Source: Tropicibacter sp. R16_0 (GTDB lineage: Bacteria; Pseudomonadota; Alphaproteobacteria; Rhodobacterales; Rhodobacteraceae). From it: DNA of 64,000 bases. Location: contig NZ_JAGHRE010000014.1 of assembly GCF_017743935.1 (NCBI RefSeq), positions 1-64,000 of the forward strand. Reading direction: 5' to 3'. The first letter of the stretch is position 1. Each line of letters begins with the position of its first letter. The translations under genes and the position numbers were made by a program. A model generated the notes under the pieces. The model saw only the letters and a list, made by a program, of their open reading frames with translations. It was not told the origin of the DNA and ran no database searches. Shown in pieces: positions 1-64,000 of this stretch.

Positions 1-32
1 GCCCGGGCTGAGGCGCGTTGATCAGGCACAAT

Positions 33-64
33 AACCGGAGGCTTCTGTTAAGGCGCCTCCGGTT
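33..64. terminator. Stem-loop, probable transcription terminator
   Basis: AACCGGAGGC at 33-42 pairs perfectly with GCCTCCGGTT at 55-64, a 10-bp GC-rich stem with a 12-nt loop. It lies about 100 bp past the stop codon of the minus-strand dehalogenase-like gene, so it may close that operon or an upstream plus-strand gene outside the window. There is no strong T tract on either side, so orientation is unsure. Confidence 0.5.
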
Positions 65-162
65 CATCTATGACAAGCACGGTCTGGATCGTGTTGCATG
101 CAATCAAATTCCGGCTTTCGAACGCGGTTTGAACCGAAAACTGCTTTTCAGTTTTCTCCAAC

Positions 163-885
163 CTAAATCTGAAGGGCAGAGATCAAATCCGTAAAGCTGT
201 CCACTTCAATGTCATAAGTGCCGGTTTCACCCCGATCCGGCGTCTCGGAAGGCTTGTTGCCCCACTCCAGCGGTCGCCGAACCAGCGCCGTTCGGAACCC
301 CACCCGACTTGCAGAGTCAAGGTCATAGGGGTGACACGCAACCATCAGGCATTGCTCGGGCTGCAGTTGCAAACGTTCAGCGGCCCGCCGATACGCCCTG
401 GGCAGCAGTTTGTAGACACCAAGCCCTTCGCAGGAAAGGACCCCGTCCCAGACCAACCCGTTCCTGCGCGAAGTTTCGATGATCAACCGGTAGGACAGCA
501 GCGTGAACGAGGTCACGATGAACCGCTCGCGCAGCGCTGCCAATCCGGGCCGCACGTCCGGCCAGGCGGCAAAACTATGCGGTGCATCCCACGAGATCGC
601 GTGCCGGTCCTGCGCGTCGAATGCATCCAGCCCTTCTTCGTCCAACAGGGCATCCAGGCAAAAGCGGTGCGCGTCGTCGAAATTATATTCCGGCGGGCCG
701 TTCTCACCCAAATTTAGCATTGCCTGCATCGTCCGGTGACGCAGGTCATTTGCCAGCGCGGCCCAGTCACGCCTGATGCCGTGACGTTGTCCTGCCGAGG
801 CAAAGGCTTCGCGGAAGCCGCTGTGCCAATCAAGCACCGTGCCGCCGGTGTCAAATGTCAGCGCCTTGATGCCGGCAAGACTCAT
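163..885 (-). CDS. Haloacid dehalogenase type II-like HAD hydrolase
   Basis: A 240-residue cytoplasmic HAD-superfamily protein. Motif I is FDTGGTVLDW with the nucleophile at D12. The second acidic residue that phosphatases carry two positions later is a glycine, as in L-2-haloacid dehalogenases. A VTSFT motif II and a YKLLPRAY lysine motif follow, then VACHPYDLDSA, which resembles the acidic motif of type II dehalogenases. The family hydrolyses carbon-halogen bonds of 2-haloacids through an aspartyl ester; whether this member does so is inferred. Its start overlaps the stop of the upstream oxidoreductase by four bases, making it the last gene of the mdaB operon. A second, unrelated dehalogenase family (DehI) lies about 9 kb away beside the regulator. 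Confidence 0.8.
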   Translation of the reverse strand: MSLAGIKALTFDTGGTVLDWHSGFREAFASAGQRHGIRRDWAALANDLRHRTMQAMLNLGENGPPEYNFDDAHRFCLDALLDEEGLDAFDAQDRHAISWDAPHSFAAWPDVRPGLAALRERFIVTSFTLLSYRLIIETSRRNGLVWDGVLSCEGLGVYKLLPRAYRRAAERLQLQPEQCLMVACHPYDLDSASRVGFRTALVRRPLEWGNKPSETPDRGETGTYDIEVDSFTDLISALQI

Positions 886-1871
886 GGGATCAGCACCGTC
901 GCGCCCAGCGTTGTGCCGGATTCGATGGCTTCATGGGCCTTCACCGCATCCTTCAGCGCGTATTCATAGTTGATATTGGCATCCAGAATACCGTCACCGA
1001 TGGCCTTGAACAGATCGCGCGCGGTCCATTCGAGGTCAGACCGTTTGGAGACGTAATGCATGATTGCCGGGCGCGTGATGAACAGCGACCCCCGGCGCCC
1101 GAGATCCTGGATCACGTCGATAGGATCAGGCGGACCTGAGACATGACCATAGGCAGCGCAGACGCCCATCAATCGCAAGGAGTCCAGAGAGTCCTGCAAG
1201 GTGTCTTTGCCAATCGCCTCATACACCACGGCGCAGCCCTCGCCATCGGTCACGTCGCGCACAACATCCACAAAGCTCCGCTCGGAGCGCACGACCGGGT
1301 GATCGCAACCCGCTGCACGTGCGACCTCGGCCTTTTCCGGTGTTGAAACAGTGCCTACGATGGTCGCCCCAAGGGCCTTCGCCCATTGGCACAGGATCAA
1401 TCCCATACCGCCAGCGGCCGCATGAACGAGAATAGTGTCGCCGGGCTGCACCGCATACGTACGGTGCAACAGGTAGTGCGCGGTCATGCCTTTCATAAGC
1501 AAGGCCGCAACCTGCTTGTCGTCCAGCCGGTCCGGCAGGTGCAATAGCTTGTCAGCGGGATAGTTGCGGACCTCGGAGTAGCTGCCCAGGGGCGGGATGC
1601 CATAAGCGACACGGTCGCCAGTCTCGAACTCGGTCACACCCTCGCCGACCCCTTCGACGATCCCGACGCCCTCGAAACCGATCACCACCGGTTCGTCTGG
1701 CACTGGCCACGGATGAGAGATGCCGGCGCGGTGGTAAGTGTCGGCGTAGTTCACGCCCACTGCTGTATGGCGCAGGCGTACTTCGCCCGGGGCCGGGTCG
1801 GGCACATGCCAGTCTTCCCATCGCATACAGCTGGGCGGTCCTTTCTTGTGGATCACTTGTGCTTTGCTCAT
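882..1871 (-). CDS. Zinc-independent quinone oxidoreductase (MDR family)
   Basis: A 329-residue NADPH:quinone reductase-like member of the medium-chain dehydrogenase/reductase superfamily. The N-terminal GroES-like domain contains GVNYADTYHRAG near residues 39-50. The nucleotide-binding motif AAAGGMG is at 151-157. The cysteine cluster of the structural zinc site is absent, as in QOR/zeta-crystallin. The start at 1871 was chosen because AAGGAGGGG lies just upstream; longer upstream extension would run into the HD gene. The family reduces quinones or activated alkenes with NADPH in the cytoplasm. Its place among GSTs and MdaB fits electrophile detoxification. Confidence 0.85.
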   Translation of the reverse strand: MSKAQVIHKKGPPSCMRWEDWHVPDPAPGEVRLRHTAVGVNYADTYHRAGISHPWPVPDEPVVIGFEGVGIVEGVGEGVTEFETGDRVAYGIPPLGSYSEVRNYPADKLLHLPDRLDDKQVAALLMKGMTAHYLLHRTYAVQPGDTILVHAAAGGMGLILCQWAKALGATIVGTVSTPEKAEVARAAGCDHPVVRSERSFVDVVRDVTDGEGCAVVYEAIGKDTLQDSLDSLRLMGVCAAYGHVSGPPDPIDVIQDLGRRGSLFITRPAIMHYVSKRSDLEWTARDLFKAIGDGILDANINYEYALKDAVKAHEAIESGTTLGATVLIP

Positions 1872-1911
1872 CGTCCCCTCCTTCAATGTTAGTGTGTGAT
1901 CGGTTTGGGTT

Positions 1912-2466
1912 TCAGATTTTGAAAACAGTCCTGAGCACCCGCAAATTTCCGGCGATTCGATTGCCTCCATAATCTTTGGCCAACCGTTGCAGAACATCCG
2001 GAAAGCCGTAATCCGGGATCGCATTCTCGACTCTCGACACTTGTGCCTTGCTCAGCCCCTTGCGGATCATCCCTCCGGATGCGTCTATCCAGTCGCCCTT
2101 GCGGACAGCATTCACCACATCCGCGCCGGGGCCGGAATAAGGTGTGATCTTGTGGTGCCAATGGATTGCGGCGCGCAGAATCTCTGGATCGAGGCCAAGC
2201 CCAAGCTTTTCGTTGTCGCGCAACGCCAGCGTCTCGGAAGGTTCGAGGTAGGCAAGGTTCTTCTCGGTCCAGAGCCCGATGTCATGATAGACCAGCGCCG
2301 TTTCGACCATGGGGCGATGGACGTCCGCATTTCCAAGAAAATGCATGGCGTAGGTGATCACGCGATACACATGCCCCCGGTATGCCGGAAAATCGTCGCC
2401 AATAGTGTCGCGATATGGGTCAAAGAGCCCTTCGACCCGATCACAATAGTCTATGATTTCAATCAT
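1912..2466 (-). CDS. HD-domain protein (predicted phosphohydrolase)
   Basis: A 184-residue protein with an HD metal-binding arrangement: H32 in GHVYRV and the HD doublet H61-D62 in VYHDIGLW, followed by further conserved acidic and histidine residues (AIHWHHKI). HD proteins are metal-dependent phosphohydrolases or related hydrolases, and no substrate can be read from the sequence. Its ATG overlaps the stop of the DsbA-like gene upstream, so translation is probably coupled. Inference: a housekeeping or damaged-metabolite hydrolase carried along with the detoxification operon. Confidence 0.7.
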   Translation of the reverse strand: MIEIIDYCDRVEGLFDPYRDTIGDDFPAYRGHVYRVITYAMHFLGNADVHRPMVETALVYHDIGLWTEKNLAYLEPSETLALRDNEKLGLGLDPEILRAAIHWHHKITPYSGPGADVVNAVRKGDWIDASGGMIRKGLSKAQVSRVENAIPDYGFPDVLQRLAKDYGGNRIAGNLRVLRTVFKI

Positions 2467-3116
2467 GCCACGACTGTCCTCAGCTGCTTGAGGATATTGG
2501 CATAATTCCCTTCACCCTGCGCACCGGTGACAAGGTGCTGACGTTCAAAAATCATCGCAGGTACACCCTGAACACCGCGGCTGGTCCAGAACTGTTCTTT
2601 CTCACGGATTTTTTCGGCACGTTCGCCGCTATCCAGCATCGCGCGGGCGGCATCGCGATCCAGCCCGATCTGACCCGCGACCTCGACCAATACGTCAATA
2701 TCCGCCACATCCTCGCGCCGGGTGAAGAAAGCGGCGAACAGCGCTAGCTTGGCCTCATGCGCCTTGCCATGTTCTTCGGCCCAGTCGATCAGCTGATGGG
2801 CGCGGAAGGTGTTGTACATGCGCATGTCGTCGGCATAGTTGAAGGTGAAGCCAAGCGCGGCGCCCATCTCGGTCAGACGCGCGCGCGCTTTGATCGAGCC
2901 TTCCAGCGTGGTGCCGTATTTCGCGGCAAGGTGTTCGCGCAGGTTCTCACCTTCCTGCGCCATATGGCGGTTCAGTTCGAACGGGTGCCAGTGGATATCG
3001 ACGTCGATGCCGGTCTCCTGCACTGCACGGGCCAGTTGGTAATAGCCGATAGCGCACCATGGGCAAACAACGTCCGAGACGATGTCAACGCGGATGGGCT
3101 GGGTTTGGTCGGGCAT
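2463..3116 (-). CDS. DsbA family oxidoreductase (FrnE/polyketide-type)
   Basis: A 217-residue thioredoxin-fold protein with a CPWC redox motif at residues 18-21 (DIVSDVVCPWCAIGYY) and the helical insert typical of the DsbA/FrnE and 2-hydroxychromene-2-carboxylate isomerase group. No signal peptide is seen once the start is placed at 3116, where AAGGAG precedes the ATG, so it should act in the cytoplasm. The C-terminal VQGVPAMIFERQHLVTGAQ contains the cis-proline segment (GVPA). The family performs thiol-disulfide exchange or glutathione-dependent isomerisation. Surrounding GST genes favour a glutathione-linked role, which is an inference. Confidence 0.85.
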   Translation of the reverse strand: MPDQTQPIRVDIVSDVVCPWCAIGYYQLARAVQETGIDVDIHWHPFELNRHMAQEGENLREHLAAKYGTTLEGSIKARARLTEMGAALGFTFNYADDMRMYNTFRAHQLIDWAEEHGKAHEAKLALFAAFFTRREDVADIDVLVEVAGQIGLDRDAARAMLDSGERAEKIREKEQFWTSRGVQGVPAMIFERQHLVTGAQGEGNYANILKQLRTVVA

Positions 3117-3120
3117 CGGG

Positions 3121-3831
3121 TTACTCCTTGTAATTGGCAGCATTTGCGGCGGCAGCGGCCTCGGTGTCGCCTGCGCCAAAGACGGATGGTCTGGGTTTCG
3201 GCAGTTGCAGCGCTGCTTGCGTGGCCGGGCGTGCATCGATCCGCGCAAACCAGGCGTTCAGGTTGTCCAGTCCCGAGACATCAACCCCGGCCCAGAAATA
3301 CGAGCGCGCCCAGGGATAGGTCGCGATATCGGCAATGGACATGGCGTCGCCCACCAGCCAGTCACGCCCGTTCAGCCGGGAATCCAAAACCTCGAGCAGG
3401 CGGAGGGATTCATCGACATAGCGCTTGATGGCATAGGGGTCGTCATGACCGTTGGGCCGCGCGATGCGCTGGAAGAACATTGCCTGCCCCATCATCGGCC
3501 CGATGCCACCCATCTGGAACATCAGCCACTGGATCGTCTCGGACCGCTCCTTGGGATCATGGCTCAGGAACCGGTCGTATTTCTCGGCCAGATAGAGCAG
3601 GATCGCACCGCTTTCGAACACCGCAAAATCGTTGTTGCCACGATCAACGATGGTTGGGATGCGGCCGTTTGGATTCAGCGTCAGATAATCCGGCGCCTTC
3701 TGTTCCTTTTTCGAAAAATCAACCGGCACCAGTTCATAGGGCAGATCAGCCTCGTGGAGGAAGATCAGTGGCTTCCACCCATTCATCGTAGGGGCGGTGT
3801 AAAGCAGAATATCGGGCCGGTCGGTCTTCAA
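3121..3831 (-). CDS. Glutathione S-transferase, Nu/Ure2p-like (copy A)
   Basis: A GST of 236 residues if it starts at the TTG at 3831, which follows GAGG at suitable spacing; the open frame extends further but overlaps the neighbouring GST. The N-terminal thioredoxin fold carries LLYTAPTMNGWKP (catalytic Thr/Asn region), NPNGRIPTI with the cis-proline, and the ESGAI glutathione-binding motif. It closely resembles copy C at 4533-5249 (LYTAATMNGYKP, NPNGKIPTI, ESGAI), so the two are tandem paralogues with an unrelated GST between them. Expected activity is glutathione conjugation, or disulfide-bond or peroxide reduction, in the cytoplasm. Confidence 0.85.
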   Translation of the reverse strand: MKTDRPDILLYTAPTMNGWKPLIFLHEADLPYELVPVDFSKKEQKAPDYLTLNPNGRIPTIVDRGNNDFAVFESGAILLYLAEKYDRFLSHDPKERSETIQWLMFQMGGIGPMMGQAMFFQRIARPNGHDDPYAIKRYVDESLRLLEVLDSRLNGRDWLVGDAMSIADIATYPWARSYFWAGVDVSGLDNLNAWFARIDARPATQAALQLPKPRPSVFGAGDTEAAAAANAANYKE

Positions 3832-3841
3832 GAATTCAACC

Positions 3842-4528
3842 TCACACGGTGGCCCCGTATCGCGAGCGAGCCCAGCGGACGACCTCTGTCCCCTCTTCGC
3901 TGTCGATGACGCGGGCATATCCCGGTTGGGCAAAGCACCGGTTAAGCCAGCGTTGAATCGAGGGCCAGCGTTCGGCATCCAGCACGAACCCGGCCAGTTC
4001 CGCCCCGCGCAGCCAGCTTGACATCGCGATGTCAGCAACGCTGAACGACCCCGCGGCATAGTCGGCATCGCCCAGCAGGTTGCCAATGGCGTCCAGCAAT
4101 TGCGGCGCGTAGTCGGTCATGGCCTGAGCGACCATATCCTCTTTTCCGTGGTCCTTGCCAAAGTAATAAGGCACCACGATCCGCTGACCGAACATCATAC
4201 CGCCAAAGACCTGCGCCATCTGGCTATCGGCGAATTGCTGAATCTGCGACGCGCGTTGGCGCAGTTCTGGTTGTGGTGGGATAAGATCGGGCAAAGGCAC
4301 GGTCTCTTCCGCCCAGGCGACGATGTCCGCGCTTTCTGTGATGGGTGCCTGCCCCTCAGCGGGCAGCAGAACCGGCACGGTTCCAGCCGGGTTGATCGGC
4401 AGAACTTTTTCTCGCTCGGTATAGGGGACGACCGGGTCCAGATCGTACCCGATACCTTTCAATTCCAGCGCCACCCGAACCTTGCGGACAAAGGGCGACA
4501 CCGGGTAACCGACAAGTTTCACAGTCAT
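3842..4528 (-). CDS. Glutathione S-transferase family protein (copy B)
   Basis: A 228-residue GST with N-terminal LVGYPVSPFVRKVRVALELKG, NPAGTVPVL with the cis-proline, and TESADIVAWAEE matching the glutathione-binding ES motif. The sequence is clearly different from the two flanking GSTs, nearer to the maleylacetoacetate-isomerase/zeta-like or phi-like arrangement with a serine near the N terminus (S11). It sits between copies A and C on the same strand with short gaps, so the three are probably cotranscribed. The substrate is unknown. Confidence 0.85.
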   Translation of the reverse strand: MTVKLVGYPVSPFVRKVRVALELKGIGYDLDPVVPYTEREKVLPINPAGTVPVLLPAEGQAPITESADIVAWAEETVPLPDLIPPQPELRQRASQIQQFADSQMAQVFGGMMFGQRIVVPYYFGKDHGKEDMVAQAMTDYAPQLLDAIGNLLGDADYAAGSFSVADIAMSSWLRGAELAGFVLDAERWPSIQRWLNRCFAQPGYARVIDSEEGTEVVRWARSRYGATV

Positions 4529-4532
4529 CGCA

Positions 4533-5249
4533 TCAAGCCTTTTTCACGTCCGACGCAAAGCGCGCCGCGTTTTCCTTGAGAAAGGCATCAGCATCTGCGT
4601 TTTCGTCCCAGAATTGCGGCTGCGCCTTGGGGATGGTCAGCGCCTTCTGCACGGCTGGGCGCGCGTCGATCCGGTCGAACCAGGCCTTGAGGTTCGGCAG
4701 ATCGTCAACCTCGACCCGCGCCCATGGGTAAGCCCGCGCCCAGGGGTAGATCATCATATCGACGATGGAGTAGTCGCCCACGATATAGTCACGCCCGTCC
4801 AACTGGGTGTTCAGAACTTCCATCAGGCGGCGGGATTCGTCGACATAACGCTTGATCGAGAACGGCTCCTCGTGCCCGTTGGGCGCTGCGATACGCTGGA
4901 AGTACATCGCCTGCCCCATCATCGGACCCACATGACCGACCTGAAAGAACAGCCATTGCAGCGTTTCCGACCGGGTAAGCGGATCGTCTGACAGGAACTT
5001 GCCGTATTTCTCGGCCAGATGCCAAAGGATAGCGCCGGATTCGAAAATGGCCCGCCCCTCGGCCCGGTCATAGATCGTGGGGATCTTGCCGTTCGGGTTC
5101 AGCTTGAGGAACTCTGGGGCTTTCTGTTCCTGTTTCGAAAAATCAATGAAGGTCAAGTCATAGGGTACACCGGCTTCTTCCAGAAAAATGACCGGTTTGT
5201 AACCGTTCATGGTGGCGGCGGTGTAAAGGTGAATGTCCGGTAGGTTCAT
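4533..5249 (-). CDS. Glutathione S-transferase, Nu/Ure2p-like (copy C)
   Basis: A 238-residue GST with LYTAATMNGYKP, NPNGKIPTIYDR and FESGAILWHLAEKYG, matching the YghU/YfcG (Nu-class) pattern in which an N-terminal Thr/Asn pair replaces the catalytic tyrosine or serine. Copy A shares almost every motif, including the MMGQAM-FQRIA-PNGH segment and the IKRYVDESRRLMEVL helix, pointing to a tandem duplication. AGGAGATAGAC before the ATG gives a clear ribosome-binding site. Nu-class GSTs often show disulfide-bond reductase activity. Confidence 0.87.
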   Translation of the reverse strand: MNLPDIHLYTAATMNGYKPVIFLEEAGVPYDLTFIDFSKQEQKAPEFLKLNPNGKIPTIYDRAEGRAIFESGAILWHLAEKYGKFLSDDPLTRSETLQWLFFQVGHVGPMMGQAMYFQRIAAPNGHEEPFSIKRYVDESRRLMEVLNTQLDGRDYIVGDYSIVDMMIYPWARAYPWARVEVDDLPNLKAWFDRIDARPAVQKALTIPKAQPQFWDENADADAFLKENAARFASDVKKA

Positions 5250-5308
5250 GTCTATCTCCTCGAGAACAAATGTTCGGGCCCAAACGTTATCGCGCTGGCC
5301 CGACCGGT

Positions 5309-6112
5309 TCAGACTTCCAGAGTCCAGTATTTCTGTTGGTAGTCCTGTGCGTCTTTGATCGCCCGTTCCGGGAACACCGTGCGGAACTTGTGGTTATCGG
5401 CCGCGATGACCTCGGCCATTTTGTCGATCATCGGCTGCGGGTCCATCTGTAGCTCGTCGCCGGCGAACAGGTCGCGGACATTGCGGATCGCTTCCGGCGG
5501 CGTAATGCTGGTCGCCGGATCGTACCACTCGTCCATCTTGTCATACATCCGGTCATCGAACTCAGTTCGAGACGTACCCAGATTGAGTGTCGCGACCTGA
5601 ACACCCATTGGCTGAAGCTCTTCCCGCATCAGTTCTGCGATTGCCTCCAACGCATGTTTGGACGCGGTATAGGGGACCAGGTATGGGTAACTCAGGACCC
5701 CGGCGACAGAAGAGACGAAGATCACTTTGCCGCGCCTGCGGCGGGCAAAGACCTGCGCATAGGGCTGCACGAACTCGACAGTCGAGAACACGTTGAATTC
5801 GAAAACATTCCTGATCCGGTCCACGTCAACTTCTGCAACCGGTCCGGAATCGCCGATTGCAGCATTGGCTACCACGACATCGACCTTAGCGCCAAAACGG
5901 GCAAATGCTGCCTGACAGTCCTCTACGTTTGTGATGCCCAGCTTTACTGTTTCCAGCGTCAGCCCTTGTTCGGCCGCTTCTGCCTTAAGCTTTTCCGCGC
6001 GTCCCCCGCAATGGGTCGTCGCGATCACGCGATGGCCCTGTCTCGCCAGTTCGAATGCCGCACCTTTGCCAAGCCCGGCGCCCGCACCCGTAATCAGGAT
6101 AGTCTTGCTCAC
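5309..6112 (-). CDS. SDR family oxidoreductase
   Basis: A 267-residue classical short-chain dehydrogenase. The nucleotide-binding TGAGAGLG motif is at residues 8-15, the NAA structural motif at 83-85, catalytic serine at 135/136 and YTASK with Y148 and K152. Cofactor preference is not obvious; the second strand ends ATTHCGGRAEK, with a downstream arginine suggesting NADP(H). It lies in the mdaB operon between the GST genes and a small conserved gene. Probable role: carbonyl reduction of reactive aldehydes or ketones, inferred from context only. Confidence 0.85.
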   Translation of the reverse strand: MSKTILITGAGAGLGKGAAFELARQGHRVIATTHCGGRAEKLKAEAAEQGLTLETVKLGITNVEDCQAAFARFGAKVDVVVANAAIGDSGPVAEVDVDRIRNVFEFNVFSTVEFVQPYAQVFARRRRGKVIFVSSVAGVLSYPYLVPYTASKHALEAIAELMREELQPMGVQVATLNLGTSRTEFDDRMYDKMDEWYDPATSITPPEAIRNVRDLFAGDELQMDPQPMIDKMAEVIAADNHKFRTVFPERAIKDAQDYQQKYWTLEV

Positions 6113-6204
6113 TTGTCGTTCCTCGCATCAGCCTAGTGGCTCCATGTCACGTTCCAATCGCTCGAACGGCGCGGCCTTGAGCTCGAAAACTCAGACTTTG
6201 CTGT

Positions 6205-6471
6205 CTACAGGTCACCGCGCATGAAACCGCTATCGACAAACTGGTTCTCAATGGCCGCGACATGGTCGAGTTTGATTGGCTTCGCGTCGCCATTGATGAA
6301 ATGGCGGATTTCGTTGGGATAGCAGAGCAACTCACCCGTCATCCCAGCGAGCGTCTTCATACGAACTAGACGCGTAACACCAATGTTTACTGGCTCTTCA
6401 TAAATTTTTGACGATGCCACGTCGGCCAGCGGTTCACGCTGGCCTTCGATGATCAAGGAAGAGCTGCTCAT
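6205..6471 (-). CDS. Small conserved-looking protein, function unknown
   Basis: An 88-residue soluble protein (MSSSSLIIEGQREPLADVASS...). The start at 6471 is preferred over the ATG five codons upstream because GGAGG lies 8 bases before it. It has no membrane segment or recognised motif; a central KTLAGMTGELLCYPNEI and a C-terminal HVAAIENQFVDSGFMRG are the most notable segments. It sits directly downstream of mdaB and upstream of the SDR, so it is likely cotranscribed with the detoxification genes. Function not recognised. Confidence 0.6.
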   Translation of the reverse strand: MSSSSLIIEGQREPLADVASSKIYEEPVNIGVTRLVRMKTLAGMTGELLCYPNEIRHFINGDAKPIKLDHVAAIENQFVDSGFMRGDL

Positions 6472-6513
6472 CTTATGAGCCTCCATTTTTGGAATGATTT
6501 CCGCAGGCGCGGA

Positions 6514-7125
6514 TCAGGCTACTTCCGATACAGAGTTGGCACCGAAGACACAGGCCAGATGCGCGTCAAAGCGGGCAAAATCCGATTCTACATCGGCGTT
6601 CTTCATCACATCAAAGGCGCCATAGGTCGGCAGCGGCGACATGCCAAAGAACTTGGCGTTCAAGTGCATCGGGCGCAGCAGATCGTCCAGAGATGCGCCT
6701 TCAAAGAAAGGCTCTGCCGGGTTGTCGAAGGATTCGGCCGGCGCGTTCAGCGTGACGGACAGCATGTAGGTGGTGCCGGACAGCGAGCCGCCCATGCCGT
6801 AGTTTGCCTTCGGGGCCTCTTCGGTGCGGCCGTCACCGGCGCACAGGCGACCGTCCATGCCGGCGGTATAGACTTCGTCCATGTATTTCTTAAACGACCA
6901 CGGCACTCCCATCCAGTTTACCGGGAACTGCATGATAACGGTGTCGGCCCATTGGTGGTTGGCAATTTCCTGCTCGAAGTCATAGCCTTCGGCAATCTTT
7001 GTCACGCGCACGTCATGTCCGGCTGCTTTCAGGAACTCGGTGGCCCGCTCAATCAGCGCTGCGTTCAGCTCACCCTTGGCGAAGGGGTACGGCTGGTGGC
7101 CATTCAGAATGAAAATGTTGCTCAT
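6514..7125 (-). CDS. mdaB: NAD(P)H dehydrogenase (quinone), MdaB type
   Basis: A 203-residue flavodoxin-fold quinone reductase. The start MSNIFILNGHQPYPFAKGELN and the FPVNWMGVPWSFKKYMDEVYTAGMDGRL segment match the MdaB/NQO signature, with FAD contacts around PVNWMGVP. The YGMGGSLSGTTYMLSVTLNAP segment is the second cofactor loop. The enzyme carries out two-electron reduction of quinones in the cytoplasm and avoids semiquinone formation. It is the first gene of the minus-strand detoxification operon; a 20-bp dyad at 7211-7230, shared with the hxlR promoter, lies about 90 bp upstream and is the likely operator. Confidence 0.92.
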   Translation of the reverse strand: MSNIFILNGHQPYPFAKGELNAALIERATEFLKAAGHDVRVTKIAEGYDFEQEIANHQWADTVIMQFPVNWMGVPWSFKKYMDEVYTAGMDGRLCAGDGRTEEAPKANYGMGGSLSGTTYMLSVTLNAPAESFDNPAEPFFEGASLDDLLRPMHLNAKFFGMSPLPTYGAFDVMKNADVESDFARFDAHLACVFGANSVSEVA

Positions 7126-7210
7126 GGGATCGTCCTTACGATGTTCAGTGATTCAGCGGGCCTTTCCGCTGTTCAGGTGTCAACTTGCTCACTGCGGAAA
7201 AAAAGACAAT

Positions 7211-7230
7211 TAGTATACTTTTGGTAACCT
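7211..7230. promoter_or_regulatory. Probable HxlR operator upstream of mdaB operon
   Basis: The 20 bases at 7211-7230 (core AGTATACTTTTGGTAACCT) recur exactly at 9795-9814 before the HxlR gene. The core has dyad form AGnnTAC-N5-GTAnnCT, similar in layout to TAC/GTA dyads bound by HxlR/YodB-type regulators. It lies between the mdaB start (7125) and the end of the channel gene (7473). The rest of that interval shows no gene. Confidence 0.75.
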
Positions 7231-7472
7231 AGTGCATTGGCGGCTTTGCGGCTCACACACCAATCGGCGTTTGTATTGAGAAGATTAAAAAAGCCCCTGA
7301 AATCACTGCATTCTTACCCCAGGATCACGGCGCCGCTTGGCGTCTTTCGTAAATGCAAGATACGCTTGGAGTCTGCATTACCTCTGGAGAATGGCCCATT
7401 GAAGGTCAGACCAAGTTTCTTGGACTGACCAAATATGCTTCGCCGTCATAGCGGTGTGGGGTGAAAAGCTCA

Positions 7473-8426
7473 CTAAAGGTCGGAGAGTTCTTTGCCACAA
7501 TGAGGGCAGTATCCTCGTCTGGCTCCGGCCTCAGCGTGTATTCGATCCCGGATCTGATCTGCGGCCCGACGTGACAAATTGAGTTGCTTGCGCAGAGCCT
7601 CGATCTCAGTCTCCTCGGCTTCACAAATTGTACCGTCCTCCAGCGCGTTGCGGAATTCGCGTTCCAGACTGGCGCGCCGACGGTGCAATTGATCGTTGAG
7701 ACCGCTGGCGATGATACCTGCGGGCAAAGCTGCCATTCCAATACCGATGACTGTGATGACCGCTCCGAACATCTTGCCGACCACCGTAACAGGCGTCACA
7801 TCGCCATATCCAACTGTCGTCAATGTCGCCATCGCCCACCACATGGCCGCCGGGATCGAGCCGAACGCGTCGGGCTGAACTTCGTGCTCGGCCAGCCAGG
7901 CGCCGCTGGCGGCAAAGATCAGCATTACCATCAGGATGAAAAACCCGGCAAAGAAAGCGCCTGCCTCTTCCTCGAATACGGCAAGCAACATGCCAAGTGC
8001 GGGTGAATACCGGGTAAGCTTGAGCAGGCGCAGCATCCGGAACGCGCGCAGAATGCGCAGATCGATGGGAATGAACAGGTACAGCAGAGCGGGCAATATC
8101 GCCAGCAGGTCGATCAGTGCCAATGGAGACGTCGCCCAGGACAGCCTGGACTTATATTCAGGATTTTCCGGCGCTGCCCACAGTCTTGCCGCGTATTCCA
8201 CAACGAACACGGTCAGCGAGAAGCTTTCGAACAGCTCAAACGCTGCATTCCATTCGAAATAGATGGAATCTACCGTTTCCAGAATGACCGCCGCGACATT
8301 CAGCGTAATCAGGACGATCAGGGCAATGTCCAGAAACCGGGGGCCGTCTGCATCCCGGTTGGGACGCTCCAGCCACCAATAGACCCCGGCGCGCAGACTT
8401 TTCAGGTCCTGTACAAGGCTACTCAT
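7473..8426 (-). CDS. Voltage-gated-type potassium channel (six TM) with C-terminal zinc-ribbon
   Basis: A 317-residue inner-membrane ion channel. An S4-like segment with regularly spaced arginines (RILRAFRMLRLLKLTRYS, about 124-141) precedes a pore loop with the potassium selectivity filter TTVGYGD at 203-209 and S6 (GAVITVIGIGMAALPAGIIASG). After S6 comes a charged, probably helical cytoplasmic tail ending in RRGYCPHCGKELSDL, a short CxxC pair that could be half of a zinc site. Its ATG overlaps the stop of the upstream ltrA gene by eight bases, so the two are probably cotranscribed. Potassium selectivity is inferred from the filter. Confidence 0.88.
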   Translation of the reverse strand: MSSLVQDLKSLRAGVYWWLERPNRDADGPRFLDIALIVLITLNVAAVILETVDSIYFEWNAAFELFESFSLTVFVVEYAARLWAAPENPEYKSRLSWATSPLALIDLLAILPALLYLFIPIDLRILRAFRMLRLLKLTRYSPALGMLLAVFEEEAGAFFAGFFILMVMLIFAASGAWLAEHEVQPDAFGSIPAAMWWAMATLTTVGYGDVTPVTVVGKMFGAVITVIGIGMAALPAGIIASGLNDQLHRRRASLEREFRNALEDGTICEAEETEIEALRKQLNLSRRAADQIRDRIHAEAGARRGYCPHCGKELSDL

Positions 8427-9609
8427 GGCGGAATGTCAGCCAGGCCCGGGAAACGGGCACAACAATCTGCGACAGCAGCGCTGTGCCCCAGATCAGGTTG
8501 GCCACCAGAGAAGGGACGTACGGGACGGCAAAGAAGCAAGCGATCGCCAGCACAATGCCAAACAGGCGCACATCCCCTCGTCCGAAGTCGGAGGCAACAC
8601 GATGCTCAATGATTGACCTCAGCACCCAGAGCATGGCGATATAGCCTGCGAGGCCGAAACATCCGATGGCGGCGTATTCGGTCGGATAAGGATCCCAGAA
8701 TCCGATTTTGACCTCTGCGGCCAGTGCCACACCGACCAACACACCGCATACCATCAGAACAAGATGGGCCAACCACCAGATCACAAGGGTCGCGGGTTTC
8801 CTGTCCTTCGGCTTGGCATTGCCGGCAAAGTCGAAATAGATCCAGCACATGACAAACATCGACACTCCACCGATGACGAAGTTGACCAGAACGTCCGGGG
8901 ATACCTTGTAGATGCCCTTTTCCGACAGTGTGGTGACGAGCTTGAAGAACCCCTCGCCCAGCACGATCAGTGTCAGCAGTGCAAAACGCTCGGACATATG
9001 CCCCAGTCGTGGCGCGAACCGCTCAAACCGCAGGACAGATATGCCCGGGATCATGTAGATCGCCTGTGTTGCCACCATTGCGATGCCAAACGCCCAATAG
9101 GCCAGCGGTTTCGGCAAAAATGCGATTATGGCAAAAACGATGGCGAAGAACGAGAAGTTACGGACTTTCTCGGACGTCATTGAGCGACCGGTAATATTCA
9201 CCCGCCGCGCCCTGAAATACAGCGCCGCCAACATGGCCCGGTTGGCCGCAAAACCTAGTACGAAGAACTTCCAGCCTTTTCCTTCGATGGCCGGAATGGA
9301 CGCCGCCATGAACATCACCGTACAGATCATCACGCACATGATCACACGGTGCCAGACATCGGTGCTCACGTAGATCGAGTTGAAGATGCTAAGCTCGCCC
9401 CACGCGTACCAAAGTGCAATGAACACCCCCGTAAACACCAGGAATCCGTGCCAATCCAGGTGATGCGAGAGGTAGTTCCCAAGCAGGAATATGGTCACGA
9501 CGTGAATCAGGTCATAGAATAGCTCGGCCCAGTGAACATGTTCATGCGCGTGGTCGAGGTCGTGATGATGCTGCGGCTTGCGCCACATCGGGTGGTCTTG
9601 CAGTGCCAT
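8419..9609 (-). CDS. Low temperature requirement protein A (LtrA) family membrane protein
   Basis: A polytopic membrane protein of about 396 residues. The diagnostic N-terminal HWAELFYDLIHVVTIFLLG is the LtrA family signature, followed by roughly nine to ten hydrophobic segments. The N terminus before it is histidine-rich (HHHDLDHAHEHVHW). The ATG at 9609 was chosen over an upstream in-frame TTG. LtrA was named from a Listeria cold-growth phenotype and its biochemical role is not established. It is cotranscribed with a potassium channel and divergent from hxlR. Confidence 0.85.
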   Translation of the reverse strand: MALQDHPMWRKPQHHHDLDHAHEHVHWAELFYDLIHVVTIFLLGNYLSHHLDWHGFLVFTGVFIALWYAWGELSIFNSIYVSTDVWHRVIMCVMICTVMFMAASIPAIEGKGWKFFVLGFAANRAMLAALYFRARRVNITGRSMTSEKVRNFSFFAIVFAIIAFLPKPLAYWAFGIAMVATQAIYMIPGISVLRFERFAPRLGHMSERFALLTLIVLGEGFFKLVTTLSEKGIYKVSPDVLVNFVIGGVSMFVMCWIYFDFAGNAKPKDRKPATLVIWWLAHLVLMVCGVLVGVALAAEVKIGFWDPYPTEYAAIGCFGLAGYIAMLWVLRSIIEHRVASDFGRGDVRLFGIVLAIACFFAVPYVPSLVANLIWGTALLSQIVVPVSRAWLTFRHE

Positions 9610-9794
9610 GGGCTGACGCTCTTTCTTCTGGGGATCTTTCGTGCGCAATACGGCGCTTGTTTCTTTTAGCCAGGAAGCTTCGATCTGATCGTCATCATTA
9701 GCGGGCTTTCCAACCCCTCTATCGTTGCTTCACTGAGCTACTTGACATGCTGGCGGTTTGCGGCCACTTAAGTTGGCAGGGGTAATTGGTCAAC

Positions 9795-9814
9795 TAGTAT
9801 ACTTTTGGTAACCT
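9795..9814. promoter_or_regulatory. Probable HxlR autoregulatory operator
   Basis: Exact second copy of the 20-bp element at 7211-7230, placed 25 bp before the GTG start of the HxlR gene in the divergent ltrA-hxlR interval. The dyad form AGnnTAC-N5-GTAnnCT suits a dimeric winged-helix regulator. Overlap with the likely core promoter suggests repression. Confidence 0.75.
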
Positions 9815-9839
9815 GCCGTTGATAAATTGGAGCCAGTAA

Positions 9840-10214
9840 GTGCGAGCACGCGTAGAACAAGACGAAAAAGGCCGTCGAACCGCTTACGATGCATGCGTTG
9901 AGCCCTGCGCGATAGAACGTGGCATGCGCATTATTGGGGGGAAATGGACCGGTTCGATCCTGTGGCACCTAAAGGACGAACCTGTTCGTTTCAATGACTT
10001 GGCGAGGATGATCGGCGGCGCCAGCAAGAAGATGATCACAGAACGTCTGCGTCAATTAGAATCCCAAGGCTTGGTCCAGCGCCAGGTTCTCGACACCGCC
10101 CCAGTTTCGGTTCAGTATGCTATTACGGAGCTCGGCTGCACCGCTTTGGGTTTCCTCGACGAACTGCGCAAATGGAGCGAAAGCTTGCCAAAGGGCGTCA
10201 CTGTTGACGTCTGA
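9840..10214 (+). CDS. HxlR family transcriptional regulator
   Basis: A 124-residue winged-helix regulator starting at GTG. Family hallmarks are CAIERGMRIIGGKWTGSILWHL, RFNDLARMIGGASKKMITERLRQLESQGLVQR and the wing YAITELGCTALGFLDEL. Cysteines C19 and C23 precede the first helix; C23 corresponds to the redox-sensing cysteine position of YodB/QorR-type quinone sensors. The matched operators before its own gene and before mdaB suggest that it senses electrophiles or quinones and derepresses the detoxification operon (inference). The downstream dehalogenase gene overlaps its 3' end. Confidence 0.9.
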   Translation: MRARVEQDEKGRRTAYDACVEPCAIERGMRIIGGKWTGSILWHLKDEPVRFNDLARMIGGASKKMITERLRQLESQGLVQRQVLDTAPVSVQYAITELGCTALGFLDELRKWSESLPKGVTVDV

Positions 10215-11097
10215 TCAATTGCGACGTTTGAAACCAAACCCTGTTCCGGCTATCCATCCGGTGCCTGAACGGGCCGCAACAGCAGAGTTGACGCAAGTTT
10301 ATGACCGCACCAAACGCGGTTTTGGCGTCCCGTGGATGGGCGTCGTCGCAATGGCGTTTGCCCACTACTCCAATTTCTACCGTTGTTTGTGGACCTCGAT
10401 CGAACCCGTCGTGGCGACAAACGCCTTTGGTGACGCCTGCCGTGAACTCCGCGCCTGCGCTGAGGCGCAAGCGGGCGTTTTTGCGCCACCTGCCATCGAC
10501 GCACAGCTGACTGAAATTGGATATGACACGAACGAAATCAATCAGATCATAGCCTGCAACGAGGTCTTCTCCGACGGCAACATGCCTTATTTACTTCTGG
10601 CGTCACTGGCACGGGCGCTGCTGGAAGGCTTCGAATGGTCAGGCCGGGTTCCGGGTTCTGCCCTTTCCCGCCCGGCTGTTGAGATGCCACATCCGGTACT
10701 GATGGAACCGCATCATGTCGATCGGAAAACAGCGGCGATCTATGATGACATTCGCGAAACCCTGGGGCTGCCTTTCGTCAACACCGACTATCGGGCCTTT
10801 GCCCGTTGGCCAAGTTACTTTGCTTTGGCATGGTGTAATCTGAAGCCCGTGATCCAGTCGACCGCATACGAAACAGCAGTTTCGCAAATCCATAGCCACG
10901 CGGTAAAACTTGCTGTCGATTTGCCAAATGTTACCGGTCTGTCGCCGCAAGACTTGGTCGACGCGGCTGCTCGTGACGCAGACCCGGCCGAAGTTCTGGC
11001 TGTTGTACGACTATTTCAGTGGCTGCTTCCGGGTTTGGCGTTTAATGTCGCCTTTTTTCGCGCTCAACTCACTGGCTCGGCCCAGCCGGTTGGATGA
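10204..11097 (+). CDS. DehI-family (group I) halocarboxylic acid dehalogenase-like protein
   Basis: About 297 residues with the two pseudo-repeat halves of DehI proteins: a first half with YDRTKRGFGVPWMGVVAMAF and a second with YDDIRETLGLPFVNTDYRAF followed by ARWPSYFALAWCNLKP. DehI enzymes hydrolyse D- and L-2-haloacids without an ester intermediate; activity of this member is not proven. The start is uncertain: a TTG at 10204 after AAGGG overlaps the hxlR stop, and a TTG at 10219 is another candidate. Coupling to hxlR suggests that the regulator controls haloacid or electrophile turnover together with the mdaB operon. Confidence 0.72.
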   Translation: MTSDQLRRLKPNPVPAIHPVPERAATAELTQVYDRTKRGFGVPWMGVVAMAFAHYSNFYRCLWTSIEPVVATNAFGDACRELRACAEAQAGVFAPPAIDAQLTEIGYDTNEINQIIACNEVFSDGNMPYLLLASLARALLEGFEWSGRVPGSALSRPAVEMPHPVLMEPHHVDRKTAAIYDDIRETLGLPFVNTDYRAFARWPSYFALAWCNLKPVIQSTAYETAVSQIHSHAVKLAVDLPNVTGLSPQDLVDAAARDADPAEVLAVVRLFQWLLPGLAFNVAFFRAQLTGSAQPVG

Positions 11098-11168
11098 ACG
11101 CAGCCGCTTCCGGATTGTCACGCCTTACAAGATGTTTTTCTTCTGACCGGCCCTCTCGCACCCTGAAG

Positions 11169-11522
11169 TCAGAGGTTTTTTCCATCGTAGATGACTTCGG
11201 GTAAGCGTAGAGCGTCCAACTCGTCTATGCATCCCAAGTTTACTCGATAGTGACCTGGGTTCAGACGCGTTTCGACAAATGTATGAATTCCACACCGGTT
11301 GCAGAAATAATGCCGCGCCGTTTCTGTGCCAAATTGGTAAGTAGAGAGAGCATCCTGCTCACTCCTGACAGTAATATCTTCAGGCGCAATGACTGTTGCG
11401 CTCATCACCATGCCTTTGCGGGAACACATTGAACAATCGCACCGCATTGCATGACCAATATCCGATACCGAAAGCGTAAACTCTACAGAGCCGCAATGAC
11501 AGCTGCCTTCAAGTTGTTTCAC
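11169..11522 (-). CDS. GFA family (CENP-V/Gfa) zinc protein
   Basis: A 117-residue protein with the zinc-binding cysteines of the glutathione-dependent formaldehyde-activating family: CHCG near residue 8, CDCSMC near 28 and CNRCG near 94. A small beta fold with two zinc sites is expected. Some members bind glutathione or S-hydroxymethylglutathione; most have no known role. It is convergent with the DehI-like gene and stands alone. Confidence 0.85.
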   Translation of the reverse strand: MKQLEGSCHCGSVEFTLSVSDIGHAMRCDCSMCSRKGMVMSATVIAPEDITVRSEQDALSTYQFGTETARHYFCNRCGIHTFVETRLNPGHYRVNLGCIDELDALRLPEVIYDGKNL

Positions 11523-11671
11523 CTTTCACTCCCCCAGTTGAACATGGAAGCAACACCCAAAAACACCTGTTAGTCCTCAGGGACTGCCGACCTTTCAATT
11601 AGCCACCATTGGGCTCCCATCCGGAACCGTTGTGGCATCACCAACCACTATCCGGCGGCTATCGCAGATGA

Positions 11672-11716
11672 TTGCTTTGATCAAAGCAAAGCCTCCCGGT
11701 CCTTGGACCGGAAGGC
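11672..11716 (-). terminator. Terminator of the OpuAC-type binding protein gene
   Basis: Read on the minus strand, GCCTTCCGGTCC pairs with GGACCGGGAGGC (11691-11716, a 12-bp stem with one mismatch and a 2-nt loop). A T-rich stretch follows, formed by the adjacent perfect 18-bp palindrome TTGCTTTGATCAAAGCAA at 11672-11689. It lies about 85 bp past the stop of the minus-strand gene at 11801, a normal terminator position. The rest of 11523-11800 shows no gene. Confidence 0.65.
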
Positions 11717-11800
11717 GTAAGGGTTTCAAACACTCTAGCAGACTTCATTTCCATTTGTGGAACTCGTCACCGGCTAAAGCATTCTTGGTCTCGTTTGTCA

Positions 11801-12757
11801 TTACGGGAGCCAGCTGTCGACAACAGCCGAGTTATCTTCAACCCATTGTTTTGCAAATTCCTCTGGGTCCTCTTTCTCGACCGCCAGTGCAAATGACATT
11901 TCCGAGAGCATCTCGGTCTCCAAGGTGACATTGCTTAGCAGGGCAACGGCATCAGGCAGCGTGCTTTCCAGGCTGGTCGCATAACTGACATGAAGATCGT
12001 CAGTATCCCAGGCAACCCCGGCAGTTGACTTCTCCAACCAGCCCGGGATCGAGTTGGGCGGCACGATAATCCATTTTGAACTTACGTGTGCTGGCTCGCT
12101 CAGTAGGACAAGGTCATGCACTTCGAACATGTAGTGCGGCTGATAGCAGTAGAATACAACATTCTCATTCCGCTCGGCAGCAACCCCCAGTTCCGCTAAG
12201 GCATCGGCTTCGTCCATGATCCTGAGGCTCATAGTCTTGTGATAGCCGTAGGAACGTGCTCGGACCTGTTCGATGGAAGTGGAAGTCCAACCCTCTGCGC
12301 CGATCCAGACTTCACCTTTCCCGTCACCGTTACTATCAAATTTCAGGGCCATTTCCGGATCGGAAAGCTGCTTGATATCCGTGATGCCAGTGCGTTCTGC
12401 CGTGCCCTTTGTCACGCACATTCCTTGTGCGCCCTTGGGGCCGCTGGACTTTACCTGAACCGATTTTCGGCCGTCGACGTATTCCCGTCGAAGGTAGTCG
12501 AGACTGGGCAGCCAGACCTCAGGATGCACATGCAGAGTTCCGGCGTCCATAGCCGCAAACATAGCTGCATTGGTGCTGTCCTGTAGTTCGACTTCCAAGT
12601 CTAGCCGACTTTCCAGGACGACCTTCAAAATATGCGCGGTGGCTTCGCCTGAGGGCCAGTTAGGCACTCCGATGACCATGTCTGCCGCTGAGGCGGTGGA
12701 GGCTGCAGTTACTGCAGACGCCACACAGATAGCTGCAAACGATTTACGCGTTGTCAT
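11801..12757 (-). CDS. OpuAC-type periplasmic binding protein (glycine betaine-like substrates)
   Basis: A 318-residue secreted solute-binding protein with a clear Sec signal peptide (TTRKSFAAICVASAVTAASTASA, then AD). The mature part begins IGVPNWPSGEATAHILKVVLE and contains WLPSLDYL, EGWTSTSIEQV and YCYQPHYMF. These match the OpuAC/ProX family that binds betaine, choline, carnitine or DMSP through an aromatic cage. No permease or ATPase gene of a cognate ABC system is next to it. It instead follows a BCCT transporter gene on the same strand, so it may serve an importer encoded elsewhere. Confidence 0.85.
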   Translation of the reverse strand: MTTRKSFAAICVASAVTAASTASAADMVIGVPNWPSGEATAHILKVVLESRLDLEVELQDSTNAAMFAAMDAGTLHVHPEVWLPSLDYLRREYVDGRKSVQVKSSGPKGAQGMCVTKGTAERTGITDIKQLSDPEMALKFDSNGDGKGEVWIGAEGWTSTSIEQVRARSYGYHKTMSLRIMDEADALAELGVAAERNENVVFYCYQPHYMFEVHDLVLLSEPAHVSSKWIIVPPNSIPGWLEKSTAGVAWDTDDLHVSYATSLESTLPDAVALLSNVTLETEMLSEMSFALAVEKEDPEEFAKQWVEDNSAVVDSWLP

Positions 12758-12785
12758 TTCGAAATCCTTTCATCACTATCAAGCC

Positions 12786-14447
12786 TCACTCTGCAGCAGA
12801 TGCCGGGGCGGTGGTCGGAACACCTTCAGCAATTCTGCGGCTATCGTTGTAGATTGCCTTGATCAGCGCAAAGCCCATCAGAACCATCGCCAGACTGAAG
12901 GGCAAAGCGGCGATAACCATGGCGGTTTGGATAGCACCCAGCCCCCCAATGACAAGCAGGGCTCCCACCACCAATGCCAGGGCGGCGCCCCAGAAATAAA
13001 TGTGAGGTTTAGCTTTCGGGCCGTCATCGCCTGCGGCGTTGATTGTATTTACGATCAAAACAGCAGAGTCAGCCGTGGTCACGAGGTACGTCAACAGAAG
13101 GACGACGACGATTACCGAGAATACCCATGTCAAGTTGTCATTCAGAAGAACCGCCAATGTCGCAAACAGCTGATCTGAGATACCGACGCCCAGAATTGAG
13201 CCGCCCGCTTTGCCTGTAAGTTCAAGGTTGATGGCCGTACCACCAACAAAAGCGAACCAGATGAAACACATCATTGCCGGGACAAGCATTGCACCCAACA
13301 CAAACTCGCGTACTGTTCGCCCACGCGAAACCCTCGCAAGAAACAGACCAACAAACGGGGTCACAGCGATCCACCAGGCCCAGTAGAAGACTGTCCAGCC
13401 ACCCTGCCAGCCGGCGAGCGCGGCGCCCGTTTCGGTTCCGTCATCGGACCAAACAGTAAAGCTGATTCCCGGCAGCGCCAGCAGGTAGTCCCAGATGCCG
13501 ACAAACATGGTTTTCAGACTGAAGGCCGTCGCGCCGAAAATCAGGAAGAACGCCAAAAGGAAGAAGCTTAGCCCCATGTTGATGTTGGAAAGCCATTTGA
13601 TCCCTTTTCCGACACCGGAAAGTGCCGAAAGGGTCGATGCACCCATGATGACAACAAGGGCGAAAATAATGGCGGCAAAGGACGCTTTTTGTGTTCCGCC
13701 CTCTCCGGTCACCAGCAGCCAGTCACCGAAACCAATCCGATTAAGACCGGCTACAAACTGCTCGACACCAAAACCAAGGGTCTGGGCAACGCCCAGGATA
13801 GTCGCCACCACGGCCACGATATCGATGACGTGACCAATCGGGCCCGAAAGCGACTTGCCGAAAAGCGGGATGAGAGCGGTGCGCACCGTAAGTGGCAGAT
13901 TCCTGCGATAGGAGAAATAGGCGAACCCCAGCCCGGCGATCGCATAACACGCCCAGGCCGATAGCCCCCAATGCGCAAATGACCAGATATAGGCTGACCT
14001 TACGGTTTCAGCAGTTTGCGCAGGCGCGTCTCCCATGATCACATGAGGGTTGTTCTGAAAATGGTAAATCGGTTCAGCCGTCGCAAAAGTCAGCATCCCA
14101 ATGCCGATCCCGGCGCTGAACATCATTGAAAACCATGAGAAATTTGAAAATTCAGGCCTTTCATCGTCCTGGCCCAGCCGAAGCCTGCCAGAAGCCGGCA
14201 ACGCTGCGAGAACAAGGCAGAGTATCAGGAAAAACGCTACCGCGTAGATGTACCAAGAGTTAAAGCTTGCCAGAATGAAGCCATTCAATGCTCCGAGTGT
14301 CTCCGCTGCACTTTCCGGAAAGGCCACGGCCCACACAATGAGCAAACCCACGAGGATTTTCGCGGACACGGCAACGTTCTTTGAGAACCCTTCATAAAAG
14401 CCGCTCTCGGAAACTGGAATGTCCAATTCGCCTAAAGGTGGTTTCAT
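12786..14447 (-). CDS. BCCT family transporter (betaine/carnitine/choline/DMSP)
   Basis: A secondary transporter of about 553 residues with 12 hydrophobic segments. The family signature with tryptophans is visible as GGWTVFYWAWWIAVTPFVGLFLARVSRGRTVREF, together with MFSAGIGIGMLTFATAEPIYHF in the early helices. The ATG at 14447 was chosen because GGAGG stands 5 bases upstream. BCCT carriers take up quaternary ammonium compounds and DMSP with sodium or protons. Neighbours (dddP, dimethylglycine dehydrogenase-like, MttB-like) point to uptake of DMSP or glycine betaine for catabolism. Confidence 0.92.
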   Translation of the reverse strand: MKPPLGELDIPVSESGFYEGFSKNVAVSAKILVGLLIVWAVAFPESAAETLGALNGFILASFNSWYIYAVAFFLILCLVLAALPASGRLRLGQDDERPEFSNFSWFSMMFSAGIGIGMLTFATAEPIYHFQNNPHVIMGDAPAQTAETVRSAYIWSFAHWGLSAWACYAIAGLGFAYFSYRRNLPLTVRTALIPLFGKSLSGPIGHVIDIVAVVATILGVAQTLGFGVEQFVAGLNRIGFGDWLLVTGEGGTQKASFAAIIFALVVIMGASTLSALSGVGKGIKWLSNINMGLSFFLLAFFLIFGATAFSLKTMFVGIWDYLLALPGISFTVWSDDGTETGAALAGWQGGWTVFYWAWWIAVTPFVGLFLARVSRGRTVREFVLGAMLVPAMMCFIWFAFVGGTAINLELTGKAGGSILGVGISDQLFATLAVLLNDNLTWVFSVIVVVLLLTYLVTTADSAVLIVNTINAAGDDGPKAKPHIYFWGAALALVVGALLVIGGLGAIQTAMVIAALPFSLAMVLMGFALIKAIYNDSRRIAEGVPTTAPASAAE

Positions 14448-14533
14448 ACTTTCCTCCATTGTATGCTGATTTTGAACCGTCAGCGGACCGTGTCATGGGT
14501 TTGCTGGCGGGCTTTGGATATTGCGAATGCCAG

Positions 14534-15880
14534 CTAGGCCGTTTCTCCCATCAGGCGCTTATCGAGCGGGTAGGTCGAAATCGTTTCGAACCCGCTTTCA
14601 GTCACAACTCCCTGATCCTCCAGCTTGACCATGTGGTCGCCGCCGACCTCACCCACCAGCGCTTCGACACACAGCGTCAGCCCGGGTTCGAGAATGGCGT
14701 CGAAGGCGCCGTCCACCAATCGGTCTGGATAGGCGATCAGGGGCCACTCATCACACATCCCGACCCCGTGCATCGGCGAGGAGTATTTGAGCGCCTGATA
14801 TTTGTCCTGCAGCACGTGCAGGGAGCGGGTCAGCTCCTCCATATGCAGCCCGGGCCGCAGGAGCGCCGTGTTGTAGCGGATGTGTTCGACAGCCTCGGCG
14901 TAGCTCTCGCGCATATGCTTCGGTGCAAGATCGTCACCGATCCACCATGTGCGGCTGAGGTCAGCACAGATGCCATAGGGCCCGATCAGATCCGTATCAA
15001 ATGCGAGGATCTCATTCTCTGAGATGACCCGGGGCCCGCATTCCTGGAACCAGGGGTTTGTGCGCGGCCCCGAGGTGAGCAGCCGTGTTTCGATCCATTC
15101 GCCGCCACGTTTGATGTTTTCGGCATGTAGCACGGCCCAGACGTCGTCTTCGGTCACCCCGCCGTTCGGAATCTCGGTGCGCGCGAAGTCTTCCATTGCG
15201 GCCATGGCGCGTTCGCAGGAATGGATGGCGCAGCGCATCGCTCGCAGCTCGTGCTCGGTCTTGATTCCCCGCGTGCGTTCGGTGACTTCCTCGCCGTCGC
15301 AATACTCCAGCCCCGCGCGGCGGATCGCGTCCAATCCGGCAGGCTGGATCTTGTCGATTCCGATCTGAGTATGGCCCGGTGCGTGAGTGGCAAGCAGATC
15401 GGCCACCTCAGCGGCGAAGGCGTCGGCCGCCGGGCCGATCCGGTCGCCGCGGGCGAAATAAAACATGTCAGCACCGGATCGGCTCTCGCGGACAAGGGGA
15501 TTATACTCGGCCAGGAAAGGCGCGTTCTTGTAGTCCCAAAGCACCATGTAGCCGTCGGCGCAGAGCAGACAGGCCCGAAACGGGTTGTGGGTATTCCACA
15601 ATTGCATGTTCGTCGTGTCGGTCGCGTAGCGGATGTTCAGGGGGTCGAACATCAGAAGGCCGCCATAGCCGCGCGCTACGATGGCGTCGGTCAGGCGCTG
15701 ATGCCGGGCTTTGCGCATCTCGGCCAAGTCGGGCAATTCCAGCCCCGCTGCACGCCATTCGGCATGAGCAAGCGCGGTCGGTCCGATCTCAACCCGGTTG
15801 CCATCATTCTGCGTCCCGTCGCCAAGGAGCGCTCCCTGGCTTGGGTCGATCTTACGGTTGTCCCTGTAGTGCGGGTTCAT
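14534..15880 (-). CDS. dddP: DMSP lyase DddP (M24 peptidase fold)
   Basis: A 448-residue protein of the M24 (creatinase/aminopeptidase P) fold. Residues D295, D297, D307, H371, E406 and E421 stand at the exact positions described for metal and catalytic residues in roseobacter DddP. The N-terminal motif FDPLNIRYATDTTNMQLWNTHNPFR and WIETRLLTSGPRTNPWFQECGPRV also fit. DddP cleaves dimethylsulfoniopropionate to dimethyl sulfide and acrylate in the cytoplasm. It lies downstream of the regulator gene and upstream of the BCCT carrier on one strand. No acrylate-processing genes (AcuN/AcuK) are in the window. Confidence 0.93.
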   Translation of the reverse strand: MNPHYRDNRKIDPSQGALLGDGTQNDGNRVEIGPTALAHAEWRAAGLELPDLAEMRKARHQRLTDAIVARGYGGLLMFDPLNIRYATDTTNMQLWNTHNPFRACLLCADGYMVLWDYKNAPFLAEYNPLVRESRSGADMFYFARGDRIGPAADAFAAEVADLLATHAPGHTQIGIDKIQPAGLDAIRRAGLEYCDGEEVTERTRGIKTEHELRAMRCAIHSCERAMAAMEDFARTEIPNGGVTEDDVWAVLHAENIKRGGEWIETRLLTSGPRTNPWFQECGPRVISENEILAFDTDLIGPYGICADLSRTWWIGDDLAPKHMRESYAEAVEHIRYNTALLRPGLHMEELTRSLHVLQDKYQALKYSSPMHGVGMCDEWPLIAYPDRLVDGAFDAILEPGLTLCVEALVGEVGGDHMVKLEDQGVVTESGFETISTYPLDKRLMGETA

Positions 15881-16019
15881 CCTGTGCCTCCCTTTTCAGA
15901 AGTCTGGTGACAGGCAAAAGATGCGTCCTGTCTCGTACGGCCATTCATTCACGCTGCGCACATGGCCTGTGCAGCGAATTTCGCTGGTTTCGAGTTGATC
16001 TCATTGCTTTTGTCCGAAG

Positions 16020-17018
16020 TTAGTGAGCAAGCACGACCTTTTCCTCGCGAGGCGAGATACCGAAGTGCCTTCTGTAATGCTTGGAAAACATGTTTTGTGT
16101 TGAGAACCCACAAGCCGTAGCGACGTCGATCACGCGCATCTGGGTCTGCTGTAGCAGTGCCCGCGCCCTTTCGAGTTTTATGACCATCATGTAGGTCTTG
16201 GGACTCATGCCGAGATGTCGGCTAAACAACCTTTCAAGTTGCCGTGTCGATATCCCAACCTGACGCGCGATTTCTGAAGGCGAAACAGGCTCTTCCCATG
16301 TTTCCTGCATTACATCTATCGCTTTAGATAACTTTTCGTTCCTGTGTTTGGGATTGTAGAGACTGGACAGGCTCTGACGGCAATCTCCATCCCGCATAGA
16401 CCCACACAAGAGTTGGTCAGCGACCTGACCTGACACTTTTGGGCCCGTTTTTTGGCGGATCAATGCAGAAAATAGATCCAGCGTAGCAGCCCCTCCCCCA
16501 CATGAAACGAAGTTTGGTGCCTCTTCGAAAATTGTGCAGGTAGGCTCCAGGTCCAGATACCCTTCCTCAAAGACCGGCTTTAATCTCCAGTGTGCGCTTA
16601 TGCGTCCTTCGTTCGCCAAGCCGAGGCGGGCAAGTAGCAAGGCTCCGCCGCCCAGTCCGCAAAACCGTGCTCCCAGTCTTGCTGCCTGCCGGAGCCAAGC
16701 GGCCGTTTTCCCAGACTTAGGGTATTGTTGGGAATTGAATGCACAACAAACAACAATGCAGTCCCCCCGGCGTATTTCAGGTAAGTCGCAGTCGACTGCC
16801 ACTGTTAGCCCTGCTGAAGATTCGACGTTTTCCCCCGTTTCGCTGGTTGTTAGCCAGCGAAAAAAGGTCTTCCCTAAAGCTTCATTCGCGGTGGCCAGAG
16901 AGTCGATGCCGGATCCCAGTTCTAGGGCTGAAAACCCAGGCATTACTATGAAAATGAAACGGTTCACCTCGACAAGTTCACTTAGAACCAGTCCTATGTC
17001 TTTCTCTGGTCGACCCAT
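16020..17018 (-). CDS. GlxA family transcriptional regulator (AraC-type, GbdR-like)
   Basis: About 332 residues: an N-terminal DJ-1/PfpI-like domain (FIFIVMPGFSALELGSGIDSLATAN, and ARFCGLGGGALLLARLG where the nucleophile elbow would lie) and a C-terminal AraC double HTH (ISTRQLERLFSRHLGMSPKTYMMVIKLERARALL and VATACGFSTQNMFSKHYRRHFGISP). This is the architecture of GbdR and CdhR, which respond to dimethylglycine, betaine or carnitine. Position between dddP and the dimethylglycine dehydrogenase-like gene supports control of osmolyte catabolism. The second ATG is chosen as start because AGGAG lies 8 bases before it. Confidence 0.87.
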   Translation of the reverse strand: MGRPEKDIGLVLSELVEVNRFIFIVMPGFSALELGSGIDSLATANEALGKTFFRWLTTSETGENVESSAGLTVAVDCDLPEIRRGDCIVVCCAFNSQQYPKSGKTAAWLRQAARLGARFCGLGGGALLLARLGLANEGRISAHWRLKPVFEEGYLDLEPTCTIFEEAPNFVSCGGGAATLDLFSALIRQKTGPKVSGQVADQLLCGSMRDGDCRQSLSSLYNPKHRNEKLSKAIDVMQETWEEPVSPSEIARQVGISTRQLERLFSRHLGMSPKTYMMVIKLERARALLQQTQMRVIDVATACGFSTQNMFSKHYRRHFGISPREEKVVLAH

Positions 17019-17033
17019 GGTCATAACTCCTAC

Positions 17034-19484
17034 TCAAGAACGCATGTTTGCGCCGTTGGCGTCGTAGATTGGTCCTGCCAGAACCTGCGCATCATAGAAG
17101 TTGCCCAGAATTTCCACCTCGAGCGTCGTTCCAGGCGTTGCGAACTCGGCCGCGACGTAACCCATCGCCATCGACTTTCCGACATGGTGCGCATAGCCAC
17201 CCGAGCTGACATAGCCGACCGGTTCGCCATCTTTCAGGATCGCCTCGTCATGGGCGACGTCGATCCCCTCAACATTGATGGTCAGTGTCACCAGCTTCTG
17301 CGAGACACCCTCATCGCGCGCCTTCAGCGTTGCCTCTTTACCAACGAAGTCCTTTTTCCAGTTGATGAAGACAGCCATGCCGGATTCGACAGCGTCGAAG
17401 TCGGGACGGTATTCCATCGTCCAGACACCCCAGCCCTTCTCGAGTCGCATCGACAGCAGCGCACGCGCGCCGTACCAGCGATAGCCAAGGTCTGCACCGG
17501 CCTCTTCGATGGCGTCTGCCAGTCGCATCAGATATTGCGGTTTGCAGTAGATCTCATAGCCCAATTCGCCAGAGAAGCTGATACGGTTGATGATCACCGG
17601 CACGCCGCCGACAAAGGTCTGGCGCAGGTCACGGAACTTGAAGGCTTCGGCTGAAACATCGTCACGGGTGATCCGGGCCAGCAGGTCCCGCGATTTCGGG
17701 CCGGACAGGGCAATCCCGTGCCAGTCGTCCGAAACGTTGGCATAAGAAATGCCTGCGGGCAGGTCTTTTTCGAACCAGCGGCGGTGTGCCTCTTGCATCG
17801 CGCCCGAGCCGAACAACATAAAGTGATCCTCGGCCAGGCAGGCAACCGTCAGATCGCCGTAGAGCTTGCCCTTGGGCGTCAGCATCGGCGTCAGCGCCAG
17901 GCGTCCGGGCTTGGGAACGAACCCGGCAAGGATATAGTTTAGGTATTCGCGAACGCCTTCGCCCTTGAACTCATGCTTGGCAAAGTTGGCAATCTCAATA
18001 CCGCCGACAGCTTCGCGCACGGCCTTGATTTCCCGGGCGACGTAATCGTGAGACCGGTTGCGCTCGAACGAGGGAACCTCGTGCGCATCTTCCGGGCCGT
18101 CGGCATACCAGAGTACGTTTTCGAGGCCGAAACCCTGATCCATCACCGCACCTTTGGCGATCATGCGATCATAGAGCGCGGTGGTCTTCTGCTTGCGGCC
18201 CTTGGGCAGGGTTTCATTCGGGAAGGTCATCACGAACCGGCGTTCGTAGTTTTCCGACGACTTGATTGTGCCCCAATCCGGTGTCGCGAACTCTCCAAAA
18301 CGCGCCACGTCCATCGCCCAGACATCGATGGATGGCTCGCCGTCGATCATCCATTCCGCAAGGGTCAGGCCCACGCCGCCGCCCTGGCAGAAGCCCGCCA
18401 TGACACCAACGGCCACCCAGTAGTTCTTCATACCCGGAACAGGGCCGATCAGCGGGTTGCCATCAGGGCCAAATGTGAACGGACCGTTGATCACATCCTT
18501 GATCCCGGCATTGGCCATGGCCGGAAGACGTTCAAATGCGGTTTCCAGACGATCCGCCACGCGATCCAGATCTGGCGGCAGCAGTTCATGACCGAAATCC
18601 CAGGGTGTACCGCCGACTTTCCACGGGGTTGCTTGGGCCTCGTAGGTGCCCAACAACATGCCCTGCCCTTCCTGACGGCAGTACACGTTGGCCTCGAAGT
18701 CGATGCCATGCGGCAACTGCTGACCGAAGTTCACGACCTCGTCCATGCGCTCAGTGATCAAGTAGTGGTGCTCCATCGGCTGAACCGGCAGATGAAGGCC
18801 TGCCATATGGCCCACCTCACGCGCCCACAGACCGCCACAGTTTACGACGTGCTCTGCATTGATCGTGCCCTTGGGGGTGACGATGTCCCAGCTGCCATCA
18901 GGGCGCTGGGTCATATTTGTGGCGCCACAATGGGTGAAATACTGTGCGCCGTGCGCCTTGGCAGCTTTGGCAAACGCATAGGTCGTGCCGGACGGATCCA
19001 GATGGCCATCCTGTGCGTCCCAAAGAACCGCATGATAGTGATCCGGATCGATCAGCGGATGACGCTCGGCCAATTCCTTGGGTGAGATAAATTCCTGATC
19101 CAGCCCCATGTATCGGGCTTTCGAACGCTCGCCCTTCAGGTAGTCATACCATTCCTTGGTGGAAGCAGCGTAGAAGCCACCGGTCTGATGCAGGCCAACG
19201 GACTGGCCGGACAGTTCTTCGATCTCTTTATAAAGGTTGATCGTATAGGACTGCAGGCGCGAGATATTCGGATCCGAGCTGATGGTGTGGATACCGCCGG
19301 CCGCGTGCCAGGATGAGCCGGATGTCAGCTCGTCACGTTCAAGCAGGACCGCGTCCTTCCAACCGAACTTGGCCAGGTGGAACAGGATCGAGCAACCAAC
19401 AACGCCGCCGCCAATAACAACGACTTTGGCGTGCGACGGCAGTTTCTTTCCGCCTGTGAACTCGTCGGTCTGAATAGTAGGCAT
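17034..19484 (-). CDS. Dimethylglycine/sarcosine dehydrogenase-like FAD-GcvT protein
   Basis: An 816-residue two-part enzyme. The N-terminal DAO-type FAD domain has VVVIGGGVVGCSILFHLAKFG (about 22-42) and SGSSWHAAGGIH, the site where related enzymes bind FAD covalently through histidine. The C-terminal half is a GcvT-like folate-binding domain (NRISFSGELGYEIYC, RLEKGWGVW, GYAHHVGKSMAMGYV). Members oxidatively demethylate dimethylglycine or sarcosine and pass the one-carbon unit to tetrahydrofolate. Next to an MttB-type methyltransferase and BCCT carrier, it would process dimethylglycine derived from glycine betaine. The exact substrate is unproven. Confidence 0.88.
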   Translation of the reverse strand: MPTIQTDEFTGGKKLPSHAKVVVIGGGVVGCSILFHLAKFGWKDAVLLERDELTSGSSWHAAGGIHTISSDPNISRLQSYTINLYKEIEELSGQSVGLHQTGGFYAASTKEWYDYLKGERSKARYMGLDQEFISPKELAERHPLIDPDHYHAVLWDAQDGHLDPSGTTYAFAKAAKAHGAQYFTHCGATNMTQRPDGSWDIVTPKGTINAEHVVNCGGLWAREVGHMAGLHLPVQPMEHHYLITERMDEVVNFGQQLPHGIDFEANVYCRQEGQGMLLGTYEAQATPWKVGGTPWDFGHELLPPDLDRVADRLETAFERLPAMANAGIKDVINGPFTFGPDGNPLIGPVPGMKNYWVAVGVMAGFCQGGGVGLTLAEWMIDGEPSIDVWAMDVARFGEFATPDWGTIKSSENYERRFVMTFPNETLPKGRKQKTTALYDRMIAKGAVMDQGFGLENVLWYADGPEDAHEVPSFERNRSHDYVAREIKAVREAVGGIEIANFAKHEFKGEGVREYLNYILAGFVPKPGRLALTPMLTPKGKLYGDLTVACLAEDHFMLFGSGAMQEAHRRWFEKDLPAGISYANVSDDWHGIALSGPKSRDLLARITRDDVSAEAFKFRDLRQTFVGGVPVIINRISFSGELGYEIYCKPQYLMRLADAIEEAGADLGYRWYGARALLSMRLEKGWGVWTMEYRPDFDAVESGMAVFINWKKDFVGKEATLKARDEGVSQKLVTLTINVEGIDVAHDEAILKDGEPVGYVSSGGYAHHVGKSMAMGYVAAEFATPGTTLEVEILGNFYDAQVLAGPIYDANGANMRS

Positions 19485-19606
19485 ATTTCGTTTTTCCTCA
19501 GGAATTCACCTTTCACTCTGACTGCATTTGGGTGCACGCTCCTCGTTTTGACCCAAAGCATCTATCTTGGTGAAAAGGGGTTCTCTTCTTTGCAGTGGAT
19601 TGCTGG

Positions 19607-19645
19607 TCGGCAGAACGATCCCGATCATCGCGATCGTCCTGCCGA
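19607..19645. terminator. Long stem-loop between mttB-like and dehydrogenase genes
   Basis: TCGGCAGAACGATC (19607-19620) pairs with GATCGTCCTGCCGA (19632-19645), a 14-bp stem with one mismatch. It lies just past the stop of the mttB-like gene on the minus strand and before the dehydrogenase gene. There is no T tract, so it could be a weak terminator or an mRNA-stabilising hairpin separating the two messages. Confidence 0.45.
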
Positions 19646-19656
19646 ACCTGCAAGTG

Positions 19657-21216
19657 TCAGAAATCCGTGGCAGCGCCGCCCTCGGACTTGCGCTTGGTGA
19701 CAAAGGCATCGAGCTCTTCGCTGATCCCCGGGTCCAGAGCCGGAGCCTCGTAAGAGGCGAGCCGCTTCTTCCACTCGGCGTTGGCACGCTCGATCGCAAT
19801 CGGCGATCCGGCCTCCTGCCAGGTCTCAAAGTTGCGCCAGTCACTCAGGATTGGCGAATAGAAGGCATCGCGGTAACGCGCCTGGGTGTGTTCAGTGCCA
19901 AAGAAGTGACCCGCTGGCCCAACTTCATTGATGGCCTCCAACGCCAGATCGTCCACGCTGGTCGAAACCGGCTGAAGAAATTCCGTGACCATCTGCAACA
20001 GGTCGATATCAAGCATCACCTTCTCATACGAGCAGCACAGCCCTCCTTCGAGCCACCCTGCCCCGTGCATGAGCATGTTGGCGCCGCCATTGATCGCACC
20101 CCAAAGCGAGAAGACCGCCTCATACGCCGCTTGCGAGTCTACCGTATTGGCCGCGCACACATTCGAAGAGCGATACGGGATGCCGTAGCGCCGCGCCAGC
20201 TGTCCGCCGATATGCTGCGCCTTCATGTATTCCGGTGTGCCAAACGCTGGCGAACCGGTTTTCATATCTACGTTGGAAGTGAAGCCGCCATACATCACCG
20301 GCGCACCTGGCCGCACCATCTGGGTAAAGGCCACACCCGCCAGAGCTTCGGCGTTTTGCAGCGTTACGGCACCGGCAATCGTGACCGGCGCCATCGCCCC
20401 TGCCAGCGTGAAGGGTGTGATCACAACAGGCTGGCCCATCTCGGACAACGCCATCACGCCCTGCATCATCGGAATATCGAGCTGCAGAGGAGAGTTCGTG
20501 TTGATGATCGAGAACATGCAGGCCTGATCACGCATCTGGTCATGGGTCAGACCATGGGCAATCCGCGTCATCTCGATTGCATCGGAGACACGCTCCTCAC
20601 CAAGCGAATAGATGCAATAAGCCTTGTCTGTCAGCGTGATGTAATCCTGAATACAATCAAGATGGCGAATAGACGCGTGAATGTCGGTCGGTTCCACCGG
20701 ATACCCACCCGTCACGTGCAGAACATTGTGCATCTGAGCCAGTCGCAGGAAGTTGCGAAAATCTTCCTGATTGCCCGCGCGCCGACCTCGATCCGTATCC
20801 GAGCAGTTCGGCGCGCTTGCCATCATGTTGAATACGATGTTGTTCCCGCCCATGGTCACGTTGTGTTGGGCGTTTCGCGCGTGCAGCGTGAATTCCGACG
20901 GCACACTTGCGATGGCTTCGTTGATCAGATCCGGATCGAAGCGCACACGTTCTTCACCGTCCCGGACATCGGCCCCCGCCTTTTTCATCACGGCGCGCGC
21001 GTCATCATGCAACACGTCCAGGCCGGTTTCTGAAAGCAGTTTCAGGGATGCCTGGTGAATATGTTCAACCTGATCATCCGAAATCAGCTCAACAGCCGGG
21101 TAGGAACGCTTAAGCTGCGCGAACGGGCGCTGTACGATTGCCGGGGCTGTTGCCCCACCGTCACGGCGGCGCCCCCGGCGCCCGCGCGCCTTCTGAGCCA
21201 GTTGTTCAGTGGTCAT
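19657..21216 (-). CDS. Trimethylamine methyltransferase (MttB) family protein, non-pyrrolysine
   Basis: A 519-residue TIM-barrel methyltransferase of the MttB/COG5598 family: N-terminal HQASLKLLSETGLDVLHDDAR, then NTNSPLQLDIPMMQGVMAL, GGFTSNVDMKTGSPAFGTPEY and the C-terminal GPAGHFFGTEHTQARYRDAFYSP. The frame is read through without an in-frame TAG, so it lacks the pyrrolysine of trimethylamine-specific MttB. Non-Pyl members include MtgB (glycine betaine:corrinoid). The basic N-terminal tract RGRRGRRR is unusual. No corrinoid protein gene is present nearby, so the methyl acceptor is unknown. Confidence 0.88.
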   Translation of the reverse strand: MTTEQLAQKARGRRGRRRDGGATAPAIVQRPFAQLKRSYPAVELISDDQVEHIHQASLKLLSETGLDVLHDDARAVMKKAGADVRDGEERVRFDPDLINEAIASVPSEFTLHARNAQHNVTMGGNNIVFNMMASAPNCSDTDRGRRAGNQEDFRNFLRLAQMHNVLHVTGGYPVEPTDIHASIRHLDCIQDYITLTDKAYCIYSLGEERVSDAIEMTRIAHGLTHDQMRDQACMFSIINTNSPLQLDIPMMQGVMALSEMGQPVVITPFTLAGAMAPVTIAGAVTLQNAEALAGVAFTQMVRPGAPVMYGGFTSNVDMKTGSPAFGTPEYMKAQHIGGQLARRYGIPYRSSNVCAANTVDSQAAYEAVFSLWGAINGGANMLMHGAGWLEGGLCCSYEKVMLDIDLLQMVTEFLQPVSTSVDDLALEAINEVGPAGHFFGTEHTQARYRDAFYSPILSDWRNFETWQEAGSPIAIERANAEWKKRLASYEAPALDPGISEELDAFVTKRKSEGGAATDF

Positions 21217-21403
21217 CCGATAGTACCTTCATTTTCGGAGTTAAGCCTGAGAGCGAGAGGTTTGGGCGTTACGCCTCAAGTCATTTGCTGCTTATGGCGG
21301 CAGACAAAGATGCATGTCCGCGAATCGCCACTCAATGCCGTGCGGACCTGCGAACCCAAAAGCCCGCAATTACATGGAGGTACCAGTCGTTGTTTCACTT
21401 CGC

Positions 21404-21442
21404 ATTTCCAATATGCCGCACAAGATACGGTATATTGGAAAT
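21404..21442. promoter_or_regulatory. Inverted repeat, candidate XRE-cupin operator before mttB
   Basis: ATTTCCAATAT at 21404-21414 and ATATTGGAAAT at 21432-21442 form a perfect 11-bp inverted repeat. It lies between the end of the XRE-cupin gene and the start of the mttB-like gene (both minus strand), about 190 bp before the latter. The same half-site occurs in the interval upstream of the XRE-cupin gene. Confidence 0.65.
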
Positions 21443-21478
21443 TTACGTCGATTCAGTCAATACACTTTATGTGCCTTC

Positions 21479-22072
21479 TCAGACTGACGCTGTAGGTTCC
21501 TGATACTGAGTCGGCTGAGCCACGAGGAGGATCGCCTCGGTTTCTCCGTCAGCCTCATTGCAAATGCGATGATTGCAGTCACTCCGGTATCGCAAGGTAT
21601 CCCCTGCTTCCGCCCGAACAGTTCGACCGTTGACGGTAACCGACAACGCACCGGACAAGCAGGTCAGGTGCTCGAAAGTTCCAGGCGCATGAGGCTTTGA
21701 ATCAAGTTCACCTCCAGCCTTCATAAGCAGCTTATGCCATTCGACCGGAAGAACGGTGCGTCGTGGGCTCAGCATATATATCTCGCATTTTCCGTCTGCA
21801 CTGCGCTGCATTGGCGTGGAATAGTGATGAAGATGCTCGATCGGATCCGCTTCACCAGGCGCGCCCTCAAGCATGCTAAGATCAACCCCAAGAGCTTGGG
21901 AAAGAGACCAGACTATTGAAAAGGTGGGGTTTGTAGCGCCCCTTTCAATGGCGGATAACATCGAGCGGGACACACCGGTCCGCTCAGAGAGGCGCTCGAG
22001 GGTTAGGCCCAGGGACTTCCTGGCGTCCTTCATGATTTTGCCAATTTCAGGGGCGGCTGACTGCGTATTCAT
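21479..22072 (-). CDS. XRE family regulator with C-terminal cupin
   Basis: A 197-residue protein. The N-terminal Cro/CI-type HTH spans about residues 11-66 (LGLTLERLSERTGVSRSMLSAIERG), and the C-terminal cupin_2 barrel contains HAPGTFEHLTCLSGALSVTVNG and GDTLRYRSDCNHRI. This two-domain family often controls polyamine, amino acid or osmolyte catabolism and senses a small metabolite in the cupin. It is divergent from thrC and upstream of mttB. ATATTGGAAAT-type half-sites on both sides suggest autoregulation and control of the neighbours. Confidence 0.9.
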   Translation of the reverse strand: MNTQSAAPEIGKIMKDARKSLGLTLERLSERTGVSRSMLSAIERGATNPTFSIVWSLSQALGVDLSMLEGAPGEADPIEHLHHYSTPMQRSADGKCEIYMLSPRRTVLPVEWHKLLMKAGGELDSKPHAPGTFEHLTCLSGALSVTVNGRTVRAEAGDTLRYRSDCNHRICNEADGETEAILLVAQPTQYQEPTASV

Positions 22073-22077
22073 TCCTC

Positions 22078-22144
22078 ATTTCCACTATATTAGATTTTTG
22101 TTTACGTGCGGCGAAGGTCTTGCTAAATCCACAATATTGGAAAT
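22078..22144. promoter_or_regulatory. Candidate XRE-cupin operator half-sites before thrC
   Basis: ATTTCCACTATAT at 22078-22090 and ATATTGGAAAT at 22134-22144 are inversely oriented copies of the half-site seen at 21404-21442. They lie in the divergent interval between the XRE-cupin start (22072) and thrC start (22158). The first copy is imperfect. Confidence 0.55.
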
Positions 22145-22157
22145 CTTGGAAAATGCC

Positions 22158-23555
22158 ATGCTGTACTCTAGTACTCGCGGGAACGCTCCCGCTCGCTCCC
22201 TCCGGGAACTGCTGAACCGCGGAACCGCAGAGGATGGTGGCCTCTATGCGCCAGAGGCTTGGCCTGAACTTACAGCCAGCGAACTGTCCGCTATGGGTGA
22301 ACAGGCCTACGATCAGATTGCCTCAGACGTTCTGGCGCTGTTTGGCGGAGATGATTGGCAACAGAGCGACTTCAGCGCTGGCATCAGAAAAGCGCTGGCC
22401 GGTTTTGAGCGCAGCGATGGACCGCCTCTACATCATCTGGAGGACCAACTTTGGAGCATGGAGCTTTTCCATGGACCCACATTCGCTTTCAAGGACTACG
22501 CCCTCGCCCCTTTGGCGGAAGCGATCGATCGAGAACTCACAATCTCTGGCAAGCGCGCCACGGTTCTCTGTGCGACGTCCGGTGATACGGGTGCTGCCAC
22601 AGCAAATGCTTTTGCAGGACGCTCGCAAGCCAATGCAGTAATTCTGTTTCCGGAAGGCCGCGTCTCTGACGTGCAGCGACGGCAGATGACATGCCTGGGA
22701 GCTTCAAACGTTCAGGCAATTTCCGTTCGGGGAGACTTTGATGACTGCCAAAGCATCGTCAAAAGCCTATATCAAAGCGAAGCCGCCAAAGAATACAGCT
22801 ATACAGCTGTTAATTCGATCAACCTGGCCCGGATCCTCCTCCAGACGTCCTATTACATTTACGCTTCGGTCAAGATCCATGCCGAATGCGGCCAGTCCGT
22901 GAACTTTGCTGTCCCCAGCGGAAATTTTGGCAATATCTTTGCCGGCTATATCGCGAAGCAAATGGGCGCTCCCATTGGGAAGTTGATCGTCACATCGAAC
23001 GAAAATGATGTCCTTCCCCGGCTGTTCGAGACTGGTATGATGTCGAAAGCAGAGACAATACCGACAATCTCCCCGAGCATGGATATTCAGGTTTCCAGCA
23101 ACTTTGAACGTATGCTGTGGATCCTGAAAGGACGCGACGGGACCGCAACGCGCGACATGCAAAAACAGTTGGCTGAGCGGTCTTTTTACGAACTCTCGCA
23201 GTCCGAGCATTCCAAACTGACCAAAGACTTCGGAGCGATGAAGTGCGGCAAAGGCGACGCCTTGGACACCATGCGCCAGATCCATGAGCAGTTCGGCAAG
23301 ATCATTTGCCCGCATTCAGCGACCGGATACTTCGCGGCGGATCAACTGAAGGCCACGCTTGACGGCCCCATTGTTGTCACTGAAACGGCCCATCCGGCCA
23401 AATTCCCAACTGCCGTGGAGGAAGCGCTCGGCATGCTTCCGGATACGCCCGCGCGGCTGGAAGACCTTTTTGCCTGCGAGGAAGAGTTCGTAACCGTCAG
23501 TCCGACGGTAGAAGCTGTGCAAAGCGTGATCGACGGAAAATTCGGAACGCCATGA
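22158..23555 (+). CDS. thrC: Threonine synthase
   Basis: A 465-residue PLP enzyme of fold type II. FHGPTFAFKDYALAPLAEA carries the Schiff-base lysine (K112), followed by CATSGDTGAATANAF (phosphate/PLP site), NSINLARILLQTSYY and the C-terminal VVTETAHPAKFP. It converts O-phospho-L-homoserine to threonine. The ATG at 22158 begins MLYSSTRG, the usual N terminus; the frame is open further upstream across the regulator gene but has no ribosome site there. The next gene overlaps its stop (ATGA). A thrC isolated from thrA/thrB suggests an accessory copy. Confidence 0.93.
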   Translation: MLYSSTRGNAPARSLRELLNRGTAEDGGLYAPEAWPELTASELSAMGEQAYDQIASDVLALFGGDDWQQSDFSAGIRKALAGFERSDGPPLHHLEDQLWSMELFHGPTFAFKDYALAPLAEAIDRELTISGKRATVLCATSGDTGAATANAFAGRSQANAVILFPEGRVSDVQRRQMTCLGASNVQAISVRGDFDDCQSIVKSLYQSEAAKEYSYTAVNSINLARILLQTSYYIYASVKIHAECGQSVNFAVPSGNFGNIFAGYIAKQMGAPIGKLIVTSNENDVLPRLFETGMMSKAETIPTISPSMDIQVSSNFERMLWILKGRDGTATRDMQKQLAERSFYELSQSEHSKLTKDFGAMKCGKGDALDTMRQIHEQFGKIICPHSATGYFAADQLKATLDGPIVVTETAHPAKFPTAVEEALGMLPDTPARLEDLFACEEEFVTVSPTVEAVQSVIDGKFGTP

Positions 23556-24340
23556 AACTGACGTGCTTACCCCCGGAAGTTCAATCTCTTTTGAATGAAC
23601 CACGTGACATTCTCCTGATCGGGATGTCGGGAATCGGAAAAACGCTCCTCTCGAGCTATTTGAACCGATCCGGGGCGTGGCGCTATGTGTCGATAGACGC
23701 CCAAATCCAGGGGTGTTATTTGCGCGAACAGATCCTTGAGGTCTTCATTAACGAGGTCAGCAAGGGTGCAATGCTGTCCAAGCTGCAAGAGCTGGGCGTT
23801 CTCAGTTTAGACGACGAATTGTGCAAGGATTCGCTTGCACCGTTGACGTCCTATCTGGGGATGCCCGGGGACCCAAGCAAAGGCGGGATTGAGTTCACCG
23901 AATACGTGAAACGGCAAAACTTTCATCGACAGGCTGAACTCACTGCAGTCGCAGACCTGCTTAGCCTGAGTTCCCAACGGCCGGTTCTGGCCGATTCAAG
24001 TGGGTCGTTCTGCGAATTGTTTGCCCCCGGGGATCCCATATTCTCTGCTTTGAAAGACAGGTTCCTTATCGTGTCGCTTAGGGAAACTGACGAGCTCGTC
24101 CAGAGACTGATAGCCAGGTATGTCGAGAACCCAAAACCAATTTACTATTCTCCCGATTTGCTTTCTGAATATTGGGGCGAGTATTCGGCAAATGTTGGAG
24201 GCAGAGATAGGTATGTCGACCCAAGAAAATTCGCGCTTTGGTCGTATCAGAAGATGATTTCGGTCAGGCGCGACAAATTCGCGGAACTGGCCAGACACAG
24301 CGACATATCGATTAGCGCGGCAGACTTGCGATACGCGTAG
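23552..24340 (+). CDS. P-loop NTPase/kinase-like protein coupled to thrC, unknown function
   Basis: A 262-residue protein with a Walker A motif GMSGIGKT at residues 24-31 directly after a hydrophobic strand (DILLIGMSGIGKT), as in small kinases of the shikimate/adenylate kinase group. A candidate second strand is RPVLADSSGSF (about 145-155), followed by FLIVSLRETDELVQRL, where a basic lid region follows. The ATGA overlap with thrC implies translational coupling and a linked role. A replacement homoserine kinase would make pathway sense but is speculation. No specific family was recognised. Confidence 0.7.
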   Translation: MKLTCLPPEVQSLLNEPRDILLIGMSGIGKTLLSSYLNRSGAWRYVSIDAQIQGCYLREQILEVFINEVSKGAMLSKLQELGVLSLDDELCKDSLAPLTSYLGMPGDPSKGGIEFTEYVKRQNFHRQAELTAVADLLSLSSQRPVLADSSGSFCELFAPGDPIFSALKDRFLIVSLRETDELVQRLIARYVENPKPIYYSPDLLSEYWGEYSANVGGRDRYVDPRKFALWSYQKMISVRRDKFAELARHSDISISAADLRYA

Positions 24341-24507
24341 GCCGTTGTTCACCTATGCCGGAGTCTCACGCAATTGGAACGCCGGACGTGTCAGCCAACC
24401 TCGGCCTTACGCGGCTCCATGCAAGGGTAAACTAGTGAAAAACTATGACGGCCTACGGATGGCCTTAATTCGTTTTTGTCAAAAACTGTGATTTCTGATC
24501 TGTCTTA

Positions 24508-25353
24508 GGGTCAGGATTCATAACCAATAAATTACGAAAGCAGCGAGAGCGATTGCTAAGAGGAAGACCTTTGGGCAGCGGTCGTATCGGGTTGCCACCC
24601 TGCGCCAATCCTTGAGCCTACCGAACATGATCTCGATCCGGTTGCTCCGTTTGTATCGGCGCTTGTCGTACTTGACCGGTTTCTTGCGCTGTTTTCGGCC
24701 CGGTATACACGCGCATATGCCCTTGTCTTTCAACGCTTCTCTGAACCAATCGGCATCGTATCCGCGATCACCGAGCAGCCAATCGACATTTGGCAGGCTG
24801 CTCAACAATGCCCATGCGCCGATGTAATCGCTGACCTGACCGGCGGTGGCGAACAGGTTGAGCGGTCGCCCCTGGCTGTCACAGATGGCGTGCAGCTTGG
24901 TGTTCATGCCGCCCTTGGTCCGGCCAATCAGGCGACCACGCCCCCCCTTTTGACGGCCATGCTGGTCGCTGTACGGTGGGCCTTCAGGTAAGTGGCGTCG
25001 ATCATCATGGTCTTCTCTTCGCCGTGCTCGGCGGCCAGACCTGCCATCATCCGCGCGAAAATGCCTTTCTCGCTCCAGCGCTTCCAACGGCTGTAAAGTG
25101 TCTTGTGCGGGCCATATGCGTCAGGAGCATCGCGCCACCTTAACCCATTGCGGTTGACGAATATTATTCCGCTCAACACACGCTTGTCGTCAACCCTGGG
25201 CTTTCCGTGAGACTTCGGAAAGAAAGGTTGCAGACGCGCCATCTGCGCGTCGGTAAGCCAGAAAAGATCGCTCATGTCACCGCTCCGTTTTCGGAGCGTG
25301 AATCACCCAACGCGAGGGAAATCAATGCATCCAGACCCTAATGGGTCCTGACC
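24508..25353 (-). mobile_element. IS5 family (IS427-like) insertion sequence
   Basis: An 846-bp element. Ends carry short imperfect inverted repeats starting GGGTCAGGA on the left and ending TCCTGACC on the right. TTA flanks both sides (24505-24507 and 25354-25356), matching the 3-bp TNA target duplication of the IS427 group. It contains one two-frame transposase gene and lies between the thrC operon and the toxin-antitoxin pair. Confidence 0.85.
24518..25275 (-). CDS. IS5 family transposase, made by -1 frameshifting
   Basis: Two overlapping frames. The first (25275 down to 24928) encodes the N-terminal DUF4096-type domain (FWLTDAQMARLQPFFP, GLRWRDAPDAYGPHKTLYSRWKRW) and the first catalytic Asp in MMIDATYLKAH. 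The second (to 24518, -1 frame) encodes the rest of the DDE domain with GDRGYDADWFREAL and RRYKRSNRIEIMFGRLKDWRR. The frames meet at A4G7 near 24945-24955 on the minus strand, a classical -1 slippery sequence in this group. The element therefore may be intact. Confidence 0.85.
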
Positions 25354-25581
25354 TTAGGGCTGCTACTCATCTTTCCTCGCCTTAGCGCGACATCAACCTG
25401 TGCGTCAGAGTGCCAATATTCGATAGTTTTCGCTGGCATACCATCCCGTTGAGGTTTGAAACCTACTCCCCTCAATCAAAGTGTTTGGGCGCATTTGATA
25501 TGTTTATCAGAGTCGATTTACGTTGGGGATCAGAATGCGTGTTTTTTGATCTCTACATCAGTATCTTCTGAGTCCACATCA

Positions 25582-25614
25582 CAACATACGATAATGATCA
25601 CTTATCGTATGTTG
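25582..25614. repeat. 33-bp palindrome in a gene-free interval
   Basis: CAACATACGATAA (25582-25594) and TTATCGTATGTTG (25602-25614) are perfect 13-bp arms around a 7-bp centre TGATCAC. It lies between the IS element end (25353) and the toxin gene end (25713); nothing else was recognised in that 360-bp interval. The arm-spacer-arm form could be an operator or a Xer/dif-like resolution site (arms ending GATAA/TTATC). Confidence 0.6.
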
Positions 25615-25712
25615 ACTGGAGCGCGCGGTTTTGCCACCTTCAGCGCATGGAAACCCGGCCAAAACCACTCAGCGCAACGAGAGAAACCGCCTTGCCCGCC
25701 TTGGTTTCAAAC

Positions 25713-26120
25713 TTAGGTCCCAAACGGGTTTTCCAGCGCCACACCGGTTGGCGCAAAATCATCAACGTTGCGCGTCACCACGGTTGCCCCATGATGCAGC
25801 GCCGTTGCCGCAATCATCAGATCTGCACCCGTGTGGCCGATTTTGGCGCTGAGCCGCCCCCAGATGCGGGCGTCTTCCGCGCCAAACTCCAGAATGCGGT
25901 CGCCAAACACCAGAACCGTGCGATCGAGCCAAGCTTGCAGGTCCCGCGCAAAGCCAGGGTCGCGTCGTTTCTGTTGCTGGATGCCGCGTTCAATTTCGCC
26001 CAGGGTGATCACGCTCAGAAACAGCGACGTCTCTGGCTTGCCCCGCAACCAGGCCGTAACCTGCGGCGCACGCTTAGGTCGTCGTGCCGCCGAAAGCACA
26101 TTGGTGTCGATCACATACAT
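25713..26120 (-). CDS. PIN-domain toxin (VapC/FitB type)
   Basis: A 135-residue PIN ribonuclease. It starts MYVIDTNVLSAARRPKRAP with the first Asp, then SVITLGEIERGIQQQ with the conserved Glu, and HTGADLMIAATALHHGATVVTRNVDDF with the third and fourth acidic residues. The LGEIERGI and ALHHGATVVTRN segments are typical of FitB-like toxins. PIN toxins cleave RNA and stabilise plasmids with their antitoxin. It follows the antitoxin gene immediately. Confidence 0.93.
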   Translation of the reverse strand: MYVIDTNVLSAARRPKRAPQVTAWLRGKPETSLFLSVITLGEIERGIQQQKRRDPGFARDLQAWLDRTVLVFGDRILEFGAEDARIWGRLSAKIGHTGADLMIAATALHHGATVVTRNVDDFAPTGVALENPFGT

Positions 26121-26375
26121 TCAGAATGCCACATCACGCGGGGTGACCTGCGCGCGCTCCATCTCCGTGTTATCGTCAGAGACGGGAAAGGCCAGCAGGT
26201 GTTCGGCAAAGCTCTCGCGCGTTTCAACGGCACTCTGCACCAATTGCTGGTAATCCGAGGCGCTGAGCACCACCACCGCCGGTTTGCCACGGCGGCTCAC
26301 TTCTTGCGGCGTGCCGGCCAGCGCCGCATCCACCACGGCAGAGAACTTGTTCTTTGCGTCTTGAAGGGTCCACAT
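26121..26375 (-). CDS. Phd/YefM-type antitoxin
   Basis: An 84-residue antitoxin: MWTLQDAKNKFSAVVDAALAGTPQEVSRRGKPAVVVLSASDYQQL is the Phd/YefM DNA-binding fold, and the C-terminal tail (FAEHLLAFPVSDDNTEMERAQ) would wrap the toxin. GGAGG precedes the ATG. The pair is probably autoregulated through the 16-bp palindrome at 26395-26410. Confidence 0.92.
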   Translation of the reverse strand: MWTLQDAKNKFSAVVDAALAGTPQEVSRRGKPAVVVLSASDYQQLVQSAVETRESFAEHLLAFPVSDDNTEMERAQVTPRDVAF

Positions 26376-26394
26376 GCCAACCTCCTATATTCAT

Positions 26395-26410
26395 CTAGCT
26401 ATATAGCTAG
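26395..26410. promoter_or_regulatory. Palindromic operator of the toxin-antitoxin pair
   Basis: CTAGCTATATAGCTAG is a perfect 16-bp palindrome 20 bp upstream of the antitoxin start, AT-rich in the centre and overlapping the likely promoter. It also sits 21 bp before the divergent integrase gene. Phd-type antitoxins bind such palindromes. Confidence 0.7.
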
Positions 26411-26431
26411 ACAGGTTCAGAAATTCAAGCC

Positions 26432-27487
26432 ATGCCCAACTCAGTGACCCCGCATCACCCCCCTGCTCTGCCCTCTTTGGATGTCGAGGACCGTGCGGCG
26501 CTGGAAGACCTTTTTGTCCGCGGCACGCCGGAAAACACCCTACGGGCCTATGAGCGGGACCTGGTCTATCTGACCGCCTGGAAGAGGGCCGCGTTTGGCG
26601 CCGCGCTGGACTGGCCGGAGCAGGAGGAAGTGGCGCTGCGGTTCATCCTCGACCACAGCCGCGATCTCGCGGACGCAGCCGGTCGGGCGCGGGAAACAGC
26701 GGATCATCTGATTCAGATGGGCCTACGCAAGTCCCTCACCTGCCCGGCCCCTTCGACACTCAACCGGCGGATCGCGTCCTGGTGCGCCTTTCACCGGATG
26801 CGCAATCAGCACAACCCTTTTGACGCGCCGCTTGTGCGGCAGGCGCGGGCCAAGGCGCGCAAGGCAATGACCCGTCCCCCCGCCCCAAAGTCCGCCCATC
26901 CCATCACAAAAGATGTTCTGCTTCAGTTGCTTGAGGCCGGCGGGCCGGGGCTGCGGGGTATACGCGACCGGGCCATTCTGCTGCTGGGATGGGCCAGTGG
27001 CGGGCGGCGGCGGTCCGAGATTGTCAGCCTAGATCGCGATGACATCAAATTGGACGAGTTTGACGAGAAAGGGCTGGTTTGGATCACGCTGCTGGGCACC
27101 AAAACCACCGAGGCGGGGAAAACGCCAAAGCTGGTGCTCAAAGGTCTCGCCGCACGCGCCCTTGTCGCCTGGATTGATGCGGCGCAGATCGGGGACGGTC
27201 CGCTGTTTCGGCGCATCACGCGCACCGGAGCTCTGGGGCAAAACCGTCTGTCCGCCGCCGCTGTATCGCAGATCGTCAAACGTCTGCTGGTCGAGGCCGG
27301 TCTTGATCCATCCTATGCCTCCCCACACGGGCTGCGGTCGGGCTTTCTCACCCAGGCCGCATTGGATGGCGCGCCTTTGAGCGCTGCAATGCGCCTGTCG
27401 CTCCACCGTTCCGCCGCACAAGCGCAGAAGTATTATGACGACGTGGATGTGGCAGACAATCCGGCGACGGATTTGCTGGGGGTCTAA
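26432..27487 (+). CDS. Tyrosine recombinase / site-specific integrase
   Basis: A 351-residue recombinase. The N-terminal SAM-like core-binding domain includes TLRAYERDLVYLTAWKRAAFG. The catalytic domain has GGRRRSEIVSLDRDDI (first Arg), the PHGLRSGF box (His and second Arg), LSLHRSAAQAQKYYDDV (His and nucleophilic Tyr). XerC/D-like enzymes on plasmids resolve multimers or integrate elements. It lies between the toxin-antitoxin pair and the parAB operon, where it could maintain the replicon. Confidence 0.9.
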   Translation: MPNSVTPHHPPALPSLDVEDRAALEDLFVRGTPENTLRAYERDLVYLTAWKRAAFGAALDWPEQEEVALRFILDHSRDLADAAGRARETADHLIQMGLRKSLTCPAPSTLNRRIASWCAFHRMRNQHNPFDAPLVRQARAKARKAMTRPPAPKSAHPITKDVLLQLLEAGGPGLRGIRDRAILLLGWASGGRRRSEIVSLDRDDIKLDEFDEKGLVWITLLGTKTTEAGKTPKLVLKGLAARALVAWIDAAQIGDGPLFRRITRTGALGQNRLSAAAVSQIVKRLLVEAGLDPSYASPHGLRSGFLTQAALDGAPLSAAMRLSLHRSAAQAQKYYDDVDVADNPATDLLGV

Positions 27488-27595
27488 GGATCATAAATCG
27501 CGAATTTTCGCGACTGATCCTCATCATGTTTTTTCGCGAACATGCCCCCTCCCCTTCGCGGCGTCGCATTGCAGAGTCTCTCCAGAAGTCGCCCG

Positions 27596-27619
27596 GGATC
27601 TTACCCATGGGTAAGATCC
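27596..27619. promoter_or_regulatory. parS-like palindrome 1 (downstream of parB)
   Basis: A perfect 24-bp palindrome with core CTTACCC-AT-GGGTAAG, flanked by GGAT/ATCC. It lies 7 bp past the parB stop codon. The same 16-bp core (central two bases variable) occurs inside parA and upstream of parA, and nowhere else in the window that I could find. This placement is what a plasmid centromere bound by the cognate ParB would show. Confidence 0.75.
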
Positions 27620-27625
27620 AAGATC

Positions 27626-28720
27626 TCAACTTTCCTGCAGCGTATCGATCATCTCGGCAATTGCCTGTTCCAGCTTTCGCCGGTCAACGCGCGTGAAATC
27701 CAGGTCAAAACGCAGCTCCATCCGACCGTTTGACGCCGAACATTTTGCCACGCCGCGCGGGTGGTTGACTTGAAACGTCGTCTTGGCCTTTCGGGATTTT
27801 GGCGGCTTGCCCTCCACCGCACGAACCGCTCCCTCTTCGGCCTCGGGCGACCTCGTGAATCCTCGCAGGATCGCCACTTCTTCCGCCGCTGTTCGATCAG
27901 GTTTGGCCAACAGTGCCGCACTCAATTCGCGCTGCAACCCAGCGTCGCCATCTAGACGGCGCTTCAACTCGACCCCAACATTCCGCGGGATGTCATTGGG
28001 ATGGTTCAGCAGCTTTTCCAACCGCATCAACAGGCTTGCAAAGGCGCGGATATAGCTGCGCTTGGCGTAGCTTGCGGATTTGAACAAGATCGCAACCGCC
28101 TTGTCCACATCATCACATTCGTTGGCAGGGTCTTCGGCATAGGCGCGCGCAAGCGTTCCCATTTCGGCAAATGAGATATCCCGACGCACCAGGTTTTCAT
28201 CAACCATCCGGCGATAGTTGTCATCGGTTGAACTCTGCGCGACAATGCCTGCCGGGATATGCGCGTACCGGTCGTCACCGGTCTCTGCCAATAGCGCCCG
28301 ATAGGCCGACAATCGGCGCATGCCCTGAATCAGTTCAAACTTACCATCATCGCGTCGCTCCACGCGGATCGGATTGGACAGGCCGATCTCGCTGATCGAC
28401 AGGGTCAGTTCATCAAGTTCGGGATCAGGCCCCGCTGCACGGTCGCGGGTCAGCTTGTCCGTAACCACATCGTCCAAAGCGACCATATCGGTCACAAGGC
28501 CCTCTTTCTTCAGGCGGACCAACTCATGCGCGAGACGGTCGTTTTCGGCGCGAATGGCGTCCTCGGTCGATTGCCGATCACGCAGGGCATCCGCGTTTTC
28601 CGAGATGGCCGTTGCCATGGGCCCCCGGCGTTTTTCCAACGCGCGATCTGGCACTTTGCCCGTTGGGATGTCGTCGACCTCGGGCATGTTGATGTCAAAG
28701 ATTCTGCGCTTGCGGCTCAT
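27626..28720 (-). CDS. parB: Plasmid partition protein ParB
   Basis: A 364-residue ParB/RepB-type DNA-binding protein. The ParB N-terminal domain has LTLSISEIGLSNPIRVERRDDGKFELIQGMRRLSAYRAL (CTP-binding arginine patch GMRRLSAY) and ENLVRRDISFAEMGTLARAYA. An HTH region follows, and a long basic linker leads to the C-terminal LEQAIAEMIDTLQ dimerisation part. Its ATG overlaps the parA stop by four bases. It should load on the nearby palindromes and work with ParA in segregation. Confidence 0.92.
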   Translation of the reverse strand: MSRKRRIFDINMPEVDDIPTGKVPDRALEKRRGPMATAISENADALRDRQSTEDAIRAENDRLAHELVRLKKEGLVTDMVALDDVVTDKLTRDRAAGPDPELDELTLSISEIGLSNPIRVERRDDGKFELIQGMRRLSAYRALLAETGDDRYAHIPAGIVAQSSTDDNYRRMVDENLVRRDISFAEMGTLARAYAEDPANECDDVDKAVAILFKSASYAKRSYIRAFASLLMRLEKLLNHPNDIPRNVGVELKRRLDGDAGLQRELSAALLAKPDRTAAEEVAILRGFTRSPEAEEGAVRAVEGKPPKSRKAKTTFQVNHPRGVAKCSASNGRMELRFDLDFTRVDRRKLEQAIAEMIDTLQES

Positions 28721-30027
28721 GCCTCATCCTCCTCCAACTTGTCCCAGGCGGCTATCAACGTGTCGCGGAATTCCTGATAGGCCCCATCAAACGTGCCCCG
28801 TGCGCGGCGCCAGGTTTCGCGCGTCATGTCGCGATAATCCATCTCGTAGACCGAGCTCAGGAACCGGCCCGATTGTTCGACGGCCCGGGTCATCTCGACC
28901 GGGTGTTGGGCGACGTGATCACCGAACACCTGCTTGAATGCATCAAACATCGCCTGATGCAGCGCATTGCCGGGTTCGTACCTGGTCAACAGGAACTTGA
29001 TCTCGCAGAACGCTTTGGGAAGACCGATCTTACCCGTGGGTAAGGTTTCATCAAACCCATAGGCCAGATCCTCAAGCGCTTCGGCCAGCTGTCCGATGAA
29101 AGAGGTGGTCGAGTCATATTCCCAATACCCAGGCCCCGACGGAATATAGAGCAGGTCTGCCGCAAAAACCGCATTCATCGACTGATACCCGATGGCAGGC
29201 GGGCAATCGAACAGGATCAGGTCATAGCTATCGTCGGGGATCTGATCCAGAAAGCGCGAGACCGCTGCAAAGAACGACCACTCGGGGTTCAGGTGCCGGT
29301 ACTGGGCCGACGCAAATTCAACAAAGGCTGCATTGGCGCACGAAGGGACCGCATCAATCGTCGGCCAGGACGTGTTCTTGACAAAGTCGGACACCCGAAG
29401 ATCGCCCAAGCCCATGTTGGTGATCGATGACGGCAACTGGCGTTTGGGCAGGGCGGTGCCGCTTTCAGCGGCCGCCGGGCGGTTGTTCATCCGTTCCGTC
29501 TCGCGGATCAAATCCCGCGCCATGATGCCCCAAACGGTGTAATCCTCGGCCACGTCTGTCAGCCCCATGGAGTGGCTGAGTGTCGCCTGAGGATCGAAAT
29601 CAACAACCAACACGCGGTAGCCATCCAGCGCGGCGGCATGTGCCAGATGCAGCGCCACAGTGGACTTGCCTGCGCCGCCTTTGAAGTTCGCAACCGCAGC
29701 CCGGATCGCGCGCTTGCCAGCAGGGCGGGGCGGCATCAGGGATTTGCGGTTCGCCTTGATCCGGCGGCGCAGCTCATTGACCTCTTCCAGGCTGAACCAA
29801 CGCTGTCGGCCATCGGGCTCGACTTCGCCACCAGGCAATGTTGGGTCTGCTGCCAGCTTGCCGCGAAAGGTCGACTGGTTCATCTGAAAGATCAGCTCGG
29901 ACACCTCCCAGCTGGAGAACCGACGCAGGGTCTTCTCCATCTCGGGGCTGAAGGTCTGCTGCCGGATCCAGCCCTGCAGTTTGAGCGATTGGTTCCTGAG
30001 TGTGTTCAGGTCTTCGTGTGTATACAT
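28717..30027 (-). CDS. parA: Plasmid partition ATPase ParA
   Basis: A 436-residue ParA/RepA-type ATPase. An N-terminal HTH-like region (residues about 25-95, with RFSSWEVSELIFQMNQSTFRGKL and RWFSLEEVNELRRRIKANRK) precedes the deviant Walker A KGGAGKST (116-123), VLVVDFDPQATLS (Walker A'), and LILFDCPPAIGYQS (Walker B). The N-terminal domain marks a type Ia ParA that represses its own promoter. It is divergent from the initiator gene across a 513-bp origin-like interval. One parS-like site lies inside the gene. Confidence 0.93.
   Translation of the reverse strand: MYTHEDLNTLRNQSLKLQGWIRQQTFSPEMEKTLRRFSSWEVSELIFQMNQSTFRGKLAADPTLPGGEVEPDGRQRWFSLEEVNELRRRIKANRKSLMPPRPAGKRAIRAAVANFKGGAGKSTVALHLAHAAALDGYRVLVVDFDPQATLSHSMGLTDVAEDYTVWGIMARDLIRETERMNNRPAAAESGTALPKRQLPSSITNMGLGDLRVSDFVKNTSWPTIDAVPSCANAAFVEFASAQYRHLNPEWSFFAAVSRFLDQIPDDSYDLILFDCPPAIGYQSMNAVFAADLLYIPSGPGYWEYDSTTSFIGQLAEALEDLAYGFDETLPTGKIGLPKAFCEIKFLLTRYEPGNALHQAMFDAFKQVFGDHVAQHPVEMTRAVEQSGRFLSSVYEMDYRDMTRETWRRARGTFDGAYQEFRDTLIAAWDKLEEDEA
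29029..29044. promoter_or_regulatory. parS-like palindrome 2 (inside parA)
   Basis: CTTACCC-GT-GGGTAAG within the parA coding sequence, preceded by GAT, matching the core at 27596-27619 and 30126-30141. Its conservation inside a gene makes a chance match less likely. Confidence 0.7.
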
Positions 30028-30125
30028 GCCTCGTGCCCCGATCCGTTAGGACGTTGATTTCTTCTCTTTCCTCATTTACGCCTGATTTGTTTTTTTCGCA
30101 AAAGAAATTATCGTAAGATTGCGAT

Positions 30126-30141
30126 CTTACCCACGGGTAAG
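30126..30141. promoter_or_regulatory. parS-like palindrome 3 (upstream of parA)
   Basis: CTTACCC-AC-GGGTAAG located about 100 bp upstream of the parA ATG, preceded by GAT as in the other two copies. It may serve both as a centromere site and as a regulatory site for the parAB promoter. Confidence 0.7.
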
Positions 30142-30540
30142 AATACCAAGAGATTAAGGCTGCACAAAAAGCGTTGGCGATTCGGGTCAATCATAGGGCA
30201 GGGCCCGATTCGAATGTGACAGATACATTGGGTTTCACCCCAGATATAGGGGGACACCATATGGGCTATCACAGTCAATAGGGGGACATTCCCGCAAGAT
30301 AAGGGGACAGCCAAAGTGTCCCCCATCACCATAACTTCACCAATTTCTTTTGATTTTTGAATCTGAAGCTGACCAGAAAAGATCGTCCGCTGAAGCCCGG
30401 TCTTGACAGAATCGTAGAATTGGACGCTAATCAGCCCAAGATACGGAAAAGCGTTTGAAACAGCTTTCCAAGCATCAAACCGGACCCAAGATCCGGAGGC
30501 CTGATCCCAGGCAGAGGCAGACAACGTAGCGGGCGGCAGT
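30142..30540. other. Putative origin region with GGGGGACA repeats
   Basis: This gene-free interval between parA and the divergent initiator contains GGGGGACA at 30249-30256 and 30281-30288, GGGGACA at 30303-30309 and the reverse copy TGTCCCCC at 30317-30324. AT-rich sequence follows (around 30328-30372, CACCATAACTTCACCAATTT). A cluster of short repeats next to an AT-rich stretch and the initiator gene is the usual layout of an iteron-type origin. Which protein binds the repeats is not known. Confidence 0.6.
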
Positions 30541-31236
30541 ATGCAAGTCAGGAAACCAGTCGGCAACAACGCGTCGGCGTTGAAATATGATATCTTATCC
30601 GCCCTGGGCGTCCACGCCTTGGCCGGAGACAAGCATCGGCAGAAGTTGGTGCTGCGTCTGATGACATTGATCACCACACGCTACAACTGGCGCAACAACG
30701 AGCTTTCGATGGGTCGCGAAGAGATCGCACGCCTTTGGTCAGTCAACGAACGCACAGTCAAACGCGATGTCGGGAAACTGAAATCCCTGGGATGGCTGTC
30801 GGTCAAGCGGGCAGGGGTCCGGGGCCGGGTCACGGTATATGAATTGGACCTTAAACAGATCCTGGGAGACACCCGCAAGGCATGGATGTTGATCGGCCCG
30901 GATATGCAAGCCCGCATTGAAGACCAACCCGAACCCGCGGATTGTGACAACGTGGTGCCAATCCAGGCGGCATCATCGACGTCAGCACCAGAAGGGGAGG
31001 GGACTTGGGCCAAGGTTCAAAAAACACTGCATGCCCGGGACCCCGAACTGTGGTCTAGCTGGTTTCAACATCTGAAAGAGGACAGCAGGGTAGGGGACGA
31101 GGTAGTCCTGAGCGCTCCAAGCCGCTTCATGGCAGACTACATTGCGTCGCGATGGTCCGAACGTGTTTCATCTGTTTACATGCGTCTTGACTCATCTGTC
31201 CGGACGGTCCGGATCATTCAGGCAGAGAACCCTTGA
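30541..31236 (+). CDS. DnaA-like plasmid replication initiator
   Basis: A 231-residue protein. The N-terminal part (about 1-105) is a winged-helix-like DNA-binding region with MGREEIARLWSVNERTVKRDVGKLKSLGWLSVKRAGVRGR. The C-terminal part (about 155-228) matches the DnaA N-terminal domain (WAKVQKTLHARDPELWSSWFQHL, VVLSAPSRFMADYIASRWSERVSSVY). There is no AAA+ ATPase domain, so it is not chromosomal DnaA. This is the pattern of the DnaA-like plasmid replicases described in Rhodobacterales, divergent from parAB as here. The DnaA_N part probably recruits the helicase. Confidence 0.85.
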   Translation: MQVRKPVGNNASALKYDILSALGVHALAGDKHRQKLVLRLMTLITTRYNWRNNELSMGREEIARLWSVNERTVKRDVGKLKSLGWLSVKRAGVRGRVTVYELDLKQILGDTRKAWMLIGPDMQARIEDQPEPADCDNVVPIQAASSTSAPEGEGTWAKVQKTLHARDPELWSSWFQHLKEDSRVGDEVVLSAPSRFMADYIASRWSERVSSVYMRLDSSVRTVRIIQAENP

Positions 31237-31676
31237 TACCAACAAATCGGTCTGAAAACCTTCGATGTTGGTGCGGTCAACACGCTTAGATTCACAACTC
31301 TAGTAGGTACAGCAGAACGTAGGATATACAGAGACGCGGGTAAGGACCAGCCGAGCAAGATTGACGTGATCAGATAGGCTTCAATCGATGGGTGTCCTAA
31401 GACGGATAAGGGCCGTCAAAGTGGGCGAGGGGCATAAAATCTTTGCGATCTTCAAGGCAGATGACCTTGACATCTCCTTTGAGGGCGATGCGTTGTTGAC
31501 GGCTACGAAACCTACAATCAGCTCTTCAATGATGATCAGTTCGGCGTTCGCGGACTGTATTTGAACAACTCTCATCGGACTCTTTTTCTTCGGGTGTTTG
31601 CGGTGGCACCCGGATCAAAAGCGTCTAATGAGAACTTTGGTTTCGGGTGACCTTCACGTTAATGAAGGAGGCCACC
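31237..31676. other. Gene-free interval after the initiator
   Basis: No convincing gene was seen. A half-site GGGTAAG resembling one arm of the parS-like palindromes occurs near 31336. A short minus-strand open frame (31381-31575) has no ribosome site or motif and was not accepted. AAGGAGG at 31664-31670 belongs to the next gene. Confidence 0.5.
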
Positions 31677-32189
31677 TTGCCCACTCTTACTACTCCCGAA
31701 AAATTCACCGTCGGTGACCTTGTCGCGTTCGACTTTCCTTACGCCGATGGCGGGTCAAAAACCCGTATTTGTGCCATAGTCGCGGAAGACCCGGAACAGG
31801 GTGAGATTGTTGTGGCTTATGGCACGAGCAATTTGCGCCTGAACAACAATCCCGATCTTGCCTTGACCGTGTTCTCTCAGGCCGATTGTCAGGCAGCGGG
31901 ATTGCATGCGGCCACCCGTTTCCAGGTCGACCGCCGCGTTCGCGTGCAACTCGGGGATCCCCGCTTCAAACAGCGTAAATCGTTGGGAACCGCGAAGGTC
32001 GGGCAACTATCCCCGGGCCTCTCGCACCGGCTTGCCGAATTGTATGCTCGGCTACCACCCGTTGATCGCCTTGTTGAGAAACAGGGTATACATCCAAAAT
32101 CACGATCCAAGGCAAAGAACATCAGGAAACGTGGTGTGCGTTTCCTGGGTCGTCGCGAGACAAAGCCGAGAGAGATTTTCGCTGCCTGA
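31677..32189 (+). CDS. PemK/MazF-like SH3-barrel protein
   Basis: About 170 residues. The N-terminal 100 residues (FTVGDLVAFDFPYADGGSKTRICAIVAED, then GEIVVAYGTSNL) resemble the PemK/MazF toxin barrel with the conserved start of strand 1 and the SKTR loop. The C-terminal tail is rich in Lys and Arg (SRSKAKNIRKRGVRFLGRRETK), unlike classical MazF. TTG at 31677 was chosen because AAGGAGG lies 6 bases upstream. No antitoxin gene is directly adjacent, so it may be an orphan or a related housekeeping barrel protein. Confidence 0.6.
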   Translation: MPTLTTPEKFTVGDLVAFDFPYADGGSKTRICAIVAEDPEQGEIVVAYGTSNLRLNNNPDLALTVFSQADCQAAGLHAATRFQVDRRVRVQLGDPRFKQRKSLGTAKVGQLSPGLSHRLAELYARLPPVDRLVEKQGIHPKSRSKAKNIRKRGVRFLGRRETKPREIFAA

Positions 32190-32239
32190 ACGACCAGTTT
32201 TTCTATGGGGTCCGATCTGTTCATGTCATTTTCTGGAAC

Positions 32240-32998
32240 TCAACTTGATACCGCCCTTCCGCGGCTACGGGAATTTTCAGTGGCATGGCATGGCATGGCC
32301 TGGCTCTCGCCGAAGCTGCGTCGCAGATTTCGAAAACACGCTTTGAGATACTGTTGGTTCACCCGGGATGCACTTTTGTTTCTGAGAATCCAGTCCGCTA
32401 GCCCCGGCGTGCCACGCGGTTCGCAGCATTCCGGATCGTGCGTCATAGCTTCCTCTGCAGTCCCGGTCAGCAAAGTGGTCACCGCGTAGGGTAGGGTGGA
32501 GGAGGACATGACGAGGCCGGATTGGGTTTTGCCGCAGATATTCATCACGGTCAGGGTATCGAGCGTCAGGTAAGCCTGGCCGGAATGTAGTTGGTGTCCA
32601 TATCGCTCAGCCATCGTGGCCACAGCGTTGCCGACCTGTCCCACAATGGCACTTTGAATGCGGTCTTCAAACCGCGCAAGCGCGGCATAAAAAGAGCCTG
32701 GCAGGTCGGTTGCTTCAACGCGTTTGAATTCTGCGCCATCTGCGACAACAACGGCATCGATCAGCAGCCTGCTCAATTCGAAAGGCTTATCAGTGAACAC
32801 AAAGGAGACGCCCTGGATCGGTGTCTTTGCGATCGGCCATTCAGCAAACAGTGCCCACAACTGGGATCGCGCGTCTTGAATCACACGTCTGACCATCACT
32901 TGGTAGGGCAGCGAACCTTCAGGCAAGAATAGGAGACAGTGCTCTGTCGCCTGCTGTTCGATCAGTTCTGTGCTTTTGACGGTATTGGGGGTGCTCAT
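32240..32998 (-). CDS. Unrecognised protein, plasmid accessory
   Basis: A 252-residue soluble protein with no signal peptide or membrane segment. Visible segments are LPYQVMVRRVIQDARSQLWALFAEWP, GSFYAALARFEDRIQSAIVGQVGNAVATMAERYG and LYLTLDTL-like strands. The C-terminal 30 residues are basic. It is convergent with the PemK-like gene and divergent from the excisionase-like gene. No family could be assigned; a DNA- or nucleotide-related role cannot be judged from sequence alone. Confidence 0.5.
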   Translation of the reverse strand: MSTPNTVKSTELIEQQATEHCLLFLPEGSLPYQVMVRRVIQDARSQLWALFAEWPIAKTPIQGVSFVFTDKPFELSRLLIDAVVVADGAEFKRVEATDLPGSFYAALARFEDRIQSAIVGQVGNAVATMAERYGHQLHSGQAYLTLDTLTVMNICGKTQSGLVMSSSTLPYAVTTLLTGTAEEAMTHDPECCEPRGTPGLADWILRNKSASRVNQQYLKACFRNLRRSFGESQAMPCHATENSRSRGRAVSS

Positions 32999-33281
32999 TT
33001 TTCAGATTACCTCTTCTTGATGGAGTGACGCCGCCTCGGAGTGAGGCGGTACCAACGAACTGGTGTTCTTCGCCAAATCAGAAAAACCGATTGTTTGATG
33101 CTGCGGTTCTTTGGGGGACCACCTAAACCCAACCGAACGGCTATATGGCGCTTCATGTCGCTCTGCTGGCGTGCGCGTTCGGGTCGCGGTGTGGGTTGTC
33201 GTGACTATTTTGACGAAATTTTTTTCCGAACGGCCTCACGGGACCATCTCCCTTCCAACGATTTGGAACAGGAGACCTAAA

Positions 33282-33515
33282 ATGATCGTATCCCCAGACG
33301 AAACCTTCTCCGCACGCGAAGCGGCCGACTTTCTGCGCAAGTCCGAACGGCAGGTGCAGCGTTACCTTGCGGACGGAAAACTGCAGGGCAGCCGCAAGAA
33401 TGGGCGCTGGCAGCTCACCGCGTTGGAGCTGTGGCGGTTCCAGGGAATTGCCCGGGAAATGCAGGATATCTGGATCGACTACTGCGTTCGGGTGGCGAAA
33501 CGTGACGAAGAATAA
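33282..33515 (+). CDS. Excisionase-like helix-turn-helix protein
   Basis: A 77-residue protein with a MerR/excisionase-type HTH: FSAREAADFLRKSERQVQRYLADGKLQGSRKNGRWQLTALELWRF. AGGAG lies 7 bases before the ATG at 33282; the longer open frame upstream has no such site. It stands directly before two recombinase-like genes, so it may direct excision or regulate them. Confidence 0.8.
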   Translation: MIVSPDETFSAREAADFLRKSERQVQRYLADGKLQGSRKNGRWQLTALELWRFQGIAREMQDIWIDYCVRVAKRDEE

Positions 33516-33678
33516 AACCCTTCCAAAACAGTGGGTTGAAAATCTCGGGGAAATAGGCCGGTCTTCATTGTGTGGGAATGCATACCACCCAGTTTTCTCC
33601 GAAGTCGGCATGTGTCGCCCCGGGTCGGGGGCTGTCGCCGTAGGGCAGGGGGCGTCTGCCCCTGTCACTGGTTCGGGA

Positions 33679-33722
33679 GTGTTCTGAAAGCGCGTCTGAT
33701 CTCGAACGCCCTTTCAGAACAC
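33679..33722. repeat. 17-bp stem-loop before the recombinase gene
   Basis: GTGTTCTGAAAGCGCGT (33679-33695) pairs with ACGCCCTTTCAGAACAC (33706-33722) with one mismatch and a 10-nt loop. It is 30 bp upstream of the 749-residue recombinase ORF and 160 bp past the excisionase-like stop. No T tract follows, so it could be a terminator, a regulatory leader or a recombination core. Confidence 0.55.
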
Positions 33723-33753
33723 CCCCATCCCAGTCGACAAGAAAGGAAATAAC

Positions 33754-36003
33754 ATGCTGGATAGTACACACCCAACAGGCACCACCGCGGACGTGATTTC
33801 GGTCCTGCGCCTGACACCGCTCAACGCCTCCACACGCATGATCACAATCAACTCGGTGCGCTCGCTTCGAGAGGTCCTGTCAGACGGAGCCGATATCTCG
33901 GCCGATACGTTCTTTGCTGCGGCGGAAACCGCTACGCCGGAACTGCGCGCGCAGATTGGCGATCGTCACAGTCAAATCCTCAGCGATGTGAAGCGCGCCA
34001 AACGGGCCTGGGCAGACCCGTTCCGCCGGGATCTGGTTCTGCGGCTGCGGGGGCGCCTGCCGACCTTGCAGGATGCCATCGACGCCGTGGATGCAGGCGG
34101 TTCTCCCAAACAGGCCAAGCGCACGGTTCAGTCTCTCCAGAAACTGGCGGCGTCCCAAGCAACTTTACCTGCCAATATTGTGGCGACGGCAATTGTCGTG
34201 GAGCCGCTGCTACGCAGACTGACGCCGGAAGATCTCGACGTCCACACGCCCAAATCCCTCAGCAACAAGCTGGCGCAAATCCGCGCTGCGGTGAGGCTTG
34301 TGGATCCCAATGCGATCTCGGGCAGGGCTGCGGATATCAAGACCCTGCCACAAAGCTGGCGGGATCTCCTGGACATGCTTACCGGCAGGCTCTCGGACTC
34401 AGACACAGCAGTATGCGCCGCCTTTCGTCGGCTGGCGGTGCGGGCAGACCGGGACGGTCTGTTGCCCGGAGATGTGCATGACGCGTTTTTGAGGAATTTC
34501 GTAGAGCATGAGCTGGCGACCAAATCTGATAGCCACAAAGACAAACTGCGCCGCGCGGGACGTATCTGGAACGAAGTGATTGCCGGGGCAGGTCTGCCCG
34601 CCGCACAGTTTGAAAATGCCGTTCGGCAAGACCGGTTGCCGGATGTGTCCTGGCAATCCGTTCCGGAACCGATCCGTGCCCGTGTTGACATGCTGATGCA
34701 TCGGATGGTGGCCCCGCAAGGCGATGAGGACTGGTCCTCCTTCATCGAAGAGGATGATGACGACCTCGGTCTGGGAGACCTGGTTGACGATACCGATGCT
34801 TCAGGAGCAGCCATCCCGCGTGAGCTGGGCACGCAGGGTAATCTGCGTGACGCAGTCAAAAGGGTATGGCATGCGGCCGAGACCAGTTCAAAGGTACCCC
34901 GGAAACCCGAGCGGCTCGAAGATCTGTTTCGCCAGGATAGTCTCGTAGCAACCGTGTCGGCCATTCGTGAAAAGCGGCGGGTGAAGGTTGAAGCCCGGGG
35001 AGAAACCTGGGATGCGCACAAGAAAGGGCGCTATGAATGCTCTTTGGTGCAGGCCCTCTATTCCGTAGGCAAATCCTGTGAGCTGCCGGAGGAAGTTCTC
35101 GAACCGGTTCGGAAACTAACACTCAAGCTGGACCCAAGCGTGGTCGGCACCAAGCTGAAACCCGATGGCACTTTGGCTTATGTGTATGAAGATCGGAAGA
35201 TCGGCAAACACCATGAAGGTATGCTGCGCCAGTTCAACGAGGACACGGCCCTGAAACGGTGGTTCCAGGCTCCAGGAACCCTGTGGAGGGAAGCCGAGAA
35301 ATGGGTGAAGCAAGGCAAGCATAGGCCGACATTGGCCCAGGCTTCTCTGGCGCGCTCGGCGCTGATTGCCCAATTGGCCCAACGCGTGACGCCGATGCGC
35401 CGGACCAATTTTGCGCGGTTGCGGGCCTTTGGCGATGAAGCTCATTTCAACGTGCCGATCGGGGCAGGGGAGGGGACTCTGATCCTGCCCGGCGCCGAGC
35501 TGAAAAACCTGCGCTCTATCCATGTGACGATTGACCAAGAAACGGTCCGAATGCTGAAACGCTTCATCGAGATTTATCGCCCGCTGTTCGTCGAGCGCGC
35601 GAAAGCGGATCCGGAAAACCCGCATCTCTTTCCTGGGATCGGAAGCGAGCGTAAGGAGCGAGGCAAGACTGGAGGCTATACCAAAGGCTTCGGTTACATG
35701 ACGAAGACCAAGCTCAGCCAGCGGTTCCGGCAGCATCTGTGGAAACACTGCATGCTGCGCATGGATATGCAGGTGATGCGCCATATCGCCGGCAAAGTCA
35801 TTCTGGACATGGATCCGAGTGCGATGGGGCTGGTGCAAGAAGTTCTGGGTCACAAGAGGATCGAAACCACGCAGTCCTATTACGCCCAGGTCAGCAAGAT
35901 CGTTGCGCAGAAGAACTACCTGAAGCTGCTCGATCAGTATTCCCGCCGCGTCATGTCGGACATCCGTTTCAACATCGACCCCGAAAATGAGAAGGAGGGC
36001 TGA
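33754..36003 (+). CDS. Large tyrosine-recombinase-like protein
   Basis: A 749-residue protein whose C-terminal third carries tyrosine recombinase features: a first Arg in VTPMRRTNFARLRAF, a second Arg in MQVMRHIAGK (the usual HxxR histidine is missing), then LGHKRIETTQSYYAQV with the late His and nucleophilic Tyr. The N-terminal 480 residues are not recognised and include an acidic stretch EEDDDDLGLGDLVDDTD (about 330-346). It overlaps in organisation with the next recombinase-like gene, 3 bp apart. Size and layout recall TnpB of Tn554-type or RIT-type multi-recombinase elements. Confidence 0.75.
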   Translation: MLDSTHPTGTTADVISVLRLTPLNASTRMITINSVRSLREVLSDGADISADTFFAAAETATPELRAQIGDRHSQILSDVKRAKRAWADPFRRDLVLRLRGRLPTLQDAIDAVDAGGSPKQAKRTVQSLQKLAASQATLPANIVATAIVVEPLLRRLTPEDLDVHTPKSLSNKLAQIRAAVRLVDPNAISGRAADIKTLPQSWRDLLDMLTGRLSDSDTAVCAAFRRLAVRADRDGLLPGDVHDAFLRNFVEHELATKSDSHKDKLRRAGRIWNEVIAGAGLPAAQFENAVRQDRLPDVSWQSVPEPIRARVDMLMHRMVAPQGDEDWSSFIEEDDDDLGLGDLVDDTDASGAAIPRELGTQGNLRDAVKRVWHAAETSSKVPRKPERLEDLFRQDSLVATVSAIREKRRVKVEARGETWDAHKKGRYECSLVQALYSVGKSCELPEEVLEPVRKLTLKLDPSVVGTKLKPDGTLAYVYEDRKIGKHHEGMLRQFNEDTALKRWFQAPGTLWREAEKWVKQGKHRPTLAQASLARSALIAQLAQRVTPMRRTNFARLRAFGDEAHFNVPIGAGEGTLILPGAELKNLRSIHVTIDQETVRMLKRFIEIYRPLFVERAKADPENPHLFPGIGSERKERGKTGGYTKGFGYMTKTKLSQRFRQHLWKHCMLRMDMQVMRHIAGKVILDMDPSAMGLVQEVLGHKRIETTQSYYAQVSKIVAQKNYLKLLDQYSRRVMSDIRFNIDPENEKEG

Positions 36004-36006
36004 ACG

Positions 36007-37476
36007 ATGCCAAAACACCGTCTATCCTTAGCACCATCAGATTGGCCCGAAGACATTCGGGCCCGGTTCGACACAGCCTTCGCGGAGTCTTCCCAGCACC
36101 AACGCCCCCGCCTCACACAAGGACTGGGGCGCTGGCTGCTGGAAGCCCGGCAGGATGATCTGCCCCCGGAGTTGATTACACCGGCGCTGCTGGAGCGCCG
36201 CCTGGGGCATCTGCGCCCGGAAATGCTGGCCGCCACCCGCCAGGCCCTGCAAGCGGTCTTTCCCGAAGCCAATGTCTTCGAGCGAGACGCCCGTGTGAAG
36301 GTCGAGAGCAAGCGCGCGGCATTGCAACGCGAGATTTCCCGCAATTGGCATCGCTTGCCACCCGCATGGCAGGAGGCCGCGAAACCCAAGCTGTTTTTCT
36401 GCCCCGAGGGTTTGAGTGATGGGCTCCTGGTCGAAGCCTGGACACCAGATACGGTGCAATCACGGTTGCAGACCGCTTGGGCATTCTTCGACTATTGCCG
36501 GGAACAAGGTTTGAAGGGCGATATGACGCCAGTTAACGTCAGGGCTTACCTCAACCAGCGTCAGGAGCTTTTCCGTGCCGGCAAAAAGTCGATCGCGACC
36601 ATCCGGGGAGAACTCCAGCGGCTGAAACTGCTTGGCGTTGCCCTGTTTCCCGACCGCAATTGGAGCTGGTTCGATCCGGTTTTGCGCATTCTGAAGAAAA
36701 AGGCTGCCTTGCAGCCCTCCCGCAATGACGCGCGCATTGTCGATCTCGCCGAGTTGAGATTGGCGGCACTCAGCTGTTCCGAGGTGGCGCTGCGGCGTCG
36801 CGAGGCTGCAAATGGCTACAGAAAACGCGCAAGCGCCAACAAGCTGGCGCGCACAGGGCTGGCGATTTCATTGCTGGTGAATTCACCCATTCGCCGGAAA
36901 TCCCTTGCCACGCTGGATCTGAAGGAGAATTTCGATGCAGGCTTTACCCGGCTTTACCTTTCGGCACACGAGACCAAGGACGGGCAGCGGGATGAACGGC
37001 TGCTGTCACCGGAGGTACAGAAACAGCTGCGTGACTACATCGAACACCATCGTGGCGTGGTCGCGCCGACACGGGAAACCGCGCTGTTTGTCGGCAGCCG
37101 CGGCAAACCCGTGGCGCCAGGCTATCTGAGTCAAACGGTCGGCGATCAATGCGAGAAGCTCTTTGGCAGGCGCGTGACACCACAGGTCATTCGCAACATT
37201 ATCGCTGGTTTCATTGTCTCGCAGGCGCCGGAACAGGCCAGCCTGGCCAGTATCGTGCTGAACCACGCGTCGACCGCAACCACTGAAACGTATCGTGCGA
37301 ATGGCAAGCAGGTCCAGGCCGCAAAGAAACTACGTGCGGCGAATGACCATGGTCGGGCGGAACACGGTGTGGAAACGACAGGCTCAGAGAAGCCCGGGCA
37401 GGGGAGGAGGGGGCGCAGTCGCCCGTCCAGACCGGTGCGGGAGCGCCCACCAAGACGTCGGCGCAGGGCGGCCTAA
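36007..37476 (+). CDS. Second tyrosine-recombinase-like protein
   Basis: A 489-residue protein. SPIRRKSLATLDL supplies the first Arg, LYLSAHETKDGQRDERLL the likely Lys strand, VTPQVIRNIIAGFI the second Arg and LNHASTATTETYRA the late His and Tyr. The C-terminal 45 residues are very Arg/Pro-rich (GRRGRSRPSRPVRERPPRRRRRAA, shown in part) and probably disordered and DNA-binding. The gene begins 3 bp after the previous recombinase-like gene, so both are cotranscribed and may act as a heteromeric recombinase. Confidence 0.75.
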   Translation: MPKHRLSLAPSDWPEDIRARFDTAFAESSQHQRPRLTQGLGRWLLEARQDDLPPELITPALLERRLGHLRPEMLAATRQALQAVFPEANVFERDARVKVESKRAALQREISRNWHRLPPAWQEAAKPKLFFCPEGLSDGLLVEAWTPDTVQSRLQTAWAFFDYCREQGLKGDMTPVNVRAYLNQRQELFRAGKKSIATIRGELQRLKLLGVALFPDRNWSWFDPVLRILKKKAALQPSRNDARIVDLAELRLAALSCSEVALRRREAANGYRKRASANKLARTGLAISLLVNSPIRRKSLATLDLKENFDAGFTRLYLSAHETKDGQRDERLLSPEVQKQLRDYIEHHRGVVAPTRETALFVGSRGKPVAPGYLSQTVGDQCEKLFGRRVTPQVIRNIIAGFIVSQAPEQASLASIVLNHASTATTETYRANGKQVQAAKKLRAANDHGRAEHGVETTGSEKPGQGRRGRSRPSRPVRERPPRRRRRAA

Positions 37477-37653
37477 CCGCAGATGAGAGCGGTGCTCAGA
37501 GGCCAAACAACCAAAAACTGGTGCGCGGTGGTGGTTACAGGTACCGGGGCTCTTGTCGTGAAGCCCGGTCCCTGAAACCAACCACGCAGCACTGAACATC
37601 CACAATACAGAAAGGAGCCATCTTGAAGCCGAGGCATCGCCGCGTGACGCCCC

Positions 37654-37680
37654 CGGTCAGCTTCCTCACAAAGCTGACCG
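37654..37680. repeat. 10-bp stem-loop in the leader of a small gene
   Basis: CGGTCAGCTT (37654-37663) pairs perfectly with AAGCTGACCG (37671-37680) around a 7-nt loop, about 50 bp before the start of the small protein at 37729. AAAGGAG at 37613-37619 before an in-frame TTG hints at a short leader peptide upstream, which is not proven. Confidence 0.45.
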
Positions 37681-37728
37681 TCTTGAAGAAAGCCGCAATC
37701 CCGCGTGCTCAAAAACCGGGAGACCACA

Positions 37729-38115
37729 ATGTCAAATCTCGACCCCCTCGAAGACCTCATCTACGATACGCTGCGCCAAGGGCGCATATTCGCGGAAGCC
37801 TGGGAAGAAGCCGCGCTCGACACATCCGGCAGCCTGCGCAGGCTCTGGCCCGCTACGATTACGCGGCTGAAAGAGGGCGACTGCCTGGAAGACCAGGATA
37901 CGGATGTGCTCAAATGCATGGCAGAAATCATTCTCGAAGCTCGTGCCAACATCAAATCCAAGCTCGGCGAGCAGGGGCGCAATGACCGCGACTATCTCTG
38001 CGCCCGCAAGATCGAGCTCGACCTGCTTATGGTGTATTTTGGGTCATTCTGGAAACGCAGGCAGATGGTGTTCGATCGTCAGAAGACCGAGGAGCTCTAT
38101 GGCAGGCAGTTCTGA
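37729..38115 (+). CDS. Small protein of the recombinase cluster, unknown function
   Basis: A 128-residue acidic, mainly helical-looking protein (DPLEDLIYDTLRQGRIFAEAWEEAALD at the N terminus, NDRDYLCARKIELDLLMVYFG near 85-105). GGGAG precedes the ATG at 37729. It follows the two recombinase-like genes on the same strand after a 250-bp leader. Tn554-type elements also end with a small accessory protein (TnpC), but no sequence similarity can be claimed. Confidence 0.55.
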   Translation: MSNLDPLEDLIYDTLRQGRIFAEAWEEAALDTSGSLRRLWPATITRLKEGDCLEDQDTDVLKCMAEIILEARANIKSKLGEQGRNDRDYLCARKIELDLLMVYFGSFWKRRQMVFDRQKTEELYGRQF

Positions 38116-38731
38116 ATGGCCTGCTAAGAACTTCAAATCCGAACTGCTGCTCTCCTCGTTCTAAGAAAGGGAGGGGAGACAGCCGTTCTGGTTAAGGTGC
38201 GAGCGAGGAAATGGAGTGAACGGCCCAAAGGCGAAATCAAACCCGATGCTTGGATGCTGCGGTGCGGCCCGTCAGATGAGACTTTCGCTGCATACGCAAA
38301 ATTCAACGCTGGTTGAACTCACAGATCGCTGGATTTTTCGGTCATCCGGGTGTCCGGCTTTGCCGACGTAGCATATGTTCGCAGAGTGTTCGGCGGTTAC
38401 ATGTTGGTCTATTCGATCGCTCGACATATGGAGCCGGAATGGCTCGACGAAACCCTCATTCCTGACGCTGCTGGTCTACATCCGAAGAAAATGGATTGGG
38501 GGTACGTTGGAACGTTTCTGATTGCTGCCTAAGTTGCGCTGACAGTGTTGTCGAAACCACTGTTTAGTTTTTGGAACTTGGGCTTTGCACCTGATTGGGC
38601 CAATCGCGCTATGAGCACGGTCGCTTCGCCACACACCCCTAGCAATCTGGCAGTTCGCGAAAATAAGGCCACGGACTCAACAATAGAACGAACAAGTTGC
38701 TAGTATGAACCGATAACAAGAGGATATTGGC
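38116..38731. other. Interval with no convincing gene
   Basis: About 600 bp. A 60-codon open frame beginning GTG at 38350 (FADVAYVRRVFGGYMLVYSIARH...) has no clear ribosome site and no recognised family; it may be a remnant. No repeats or RNA gene were seen. Confidence 0.4.
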
Positions 38732-38761
38732 CTGAAAAAGAATATTCCAAACGCCAAACTT

Positions 38762-39742
38762 TTGGCAGACCGCGTCGTCCCTGTGCTGAAAGGACTAATG
38801 CGCCTCGTGCTCGCGATTGTTGCGATCGGGCTGATGACCATCAGTGCAAAGCAGGTTTACGAGCTTTGGCCTGCTGAGAAGTGGAAACTGTCGCTAAGCG
38901 ACAGTTCCGAAACGCTGCTCATCAAACCTGGCGAAACACTGACGTCGATGGATCCAAGAATGCGCGAAGAAGAACAGCCCCGTCATTATATCAAAGTGCA
39001 TACACATTTTGAGAACATCGATTTCGACAATGAAGAAGTCACGTTCTCTCTGGAAGCCAGCATCGAAACTACTTGGATCGGCTGGATCACCAACGACTAT
39101 CCAGACGCAGAACTATGGTTTCGGCTCTTTCGCATGGTGCCTGAAGGTGTAGACATGACGAAGAAGATAGCAGGGAATTACGAAGATGATGCTGCGGATT
39201 TGGTTTGGGACCTAGGGACCTATACTCAGAAGTTCGACACGAATGCGTCCTCCTTTCCGCTAGATGAGATCTTTCAGGTCGCGCAATACAGCATGGTCGT
39301 CATGAGTTCTCCTGATCGTGGTCTGCCGGAGGACGCAAGGGCTGTTTACACGTCTTGGACCTACAGTACCGCGCCAAGGACCATTGGTTGGAGGCTTGAG
39401 GTTGAAGCTATTCCAAATCCGCGCCATGAGTCCCGACACAGCGCAAACCTGTCTTTTAGGCGGGATGCAAATACGATCACGCAAGCGGGTATCTATTTGG
39501 CAGCCTTGTTTTGTGTCGTTTTGTCCGTCGCGTTTTTTAGCGTAACACATGCGCGGAAAGATGGGGCGCATCTCGAAGAGGTTGGTGGCGTCGTCGCGTT
39601 GGCGCTTGCCATTCCCGCGATCCGATCTTTGCTTCCTGCACCCGGTTTCGGCATTTCAACATTGATGGATGCCGGTTTTTTGTTTCTGTTTTCCATTCTC
39701 ATCGCAGCGATCTTGCTGCGTATCGCGATCCAGATCAGATAA
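38762..39742 (+). CDS. Membrane protein with periplasmic domain, DUF4436-like architecture
   Basis: About 326 residues: one N-terminal membrane segment (LMRLVLAIVAIGLMTISA), a periplasmic beta-rich domain of about 200 residues with many aromatic residues, and three C-terminal hydrophobic segments (GIYLAALFCVVLSVAFFSV, VALALAIPAIRSLLPAP, FLFLFSILIAAILLRIAI). This layout resembles DUF4436 proteins. The start is unsure: TTG at 38762 lacks a ribosome site, while an in-frame CTG at 38732 follows AGAGGA. It is a lone gene, convergent with the nuclease ORF. Confidence 0.6.
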   Translation: MADRVVPVLKGLMRLVLAIVAIGLMTISAKQVYELWPAEKWKLSLSDSSETLLIKPGETLTSMDPRMREEEQPRHYIKVHTHFENIDFDNEEVTFSLEASIETTWIGWITNDYPDAELWFRLFRMVPEGVDMTKKIAGNYEDDAADLVWDLGTYTQKFDTNASSFPLDEIFQVAQYSMVVMSSPDRGLPEDARAVYTSWTYSTAPRTIGWRLEVEAIPNPRHESRHSANLSFRRDANTITQAGIYLAALFCVVLSVAFFSVTHARKDGAHLEEVGGVVALALAIPAIRSLLPAPGFGISTLMDAGFLFLFSILIAAILLRIAIQIR

Positions 39743-39923
39743 GATAACGATGTCATCAGAGCAACGGCTGAGACCGGCGTGATCTAAGCAAGGTAGGCCG
39801 GCAAAGCGCCTCAAGTAAGCAAAGGCGCGGCCCTCTGCCCTATCAAGTGTTGGCCCGGAATAGTCTGGTAGGAAAAAGCACGACCGACTGCGCGAGGTTT
39901 AGATTTGGAGTTGGCACATATGA

Positions 39924-41309
39924 TCAAAGCGGCGGCAGCTTCAAGCGGTCCCTGTATACTCCGATGCGTTTGCGTGCACGTTCCACGACGTCCCCGTAGA
40001 AAAGAAGTTCCGAGTAAAGCTGGCCAAGTGTAGCCTGGCTTTTCGGCTCCTTCACATCGTCAGTGCTGAAGAAGCCGTTTTCGCCGGGCAAACGATTGTA
40101 GCCACGCAGGCGGATTGTATTGATGGTATCCCCTATTAGGTATCCGTAGAACTTCTTCAGCCTTCCGTTGGACTTCGCGGCCAAGAGTGTAGCGTATTCC
40201 ATCAGGTCATTGTCGTGCTCGTCGAGACTGACCCCGGGCGCCTTGAACTCAACGATCACCACGGAGCCTTCTTCGTGAAACAGCGCTATGTCCGGACGGC
40301 AGCCCCCGTTCTCGTCACCTATCCGAGTTAGCAACTCGCCAACGGCCTCATCGACGTCGGCTTCGAAGAGGTTCTGGCCGTTGTCCCATTTGATCTGGTT
40401 CAGCGGCATATCAGAGGCGATGTAGTTGTAGTAGTGATACTCCTCGCTTAGTAGCCAAACATCATGGTCTGAGACCTCCTCACTGTCCTTTCGCATCGGG
40501 AAGAAGATACTGTGGATCAGAGCCTCGTTCTTGCGGCGCTGCCCGTCAGGAAGTTCGGTCTGGACGTTGAGCCCTTCATTCACGGCTAGGTCCAGTACGT
40601 CGATCAATGCTGACCTGCGAACGACCAGCTGCGACAGGTTGGCCATGTCTATCGTCTTGAGCGAGGAGGCGTATTCCCACGAAAGGTCGTCGATCTTGCG
40701 CCGGAAGTCATCACTGTCCGGAGCAAGCTCTTTGATCGCTTCCTTCATAGCTGAAAGGCTAGACGTCTCGTTGACCACCTGCTCTTGAAGGTTCGTCAAG
40801 ACACGCTTCGCGACCTCGTTCGGGGTGTCTCCGAATTTCACACGCGTATTCGAGTACGAGAGCATCTCTTCAGAAACGCCGAAGTCCTGAGCCACGTCAT
40901 TTACGATCGTATCCCTGGACCAATCAGGTGGAGTTATGAGCTCCTGCACCTTGTCGTCGAGAACCGAGAATATGTCCTCAAAGGTGACCTGCATCCCTCC
41001 GAAAAGATCGGCTGAGCCGTCGTCCAATGGGATCTTGTCGAACCCATCGCGTTGTTCGTTTACACCATCATCCAACAAGGGGCCCTCGACCAAGACGATG
41101 TGGTAGTGACCGTCAATCGCGTTGTTTTCGAGCGTCTTGGTTTTGAGGTAACGACCGGTGATGAGTTCAGCGATCGACGCTTTGGCGCACAAACCTATGA
41201 TGTTGCGCGGCAAAGGGTACTGTGTTTCGTCCAGCTTGTAGTGCGTTATGGTGAAGTCGGCCGATACCTTGTCCTCACCTTCAACGTGTTCGACGGTAAT
41301 TGGCGTCAC
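39924..41309 (-). CDS. C-terminal part of GHKL-ATPase protein with PD-(D/E)XK nuclease domain
   Basis: A 461-codon frame. Residues 1-125 (VSADFTITHYKLDETQYPLPRNIIGLCAKAS) look like a transducer/middle domain of a GHKL ATPase, and GCRPDIALFHEEGSVVIVEFKAPG near 337-359 is a PD-(D/E)XK nuclease core with D340, E354 and K356. The frame is the same as that of the upstream ATPase gene: after the ATPase TAG at 41346-41348, twelve sense codons lead straight into this GTG without any other stop. No ribosome site precedes the GTG, so this is probably the distal half of one protein of about 727 codons. Confidence 0.75.
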   Translation of the reverse strand: MTPITVEHVEGEDKVSADFTITHYKLDETQYPLPRNIIGLCAKASIAELITGRYLKTKTLENNAIDGHYHIVLVEGPLLDDGVNEQRDGFDKIPLDDGSADLFGGMQVTFEDIFSVLDDKVQELITPPDWSRDTIVNDVAQDFGVSEEMLSYSNTRVKFGDTPNEVAKRVLTNLQEQVVNETSSLSAMKEAIKELAPDSDDFRRKIDDLSWEYASSLKTIDMANLSQLVVRRSALIDVLDLAVNEGLNVQTELPDGQRRKNEALIHSIFFPMRKDSEEVSDHDVWLLSEEYHYYNYIASDMPLNQIKWDNGQNLFEADVDEAVGELLTRIGDENGGCRPDIALFHEEGSVVIVEFKAPGVSLDEHDNDLMEYATLLAAKSNGRLKKFYGYLIGDTINTIRLRGYNRLPGENGFFSTDDVKEPKSQATLGQLYSELLFYGDVVERARKRIGVYRDRLKLPPL

Positions 41310-41345
41310 GGAAGTGTGCTCAGGGATGTCCGCAGGCGTCAGGGT

Positions 41346-42107
41346 CTATTCAGACTTGGTGCCTCCAAGATCACTGACGAACTTGATCTGGAAGTCGCCG
41401 AGGTCATCCTTGAGACTGACGAACCTCTGCAGTAGGTTGAAGAGAACGTGCTGTCGGATCGCCTCGGCAGTGAACATCCGGTGCACGCTGGACACCGACA
41501 GGATAGTCTCGCGAAGCTTTGGCATCAAGTGAGACAGTTGTATATGGGTCCCGACTTCGCCAGTGTCCCGATCCTCTACCGTGAAGTCGGTCTCTTCGAT
41601 CGTCTTTCGGTCGCGCAGAAAAGGCAGTGAGATGTGCTTGAACCCGTCTCCCTCTCTGCAGATTGATGACAGTGAGACCGCCCTGAAGTGGTGGAAGAAC
41701 TGGACGCGACCGGTTCCCTTGCACTTCCCGATGCCAGGGATGTTGAGGTCGTCCTTGTAGGAGGTGTCCTTAGTCAGGAAGGCCTTGCGCTGCTCTGGCC
41801 CAAGACCGCAGCCGTTGTCCTCGCAGGTGATCTCGAGGTCGTACTCCTCACCCAGCAAGTCGGCTTTCGTAGCTTTCACCTGGAGGGTTACTTGCAGAGC
41901 GACCGCGTTGGCCTCATCCCTCTTTCGGATAAGGAACGCATCGATCGAGTTAGCCAGTAGCTCGTCCACGACCACCGATGGGTTCTTACTGATGCGCGTG
42001 TTCTTCAGGCTACCTCGGATATCGAGCGTCACTGTCGGTCCCCCACCATCTAACGATTTGTTTTTCCCACTTATCCTAGCGCGCGCTTTCCATGTCAATT
42101 TTCGCAT
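41346..42107 (-). CDS. GHKL (Hsp90/MutL/MORC-type) ATPase domain protein, ends at in-frame TAG
   Basis: A 253-residue ATPase domain with all GHKL motifs: N-box VVDELLANSIDAF (E49, N53), DNGCGLG at 97-103, and lid/G2 GIGKCKGTGRVQFFHHF at 125-141. It ends at a TAG directly followed, in frame, by the transducer and nuclease part. Bacterial GHKL ATPases joined to nucleases (MORC-like) occur in restriction and phage-defence contexts. The intact protein would be a GHKL ATPase-nuclease fusion; the TAG may be a mutation or a regulated stop. Confidence 0.85.
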   Translation of the reverse strand: MRKLTWKARARISGKNKSLDGGGPTVTLDIRGSLKNTRISKNPSVVVDELLANSIDAFLIRKRDEANAVALQVTLQVKATKADLLGEEYDLEITCEDNGCGLGPEQRKAFLTKDTSYKDDLNIPGIGKCKGTGRVQFFHHFRAVSLSSICREGDGFKHISLPFLRDRKTIEETDFTVEDRDTGEVGTHIQLSHLMPKLRETILSVSSVHRMFTAEAIRQHVLFNLLQRFVSLKDDLGDFQIKFVSDLGGTKSE

Positions 42108-42634
42108 GCTTGAGTCTTTGGGGCTCCGTGAAGAGGTACCCCGAGTTCATCGCACTGCCGGAACGGTATTTTTCCGCTGTACTGTGTCTATGCTGTTCGT
42201 GGACAATCGACCTGATTGCTGCAAGTCCATAGGCTCGTACCGACAACGACACAGACGTGTTGCAGGTACGAGAGGCCTTCCAGCATTTTGAGATGCCTAA
42301 TGGCTGCTTACGCAGGCCTGTCGCGGCGCGCCACCGACCAAGCAAAGATCGGGTGAGAAGTTAATTGCGTTCCGACTACCAGTGCAGCGGGCCCAAGTCG
42401 AACGGCAGCTTTTTTAAGTATTCTTGTTGATGATGCACTTGCAGCTAGTGACGGCTTTCCGCCCAGTTCGCAGTTTCCAACAACACTATTTCAGTCAATT
42501 TGCACGTTTCCTCTTTTCAAATCAGGAGACGTTTCGTACGAAGATCAGAGCACACCGGTGGGTTGTGTGGACTACCTATAGTCATGAAATATTGAAGAAA
42601 AATACTTCGCCTTCTGGGATCCCCCTGGGCGAGA
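42108..42634. other. Divergent intergenic region, no gene seen
   Basis: About 530 bp between the GHKL gene and the divergent helicase-like gene. Short open frames here lack ribosome sites. A small AT-rich stretch near 42400-42430 and 42590-42610 could hold promoters. No repeat was recognised. Confidence 0.4.
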
Positions 42635-44932
42635 ATGAATAAATGCGCGCTGATGTTTGACAACAAGGACGACAACACTCAAAGCTCAGACGAAATCAAA
42701 TGGCTCGATCGGGATGACGCGCTCATTCAGCTGAAATCGCACATCCAGCTGTTCCTGAGAGACGCAGAAAAGTGGCACCAGACAGACCCTAAAGAGGCGC
42801 CTCCGGTGCTTGGAATGAAAGTCTCTGCTGGTTTGGGGAAAACCCGCTCGACGTTGGAAAGCATCGCCGAGCAGGGTGCGGAGATCCTGAAACATGGTCA
42901 CATCTTCATCTATGTGCCGACGCTTGATTTGGCCGACCAGGCCGCGCAGGATTTCAAGGAGTTCAATTCCGGCCTGCCGCACATGGTGCTGCGGGGCCGC
43001 TCGGCGATCAATCCGTCAACCGGCGCGCCGATGTGTTCCCGGGCAGATCTCGCGGATGCCATTGTCGGCAATGTCAGCTCTGTTACCCAGGCCTTGTGCC
43101 GGAAAGCGGTTTCGGAAACCGAAACCGTTTACGCAAGATGTGCCACGGGGTGCGCGTATCTCGATCAGACCAAAACAGAAGACCACCGCATTGTCTTCCT
43201 TGCGCATGCCTACCTCAGGCTGAGGGTGCCGCTTGAAGGTGAGGTGGCACTGCGCATCATCGACGAAAAGTTCTGGGGGCCTCTTGTTCATACGGAGACG
43301 CTCTACAGGGATCATTGGCTGACGCCGCAGTACCGGGCCCCGTCAAAAGACGAGGAGATCGAAACAGACCAGGCGCACTTTGAGCTCAGTCGCAAGGTCC
43401 GCCACGCGGTCTCTCTCGCACTCGAAACCGGTGAGCCAATCCATGGCAATCTGCGCGACCTCGAAGTGAAGAAAAGGAAGCTGCAAAAGCTGGCCAACTA
43501 TGAAGCCAAACAGGTCCCAGGTCTCTATCTCCGCCCTGACTGGAAGGATGACACGCTCCGGAAGAAACGCGACAGTTTCGATGCTGGTCTGGCAGATCGC
43601 GCCAGGGTCCAGGCGAAGATTTTCAGGCTGCTTGCTGCCACCGCGGATCAGGACACCACAGAGCGTCTGAGCCTTGCCAGGTTCTCACAAGACCATCCGG
43701 ACCGGGTCACGTTCAAAGCTCATTTTCTGGATGATTTGCCTCAGACATCACCGTGGTTGTTGTTGGATGCTGATCTGGACAGCACGATTACCCGACAGTT
43801 CTTTCCCAATGCCGAAATCGTAACACTGCACGCCAGGCCAAAGGCAGATATCATTCAGGTGCGGAACCGAACCCTTTCGGACACCTGGTTGACGTATCAC
43901 GAGAAGGCTGAGCATCATCAGGATCTGGTGCTGAATATCATCAAGCGCGAAGTCGCCCTCGCGGCCTCTTCCGACAATGGTCGGCTTCTGGTTGTTGGAA
44001 CCAGAAAGGTCCTGAAGGCGCTCTTCGAGCGGGCAGGGGACAAAAATGGTGTCGCGTCACAGGACGATCCGTCGATCCCATCGCAGCTCCATGGGGCGGA
44101 CGTGCGTTGGTATGGTGCCAAAATGCTTGGCATCAATGACTACAAAGAGCATGCAACGGTGATTCTGGTGGGGCGAATGCAGCTCAACGTCAATGCGTTG
44201 GAAGATCAACTGAAAGCGATGTTCGGGGACAGTGGCGAACCGCTGGTACTTACTCAGGACAACAGGCTTGTTGAGGAGGGGGCGGGTTCGACTGCCTCCT
44301 CAGAAAGCAGAGAACGCGGATCAACACGTGGACCCCAGGTCCATCCGGATGAACGCGGCACTGCACTTCTCCGCCAAAACCGTGAGGCGGCGTCCGAGCA
44401 GGCCATTGCCCGCCTGCGGCTGGTGTTTCCCAATCGAGCAAAAAGGGTTGTCATTCTGAGCAACGTGCCGCTGCCAAACCTGCCCGTCGATACCTACGTG
44501 GAACTCGAAGCCTTCGCAGAAGGCCGACATGGACATCGGAGAACATCAAACTACCGCAAATTGGAATCCGCTGTTACTTCCAACGATGGCGCGCCAAGCG
44601 TCAAAGGTCTCCGTACCGGCAAAACGGGCCTTTTCCAGGACGCACGGCACTTTTTCACGAAGCCAAGTGCTACCAAAGAAATAACTGACGAGTTGTCCAA
44701 TGGCGGCGTTACAGAAGCTCTGGCCCAAATCGCTTCGGATAGAAACTGGAACGCCACCGAAGTTACTCTGGCCCCAAGGCGAGGTGGCAAACCGTTCAGC
44801 GCCGTCGTGTTCTCCTCTCCGGATCAGGCCCTCGATATCGCCAGTGAGCTCTGGCCAGGTTTCAAGGTTGCCTTGGGACGGGCGCTGACTTCCACCATCT
44901 CGGATCAGGAAGACGTTATCGAGGACGCATAG
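42635..44932 (+). CDS. Helicase-like P-loop protein with four cysteines between Walker motifs
   Basis: A 765-residue protein. Walker A is SAGLGKT (64-70), a strand FIYVPTLDLADQAA follows (motif Ia region), and a Walker B-like RIIDEKF is at 207-213 after FLAHAYL, which resembles the NHALL segment of XPD/DinG helicases. Cysteines C134, C155, C169 and C173 fall between the two motifs, as in the iron-sulfur domain of that group. The C-terminal half has few landmarks. Start could be 42635 or the ATG at 42653. It is divergent from the GHKL-nuclease gene, so a joint nucleic-acid defence role is possible but unproven. Confidence 0.6.
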   Translation: MNKCALMFDNKDDNTQSSDEIKWLDRDDALIQLKSHIQLFLRDAEKWHQTDPKEAPPVLGMKVSAGLGKTRSTLESIAEQGAEILKHGHIFIYVPTLDLADQAAQDFKEFNSGLPHMVLRGRSAINPSTGAPMCSRADLADAIVGNVSSVTQALCRKAVSETETVYARCATGCAYLDQTKTEDHRIVFLAHAYLRLRVPLEGEVALRIIDEKFWGPLVHTETLYRDHWLTPQYRAPSKDEEIETDQAHFELSRKVRHAVSLALETGEPIHGNLRDLEVKKRKLQKLANYEAKQVPGLYLRPDWKDDTLRKKRDSFDAGLADRARVQAKIFRLLAATADQDTTERLSLARFSQDHPDRVTFKAHFLDDLPQTSPWLLLDADLDSTITRQFFPNAEIVTLHARPKADIIQVRNRTLSDTWLTYHEKAEHHQDLVLNIIKREVALAASSDNGRLLVVGTRKVLKALFERAGDKNGVASQDDPSIPSQLHGADVRWYGAKMLGINDYKEHATVILVGRMQLNVNALEDQLKAMFGDSGEPLVLTQDNRLVEEGAGSTASSESRERGSTRGPQVHPDERGTALLRQNREAASEQAIARLRLVFPNRAKRVVILSNVPLPNLPVDTYVELEAFAEGRHGHRRTSNYRKLESAVTSNDGAPSVKGLRTGKTGLFQDARHFFTKPSATKEITDELSNGGVTEALAQIASDRNWNATEVTLAPRRGGKPFSAVVFSSPDQALDIASELWPGFKVALGRALTSTISDQEDVIEDA

Positions 44933-45055
44933 TCTCTGTCCCCTGCGAACTAATCTGAGGGAGATCGAAGCCCCCACGCCACGCTGCATTTTTGCCTGTA
45001 TGGTTTGAAGGGATGTGGCTGCCTGCCAGGCCGCCACGATCATTGTCTCCGCAAC

Positions 45056-45484
45056 TCACCAATTCCCATCATAGGATGCGAAGATGACCTGGTTCCCGAC
45101 GATGAACGGGCTGCCCGGAAACGGGTTCTTAGGCGCGAGTCCTGCGCGTTCCATCTGGTATTGGTCGTTCACCATTTCGTAGGCGCAGAGCAAGGCGAGG
45201 TTTTTGCTTGGCAGTGGAAGGGCAGAAGCTGTACCGACGACATCCGGCCAACCCTCAGGGACATTCTTCAGCAAAAGCTCGGCATACCAGCCCGCCTTGT
45301 CCTCGCGGACAATCAGCGACCGGATGTTGCTGATGCAGATGTATGGGGACAGGTGTGTCCCCTGAAACCTCGCGACCGGCTGAAAGTCCGGATCGAAGGG
45401 GTGTTGCTCAGCCGCTTCGAGAGCCTTTTTCAGGATCTTCTTGCCGCGCTTGATGTCAGCTTTGGTGATATGTGCAATAGCCAT
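45056..45484 (-). CDS. Orphan plasmid protein, paralogue of the gene at 46774
   Basis: A 142-residue protein. The middle segment SNIRSLIVREDKAGWYAELLLKNVPEGWPDVVG aligns with RNLKSIIIRQNKEGYWTGDLLLKRVPHGVPDVIG of the 46774-47187 gene, so the two are paralogues; both begin with a KADIKRGKKIL / RKEVADGKKLL helix. The beta-rich core and conserved Trp/Pro suggest a compact domain. A 27-codon gene lies upstream on the same strand. Function unknown. Confidence 0.65.
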   Translation of the reverse strand: MAIAHITKADIKRGKKILKKALEAAEQHPFDPDFQPVARFQGTHLSPYICISNIRSLIVREDKAGWYAELLLKNVPEGWPDVVGTASALPLPSKNLALLCAYEMVNDQYQMERAGLAPKNPFPGSPFIVGNQVIFASYDGNW

Positions 45485-45540
45485 GATTTTTCCTGTTCGT
45501 TAGGGAATTGAGAGAAGGGGAGGGGGCAGTGCGCTTGCCC

Positions 45541-45624
45541 TTACAACGGGGCCGTCGGCGGATCCGGCCCCTGCACAATGAGCCCGTTACGGCTAAGCCG
45601 TTCCTCGACGCATTCATCTGTCAT
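45541..45624 (-). CDS. Very small ORF (27 residues) with strong ribosome site
   Basis: MTDECVEERLSRNGLIVQG followed by PDPPTAPL and TAA. AAGGAG stands 6 bases before the ATG, and an upstream element shared with the gene at 51939-52454 lies 35 bp further. Those two signals, not the protein, are the reason for the call. It may be a leader peptide for the 45056-45484 gene. Confidence 0.45.
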   Translation of the reverse strand: MTDECVEERLSRNGLIVQGPDPPTAPL

Positions 45625-45650
45625 TGAGAACTCCTTCTGTTCTGATCTCA

Positions 45651-45680
45651 GGAAGAAAGTGGGTTCGTTCGTCAGTTCGC
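45651..45680 (-). repeat. Shared upstream element, copy 1
   Basis: GAAGAAAGTGGGTTCGTTCG and the following GTCAGTTCGC resemble the element at 52482-52511 (AAGGAAGTGGGTTCGTTCG, then CAGATCGC). In both cases the core GTGGGTTCGTTCG ends about 35-47 bp upstream of a minus-strand ATG with its own AAGGAG, so it is likely a promoter or 5' leader module. Confidence 0.6.
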
Positions 45681-45685
45681 AAAAA

Positions 45686-45920
45686 CGCCTTTCCCGAAAA
45701 AAAGGCGGGTTTCTGAACTTCGAATGCTTGGCTGAAAGTCGGTCAAAGGTGGTGGGGCGCTAATAGTGTTTCCTATTAGGCCTGCCCCACCTTTGCTTGA
45801 GGCTGGGTCTAAGACCTCCGGCAGCCACCCCTGTGTGTGGCTGCACGTCCTGAGTTTGATGCAGGTGCATTTCCGGTCTGACCGTGCCGTCGGAAGCAGA
45901 GGCACGGTCAGACCGGAAAT
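45686..45920. repeat. Array of four stem-loops between divergent genes
   Basis: Within a 470-bp divergent interval: CGCCTTT/AAAGGCG (45686-45707); CAAAGGTGGTGGGGC/GCCCCACCTTTG with inner TAATAG/CTATTA (45744-45795); GCAGCCAC/GTGGCTGC (45821-45844); and a perfect 20-bp stem ATTTCCGGTCTGACCGTGCC at 45869-45888 with its complement at 45901-45920. They cannot all be terminators because the flanking genes diverge. Candidates are single-strand promoters, a transfer-related region or a structured RNA. No gene is seen elsewhere in 45625-46098. Confidence 0.6.
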
Positions 45921-45974
45921 CACCCTATAGAAGAACGTTCAAAGCGCCCTTCCTGGCGCGTCCGGGTATTTGGT

Positions 45975-46055
45975 GGATTTTTTTTTGCCAAATCCGCTTC
46001 GGGATTCCGGGAAACGGCCAATCTCCTCTTTACCCGGCCCGGACGTTCCCGGGCC
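45975..46055 (+). promoter_or_regulatory. Repeated leader module, copy 1
   Basis: A T8 run, then CTTCGG-like sequence, GGCCAATCTCCTCTTTACC and a GGCCCGG/CCGGGCC hairpin (46036-46055). The same order of elements with close sequence match occurs at 48734-48814 before another unrelated small gene. It ends 44 bp before the ATG at 46099. Confidence 0.6.
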
Positions 46056-46098
46056 CCACTCAAACCGGGCGCGATACGCCCGCAGCAAAGGATGTCAC

Positions 46099-46668
46099 AT
46101 GCCACACAGAACCGTTTGCAAAGCTTTCCTGCTGGATGAAATTGACGCTCAGGAAGAGCTGGCAAGCCCCATCGAAAGCTTCGAACAACTGGGCGAGATC
46201 ATGCCCGAATTGCTCATTGAGGAAATCGGCTGGCCCGATTACCCGGTTCAGAACGTCATCGCTCTGGCGTCAGAGCGGTTCGATACAGGTCGCGTGACCT
46301 CTGGATTTGGCGGAGCCGAATTTGTCCGGCACGACACCAGCTGGAAGGGGACGATTGCCCATATCGGTTGCGATGTCGGCAGGATCGGGGACGCTGTCAT
46401 GACGCGGTTTCTGGAGAACGAAGACATTGCGTTCCTGTCCAGCCACCTGAAAGACCTGATGCGGAACCATATCGCGCAGGACACCTATAACGGTGCACAG
46501 GAACACCTGCTTGCGCTGGAAACCCTGTTGGATAGCGGACTGCCCTGCTTCGAGCCGCTTTATCAATACAGCCGCGGTGGCGGCCCCAGCCTGTTTGACG
46601 CGCGCACAAAAGATCATGGTGCTGGCACCGGTACCCGCGTGCTGGTCGAAATCCTGCAAACCTGGTGA
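46099..46668 (+). CDS. Orphan plasmid protein, unknown function
   Basis: A 189-residue acidic protein (PHRTVCKAFLLDEIDAQEELASP at the N terminus). AAAGGA precedes the ATG. A central FGGAEFVRHDTSWKGTIAHIG and a C-terminal RGGGPSLFDARTKDHGAGTG, which is glycine-rich and could be a flexible or binding loop, are the visible landmarks. No membrane segment. It is preceded by leader module copy 1. No family recognised. Confidence 0.55.
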   Translation: MPHRTVCKAFLLDEIDAQEELASPIESFEQLGEIMPELLIEEIGWPDYPVQNVIALASERFDTGRVTSGFGGAEFVRHDTSWKGTIAHIGCDVGRIGDAVMTRFLENEDIAFLSSHLKDLMRNHIAQDTYNGAQEHLLALETLLDSGLPCFEPLYQYSRGGGPSLFDARTKDHGAGTGTRVLVEILQTW

Positions 46669-46773
46669 GGAGACGCGCTGAACGTCCTGAATTATACCGG
46701 TTCTGGGTAAACCCGGACCTGACCTTGCCCCGGCCCGCAAATGCGCGGGCCGGATGCCATTCGCTTAGCTCAA

Positions 46774-47187
46774 TCAACCGTCGGCAGCATGCGGTTCGGA
46801 GGGGGCTGAATGCCGGGCGGGAGCCTTTCGTCGATCCTGAAGCCAGATGCCTTTGACCGTCAGACCAAGCATGGAAAGCACGTCCTGGCGGGTCCTGTAG
46901 GGCCAGAAGGGTGCATGTTCAGGAACACCAATCACATCCGGCACCCCATGCGGTACGCGTTTCAAAAGCAGGTCGCCCGTCCAATAGCCCTCCTTGTTCT
47001 GGCGAATGATGATGGATTTGAGGTTGCGCACGCGCAGATGGGCAAACATTGCATTGGCGTCTGCCGAGTACGGTTTTAGCTCGAAGTGGTCCTCTAAAGA
47101 TTGCTCGCGCGGAAGCTTTTCCAGAATTCTGGCAAGGAGCTTTTTGCCGTCGGCGACTTCCTTGCGGGTGAAACTGACATATTCCAT
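46774..47187 (-). CDS. Orphan plasmid protein, paralogue of the gene at 45056
   Basis: A 137-residue protein sharing the FTRKEVADGKKLLARIL N-terminal helix pattern and the RNLKSIIIRQNKEGYW / DLLLKRVPHGVPDVIG core with the 45056-45484 protein. The C-terminal tail is polar and basic. It is divergent from the gene at 47639, across an interval with an 18-bp hairpin. Function unknown; two copies on one plasmid suggest a family with separate partners. Confidence 0.65.
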   Translation of the reverse strand: MEYVSFTRKEVADGKKLLARILEKLPREQSLEDHFELKPYSADANAMFAHLRVRNLKSIIIRQNKEGYWTGDLLLKRVPHGVPDVIGVPEHAPFWPYRTRQDVLSMLGLTVKGIWLQDRRKAPARHSAPSEPHAADG

Positions 47188-47638
47188 CAGGTGTCCTTTC
47201 TCGATTGTCGTGAATGTTGAGAAGGGCTGCGACCAATCAGATCAGTGATGCGCTTTGCGGTGGGTCGCGCCTTCACATCAGAAGGCGCGGGCTGACCGCC
47301 AAAGCGCTCAGAGATCAGGAACCTGTAAAGTGGGGGCGACAGCTGCTTTCCGCCGGCCACAACTTTCGGGTTCAGATGGCGGCCGGGCAGGACCGGACAA
47401 CCTCGCGTGTGCGCATCCTGAGCAGGGTCCGCAAGATGTTGTTCACCAGGTCCCCAGGGTGAGACCTGGTGAACAACATCCCGCTTCCCCTAAGCAACAA
47501 ACAGTTCAACCGGGTTCTCTTCACACCGGGACTATCCCGAAAGCGTATCCGAAAAGCCAAACCGTGCTTCCGGCCCGACAGGGCAGGGGAGGCGGCGCCT
47601 GTTGGAACGCATCACCTGTCGGCAATGAAAGGCCAACC
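47188..47638. other. Divergent intergenic region with an 18-bp perfect hairpin
   Basis: GATGTTGTTCACCAGGTC (47435-47452) pairs perfectly with GACCTGGTGAACAACATC (47463-47480), loop 10 nt. It is 160 bp before the ATG at 47639 and lies between divergent starts, so it is not a terminator of a flanking gene. No gene was recognised in this 450 bp; open frames that run through it lack ribosome sites. Confidence 0.6.
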
Positions 47639-48097
47639 ATGAACACATCCAAAAAACACCTGCTCCATCAGGCTGCTATCCACCTTGCAGGCGACTTGCG
47701 CCAAGAGAGCCTGAAATACGGCATAACCGACCAGAAGCACTTTATTGATTGCCTGCTCGGCCTGGGCAGGGGGCTACGATCCGTCATTGTCAGTGACAGA
47801 GAAGCTCTCCGCATCCATTACTGTAATGCATCCGCGCGCCTGCCTGAAATCCGTGCGCTTCACGCATTTGCCGCAGAGAAGCCCCGGCTCGAAGGGCAGG
47901 GGGCCTGCCTGATGGCCAGTGACGGAGACCCGCTCCGGTTCGTAGATCCGTCCCTGAAGATGGTGCTGTCCGCTGCCCTGGCAGTCGGTGCGGGCGCACA
48001 AGAGACTCTCTACATGGTGGCCGTTGTCATTGCGCTGACGGTTCTCCCCGACGACGACATCTCGGAGAGGCTGATTACAGAGAAGCTGGCCGAATAG
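47639..48097 (+). CDS. Orphan plasmid protein, unknown function
   Basis: A 152-residue protein with an N-terminal helical half (KKHLLHQAAIHLAGDLRQESLKYG), and a C-terminal hydrophobic segment MVLSAALAVGAGAQETLYMVAVVIALTVLP that could be one membrane-associated helix or a buried core. AAAGG is 7 bases before the ATG. A terminator-like repeated hairpin follows at 48099-48152. No family recognised. Confidence 0.5.
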   Translation: MNTSKKHLLHQAAIHLAGDLRQESLKYGITDQKHFIDCLLGLGRGLRSVIVSDREALRIHYCNASARLPEIRALHAFAAEKPRLEGQGACLMASDGDPLRFVDPSLKMVLSAALAVGAGAQETLYMVAVVIALTVLPDDDISERLITEKLAE

Positions 48098-48098
48098 G

Positions 48099-48152
48099 GC
48101 AAAGGGGGCAGGGGCTTAATAGGGTATTCCATTAGGTGACCCCCACCTTTGC
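48099..48152. repeat. Repeated nested stem-loop, copy 2
   Basis: GCAAAGG/CCTTTGC outer arms with GGGGG/CCCCC and an inner TAAT/ATTA. The right half (ATTAGG, then CCCCACCTTTGCT) is nearly the same as at 45773-45796. It starts 2 bp after the stop of the 47639 gene, so it may act as a terminator here. Confidence 0.55.
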
Positions 48153-48322
48153 TGAACCATGAGATCCCGGGAAGAATGCCACCAGCCCTGTTGTGTGAGG
48201 GCCGATGGACATTCTCCCGCGCCCCACACCCGTGATTTCGATCACCTGCTATCCAGCCAAAACCAACAGTGCATTCACGCACATTTCTCTTCCCCTGCAA
48301 TCAGACAAGAAAGGAGTCCCTA

Positions 48323-48685
48323 ATGGGTCTTGATGTCGATTTTTTCATTCCGGGCAACAATGAGCCCGTCCACGACCTTCGCAAGCACGACTGGCTTTTT
48401 GATCAGTTTCACGATCTGGCCGGCGATCTTGTCGACGAAGACTATACGGATTTCTACGTTGATGAAGAGGCCTTCGACGTGGTCACAGAACGGGTCATCG
48501 CCGAGCTTGAAGACCTGGGGCTGGATCCGGCTCAGATACCACCAGACGTGCCGGGTGCCACCCAGGTCTGGAGCGAAGACGATTTCTCATGGGAAATCAT
48601 GCTGTATTTCTACCTCAAGGTACTAACAGAGTTGCGGAACGCCGCCTCCGAACATGGCCCTCTGATCTGCGCCTGGTCGGCCTGA
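48323..48685 (+). CDS. Small acidic orphan protein
   Basis: A 120-residue strongly acidic protein: DLVDEDYTDFYVDEEAFDVV at about 38-57, then VTERVIAELEDLGLDPAQIPPD. A DNA-mimic-like charge pattern, as in some anti-restriction proteins, is possible but only suggestive. AAGGAG precedes the ATG at 48323. No family recognised. Confidence 0.5.
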   Translation: MGLDVDFFIPGNNEPVHDLRKHDWLFDQFHDLAGDLVDEDYTDFYVDEEAFDVVTERVIAELEDLGLDPAQIPPDVPGATQVWSEDDFSWEIMLYFYLKVLTELRNAASEHGPLICAWSA

Positions 48686-48733
48686 TCCGCATCTGCTGGC
48701 CAACATGGTCTGAGATTGCGGTCAGCAGATCGC

Positions 48734-48814
48734 CGATTTTTTTCGAAACTGCCCTTCGGATTTCAAGAACTGGCCAATCTTCTTTTCACAGGGCCCGTGA
48801 CTGCCCGGGCCCTG
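48734..48814 (+). promoter_or_regulatory. Repeated leader module, copy 2
   Basis: A T7 run, CCTTCGGATTTC, GGCCAATCTTCTTTTCAC and the hairpin CAGGGCCCG/CGGGCCCTG (48789-48814), in the same order as at 45975-46055. A further CCTGCGG hairpin follows at 48833-48857, just before the ribosome site of the TTG-start gene at 48875. Confidence 0.6.
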
Positions 48815-48874
48815 CCCCCTCATCAAACACTCCCTGCGGGAACAGTCGTTCCGCAGGCCAAGAAAGGAATATCT

Positions 48875-49501
48875 TTGAACCACGTCACCACCACTACTCC
48901 GATCGGGCAGGCTATAGCCGCTGCCAGGGGCGATTATGTGCACGACCTGTGCTGCGCCGTTGAACTGATTTCCAACCTCGGCCACGCCATGTCCCGGGCC
49001 GCCAATATCCTGTACGACGAAAGCCCCGATGGCTCGGGTGATGCTTTTACAGAGGCATATCTGCGCCATGCTGCCAACTACCGGGATGTGATGGCGCATC
49101 CGGATTTTCCGGCCTTCAAAGCCGAGCTCGAAGAAGCCTGGTTTGGCCCGCGGTCCCCGGGAGCGTTTCTGAGAAGCCTGTCCCGGGAAGATATCGCAGG
49201 TGTTGTGGCAGACCTCATGCTCGCATGGCGCAAGAAGAACGCGGCGACCTATCTTCAAATGGTCGAACAGCTTGCCATTCAGAAAGTTGCTGTAATGGCC
49301 GCAGCCGCCGTCCCGGGGGAGGAAGAAGCCTGCATCGCAGATGATTACCGCACGACCGGCGAGGAGATGAAGCGTTTCCTTGGCCCGGAACAAGTGACCG
49401 ATCTCGAGGGTCGGTATTTCACGGGCGACGGCACGTTGTTCCCCTCGTCTGGTTCCATGAGCACCTGCCAACTCGCCGCGCAAGTGTTCCTCGGCAAATA
49501 G
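48875..49501 (+). CDS. Orphan plasmid protein, TTG start
   Basis: A 208-residue soluble protein. The frame is open further upstream, but AAAGGA lies 6 bases before the TTG at 48875 and the upstream part is the hairpin-rich leader, so this start is favoured. Landmarks: IGQAIAAARGDYVHDLCCAVELISNLGHAMSRAANILYDE and a mid-protein SREDIAGVVADLMLAWRKKNAATYLQMVEQL helix. No family recognised. Confidence 0.5.
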   Translation: MNHVTTTTPIGQAIAAARGDYVHDLCCAVELISNLGHAMSRAANILYDESPDGSGDAFTEAYLRHAANYRDVMAHPDFPAFKAELEEAWFGPRSPGAFLRSLSREDIAGVVADLMLAWRKKNAATYLQMVEQLAIQKVAVMAAAAVPGEEEACIADDYRTTGEEMKRFLGPEQVTDLEGRYFTGDGTLFPSSGSMSTCQLAAQVFLGK

Positions 49502-49615
49502 CAGGCTTTCGAAGCTGCCAACTGAACAAAGCCAGATCCCGGGTTCGGGGTTTGGCAACCATACAATCTCTTCCCCACCACCGGGTATCCACCCAGAAAC
49601 ACCAGGAATAATCAC

Positions 49616-50197
49616 ATGCGTGCACTTTTGCTCTGCCCGAAATCCGCCACTGAAGCAGCCGACCAGGGTCTTGCTGCTGACGAGATCATGAACGCCTTTA
49701 TCACCGAGATCGACATCGACAGTGAGCCCGCTGCCTGCGCATCCGCGCTCAGCACCGACGGTCTCCAGGTTGTCAGCACTGAAGCTATTGATCTGCGTTG
49801 CCATGACAGAAACCACGATTTGATCTTTACCGAAGAGGGACAGGCAGGACCTCTCAAACACTTCACCTATACCATGGAGGAGGAGATGAGGGGCTTCTAT
49901 GCAGAAGGCCGTTGCCTGATTGTCGGTTTGGCTGATGACAATGGCTCCCCCACTGACGCCACGATGACTTTTGAGGAGGCCAGTCGCTTGTTCCGGTATG
50001 CAGCGCTGGAGGACCAGTACGCCACAAGAACCGGCCCATATCTGGCTTACGACGAGTTCTACAATACCTCCGGCGAGGCCTATGAACTCCTCGAAGCTCT
50101 GCCAGCCCATCCGGATCCGGCAATTGACGAAGCGATCAACGCTGCCATGGACGCCATTGGGCACGCGCACCAGCTGACCTTCTCTGGTTGGATGTGA
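49616..50197 (+). CDS. Orphan plasmid protein, DUF3846-like
   Basis: A 193-residue protein. The N-terminal MRALLLCPKSATEA, FITEIDIDSEPA and DLIFTEEGQAGPLKHFT, followed by GRCLIVGLADDNGSPTDATMTFEEASRLFRYA, follow the order of elements in DUF3846 (a plasmid/phage domain). The match is by pattern only. It is close downstream of the 48875 gene on the same strand. Function unknown. Confidence 0.5.
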   Translation: MRALLLCPKSATEAADQGLAADEIMNAFITEIDIDSEPAACASALSTDGLQVVSTEAIDLRCHDRNHDLIFTEEGQAGPLKHFTYTMEEEMRGFYAEGRCLIVGLADDNGSPTDATMTFEEASRLFRYAALEDQYATRTGPYLAYDEFYNTSGEAYELLEALPAHPDPAIDEAINAAMDAIGHAHQLTFSGWM

Positions 50198-50230
50198 GCT
50201 TTCAACGGCCAACAAATTTGCCCGAAGATC

Positions 50231-50253
50231 TGTCACGGGTCGCGCCCGTGGCA
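50231..50253. terminator. Hairpin after the DUF3846-like gene
   Basis: TGTCACGGG (50231-50239) pairs with CCCGTGGCA (50245-50253) with one mismatch and a 5-nt loop; TTCTTG follows. It is 34 bp past the stop at 50197, consistent with a terminator, and 85 bp before the next start. Confidence 0.5.
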
Positions 50254-50338
50254 GGTTCTTGACAGCCGCAACAGGCGATTTCCGGATCTGCCTGCTTGGG
50301 TACCATTTGATCCTTAGAAAAAAAGACAGGACCAAAAA

Positions 50339-50779
50339 ATGAAAGACAGTTCAGCCCTTCTTGAAGAAATAGGAATGTCGGTCAATGACCTTGAAGACTT
50401 GGTCAGGTATTCTTCCATCCACGATGTGTGGGAGGAGTTTGGTGAATACCGAACCATCAGGCGTTCCGCCCGACCGGGGGAGTTCGGAGTATTGGAAATA
50501 TGCCACTCCGATGAAGATTTTGCACTTTCAGTTCTTCTGCCCTTCGACCAGGAAGGCGCGCTGCAAGGACAATGTCGTGTCGCTCTGTCAGACCGGTACA
50601 GAGAGCTTGTTTGCAGAAAGATTGATGTTGAGACCAGCAGCGAAATCTATGCTGAAGTCGAGAGTGAAATCCTCAAATCTCTGCCCGATCTTTCATGGGA
50701 ACTCGTTTTGGGTGCAGCTTTCTGCACTGGCGACCACATCCACTCTGTGAGACGCGAAACCGGCCTTCTTCGGACTTGA
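50339..50779 (+). CDS. Orphan plasmid protein, unknown function
   Basis: A 146-residue acidic soluble protein (SSALLEEIGMSVNDLEDLVRYSS at the N terminus). It follows an A-rich leader (TTAGAAAAAAAGACAGGACC) just before the ATG, which provides only a weak ribosome site (AGGA). The C-terminal SWELVLGAAFCTGDHIHSVRR is hydrophobic. No family recognised. It belongs to the run of plus-strand orphan genes 46.1-51.6 kb. Confidence 0.5.
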   Translation: MKDSSALLEEIGMSVNDLEDLVRYSSIHDVWEEFGEYRTIRRSARPGEFGVLEICHSDEDFALSVLLPFDQEGALQGQCRVALSDRYRELVCRKIDVETSSEIYAEVESEILKSLPDLSWELVLGAAFCTGDHIHSVRRETGLLRT

Positions 50780-50954
50780 GGGCGTCCAAACAGGTCTGAT
50801 CGGTTTCGCCGATAGCAGGGTGACCCACACGGCCCGAAAGCCGCTCTTCAGGCAGCCATACACTCTTACCAAGACCGATCAGAACGCTTAACTTTTTTCC
50901 TTCTGGAAAAACCGGATGAACCCATGTCCTTTCTACAAACAGGTAGGAAAACAC

Positions 50955-51644
50955 ATGAAGATCATCATACATGACGACCAATACATCTCCTTTCCGTTCG
51001 AACTGAAAGACGCGTTTCGGGAGGCCTTTCCAAACGCGAAATGGAATCCGACACGTCGGGAATGGAAAGTGGTCAAGGGCGCCGAACAGCGCCTCGCGGA
51101 TTGGGTGAAAGAGGTTGAAGCCTCCGGCCTCCTTCAGGAAATGCTGGATCAGGAAACTGCGCGATTGTCGGAGGAAGAGGTCCTGCGGCTTCAGATCCGC
51201 CTGTCCAAACTGAAATATGACATTACCGTTGAGGAAGACGTCACCGAGCGTGCAGCGGAGGCAGAATTGCGGGCAGTGCAGCTGAAAGAGCAGTTGGCCG
51301 GGCTCGAAAAACAGCTTCGCACTCGGAAAGAGGCAAGAAGCCAGGCCGAGGCAGAGAAAGCCAAAGCAAAGGCAGAGGTGATGGTGATCCTGCGAGACGT
51401 CGCGGATGTTGACGAAATCGAATGCCTGCGGATGGGGATGAAGTCAGATTGGCGATCCATCAAGGCTGTCAACAAGGACCGGTTTGAAGAAAAACAAAAC
51501 CGTCTGCGTGAAATCCGCGACGATCTTGAAACTGTCGGCCTGTATTCCGAGGCGCTCTCCAAGGCGATTTCGGCAAACTACAACCGTCGAGACCGGGATC
51601 TTCCGGATCTCTCCGTCGAGCTCGAGTTTGAACTAGACGAATAA
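50955..51644 (+). CDS. Coiled-coil protein with HARP-like N-terminal segment
   Basis: A 229-residue protein. Residues 1-40 (IIIHDDQYISFPFELKDAFREAFPNAKWNPTRREWKVV) resemble the HARP-type or DUF5710-type small domain that binds nucleic acid in some helicases (FPF-x-KWNP-x-W pattern). Residues about 60-150 form a strongly charged coiled coil (heptads in SKLKYDITVEEDVTERAAEAEL and LEKQLRTRKEARSQAEAEKAKAK). AGGTAGGA precedes the ATG. Function unknown; the start at 50955 was favoured over an upstream ATG. Confidence 0.55.
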   Translation: MKIIIHDDQYISFPFELKDAFREAFPNAKWNPTRREWKVVKGAEQRLADWVKEVEASGLLQEMLDQETARLSEEEVLRLQIRLSKLKYDITVEEDVTERAAEAELRAVQLKEQLAGLEKQLRTRKEARSQAEAEKAKAKAEVMVILRDVADVDEIECLRMGMKSDWRSIKAVNKDRFEEKQNRLREIRDDLETVGLYSEALSKAISANYNRRDRDLPDLSVELEFELDE

Positions 51645-51871
51645 TCCGAAACCCAGTTTGGCATGGAGCTGGCGCGTGTGTCAGCTTCCTGCCAACCATA
51701 TGTTGGCTTCATTGCCGCTGAATGGTCGCTGACAGCTGGCGGGCGGCCCCTTCGAAAACACTGCTCCGTCAAACTTGCGCCCCTGGCACTTGGTGTCTTG
51801 TTACTCTGGAAACCCCCGGGACCCGCAATGCGACATGCCTATGCTTCAAGACCAGCGTTCATCTGGTTCAT

Positions 51872-51897
51872 AATACCCGGGTGCTAGGCCGGGTATT
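51872..51897. terminator. Terminator between convergent genes
   Basis: AATACCCGG (51872-51880) pairs perfectly with CCGGGTATT (51889-51897), loop 8 nt; CCGTTTTG follows on the plus strand. It lies between the convergent genes ending at 51644 and 51939, so it may serve both strands. Confidence 0.65.
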
Positions 51898-51938
51898 CCG
51901 TTTTGTTGCTACGAGCCAGACGGCCTCAATAGCAACTG

Positions 51939-52454
51939 TCAGAGAGCCCAATACACTCTCATTTCGACAACGATGCGCTTCCCACTGCCGAAGTCCTCCG
52001 GGCGCGCATCGCATGGTTCTTCTTCCTGGCTGTCGTAGTAGAAGCTGTCGGTTGCAAAACCTGGGACGCGGCTACGCTCAAGAGACCAAAGGGTGGTTTT
52101 GTGGATATCATCGTGGCCCTGGCGGTAGCTCGCACCTGTTTCCAGGCTGGTTGACAACCAATCTTTGATTTCGGCCGTCGAGCCAGATGCGTTGTATGCT
52201 TCGATGAGGAAATCCGGCAACCCCGTGCATTCGGACAGCACTTTTGAAAAAGATGTGGTCCAGTCAGCATCAAGACGCTCAGACGCGATCCAGTCGAGTT
52301 CGATCGAACACTCATCCAGATCGTCATAGGGTGCGATTTCGTCAGAGATCAGATCATAAAGCCCGCTTTCAAGCTCTTCGAGCGATGCTGCTGCTGGAAT
52401 GTCCAACTGCGCTTCGTCGAACAAAACAAACTTTGACGTGTAAGGGTGTCCCAT
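51939..52454 (-). CDS. Orphan plasmid protein, unknown function
   Basis: A 171-residue acidic protein (MGHPYTSKFVLFDEAQLDIP...). AAGGAGA precedes the ATG at 52454, and an upstream element shared with 45651-45680 lies about 30-57 bp upstream. Segments with Trp and acidic pairs (DECSIELDWIASERLDADWTTSF) are the main landmarks. Function unknown; the shared upstream element suggests coregulation with the 27-residue ORF and its downstream gene. Confidence 0.55.
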   Translation of the reverse strand: MGHPYTSKFVLFDEAQLDIPAAASLEELESGLYDLISDEIAPYDDLDECSIELDWIASERLDADWTTSFSKVLSECTGLPDFLIEAYNASGSTAEIKDWLSTSLETGASYRQGHDDIHKTTLWSLERSRVPGFATDSFYYDSQEEEPCDARPEDFGSGKRIVVEMRVYWAL

Positions 52455-52481
52455 CGATATTCTCCTTGTTTCAGTGACAAG

Positions 52482-52511
52482 AAGGAAGTGGGTTCGTTCG
52501 CAGATCGCGAA
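52482..52511 (-). repeat. Shared upstream element, copy 2
   Basis: AAGGAAGTGGGTTCGTTCG followed by CAGATCGCGA, matching 45651-45680. On the minus strand it precedes an AAGGAG ribosome site and ATG at nearly the same distance as copy 1. Confidence 0.6.
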
Positions 52512-52626
52512 AGAATTTTTTTACATAAAATGGATTATGAGGTGATCTTATGTACGTGGGAGCGCGCTACCCTGAAGTGCGACTTTTGTTAGAAAACAAC
52601 GTGTTGTATAACGAGAGGATATTGCC

Positions 52627-53630
52627 ATTGGTGCTGTTTATTCGCAACTGTCGCTGTCTGAACGCCGTAGAATAGAAAACTGGTGGCACGCGAATGTCCC
52701 TGTGCAAAAATGGCGCGGGTTCTGAAACGCCATAAATCGTCTATCTTTCGTGAGATTAAGCGCAACTTCTGGGCGGATGACTCCCTTCCTCGGAAGTACG
52801 CAGGCTACTTCGGATCGGTCGCTCATCTGTATGCTCAGAAGCGCCGTTCCGTTCAACGTAAGCTCATCCGTCATCCCGATCTGTGTCGTCGTGTTGTTGC
52901 GCGTCTAAAGAACGGTTGGACGCCCGAACAGATCGGCAATCGGATGATCTATGAAGGCGCAAAGTTGCGTGTCTGCGAGGAAACGATCTATCGCTACATC
53001 TATTCCAAGGAAGGCATGGCGCAGGAGCTGTGGTGGTACCTGCGCGAGCATCGCAAATCGCGCAGATCGCGTCGTGCCAGAAAACGCCGGGCTCCAAAGT
53101 TTGACCGCGATGTCAGTATCCTGTTCCGCCCAGATGATGTGGCCCACAGACGCCAGTTCGGCCATTGGGAAGGTGATTTAGTCCTGTTCAAGCAGCGCTT
53201 TGGGCAGACAAACATCACATCTCTTGTCGCGCGGATCAGCCGCTTCACGGTCCTGCTGAAGAATCTGAACAAGCGCACGAAGCCTGTTATGGGCAAAATC
53301 ATGAACGCTGTGCGTGACCTGCCCCACCTGGCGCGTAGGTCGATCACGTTTGACCGAGGAACTGAGTTCGTCAGCTGGCCGCATCTGCAAGCAGAAATCG
53401 GAAGGCAAACATGGTTTTGCGACCCCTCTTCACCTTGGCAAAAAGGCACCGTCGAGAACACCAATCGAAGGGTGCGAAGATGGCTCCCCCGCAAACGCGA
53501 CATCACGGCGGTCTCAGATCATGAATTAAAGATGATCTGCGACCGCCTCAACAATACACCCCGCAAATGCCTCGGATGGAAGACGTCGGCAGAAGTCTTC
53601 AGAGAAAAGATGATGGAAGAGGTGGGATGA
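52627..53630 (+). pseudogene. IS30 family transposase, decayed
   Basis: An IS30 transposase of about 335 residues. The N terminus (GAVYSQLSLSERRRIENWW, then HANVPVQ) reads in one frame from 52627, where ATT stands in place of the expected ATG. At the A5 run 52706-52710 the frame shifts by -1 into the main ORF (MARVLKRHKSSIFREIKRN, GWTPEQIGNRMIYEGAKLRVCEETIYRYIYS, DDE residues in GHWEGDLVLF, FDRGTEF and WQKGTVENTNRRVR). Both a lost start and a frameshift indicate inactivation, although slippage cannot be excluded. Confidence 0.8.
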
Positions 53631-53649
53631 CGCCCCTACCCTGATGCCA

Positions 53650-54000
53650 GACAAGAGTCGCGGTTCAAATATCGCTCACACCAGCCTGTGCGTGTCAGCC
53701 ATGAGACGATCTATGCCTACGTTTACAGCGCTGAAGGTCAATCAGAACCACGCGCCCGTCATCAGCACAGTCGAAGAAAGAAACGGCAGCCGCGTTTTGC
53801 CAGACATCCCAGAAGCTATGAATTTCCGTTGGATCGGTCCATCCATGAGCGTCCAGACTACGTGAAGACACGTGAGAATTTCGGCGAATGGGAAGGCGAT
53901 TTGATGATCTTCGAACGCTCTCAGGACACGATGAACCTCGCCTCACTTGCCGAACGCAAAACGCGGTTTGCGGTTCTAAAAACGGGTCAACCAAGAGATC
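53650..54000 (+). pseudogene. Fragment of a second IS30-type transposase
   Basis: From about 53650 the frame reads SRFKYRSHQPVRVSHETIYAYVYSAEGQ, then DYVKTRENFGEWEGDLMIFERSQDTMNLASLAERKTRFAVLK, clearly IS30-like (SHETIY, GEWEGDL). It lacks the N terminus and the C-terminal FDRGTEF and TVENTNR parts, and the sequence becomes unrelated after about 54000. It is inserted between the first IS30 copy and the BKACE gene. The remaining 54001-54232 shows no gene. Confidence 0.75.
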
Positions 54001-54232
54001 TTCGAGGGAATACGCCTTACTTCGACAATTGCGCTTTCACCTCTGCACAAACTTGTCGGCGGAACTCGAAAGGTTCCTCGCTTCCTTGGTTTGTGCAACC
54101 GGGAAACGTAAAGCTACAAACCTTCGTGGACCGGTTCGCCATCGAAGAGTGCGGTCGGTTGTGTACCGGTCGCTTGGGCAAGGGTGATATCGTCGGGGGT
54201 GTAAGATCAGAAAGCACTCATTGGTGTAACCC

Positions 54233-55066
54233 TCAGGTATGTTGGGTAAGCCCCAAGATAGAGCGCGCTTCGGTATGTGTCGCAACCGAGCGGTCAAATC
54301 TGGCGCATATTTCGGCTGTGCGCTTTACGAGGGCGGCGTTTGATGGAGCGAGTCTGTCTCGGTCGAGGCGTATGTTGTCCTCCAAACCCGTGCGGGCGTG
54401 TCCACCGGAGGCGATGGACCACTCGTTGATCCTGGTCTGTTCCCGGCCTATCCCTGCCGCGCACCAAGGCGCGCCAGGAAACAAGCGACCAACTGTCTTC
54501 ACATAGAAGTCAAACACATGCTTGTCTGCGGGCATAGCATTTTTGACGCCCATCACGAACTGCACATAGGGCGTTCCAACTAGCTGACCTTTGTCCATCA
54601 TATCCCGCGCTTTGAGAATGTGGCTCAAATCGAACGCCTCGATCTCAGGTTTGACGTTGTACATCAGCATTTCGGCGGCCAGCCAGTCGACGAGGTCAGG
54701 CGGATTTTCATAGACGCGGGTTGGGAAGTTATTCGAACCAACTGAGAGGGACGCCATTTCAGGCTTAAGCGCCAGCATTCCACCGCGCGTTTTCCCGGCG
54801 CCGGAGCGACCGCCGGTCGAGAACTGGATGATCATACCGGGGCAATACTTTTCTAGCCCTTCTTTCAGTCGCGCGAACCTCTCGGGATCTGACGATGGCG
54901 TCTGATCGTCATTGCGCACATGGGCATGGCAGATCGTGGCGCCCGCCTCGAAGGCCTCATGTGTGCTCTCGATCTGTTCCGAAACTGAGATCGGCACTGC
55001 TGGGTTGTCTTCTTTTCGGGGTAAAGAGCCGGTAATGGCCACGCAGATGATGCACGGTGTGTTCAT
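54233..55066 (-). CDS. Beta-keto acid cleavage enzyme (BKACE, Kce family)
   Basis: A 277-residue TIM-barrel enzyme of the BKACE/DUF849 family. The zinc ligands are H47 and H49 in ATICHAHVRN and a Glu in the ARTGLEDNIR segment; QFSTGGRSG and the WCAAGIGREQ region line the active site. The family condenses a beta-keto acid with acetyl-CoA to give acetoacetate and a CoA ester. It overlaps the dioxygenase gene by four bases and is last in an operon that makes 3-oxoadipate, itself a beta-keto acid, so that is the obvious substrate (inference). Confidence 0.88.
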   Translation of the reverse strand: MNTPCIICVAITGSLPRKEDNPAVPISVSEQIESTHEAFEAGATICHAHVRNDDQTPSSDPERFARLKEGLEKYCPGMIIQFSTGGRSGAGKTRGGMLALKPEMASLSVGSNNFPTRVYENPPDLVDWLAAEMLMYNVKPEIEAFDLSHILKARDMMDKGQLVGTPYVQFVMGVKNAMPADKHVFDFYVKTVGRLFPGAPWCAAGIGREQTRINEWSIASGGHARTGLEDNIRLDRDRLAPSNAALVKRTAEICARFDRSVATHTEARSILGLTQHT

Positions 55067-55905
55067 GATTTCACCATCACAAAGTCAAAAGAGGCGCGCC
55101 ACTGGGTTTTTTCCGTGTTTGGTTCAAACGGAGCAATCAGGGATTCCTTGACCCCAAACACCGCGTCGGAGCTGAGCCATTTGTCTTCGCCATCGAATAT
55201 GTGCGTTACGATTTTCTCATAGCCTGGTGCGGTAATGAGAAAATGCAGGTGGGCGGGACGGTTCGGGTGCCGACCCAAAGCGCTCAGCATTTTTCCGACC
55301 GGGCCGTCATCGGGGATCGGATATGCAACCGGTTTGATGCCTACAAAGGAATAGATCCCGTCCGCCTCAGTGATAAAGCGCCCACGATTGTTAAACTTCG
55401 GTTGGATGTCTGGTTGCTGCACATCGTAGTAGCCATCGGCATTGTCAGACCAAACATCGACCGTGGCGCCCTGGATCGGATTGCCGTCGATATCGACAAC
55501 GCGGCCTTCGAATAGGCAACTCTCACCTTTGCTCTCCAGGTTGATGCTGTCGCCCATCGCTCGGATCGGAGCTTCAGCGACATGGAAGGGGCCAAAAACC
55601 GTGTTTTCGGTGGCGCCCGACGGACGCCGGTTGTTAATCGCATCAACCAGCATGGAAACCCCGAGCGTGTCGGACAGCAGGATGAACTCCTGTCTTTCCG
55701 GCGAGCAAATTTGCCCCGTGCGGGTCAGGAATTCAATCGCGAGATCCCATTCCTCTTGCCTAAGATCAATATCCTTCGCAAAGGCATGAAGGTGGCGCAC
55801 GAGCGAGCTCATCACCTCGGCAAGGCGCGGATTGATATTGTCGCCCATCCGTGCATTGACGGCCTCGGCAGAGTCTTCTTCTGTGAAGTAGCTTTCCTTG
55901 GTCAT
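55063..55905 (-). CDS. Intradiol ring-cleavage dioxygenase, hydroxyquinol 1,2-dioxygenase-like
   Basis: About 280 residues. The N-terminal helical domain is typical of catechol/hydroxyquinol dioxygenases. Iron ligands read as Y160 (GYYDVQ), Y195 (AYPIPDDGPVG), H219 and H221 (RPAHLHF). VFGPFHV, with a phenylalanine, and DVWSDNADGYYDVQ fit the hydroxyquinol clade, and the operon maleylacetate reductase fits ring cleavage of hydroxyquinol to maleylacetate. The second ATG (55905) was chosen, since AAGGGG stands six bases upstream. Confidence 0.85.
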   Translation of the reverse strand: MTKESYFTEEDSAEAVNARMGDNINPRLAEVMSSLVRHLHAFAKDIDLRQEEWDLAIEFLTRTGQICSPERQEFILLSDTLGVSMLVDAINNRRPSGATENTVFGPFHVAEAPIRAMGDSINLESKGESCLFEGRVVDIDGNPIQGATVDVWSDNADGYYDVQQPDIQPKFNNRGRFITEADGIYSFVGIKPVAYPIPDDGPVGKMLSALGRHPNRPAHLHFLITAPGYEKIVTHIFDGEDKWLSSDAVFGVKESLIAPFEPNTEKTQWRASFDFVMVKS

Positions 55906-55915
55906 GATCATCCCC

Positions 55916-57673
55916 TTAGCGAGCCAGCACTGCGCTTAGCGCACGCTTGAGTTCTGCTACCGGATTTGCGGCCATGTCTTCGACGCGCCAAGCGACGTGC
56001 TGGTCGGGGCGTACGAGCAGACAGCCGGTATCTCCGATTTCGCTCGCGCGTGCCCAGTCTCCGGTGTGATCGACATAGGTCTGCCGAGGACCGATCACAT
56101 GTACGCGCAGAGGCACTCCGATTTCGGCTGAAACTTGGTGTGCGGCCTCGACCCAGGCCTCGCCGCCAATACCGGTCAGAATTGTGAACCGTCCTCGTCC
56201 GCACAAATCCAGGGTGGACATTTTGGTGCCAGTAGTGTGCTCGAAAACCCAGACATGCGGAATGCGGGCGCCGGGCCATGTGGTGGGTTGGTAGTGCAGC
56301 TCGGCGTCAAGCTCGAAAGCAGGTTCCATCTGGCCATCCGTCAAAATCGCGTCTGATTTGTATCGCTGGTTCATTTCCACCCCATGGGCGTCGAACTCGT
56401 ACTTCTTGAATGCGATGGCTTCCCGGATCGCTACGCGTTGCTTTTCAGCCTCCGCGCCAGCATCACAACGCGCGTCCATATTGGCCTTGATCACCTCGTG
56501 GTCTGTGTCGCCGGTCATGCCAAGACTTTCAAAAATCGGTCCAAACTCGCTAATCGACTGGTTCGCACGGGTGACGATCTGCTTCGCCACCGGAGCGCGT
56601 TCAACACTGTAACTGTCCAGGAGCGCTGCGCCGGCCTCGCCTCTTATCACGGCGGCCAGTTTCCAAGCGAGGTTAAACCCATCCTGAATAGAAGTGTTCG
56701 AGCCAAGCCCGTTTGATGGCGGGTGGCGGTGGGCTGCGTCGCCCATAATGAACACGCGATCCTTTTGCATATGGGTCGCGTACATGTTGTTTACAGTCCA
56801 AGTATTGGCGCTCAGCAGCTCAATCTCAAGGTCCGGATCACCCACCAGCTGGCGCGCCACCTGAGTGGCCATCGCCTCATCCACCACAGGCGGATCTTCG
56901 TTGATGTCGTACCCCCAGACAATCAGCCACTCGTTCCAAGGCCGGACCATGCGCACGAGACCCATGCCAATCCCCCCTACGTCGGAGCCCGGCTGCATCA
57001 CCCAATAAAGTACGGACGGGCGATGTGCGACGTATTTGGACAGATCAGCACGGAACACGATATTCATCGAACCGCCAACACCCATCTGACCCTCGAACGG
57101 CAGCCCACAATGCTCTGCGACCATGGAGTTCCCGCCATCGGCGCCGATCAGGTATTTTGACCGGATCTGAAACTCTCGCCCTGAGAGACGGTCTCGGCAA
57201 GTGGTTGTCACGCCGTCTTCGTCTTGTTCATGGTTGAGATATTCGGTGCTCATCCTTGCTTGAGTGCCGCGTTTGCAGGCCGTGCCAAACAAAATCGGCT
57301 CCATAAAGGTTTGTGGCAGATCATTCATCATGGTTGGGCTGGAAAGCATGTGCTCTGCTTTGGAAAGCGGGTGATTTCCCCAGCTTTTCATTCGCCCAAT
57401 TTCTTCGCCCGCAAGGCTTTCGCAGAAAACGTTCTCTCCCATCAGGTCCTGATGCGCAGCGTGCATATAGGCTTCGGCTTCCACCTCATGACCCAGATCG
57501 CGCAGCACCTCCATCGTTCGTTGATTGGTGATATGCGCCCGGGGCGTGTTGGCCAGCCAGCGGTAGCGGTTGATGACTATATTATCGATCCCATAAGAGG
57601 AGAGCAGCGCAGCGGTCACAGACCCCGCAGGCCCGGTTCCAATGATCAGAACGTCGGTTTCAATCTCAGCCAT
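55916..57673 (-). CDS. FAD-dependent phenolic hydroxylase (TfdB/PheA-like)
   Basis: A 585-residue flavin monooxygenase. The N-terminal GTGPAGSV (12-19) binds FAD, YLIGADGGNS is the DG motif and VFIMGDAAHRHPPSNGLGSNTSIQDGFNLAWKLA the GD motif; a C-terminal thioredoxin-like domain follows. This is the TfdB group that ortho-hydroxylates phenols with NADPH and oxygen. Together with the ring-cleavage and reductase genes it resembles single-component resorcinol hydroxylase clusters. The substrate, for example a resorcinol or chlorophenol, is inferred. Confidence 0.88.
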   Translation of the reverse strand: MAEIETDVLIIGTGPAGSVTAALLSSYGIDNIVINRYRWLANTPRAHITNQRTMEVLRDLGHEVEAEAYMHAAHQDLMGENVFCESLAGEEIGRMKSWGNHPLSKAEHMLSSPTMMNDLPQTFMEPILFGTACKRGTQARMSTEYLNHEQDEDGVTTTCRDRLSGREFQIRSKYLIGADGGNSMVAEHCGLPFEGQMGVGGSMNIVFRADLSKYVAHRPSVLYWVMQPGSDVGGIGMGLVRMVRPWNEWLIVWGYDINEDPPVVDEAMATQVARQLVGDPDLEIELLSANTWTVNNMYATHMQKDRVFIMGDAAHRHPPSNGLGSNTSIQDGFNLAWKLAAVIRGEAGAALLDSYSVERAPVAKQIVTRANQSISEFGPIFESLGMTGDTDHEVIKANMDARCDAGAEAEKQRVAIREAIAFKKYEFDAHGVEMNQRYKSDAILTDGQMEPAFELDAELHYQPTTWPGARIPHVWVFEHTTGTKMSTLDLCGRGRFTILTGIGGEAWVEAAHQVSAEIGVPLRVHVIGPRQTYVDHTGDWARASEIGDTGCLLVRPDQHVAWRVEDMAANPVAELKRALSAVLAR

Positions 57674-57703
57674 AGGTTTCTCCTCTGCAGGTCTTAGGTC
57701 GTT

Positions 57704-58780
57704 TTAGTATTTGGAAGTGTCGAGCGGGCCGCCACTCAGGCGACGGCGTATCGGGAAGAGTTGGATGCCCGTTTTTTCAGTGATCAGCCCCCATAGGCCT
57801 CGGGGTGCAAAGAGCATAACGACGATACCGATGATGCCGAGGGTGAAGAGGTACCAGCTGCCGTAATCCGCCAGCAAAGATTGCAGCAGGAAGAAGATGA
57901 TGACGCCGATGATCGGCCCCTCGATCGTGCCAATCCCGCCAATGATCACGATAAAGAGAACATAGGCAGTCCAGTCCGTGACGCTGAACGCGGCATCCGG
58001 GCTGATCCTCGCCTTTTGCACATAGATCAGCGCGCCTGCGAGACCGGTGCCAAAAGCCGAAGTCAGAAAGACAAACCATTTCATACGCCCAGCATCCACG
58101 CCCACCGATTTCGCAGCCTCCGGATTGTCCCGAACGGCCGAAAGCGCAAGACCTGGCTTGGAGCGTAGAAGCGCGTAGATTGCGATGATGGTGGCCACTG
58201 CTAGGGCGAGTGCGAGCCAGTAGGTCAGGATGTCCCGCGCCGCTGAATTGCGCACGTCAAACAACTCTGCGATCCACTCGGTGGCCCACATCTCGCGCGT
58301 GGCGGATCGCGGCAAGGACGTACCAGTGCCGCCACCAAGCGCTTTGACCTGCGCCATCACCAGACGCATCACCTCGGCGATGACCCAAGTACCAATGGCA
58401 AAATAGGGGCCTTGCAAACGGAAGGCAAAAAAAGCGGTCGGAACAGCCACAATGAGCGAAGCCAGCCCGCCCAGTAAAATTGCAGGGATTGGATCGATAC
58501 CCGCCAGGATCACACCACCGAACATCGCATAGGCGCCCATGCCAACGAAGGCCTGTTGCCCAATCGAGACCATCCCGCCATAGCCTGCAAGAAGGTTCCA
58601 GAATTGTGCGAGAACCAGCATCGTCAAGATAAAGAACATGTCCTGAATCAACACCCGCCCAGCAAAAAACGGCAGGATGATCAACACGGCAATCAGGGCC
58701 ACAGCCAACATCATGGTGATCTGAGAAGCCCGAGTTTGCGTTGTGACGAAATAGGGCGTGGAAGGTGTATGGGTATGCAT
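57704..58780 (-). CDS. Branched-chain amino acid-type ABC permease (LivM)
   Basis: A 358-residue inner-membrane permease with about nine hydrophobic segments. LLAGYGGMVSIGQQAFVGMGAYAMF, GTGLAGALIYVQKARISPDAAF and FVIIIGGIGTIEGPIIGVIIFFLLQSL, including the EAA-like loop, are LivM hallmarks. It overlaps livH by one base. With LivH, LivG, LivF and LivK-type proteins it forms an importer, here probably for the aromatic substrate of the operon. Confidence 0.92.
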   Translation of the reverse strand: MHTHTPSTPYFVTTQTRASQITMMLAVALIAVLIILPFFAGRVLIQDMFFILTMLVLAQFWNLLAGYGGMVSIGQQAFVGMGAYAMFGGVILAGIDPIPAILLGGLASLIVAVPTAFFAFRLQGPYFAIGTWVIAEVMRLVMAQVKALGGGTGTSLPRSATREMWATEWIAELFDVRNSAARDILTYWLALALAVATIIAIYALLRSKPGLALSAVRDNPEAAKSVGVDAGRMKWFVFLTSAFGTGLAGALIYVQKARISPDAAFSVTDWTAYVLFIVIIGGIGTIEGPIIGVIIFFLLQSLLADYGSWYLFTLGIIGIVVMLFAPRGLWGLITEKTGIQLFPIRRRLSGGPLDTSKY

Positions 58781-59643
58781 CAGTCAACAGCTCTCGGAAA
58801 AAGGCCTCTTGGGCGCAGCATTAGGACGATGAGGAAAGCGACGTGCCCGGCGAGGATCTGCCACTCGGGGTTGATGGCTGCGCCAACGGTTTGGGCCAAC
58901 CCGATAATAATCCCGCCCACCAGCGTGCCCCAAAGGCTCCCAAGGCCGCCAATGATCACCGCCTGGAATGCATAGATCAGACGCGCCGGACCAATACTGG
59001 GGTCAAAATTCGAGCGCATGCCGAGATACAGCGCGGCCAGCGTGACCACGAGCATCGCGATCGCGGTGGCCTTGGCAAAGATGTTGCTGGGGCGGATACC
59101 CATAAGGCTTGCAGTCGTTGCATCGTCGGAAGTCGCCCGGAAGGCCCGCCCCAGTTCGGTGCGGTAGAAAAGTTGGTTGAGGCCCACGATCACTGCGACG
59201 GCGGAGCCGAAGGTCAGCAGTGGAAGCACGCCCAATGTCAAACCACCCATGTCAATCGATGCAGTGGAGATCGCGCCTGTGGGCAACCGCTGACTGTCCG
59301 CACTGAACGCTTCGAGCAGAGCGTTTTGCAACGCGATCGACAGGCCGAAAGTCACCAGCAGCGGAGGTAGGATGTCATTTCCAAGGGTTCGGTTCAGGAG
59401 ATGTTTCTGGAGTCCCCAGCCAACTCCGTACATCAGTGGCGCGGCAATAGCGGCAGCCAGAAAAGGCGATAGGCCAAGCAGCGTCACGAGGAGCAGGATC
59501 AGATAAGCGGCCATCACGATGAAATCGCCATGCGCGAGGTTCACAAGCCGCATGATTCCAAACACGAGACTGAGCCCGGCTGCAAAAAGCGCGTAGAGTC
59601 CGCCCAAAAGGATGCCTTGAGTCAACGTATCTACCCAGATCAT
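58780..59643 (-). CDS. Branched-chain amino acid-type ABC permease (LivH)
   Basis: A 287-residue permease with about eight hydrophobic segments. QGILLGGLYALFAAGLSLVFGIMRLVNLAHGDFIVMAAY and LIYAFQAVIIGGLGSLWGTLVGGIIIGLAQ (the second with the conserved EAA-like GGLGS) are LivH signatures. Its start overlaps the livF stop and its stop overlaps the livM start, so the transporter genes are translationally linked. Confidence 0.92.
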   Translation of the reverse strand: MIWVDTLTQGILLGGLYALFAAGLSLVFGIMRLVNLAHGDFIVMAAYLILLLVTLLGLSPFLAAAIAAPLMYGVGWGLQKHLLNRTLGNDILPPLLVTFGLSIALQNALLEAFSADSQRLPTGAISTASIDMGGLTLGVLPLLTFGSAVAVIVGLNQLFYRTELGRAFRATSDDATTASLMGIRPSNIFAKATAIAMLVVTLAALYLGMRSNFDPSIGPARLIYAFQAVIIGGLGSLWGTLVGGIIIGLAQTVGAAINPEWQILAGHVAFLIVLMLRPRGLFPRAVD

Positions 59644-60347
59644 GCGCTTACTCCGAAATAGGCTGCGTGGATGTCATCACGGCTAAGGTTGTCGGGCGTG
59701 CCTTCGAGCGTTACCTGGCCTTCCATCATGCAATAGACCCTGTCGGCGACTTTCATCGCCTGACCGATATCCTGTTCCACCACGATAAGGCTTGCGCCAC
59801 TCTCCTGAATCTTTGGAACAGCCGCGTAGATATCCTTGATGACGACAGGCGCGAGTCCGAGACTGATTTCATCACAGAGCAGCACTTTGGGGTTCGACAT
59901 AAGCGCCCGGCCGATTGCGACCATCTGCTGCTGTCCGCCTGAGAGTGCTGTACCGGGATTGTTCCGCCGCTCGGCCAAGATTGGGAACAAATCATAGATC
60001 GTCGCAAGGCTCCAATAGCCTTCAACTTTGCGGCCATAGGCGCCGATCAGCAGATTTTCCTCAACACTCAAGGACGGGAACAGGCACCGCCCTTCGGGCA
60101 CCATGGCCAATCCAAGCGGCAGAACTTCATCCGCGCTCATTCCGCCGATCCGCCGACCTTCGAGCGTGATCATGTCAGGGTCGTTCTTCAGAACACCAGA
60201 AAGCGATCGCATCAGCGTCGTCTTCCCCGCACCGTTTGCGCCAATGATCGCGATCGTCTCGCCTTGGTTCAACGCTATGTCGACACCAAACAAAGCTTGG
60301 AAATCGCCGTAATGGGCCGTGAGCCTCTGGGTGTTCAAAAGGCTCAT
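59640..60347 (-). CDS. ABC transporter ATP-binding protein (LivF)
   Basis: A 235-residue ATPase. Walker A GANGAGKTTLM (36-46), ABC signature ALSGGQQQMVAIGRAL, Walker B KVLLCDEISLGLAPVVI and a His-switch region EQDIG are present. ALSGGQQQM together with LGLAP is typical of LivF. The ATG at 60347 follows the livG end with overlap; longer upstream frame lies inside livG. Confidence 0.92.
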   Translation of the reverse strand: MSLLNTQRLTAHYGDFQALFGVDIALNQGETIAIIGANGAGKTTLMRSLSGVLKNDPDMITLEGRRIGGMSADEVLPLGLAMVPEGRCLFPSLSVEENLLIGAYGRKVEGYWSLATIYDLFPILAERRNNPGTALSGGQQQMVAIGRALMSNPKVLLCDEISLGLAPVVIKDIYAAVPKIQESGASLIVVEQDIGQAMKVADRVYCMMEGQVTLEGTPDNLSRDDIHAAYFGVSA

Positions 60348-61063
60348 ACGTCGATCCCCAGATAGATTTCGCGCACATCCTGACGGTTCATGATTTCGTC
60401 CGGCGCGCCGATGCCTATCACCTTGCCGAAATCGAGCACGAGCAGCCGTTCGACAACGCTTGTCAGAGCATGCAATACGTGCTCGATCCAAATGATTGTC
60501 ACGCCACGTGCGTGCACTGATTTGATCGTGTCGATCAAAGCAACACATTCAGCGTCCGTGAGCCCGCCCGCGATTTCATCGAGAAGCAACAGCTTGGGGT
60601 CGGTGGCAAGCGCCCGCGCCATCTCTAGCCGTTTGCGCTGCAGAAGCGACAAACCAGACGCGGCGTTGTTGGCGACCGACATAAGTTCTGTTTGCTCCAC
60701 GATCTCTGCGCATGCTTGTTCGACGGCTTTTTGGCTAGCGTTGCGGCCATGCATGGCGGCGACGAGCAGGTTTTCAAAAACAGTTAGATTGGCAAAGGGT
60801 TGTGGAATCTGAAACGAGCGCCCGATGCCTGCAAAGCAGCGTTGCATCGCAGGCACTCTGGTCACATCCCGTCCTTCGAACGAAATGCTCCCGGCATCTG
60901 ACATCAGATTGCCGGTAATCAGGTTGAACAAAGTGGATTTTCCAGCCCCATTTGGCCCTATAATACCTAGAGCTTGCCCCTCGGGCACTTCAAAGCTGAC
61001 ATCTTGGGTCACCTTCAACTGACCGAAGCTCTTAGAGACATTTTGCAACGCGAGAATGGGCAT
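60344..61063 (-). CDS. ABC transporter ATP-binding protein (LivG)
   Basis: A 239-residue ATPase with Walker A GPNGAGKSTLF, GIGRSFQIPQPFANLTVFENLLVAA (LivG signature region), SLLQRKRLEMARAL as the ABC signature, Walker B LLLLDEIAGGLTD and the IEHVL His switch. GAAGGA lies 6 bases before the ATG at 61063. The signature is SLLQRKR, not LSGGQ, which is usual for LivG of aromatic-type importers. Confidence 0.9.
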   Translation of the reverse strand: MPILALQNVSKSFGQLKVTQDVSFEVPEGQALGIIGPNGAGKSTLFNLITGNLMSDAGSISFEGRDVTRVPAMQRCFAGIGRSFQIPQPFANLTVFENLLVAAMHGRNASQKAVEQACAEIVEQTELMSVANNAASGLSLLQRKRLEMARALATDPKLLLLDEIAGGLTDAECVALIDTIKSVHARGVTIIWIEHVLHALTSVVERLLVLDFGKVIGIGAPDEIMNRQDVREIYLGIDV

Positions 61064-61113
61064 GACGGGTCCTTCGCGCGCACCCGAAGGCGCGCGCATG
61101 TTAAAAGAGAGGT

Positions 61114-61131
61114 CTGCGCCGAGAGGCGCAG
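61114..61131. terminator. Hairpin between binding-protein and LivG genes
   Basis: CTGCGCC (61114-61120) and GGCGCAG (61125-61131) form a 7-bp stem with a GAGA tetraloop, just after the binding-protein stop. Such a hairpin often stabilises the upstream message or partly terminates transcription, giving more binding protein than ATPase. That role is inferred from position. Confidence 0.55.
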
Positions 61132-61141
61132 GGCATAAAGG

Positions 61142-62419
61142 TCAGGCAGTGATCTCTTCCATCACACCGCCCGTTGGAATGAGCGGCTGATCGGAATTGT
61201 CCACGATCACAAGATCATAGCCGCCGCTGTCGCGCAGTCTCCACTGGCCGCCTACGAGCGGAGTTTTGGCGACATTGGCCGCTGCGAAGGGCGGTAGGCC
61301 CGAGCCGTCGAAGGCAATCCGACCAACGAGGCTGTCAAGTTGCGTCGCTGCGATCGCCTCGGCAACTGCATCGGGATCACCACTGTCTGATACCCGACCC
61401 ATGACGTTTGCAGCCATTTCAAAGAGTGCATGCACAAAGCCAATCGGCTGGGTCCATTGTCGCCCTGTTGCGGCGGTGAATCCGGCTGCAACTTCAGCAG
61501 CACTTTCACCGGTCACTGACGAGGAGAACGGGTGCGACGGCGACCACCACACTTCAGAGCTGAGATTGTGGCCCGTATCACCGAGCGCTTCGACCGCTTG
61601 CGGGAACAAGATCGCCTTGCCAATTGAGGCGGCCTTTGGCGTGAAGCCCTGTTGTTTGGCTTGGGTCCAGAAGGTGGTGAAATCTGGTGGAATTGGAACA
61701 CCGGTCATGATTTCGACGTTGGCGGAACGGAACGCGTTTATCTGGGCAGAGAAATCATCGGTTAGGTTCTGGTATCGGCCGGGATCGGTCAGCCCGTAAC
61801 CCTGCTCGGCGAGAACTGGTGGGAAGCCCACACTGGGGTCGCCCCATGCATTACCATCACCGTCGTTGGGAAAGAGCCCGCCGACCTGTTTGTTGGTAGA
61901 CAGCTGGTTCCACATTGAGGTGAAGACGGAGATCACGTCCTCAAGCCCCCAGAAAAAGTGGTAGCTGTAGTAGAAACGCTCCCACGACCCTGGATCACCG
62001 GGATTGCCTTGCTGGCCAATGAAGTAAGGTTGCCACGGCGCGACTGTAGAAATGCAGGGAACTTCCTCTGCTTCGCATGTTGTGGCCACCGGGTTGGTCG
62101 TTTCCGGAGTCGAGGCGACAAGCATCAAGTCAACGCCGTCATCGATGATCAGTTCGCTTGCAACATCTGCCGCCCGATTGGGGTTCGATTGGCTGTCTTT
62201 GACAATAACCTCAAAATTCGCGCCCGCTTCAGAGTCTGCAAACGCGTCGAGAATGAACTGGTCGGCGTCAGAGAATGCCGCCAGTGCTCCTGATTGCGGG
62301 CTGACATAACCTAGCTTGATCTTCGCGCCTCGCGCGATGGCCGGGGCGGCGAGGCCACCGGCGGCCAGAGCGAGCCCTGCGGCGCTCGTGGATTTCAGTA
62401 GTTTGCGGCGTGTAATCAT
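61142..62419 (-). CDS. ABC transporter substrate-binding protein, Tat-exported (LivK type)
   Basis: A 425-residue periplasmic binding protein of the branched-chain amino acid/aromatic type 1 fold. The N terminus ITRRKLLKSTSAAGLALAAG is a twin-arginine (Tat) signal with APAIARG at the cleavage site. The mature part begins KIKLGYVSPQSGALAAFSDAD, and EVIVKDSQSNPNRAADVASELI is typical of aromatic-binding members. GGGAGGACGAC precedes the ATG at 62419. Ligand unknown; likely the substrate of the hydroxylase. Tat export suggests folding before export. Confidence 0.9.
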   Translation of the reverse strand: MITRRKLLKSTSAAGLALAAGGLAAPAIARGAKIKLGYVSPQSGALAAFSDADQFILDAFADSEAGANFEVIVKDSQSNPNRAADVASELIIDDGVDLMLVASTPETTNPVATTCEAEEVPCISTVAPWQPYFIGQQGNPGDPGSWERFYYSYHFFWGLEDVISVFTSMWNQLSTNKQVGGLFPNDGDGNAWGDPSVGFPPVLAEQGYGLTDPGRYQNLTDDFSAQINAFRSANVEIMTGVPIPPDFTTFWTQAKQQGFTPKAASIGKAILFPQAVEALGDTGHNLSSEVWWSPSHPFSSSVTGESAAEVAAGFTAATGRQWTQPIGFVHALFEMAANVMGRVSDSGDPDAVAEAIAATQLDSLVGRIAFDGSGLPPFAAANVAKTPLVGGQWRLRDSGGYDLVIVDNSDQPLIPTGGVMEEITA

Positions 62420-62447
62420 GTGTCGTCCTCCCAAACGCATAATTTCT

Positions 62448-63509
62448 TCAGGCCATAGGGGCAGAACCCTCCCAGGCGCGCCCAAGCAATGCGCGGATCC
62501 CGTCTTTGGTGATCACGCGCGGGTTCCAGTAAGGGTTTTGCGTGGCCAGATCTGCCATGCGATCCAGATCGTGTTCGGCAACGCCAAGGTCTTGCAACGC
62601 CATCGGCGCGTTCAGCGATTTGGCAAAGTCCCACAGCGCTTGCCCTGGCTCTTGCCCACCAAAGAGCTCCGCCACGGGCGCCAGTTCGGCACTGGCGGTA
62701 GATTGATTGTAAGCTGTTGCGTGAGGAAGAATGATCGCATGGGTTTCCGCGTGCGGCAGGTTCAGCGAGCCACCAAGCGTGTGACAGAGCTTGTGATGCA
62801 GCGCCATACCAACTTGGCCAAGCACTGTCCCACAGGCCCACGCCCCTTCCTGTGTCGTCTGGCGTGCGTCTAGGTCTTTCGGGTCTTGCAATACCGCCGG
62901 AAGCGCCCGTTGAAACGCGGCAATTCCTTCTAGTGCAAGCTGTGTTACGGTCTCGGTGCGGTCTTTTGCATAGAGCGCCTCAACTGCATGCGCCATTGCG
63001 TTCAATGCACTGGTGATGGTCATCTCCGCAGCCAATGTCGTCACAAGTTCTGTATCGTAGAGAACGATACCGGGACGAAGCTTGGGTTCACTCATGGTTG
63101 TTTTTACGCCATTCTTGGTTTGACCAAGAATGGGCGTGCATTCGCTTCCGGCATAGGTCGTAGGTATCGCCACGTGGCCAACGTCACTGCGCAGAACCAA
63201 GGCTTTACCTAGCCCGATTGTTGAACCACCACCAACTGACAGAACACTATCAGCCCCCGATGCGTTCAGATGTGTCAGGGCTTCCTCGGTCACATCAGCC
63301 GGCGTGTGCATTGTGGCCTGGGAAAACACCCCAGCGGCCATGGGGCCAAGTATTTCAGCGAGCTCAAATCCGAGTTCGCTTTGTTGTGGCGTTGTCAGGA
63401 TCAGAGTGCGGTCATAGCCGGCGGCGCGTATCGTGTCTCCCGCATGACGCCGCTGTCCAGCGCCAAAAGCGACGATTTGGTCTGTCGTGTATTGTGCGAT
63501 GTCCAACAC
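62448..63509 (-). CDS. Maleylacetate reductase (iron-containing alcohol dehydrogenase family)
   Basis: A 353-residue enzyme starting with GTG at 63509, preceded by GGGAGG; the longer frame has no better site. Signatures: SVGGGSTIGLGKALVLR (nucleotide binding), PTTYAGSECTPILGQTKNGVKTT, the metal/His region ALNAMAHAVEALYAKDR and LHHKLCHTLGGSLNLPHAETHAIILPH. The enzyme reduces maleylacetate to 3-oxoadipate with NAD(P)H. It is the first gene of the operon, divergent from LysR. Confidence 0.9.
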   Translation of the reverse strand: MLDIAQYTTDQIVAFGAGQRRHAGDTIRAAGYDRTLILTTPQQSELGFELAEILGPMAAGVFSQATMHTPADVTEEALTHLNASGADSVLSVGGGSTIGLGKALVLRSDVGHVAIPTTYAGSECTPILGQTKNGVKTTMSEPKLRPGIVLYDTELVTTLAAEMTITSALNAMAHAVEALYAKDRTETVTQLALEGIAAFQRALPAVLQDPKDLDARQTTQEGAWACGTVLGQVGMALHHKLCHTLGGSLNLPHAETHAIILPHATAYNQSTASAELAPVAELFGGQEPGQALWDFAKSLNAPMALQDLGVAEHDLDRMADLATQNPYWNPRVITKDGIRALLGRAWEGSAPMA

Positions 63510-63581
63510 GAGTATTCCTCCCTGTTGCATCCCACTATGGTCTTTGAACAAGGCATCTTGATCCAATCTTCGGGTCGCAAT

Positions 63582-63596
63582 ATAACTTAGGGTTAT
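63582..63596. promoter_or_regulatory. LysR-type binding box between maleylacetate reductase and LysR genes
   Basis: ATAAC-TTAGG-GTTAT is a perfect 5-bp dyad with 5-bp spacer, of the T-N11-A form bound by LysR regulators. It overlaps the LysR start codon (63595), consistent with autorepression, and lies about 75 bp before the divergent operon start. Confidence 0.6.
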
Positions 63597-64000
63597 GAAA
63601 GTTGATCCGCGCCAGCTCGAAATGCTCTATGCGATCGTCGAAAAAGGCGGGCTTAGCGAGGGTGCGGAAATGCTCGGCAAGTCTCAGCCGAGCCTTAGCC
63701 GCTCACTCTCCCTCCTCGAACAACGGATCGACACTCCCTTGTTCGAAAAAGACCGGCGTCCGCTGCGTCCGACAGAACTGGGCCTTGCCCTTGCCGCAGA
63801 GGGGCGCAAGATCTACGAGGCAGGTCGCATTAGCACAGAGGTTCTCGCACAATACCGCGATGGCAGATCCGGTGGCGTGCGCGTTGGCGGTACGCCCTTC
63901 TTCTTTGATGGCGTAGTTTCAGGCATGCTGGCCAGTTTTCAATTCGAACGCCCGGATGTGCGCATCGATCAGATCTATGGATACATGAACGACTTGCTTC
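63595..64000 (+). CDS. LysR family transcriptional regulator (partial, runs off window)
   Basis: The first 135 residues are present. The N-terminal winged HTH contains LEMLYAIVEKGGLSEGAEMLGKSQPSLSRSLSLLEQRIDTPLFEKDRRPLRPTELG, and the start of the ligand-binding domain follows (GGVRVGGTPFFFDGVVSGMLASFQFERPDVRI). The ATG at 63595 overlaps the LysR-type box. It most likely regulates the divergent aromatic catabolic operon, responding to a pathway intermediate. The 3' part is outside the window. Confidence 0.92.
   Translation, partial: MKVDPRQLEMLYAIVEKGGLSEGAEMLGKSQPSLSRSLSLLEQRIDTPLFEKDRRPLRPTELGLALAAEGRKIYEAGRISTEVLAQYRDGRSGGVRVGGTPFFFDGVVSGMLASFQFERPDVRIDQIYGYMNDLL

What the first reader, a model, noticed from the sequence alone, without database searches (positions are those of the whole stretch)
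39924..42107. GHKL ATPase and PD-(D/E)XK nuclease split by a single in-frame TAG
The ATPase ORF ends at TAG (41346-41348) and the downstream transducer/nuclease ORF is in the same frame: twelve sense codons (ACC CTG ACG CCT GCG GAC ATC CCT GAG CAC ACT TCC) join them with no other stop and no ribosome site. Together they would make a protein of about 727 codons with an N-terminal GHKL ATPase, a middle domain, and a C-terminal nuclease core D340-E354-K356 (numbered in the second ORF). MORC-like GHKL-nuclease proteins are known from bacterial defence contexts. Either the amber is a mutation, a readthrough signal, or it separates two polypeptides.
Basis: partly seen in the sequence, partly recalled or inferred. 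Interest (0 to 1): 0.8.

Follow-up and report, generated by a model that had tools for sequence, protein, structure and literature searches.

The report
Defence nuclease gene with premature stop
A bacterial gene that in related bacteria makes one ATP-driven DNA-cutting protein, probably an anti-phage defence enzyme, is cut short here by a single stop codon, most likely a recent inactivating mutation or a sequencing error rather than a new biological device.

Summary
On the minus strand one frame runs 42107-39924 with a single internal stop, TAG at 41348-41346. Relatives encode it as one protein of about 700 residues: 46 of 58 public-genome loci have the whole frame intact; 53 of 58 cover the stop column and none has a stop there. 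The real start is probably GTG 42032, making the stop codon 229 of 703. In a relative's model it falls in a beta-strand after the ATPase domain. Downstream codons are still strongly constrained (6 amino-acid against 56 silent window-only changes). Best reading: a very recent nonsense mutation, or an assembly error, in a known kind of gene: GHKL ATPase plus PD-(D/E)XK nuclease, the paraMORC3 architecture. A Vibrio protein of this architecture, VcSduA, is published to restrict phage (PMC12137116). The Shedu signature domain is not matched, so I do not file it as Shedu. Readthrough or a working two-piece enzyme is unlikely but not excluded. Ordinary, low interest.

The parts
39924..42032 (-). Whole gene frame, 703 codons counting the final stop, probable GTG start at 42032, final stop 39926-39924, one internal TAG
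41346..41348 (-). Premature TAG, codon 229 of 703; relatives carry various sense residues at this non-conserved column
41523..41981 (-). GHKL ATPase domain (about residues 18-170), with E24, N28, DNGCG (72-76) and GIGKCKGTGR (100-109)
   Evidence: Pfam HATPase_c 5.3e-05 and HATPase_c_3 0.0043, both below the curated cut-off; conserved columns; PDB fold matches of a relative's model to TRAP1, GyrB, topo VI-B, MORC2/3
41082..41390 (-). Probable transducer (S5-like) domain, about residues 215-317; the stop lies in strand 225-231 of the relative's model (block pLDDT 92)
   Evidence: AlphaFold2 model of intact relative L069; assignment as transducer inferred from long fold alignments to two-domain GHKL structures
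40503..40982 (-). Helical middle region, about residues 351-510
   Evidence: model
39927..40535 (-). PD-(D/E)XK nuclease domain, D581 at 40292-40290, E595 at 40250-40248, K597 at 40244-40242
   Evidence: weak Pfam HSDR_N 0.0023, below cut-off; D581, E595, K597 invariant in 35 of 35 aligned relatives; weak PDB fold matches headed by restriction enzyme Kpn2I and EndoMS, none at E <= 0.001
42033..42120 (-). Upstream stretch alignable with the close relatives, holding the probable ribosome-binding site

Best explanation
This is a single-gene, laterally mobile GHKL ATPase-nuclease, most likely an anti-phage or anti-plasmid defence enzyme, whose copy here has been cut short by a recent nonsense mutation. 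In intact relatives ATP binding and hydrolysis by a GHKL dimer would open and close a clamp around DNA and so license the C-terminal PD-(D/E)XK nuclease to cut foreign DNA. In this copy translation should stop after 228 residues, giving the GHKL domain without most of the following domain and without any nuclease, so no defence. Shown: one frame, one stop, intact single-ORF relatives, catalytic residues retained on both sides, no sign of relaxed selection after the stop. Inferred: that the stop is a real mutation, loss of function, the defence role, and the clamp mechanism (by analogy with VcSduA, PMC12137116, and with MutL/topoisomerases as argued in PMC2292703).
For: 46 of 58 genome-contig loci carry one uninterrupted frame over the whole query. 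So do all 5 plasmid records fetched out of 19 with a match (four at 51-95% identity to the C-terminal piece, one at 25%) and 3 of 4 viral-contig loci, one of these being the same contig as L058. The stop column is variable in relatives and lies within a folded domain of the model. All 108 columns invariant in 35 relatives are unchanged in the window. dN/dS downstream of the stop is 0.042-0.048 in 4 window pairs, against 0.064-0.088 in 6 pairs among intact relatives. Even with zero background constraint failure, a neutral share of 8% of the window's own branch is rejected (P 0.006) while 5% is not (P 0.16). The first GTG after the stop has no ribosome site. One copy in the genome; no CUA-anticodon tRNA-like pattern there. 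Nearby genes of intact relatives include strong PADLOC matches: HerA (E 0), PtuA (4.6e-161), GajB (6.9e-156), AbiLi (1.7e-88).
Against: No reads, so a base-calling or assembly error cannot be told from a mutation. The observed 6 downstream amino-acid changes are fewer than the 12.5 expected from the relatives' constraint even with no neutral time (P 0.034); an error or a still-working arrangement would explain this as well as a recent stop. The neighbour scan had no matched control set and shows 25 of 321 families only. Six neighbours of the window gene scanned with PADLOC gave nothing better than E 0.015. Nothing here tests defence.
Confidence: 0.72

Rival explanations
1. The TAG is a sequencing or assembly error and the gene is intact in the living strain.
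For: No other lesion in the frame; no relaxation of selection after it; all 108 invariant columns kept.
Against: The assembly scores well (100% complete, 0.34% contamination, 37 contigs). Other members of the family are broken too (insertion in L027, frame break in L053, early ends in L056, L061, L063, L064), so decay is not rare here.
Confidence: 0.2
2. The TAG is read through (suppressor tRNA or a programmed signal) and full-length protein is made at some level.
For: Downstream frame is constrained and the stop column tolerates many residues.
Against: No CUA-anticodon tRNA-like pattern in the genome (the pattern is strict and could miss an odd tRNA); no Rfam match at gathering score in the window; none of the 53 relatives that cover the column has a stop there.
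Confidence: 0.04
3. Two polypeptides: an ATPase chain and a nuclease chain started anew after the stop, working together.
For: Both halves keep their conserved residues; GHKL ATPases with a separate nuclease exist (MutL/MutH, as told in PMC2292703). TTG 41078 and 41075 have a duplex of -6.4 kcal/mol upstream.
Against: The break is inside a folded domain of the model; the first GTG after the stop has no Shine-Dalgarno (-1.9 kcal/mol, background mean -2.9); the two TTG lie 90 and 91 codons after the stop, and 24% of random positions score -5 or lower; at the place of GTG 41309 L022 has a codon that is no start; no split relative found.
Confidence: 0.03

Closest known systems
paraMORC3 (Iyer, Abhiman and Aravind 2008, PMC2292703)
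   Same: N-terminal GHKL, a following alpha+beta domain, C-terminal nuclease with D and ExK; proteobacterial; no conserved neighbours, as that paper says of a subset
   Different: This copy has a premature stop; descent from the published paraMORC3 sequences was not tested by a tree
VcSduA, GHKL Shedu, type I-D (PMC12137116)
   Same: Same order of domains; a conserved glutamate of the ATPase and lysine of the nuclease, the kinds of residue whose change abolished phage protection there, are present here (E24, K597; equivalence inferred from motifs, not aligned)
   Different: Window-family proteins do not match the Shedu signature SduA_C (PF14082) by which VcSduA is classed; no direct sequence comparison with VcSduA was made
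A second Rhodobacterales GHKL-nuclease family (A4: L007, L008, L010-L012)
   Same: Profile-profile match over nearly the whole length, E 1.2e-27
   Different: 20-24% identical to the L014 query
GHKL + SduA_C protein of the same order (L089)
   Same: Same architecture, RPD...EFK core
   Different: SduA_C match itself below cut-off; profile match to the window family weak and confined to the nuclease end (probability 6.9%, E 0.0052, 123 columns)

Membership tests
paraMORC3 | N-terminal GHKL ATPase with its motifs | tested here: met
   E24, N28, DNGxG, G100, G106, G108 invariant and G102 nearly so in 35 relatives; Pfam HATPase_c in 8 of 10 rows of A1 at E <= 0.1, below the curated cut-off in the two tables seen; fold matches
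paraMORC3 | S5-like transducer domain after the GHKL | tested here: inconclusive
   alpha+beta region at 215-317 in the model; long PDB alignments (373-586 columns among the top 17) to two-domain GHKL structures, but rmsd 8-20 A and aligned ranges not shown
paraMORC3 | C-terminal RE-fold domain with E-D-ExK | tested here: inconclusive
   D581, E595, K597 invariant, but Pfam and fold matches are weak
paraMORC3 | Common descent with the published members | not tested
   published sequences were not fetched
Shedu (SduA) | SduA_C / DUF4263 domain (PF14082) | tested here: not met
   no match at E <= 0.1 in the window pieces, in the rows of A1 or in 7 distant relatives; no match at E <= 0.001 in the window's genome, while 9 of 292 genomes of the order match; no SduA structure among the 50 fold matches shown for the nuclease part
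Restriction-modification system | Linked methylase or helicase conserved with the gene | tested here: not met
   among 62 loci with the gene or a piece of it, no other ORF family is shared by more than 8; the window's helicase-like ORF is shared by none of the others (flanks mostly up to 8 kb, BLASTP 1e-8)
Anti-phage defence gene | Phage protection | not testable with these tools
   published for VcSduA (PMC12137116, section 12 read), not for this family as far as searches show

The most novel reading that the evidence does not exclude
The two halves are still made and still work: either a conditionally read-through amber or a two-chain ATPase-nuclease in which the stop tunes a costly defence enzyme. 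The strong constraint on the codons after the stop would then reflect present function rather than recency of the mutation.
Probability: 0.05. Interest if true: 0.6.

Novelty: new member of a known kind. Interest (0 to 1): 0.2.

Why it matters
It settles that two adjacent ORFs, which automated annotation could call an ATPase and a nuclease, are one interrupted gene, and it adds a mainly alphaproteobacterial, often plasmid-borne branch to the GHKL-nuclease (paraMORC3-type) proteins that PADLOC and Pfam barely recognise. Up to 12 of 58 genome loci are not intact as sequenced, one through an assembly gap and one a 32-residue match only, which fits a costly, easily lost defence gene. The amber itself teaches little unless shown to be read.

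Tried and rejected
Rejected: a conserved partner gene (the divergent helicase-like ORF 42635-44932 is shared by none of the other 61 loci). Rejected: filing as Shedu (PF14082 not matched). Led nowhere: sequence search of the PDB (4 matches at E <= 1, all triosephosphate isomerase); C-terminal fold search (restriction-enzyme-like hits lead, none at E <= 0.001); phage collection (one record, 22% identity, E 8e-5). Relatives-, order-, class- and phylum-wide sampling: 1 of 61, 12 of 341, 7 of 385 and 12 of 398 genomes with any match, the window's own genome counted each time. Full-length close members there, own genome apart: 0, 4, 0 and 3, none with a stop inside; searches scored at most two candidates a genome in the rows shown, so they may miss some. 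An unrelated-looking 22-25% identical group was not pursued beyond. PMC8011034 (passages only) links paraMORC-like proteins to a histidine-kinase-like family; not relevant here.

Full report
What is there. The gene is on the minus strand. The upstream limit is probably wrong by 25 codons: in L014 and L003 the frame is closed three codons before the GTG that corresponds to 42032, relatives start with (M/V)TLDIRGSLKNT there, and a ribosome-binding-like stretch precedes it. The gene is then 703 codons with its final stop and the TAG is codon 229.

Relatives. tblastn against plasmid records finds 19 records with a match. Five were fetched. Tabrizicola piscis (95% identity for the C-terminal piece), Rhizobium etli, Sphingomonas morindae and Sinorhizobium sp. 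each have it annotated as a single hypothetical protein of about 700 residues; the fifth, Pseudoalteromonas piscicida (25%), has an open frame too. A scan of genome contigs returned 58 loci. In 46 of 58 one uninterrupted frame covers the query from residue 1-3 to 697 or further. The other 12: L023 has a run of N; L027 (Phaeobacter) is interrupted by an insertion whose ORFs look like an IS3-type transposase (my reading); L053 changes frame near residue 33; L056, L061, L063 and L064 end early, at residues 601, 298, 436 and 377; L072, L073, L074 and L076 are N-terminal remnants, three of them with stops; L075 matches over 32 residues only. Seven of these 12 still cover codon 229, so 53 of 58 loci cover it and none has a stop there. 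In viral contigs 4 of 60 candidate stretches are relatives: L079 and L080 are intact, L078 has the contig length and coordinates of L058, and L077 is cut by its contig end. The window genome holds the gene once.

Mobility. Four copies in Celeribacter, Ruegeria, Sinisalibacter and Salipiger are 99.1-99.9% identical in DNA although the genera differ, which points to recent transfer. The window copy is about 90% identical to these and to T. piscis over a block (39921-42120) little larger than the gene; of 12 loci compared only L022 shares more (39836-42462, 86%). On this contig a ParA-type gene (28720-30027), a ParB-like gene (27629-28720, below cut-off) and a gene with a DnaA_N domain (30541-31233) suggest a plasmid; this was not tested further.

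Is the stop old? Counting codons where the window alone differs from four relatives (L014, L019, L022, L069) that agree: upstream of the stop 6 amino-acid and 17 silent changes, downstream 6 and 56. dN/dS downstream is 0.042-0.048 for the four window pairs and 0.064-0.088 for the six other pairs; upstream 0.098-0.129 and 0.096-0.183. Had the downstream part been neutral along the whole window branch, about 190 amino-acid changes would be expected. With no changes at all allowed before the stop arose, a neutral share of 8% is rejected (P 0.006) and 5% is not (P 0.16). With the relatives' own constraint the 6 changes are already fewer than the 12.5 expected without any neutral time (P 0.034). 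Fisher tests are not significant (window against relatives downstream p 0.16; window up against down p 0.078), so I claim no relaxation rather than tightening. All 108 columns invariant among 35 of the 46 intact relatives are kept. The stop is therefore very recent, an error, or without effect.

Where the stop falls. The AlphaFold2 model of an intact relative (L069; mean pLDDT 79, pTM 0.61) puts residue 229 in strand 225-231, in a block of pLDDT 92, of the alpha+beta region after the GHKL domain. The junction is thus inside a folded part, probably the transducer. GTG 41309 has no ribosome site (-1.9 kcal/mol, background mean -2.9), and in L022 that codon is no start. A tRNA-like pattern with a CUA anticodon has no match in the genome, and no tRNA lies in the window.

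What it is. The N-terminal part matches Pfam HATPase_c and HATPase_c_3, the C-terminal part HSDR_N, all below curated cut-offs. Fold search of the whole model gives Hsp90-type, GyrB/ParE, topoisomerase and MORC ATPases (35 matches at E <= 0.001). The nuclease part alone gives only weak matches, headed by Kpn2I and EndoMS. This is the architecture that Iyer et al. (PMC2292703; parts 1-3 of 4 of the text read) named paraMORC3 and noted as stand-alone in some proteobacteria. PMC12137116 (passages and section 12 read) reports that a V. cholerae protein of this architecture, VcSduA, protects against phages, needs its ATPase and its nuclease, and is classed with Shedu type I-D through DUF4263. Window-family proteins do not match that domain (PF14082), and a protein of the same order that has GHKL and a sub-threshold SduA_C match (L089) aligns with them only weakly. 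They align end to end with another GHKL-nuclease family in the order. I therefore say it works like VcSduA, and leave Shedu membership unmet.

Defence context. Among 83 proteins near intact relatives, PADLOC matches include HerA, PtuA, GajB and AbiLi at very low E-values; the tool lists only 25 of 321 families, so I cannot say how many of the 83 match, and there was no control set. No neighbour is conserved across the family, so the gene seems to act alone. Six neighbours in the window gave no PADLOC match better than E 0.015.

Conclusion. One gene, one recent nonsense change or error, in a known kind of protein.

Noticed in passing
window 33754-38115 (+): Two adjacent tyrosine recombinase-like genes (749 and 489 aa) followed by a 136-aa ORF, an arrangement that recalls Tn554-type transposons (recalled, not tested); a third integrase lies at 26432-27487.
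   Followed up: partly
window 45056-45484 (-) and 46774-47187 (-): Two small paralogues, 33% identical over 95 columns; the first was scanned and has no Pfam, PADLOC, NCBIfam or PHROGs match.
   Followed up: partly
window 42635-44932 (+): Divergent 765-aa helicase-like protein with weak ResIII/DEAD and DinG/Csf4 matches, shared by none of the other 61 loci compared.
   Followed up: partly
L027 8001-11058: The Phaeobacter sp. J2-8 copy is broken by an IS3-like insertion with loss of about 87 codons.
   Followed up: yes
L019, L020, L021, L069: Gene copies 99.1-99.9% identical in DNA in four genera, suggesting very recent transfer.
   Followed up: partly
L084: A Shedu SduA match in a relative's genome (G091) is also reported with one internal TAG.
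   Followed up: no
window 24506-24588 and 25226-25276: Short DNA matches to L022 (83 bases, 83%) and to L074 (51 bases, 86%), far from the gene in the window but next to it in those loci.
   Followed up: no
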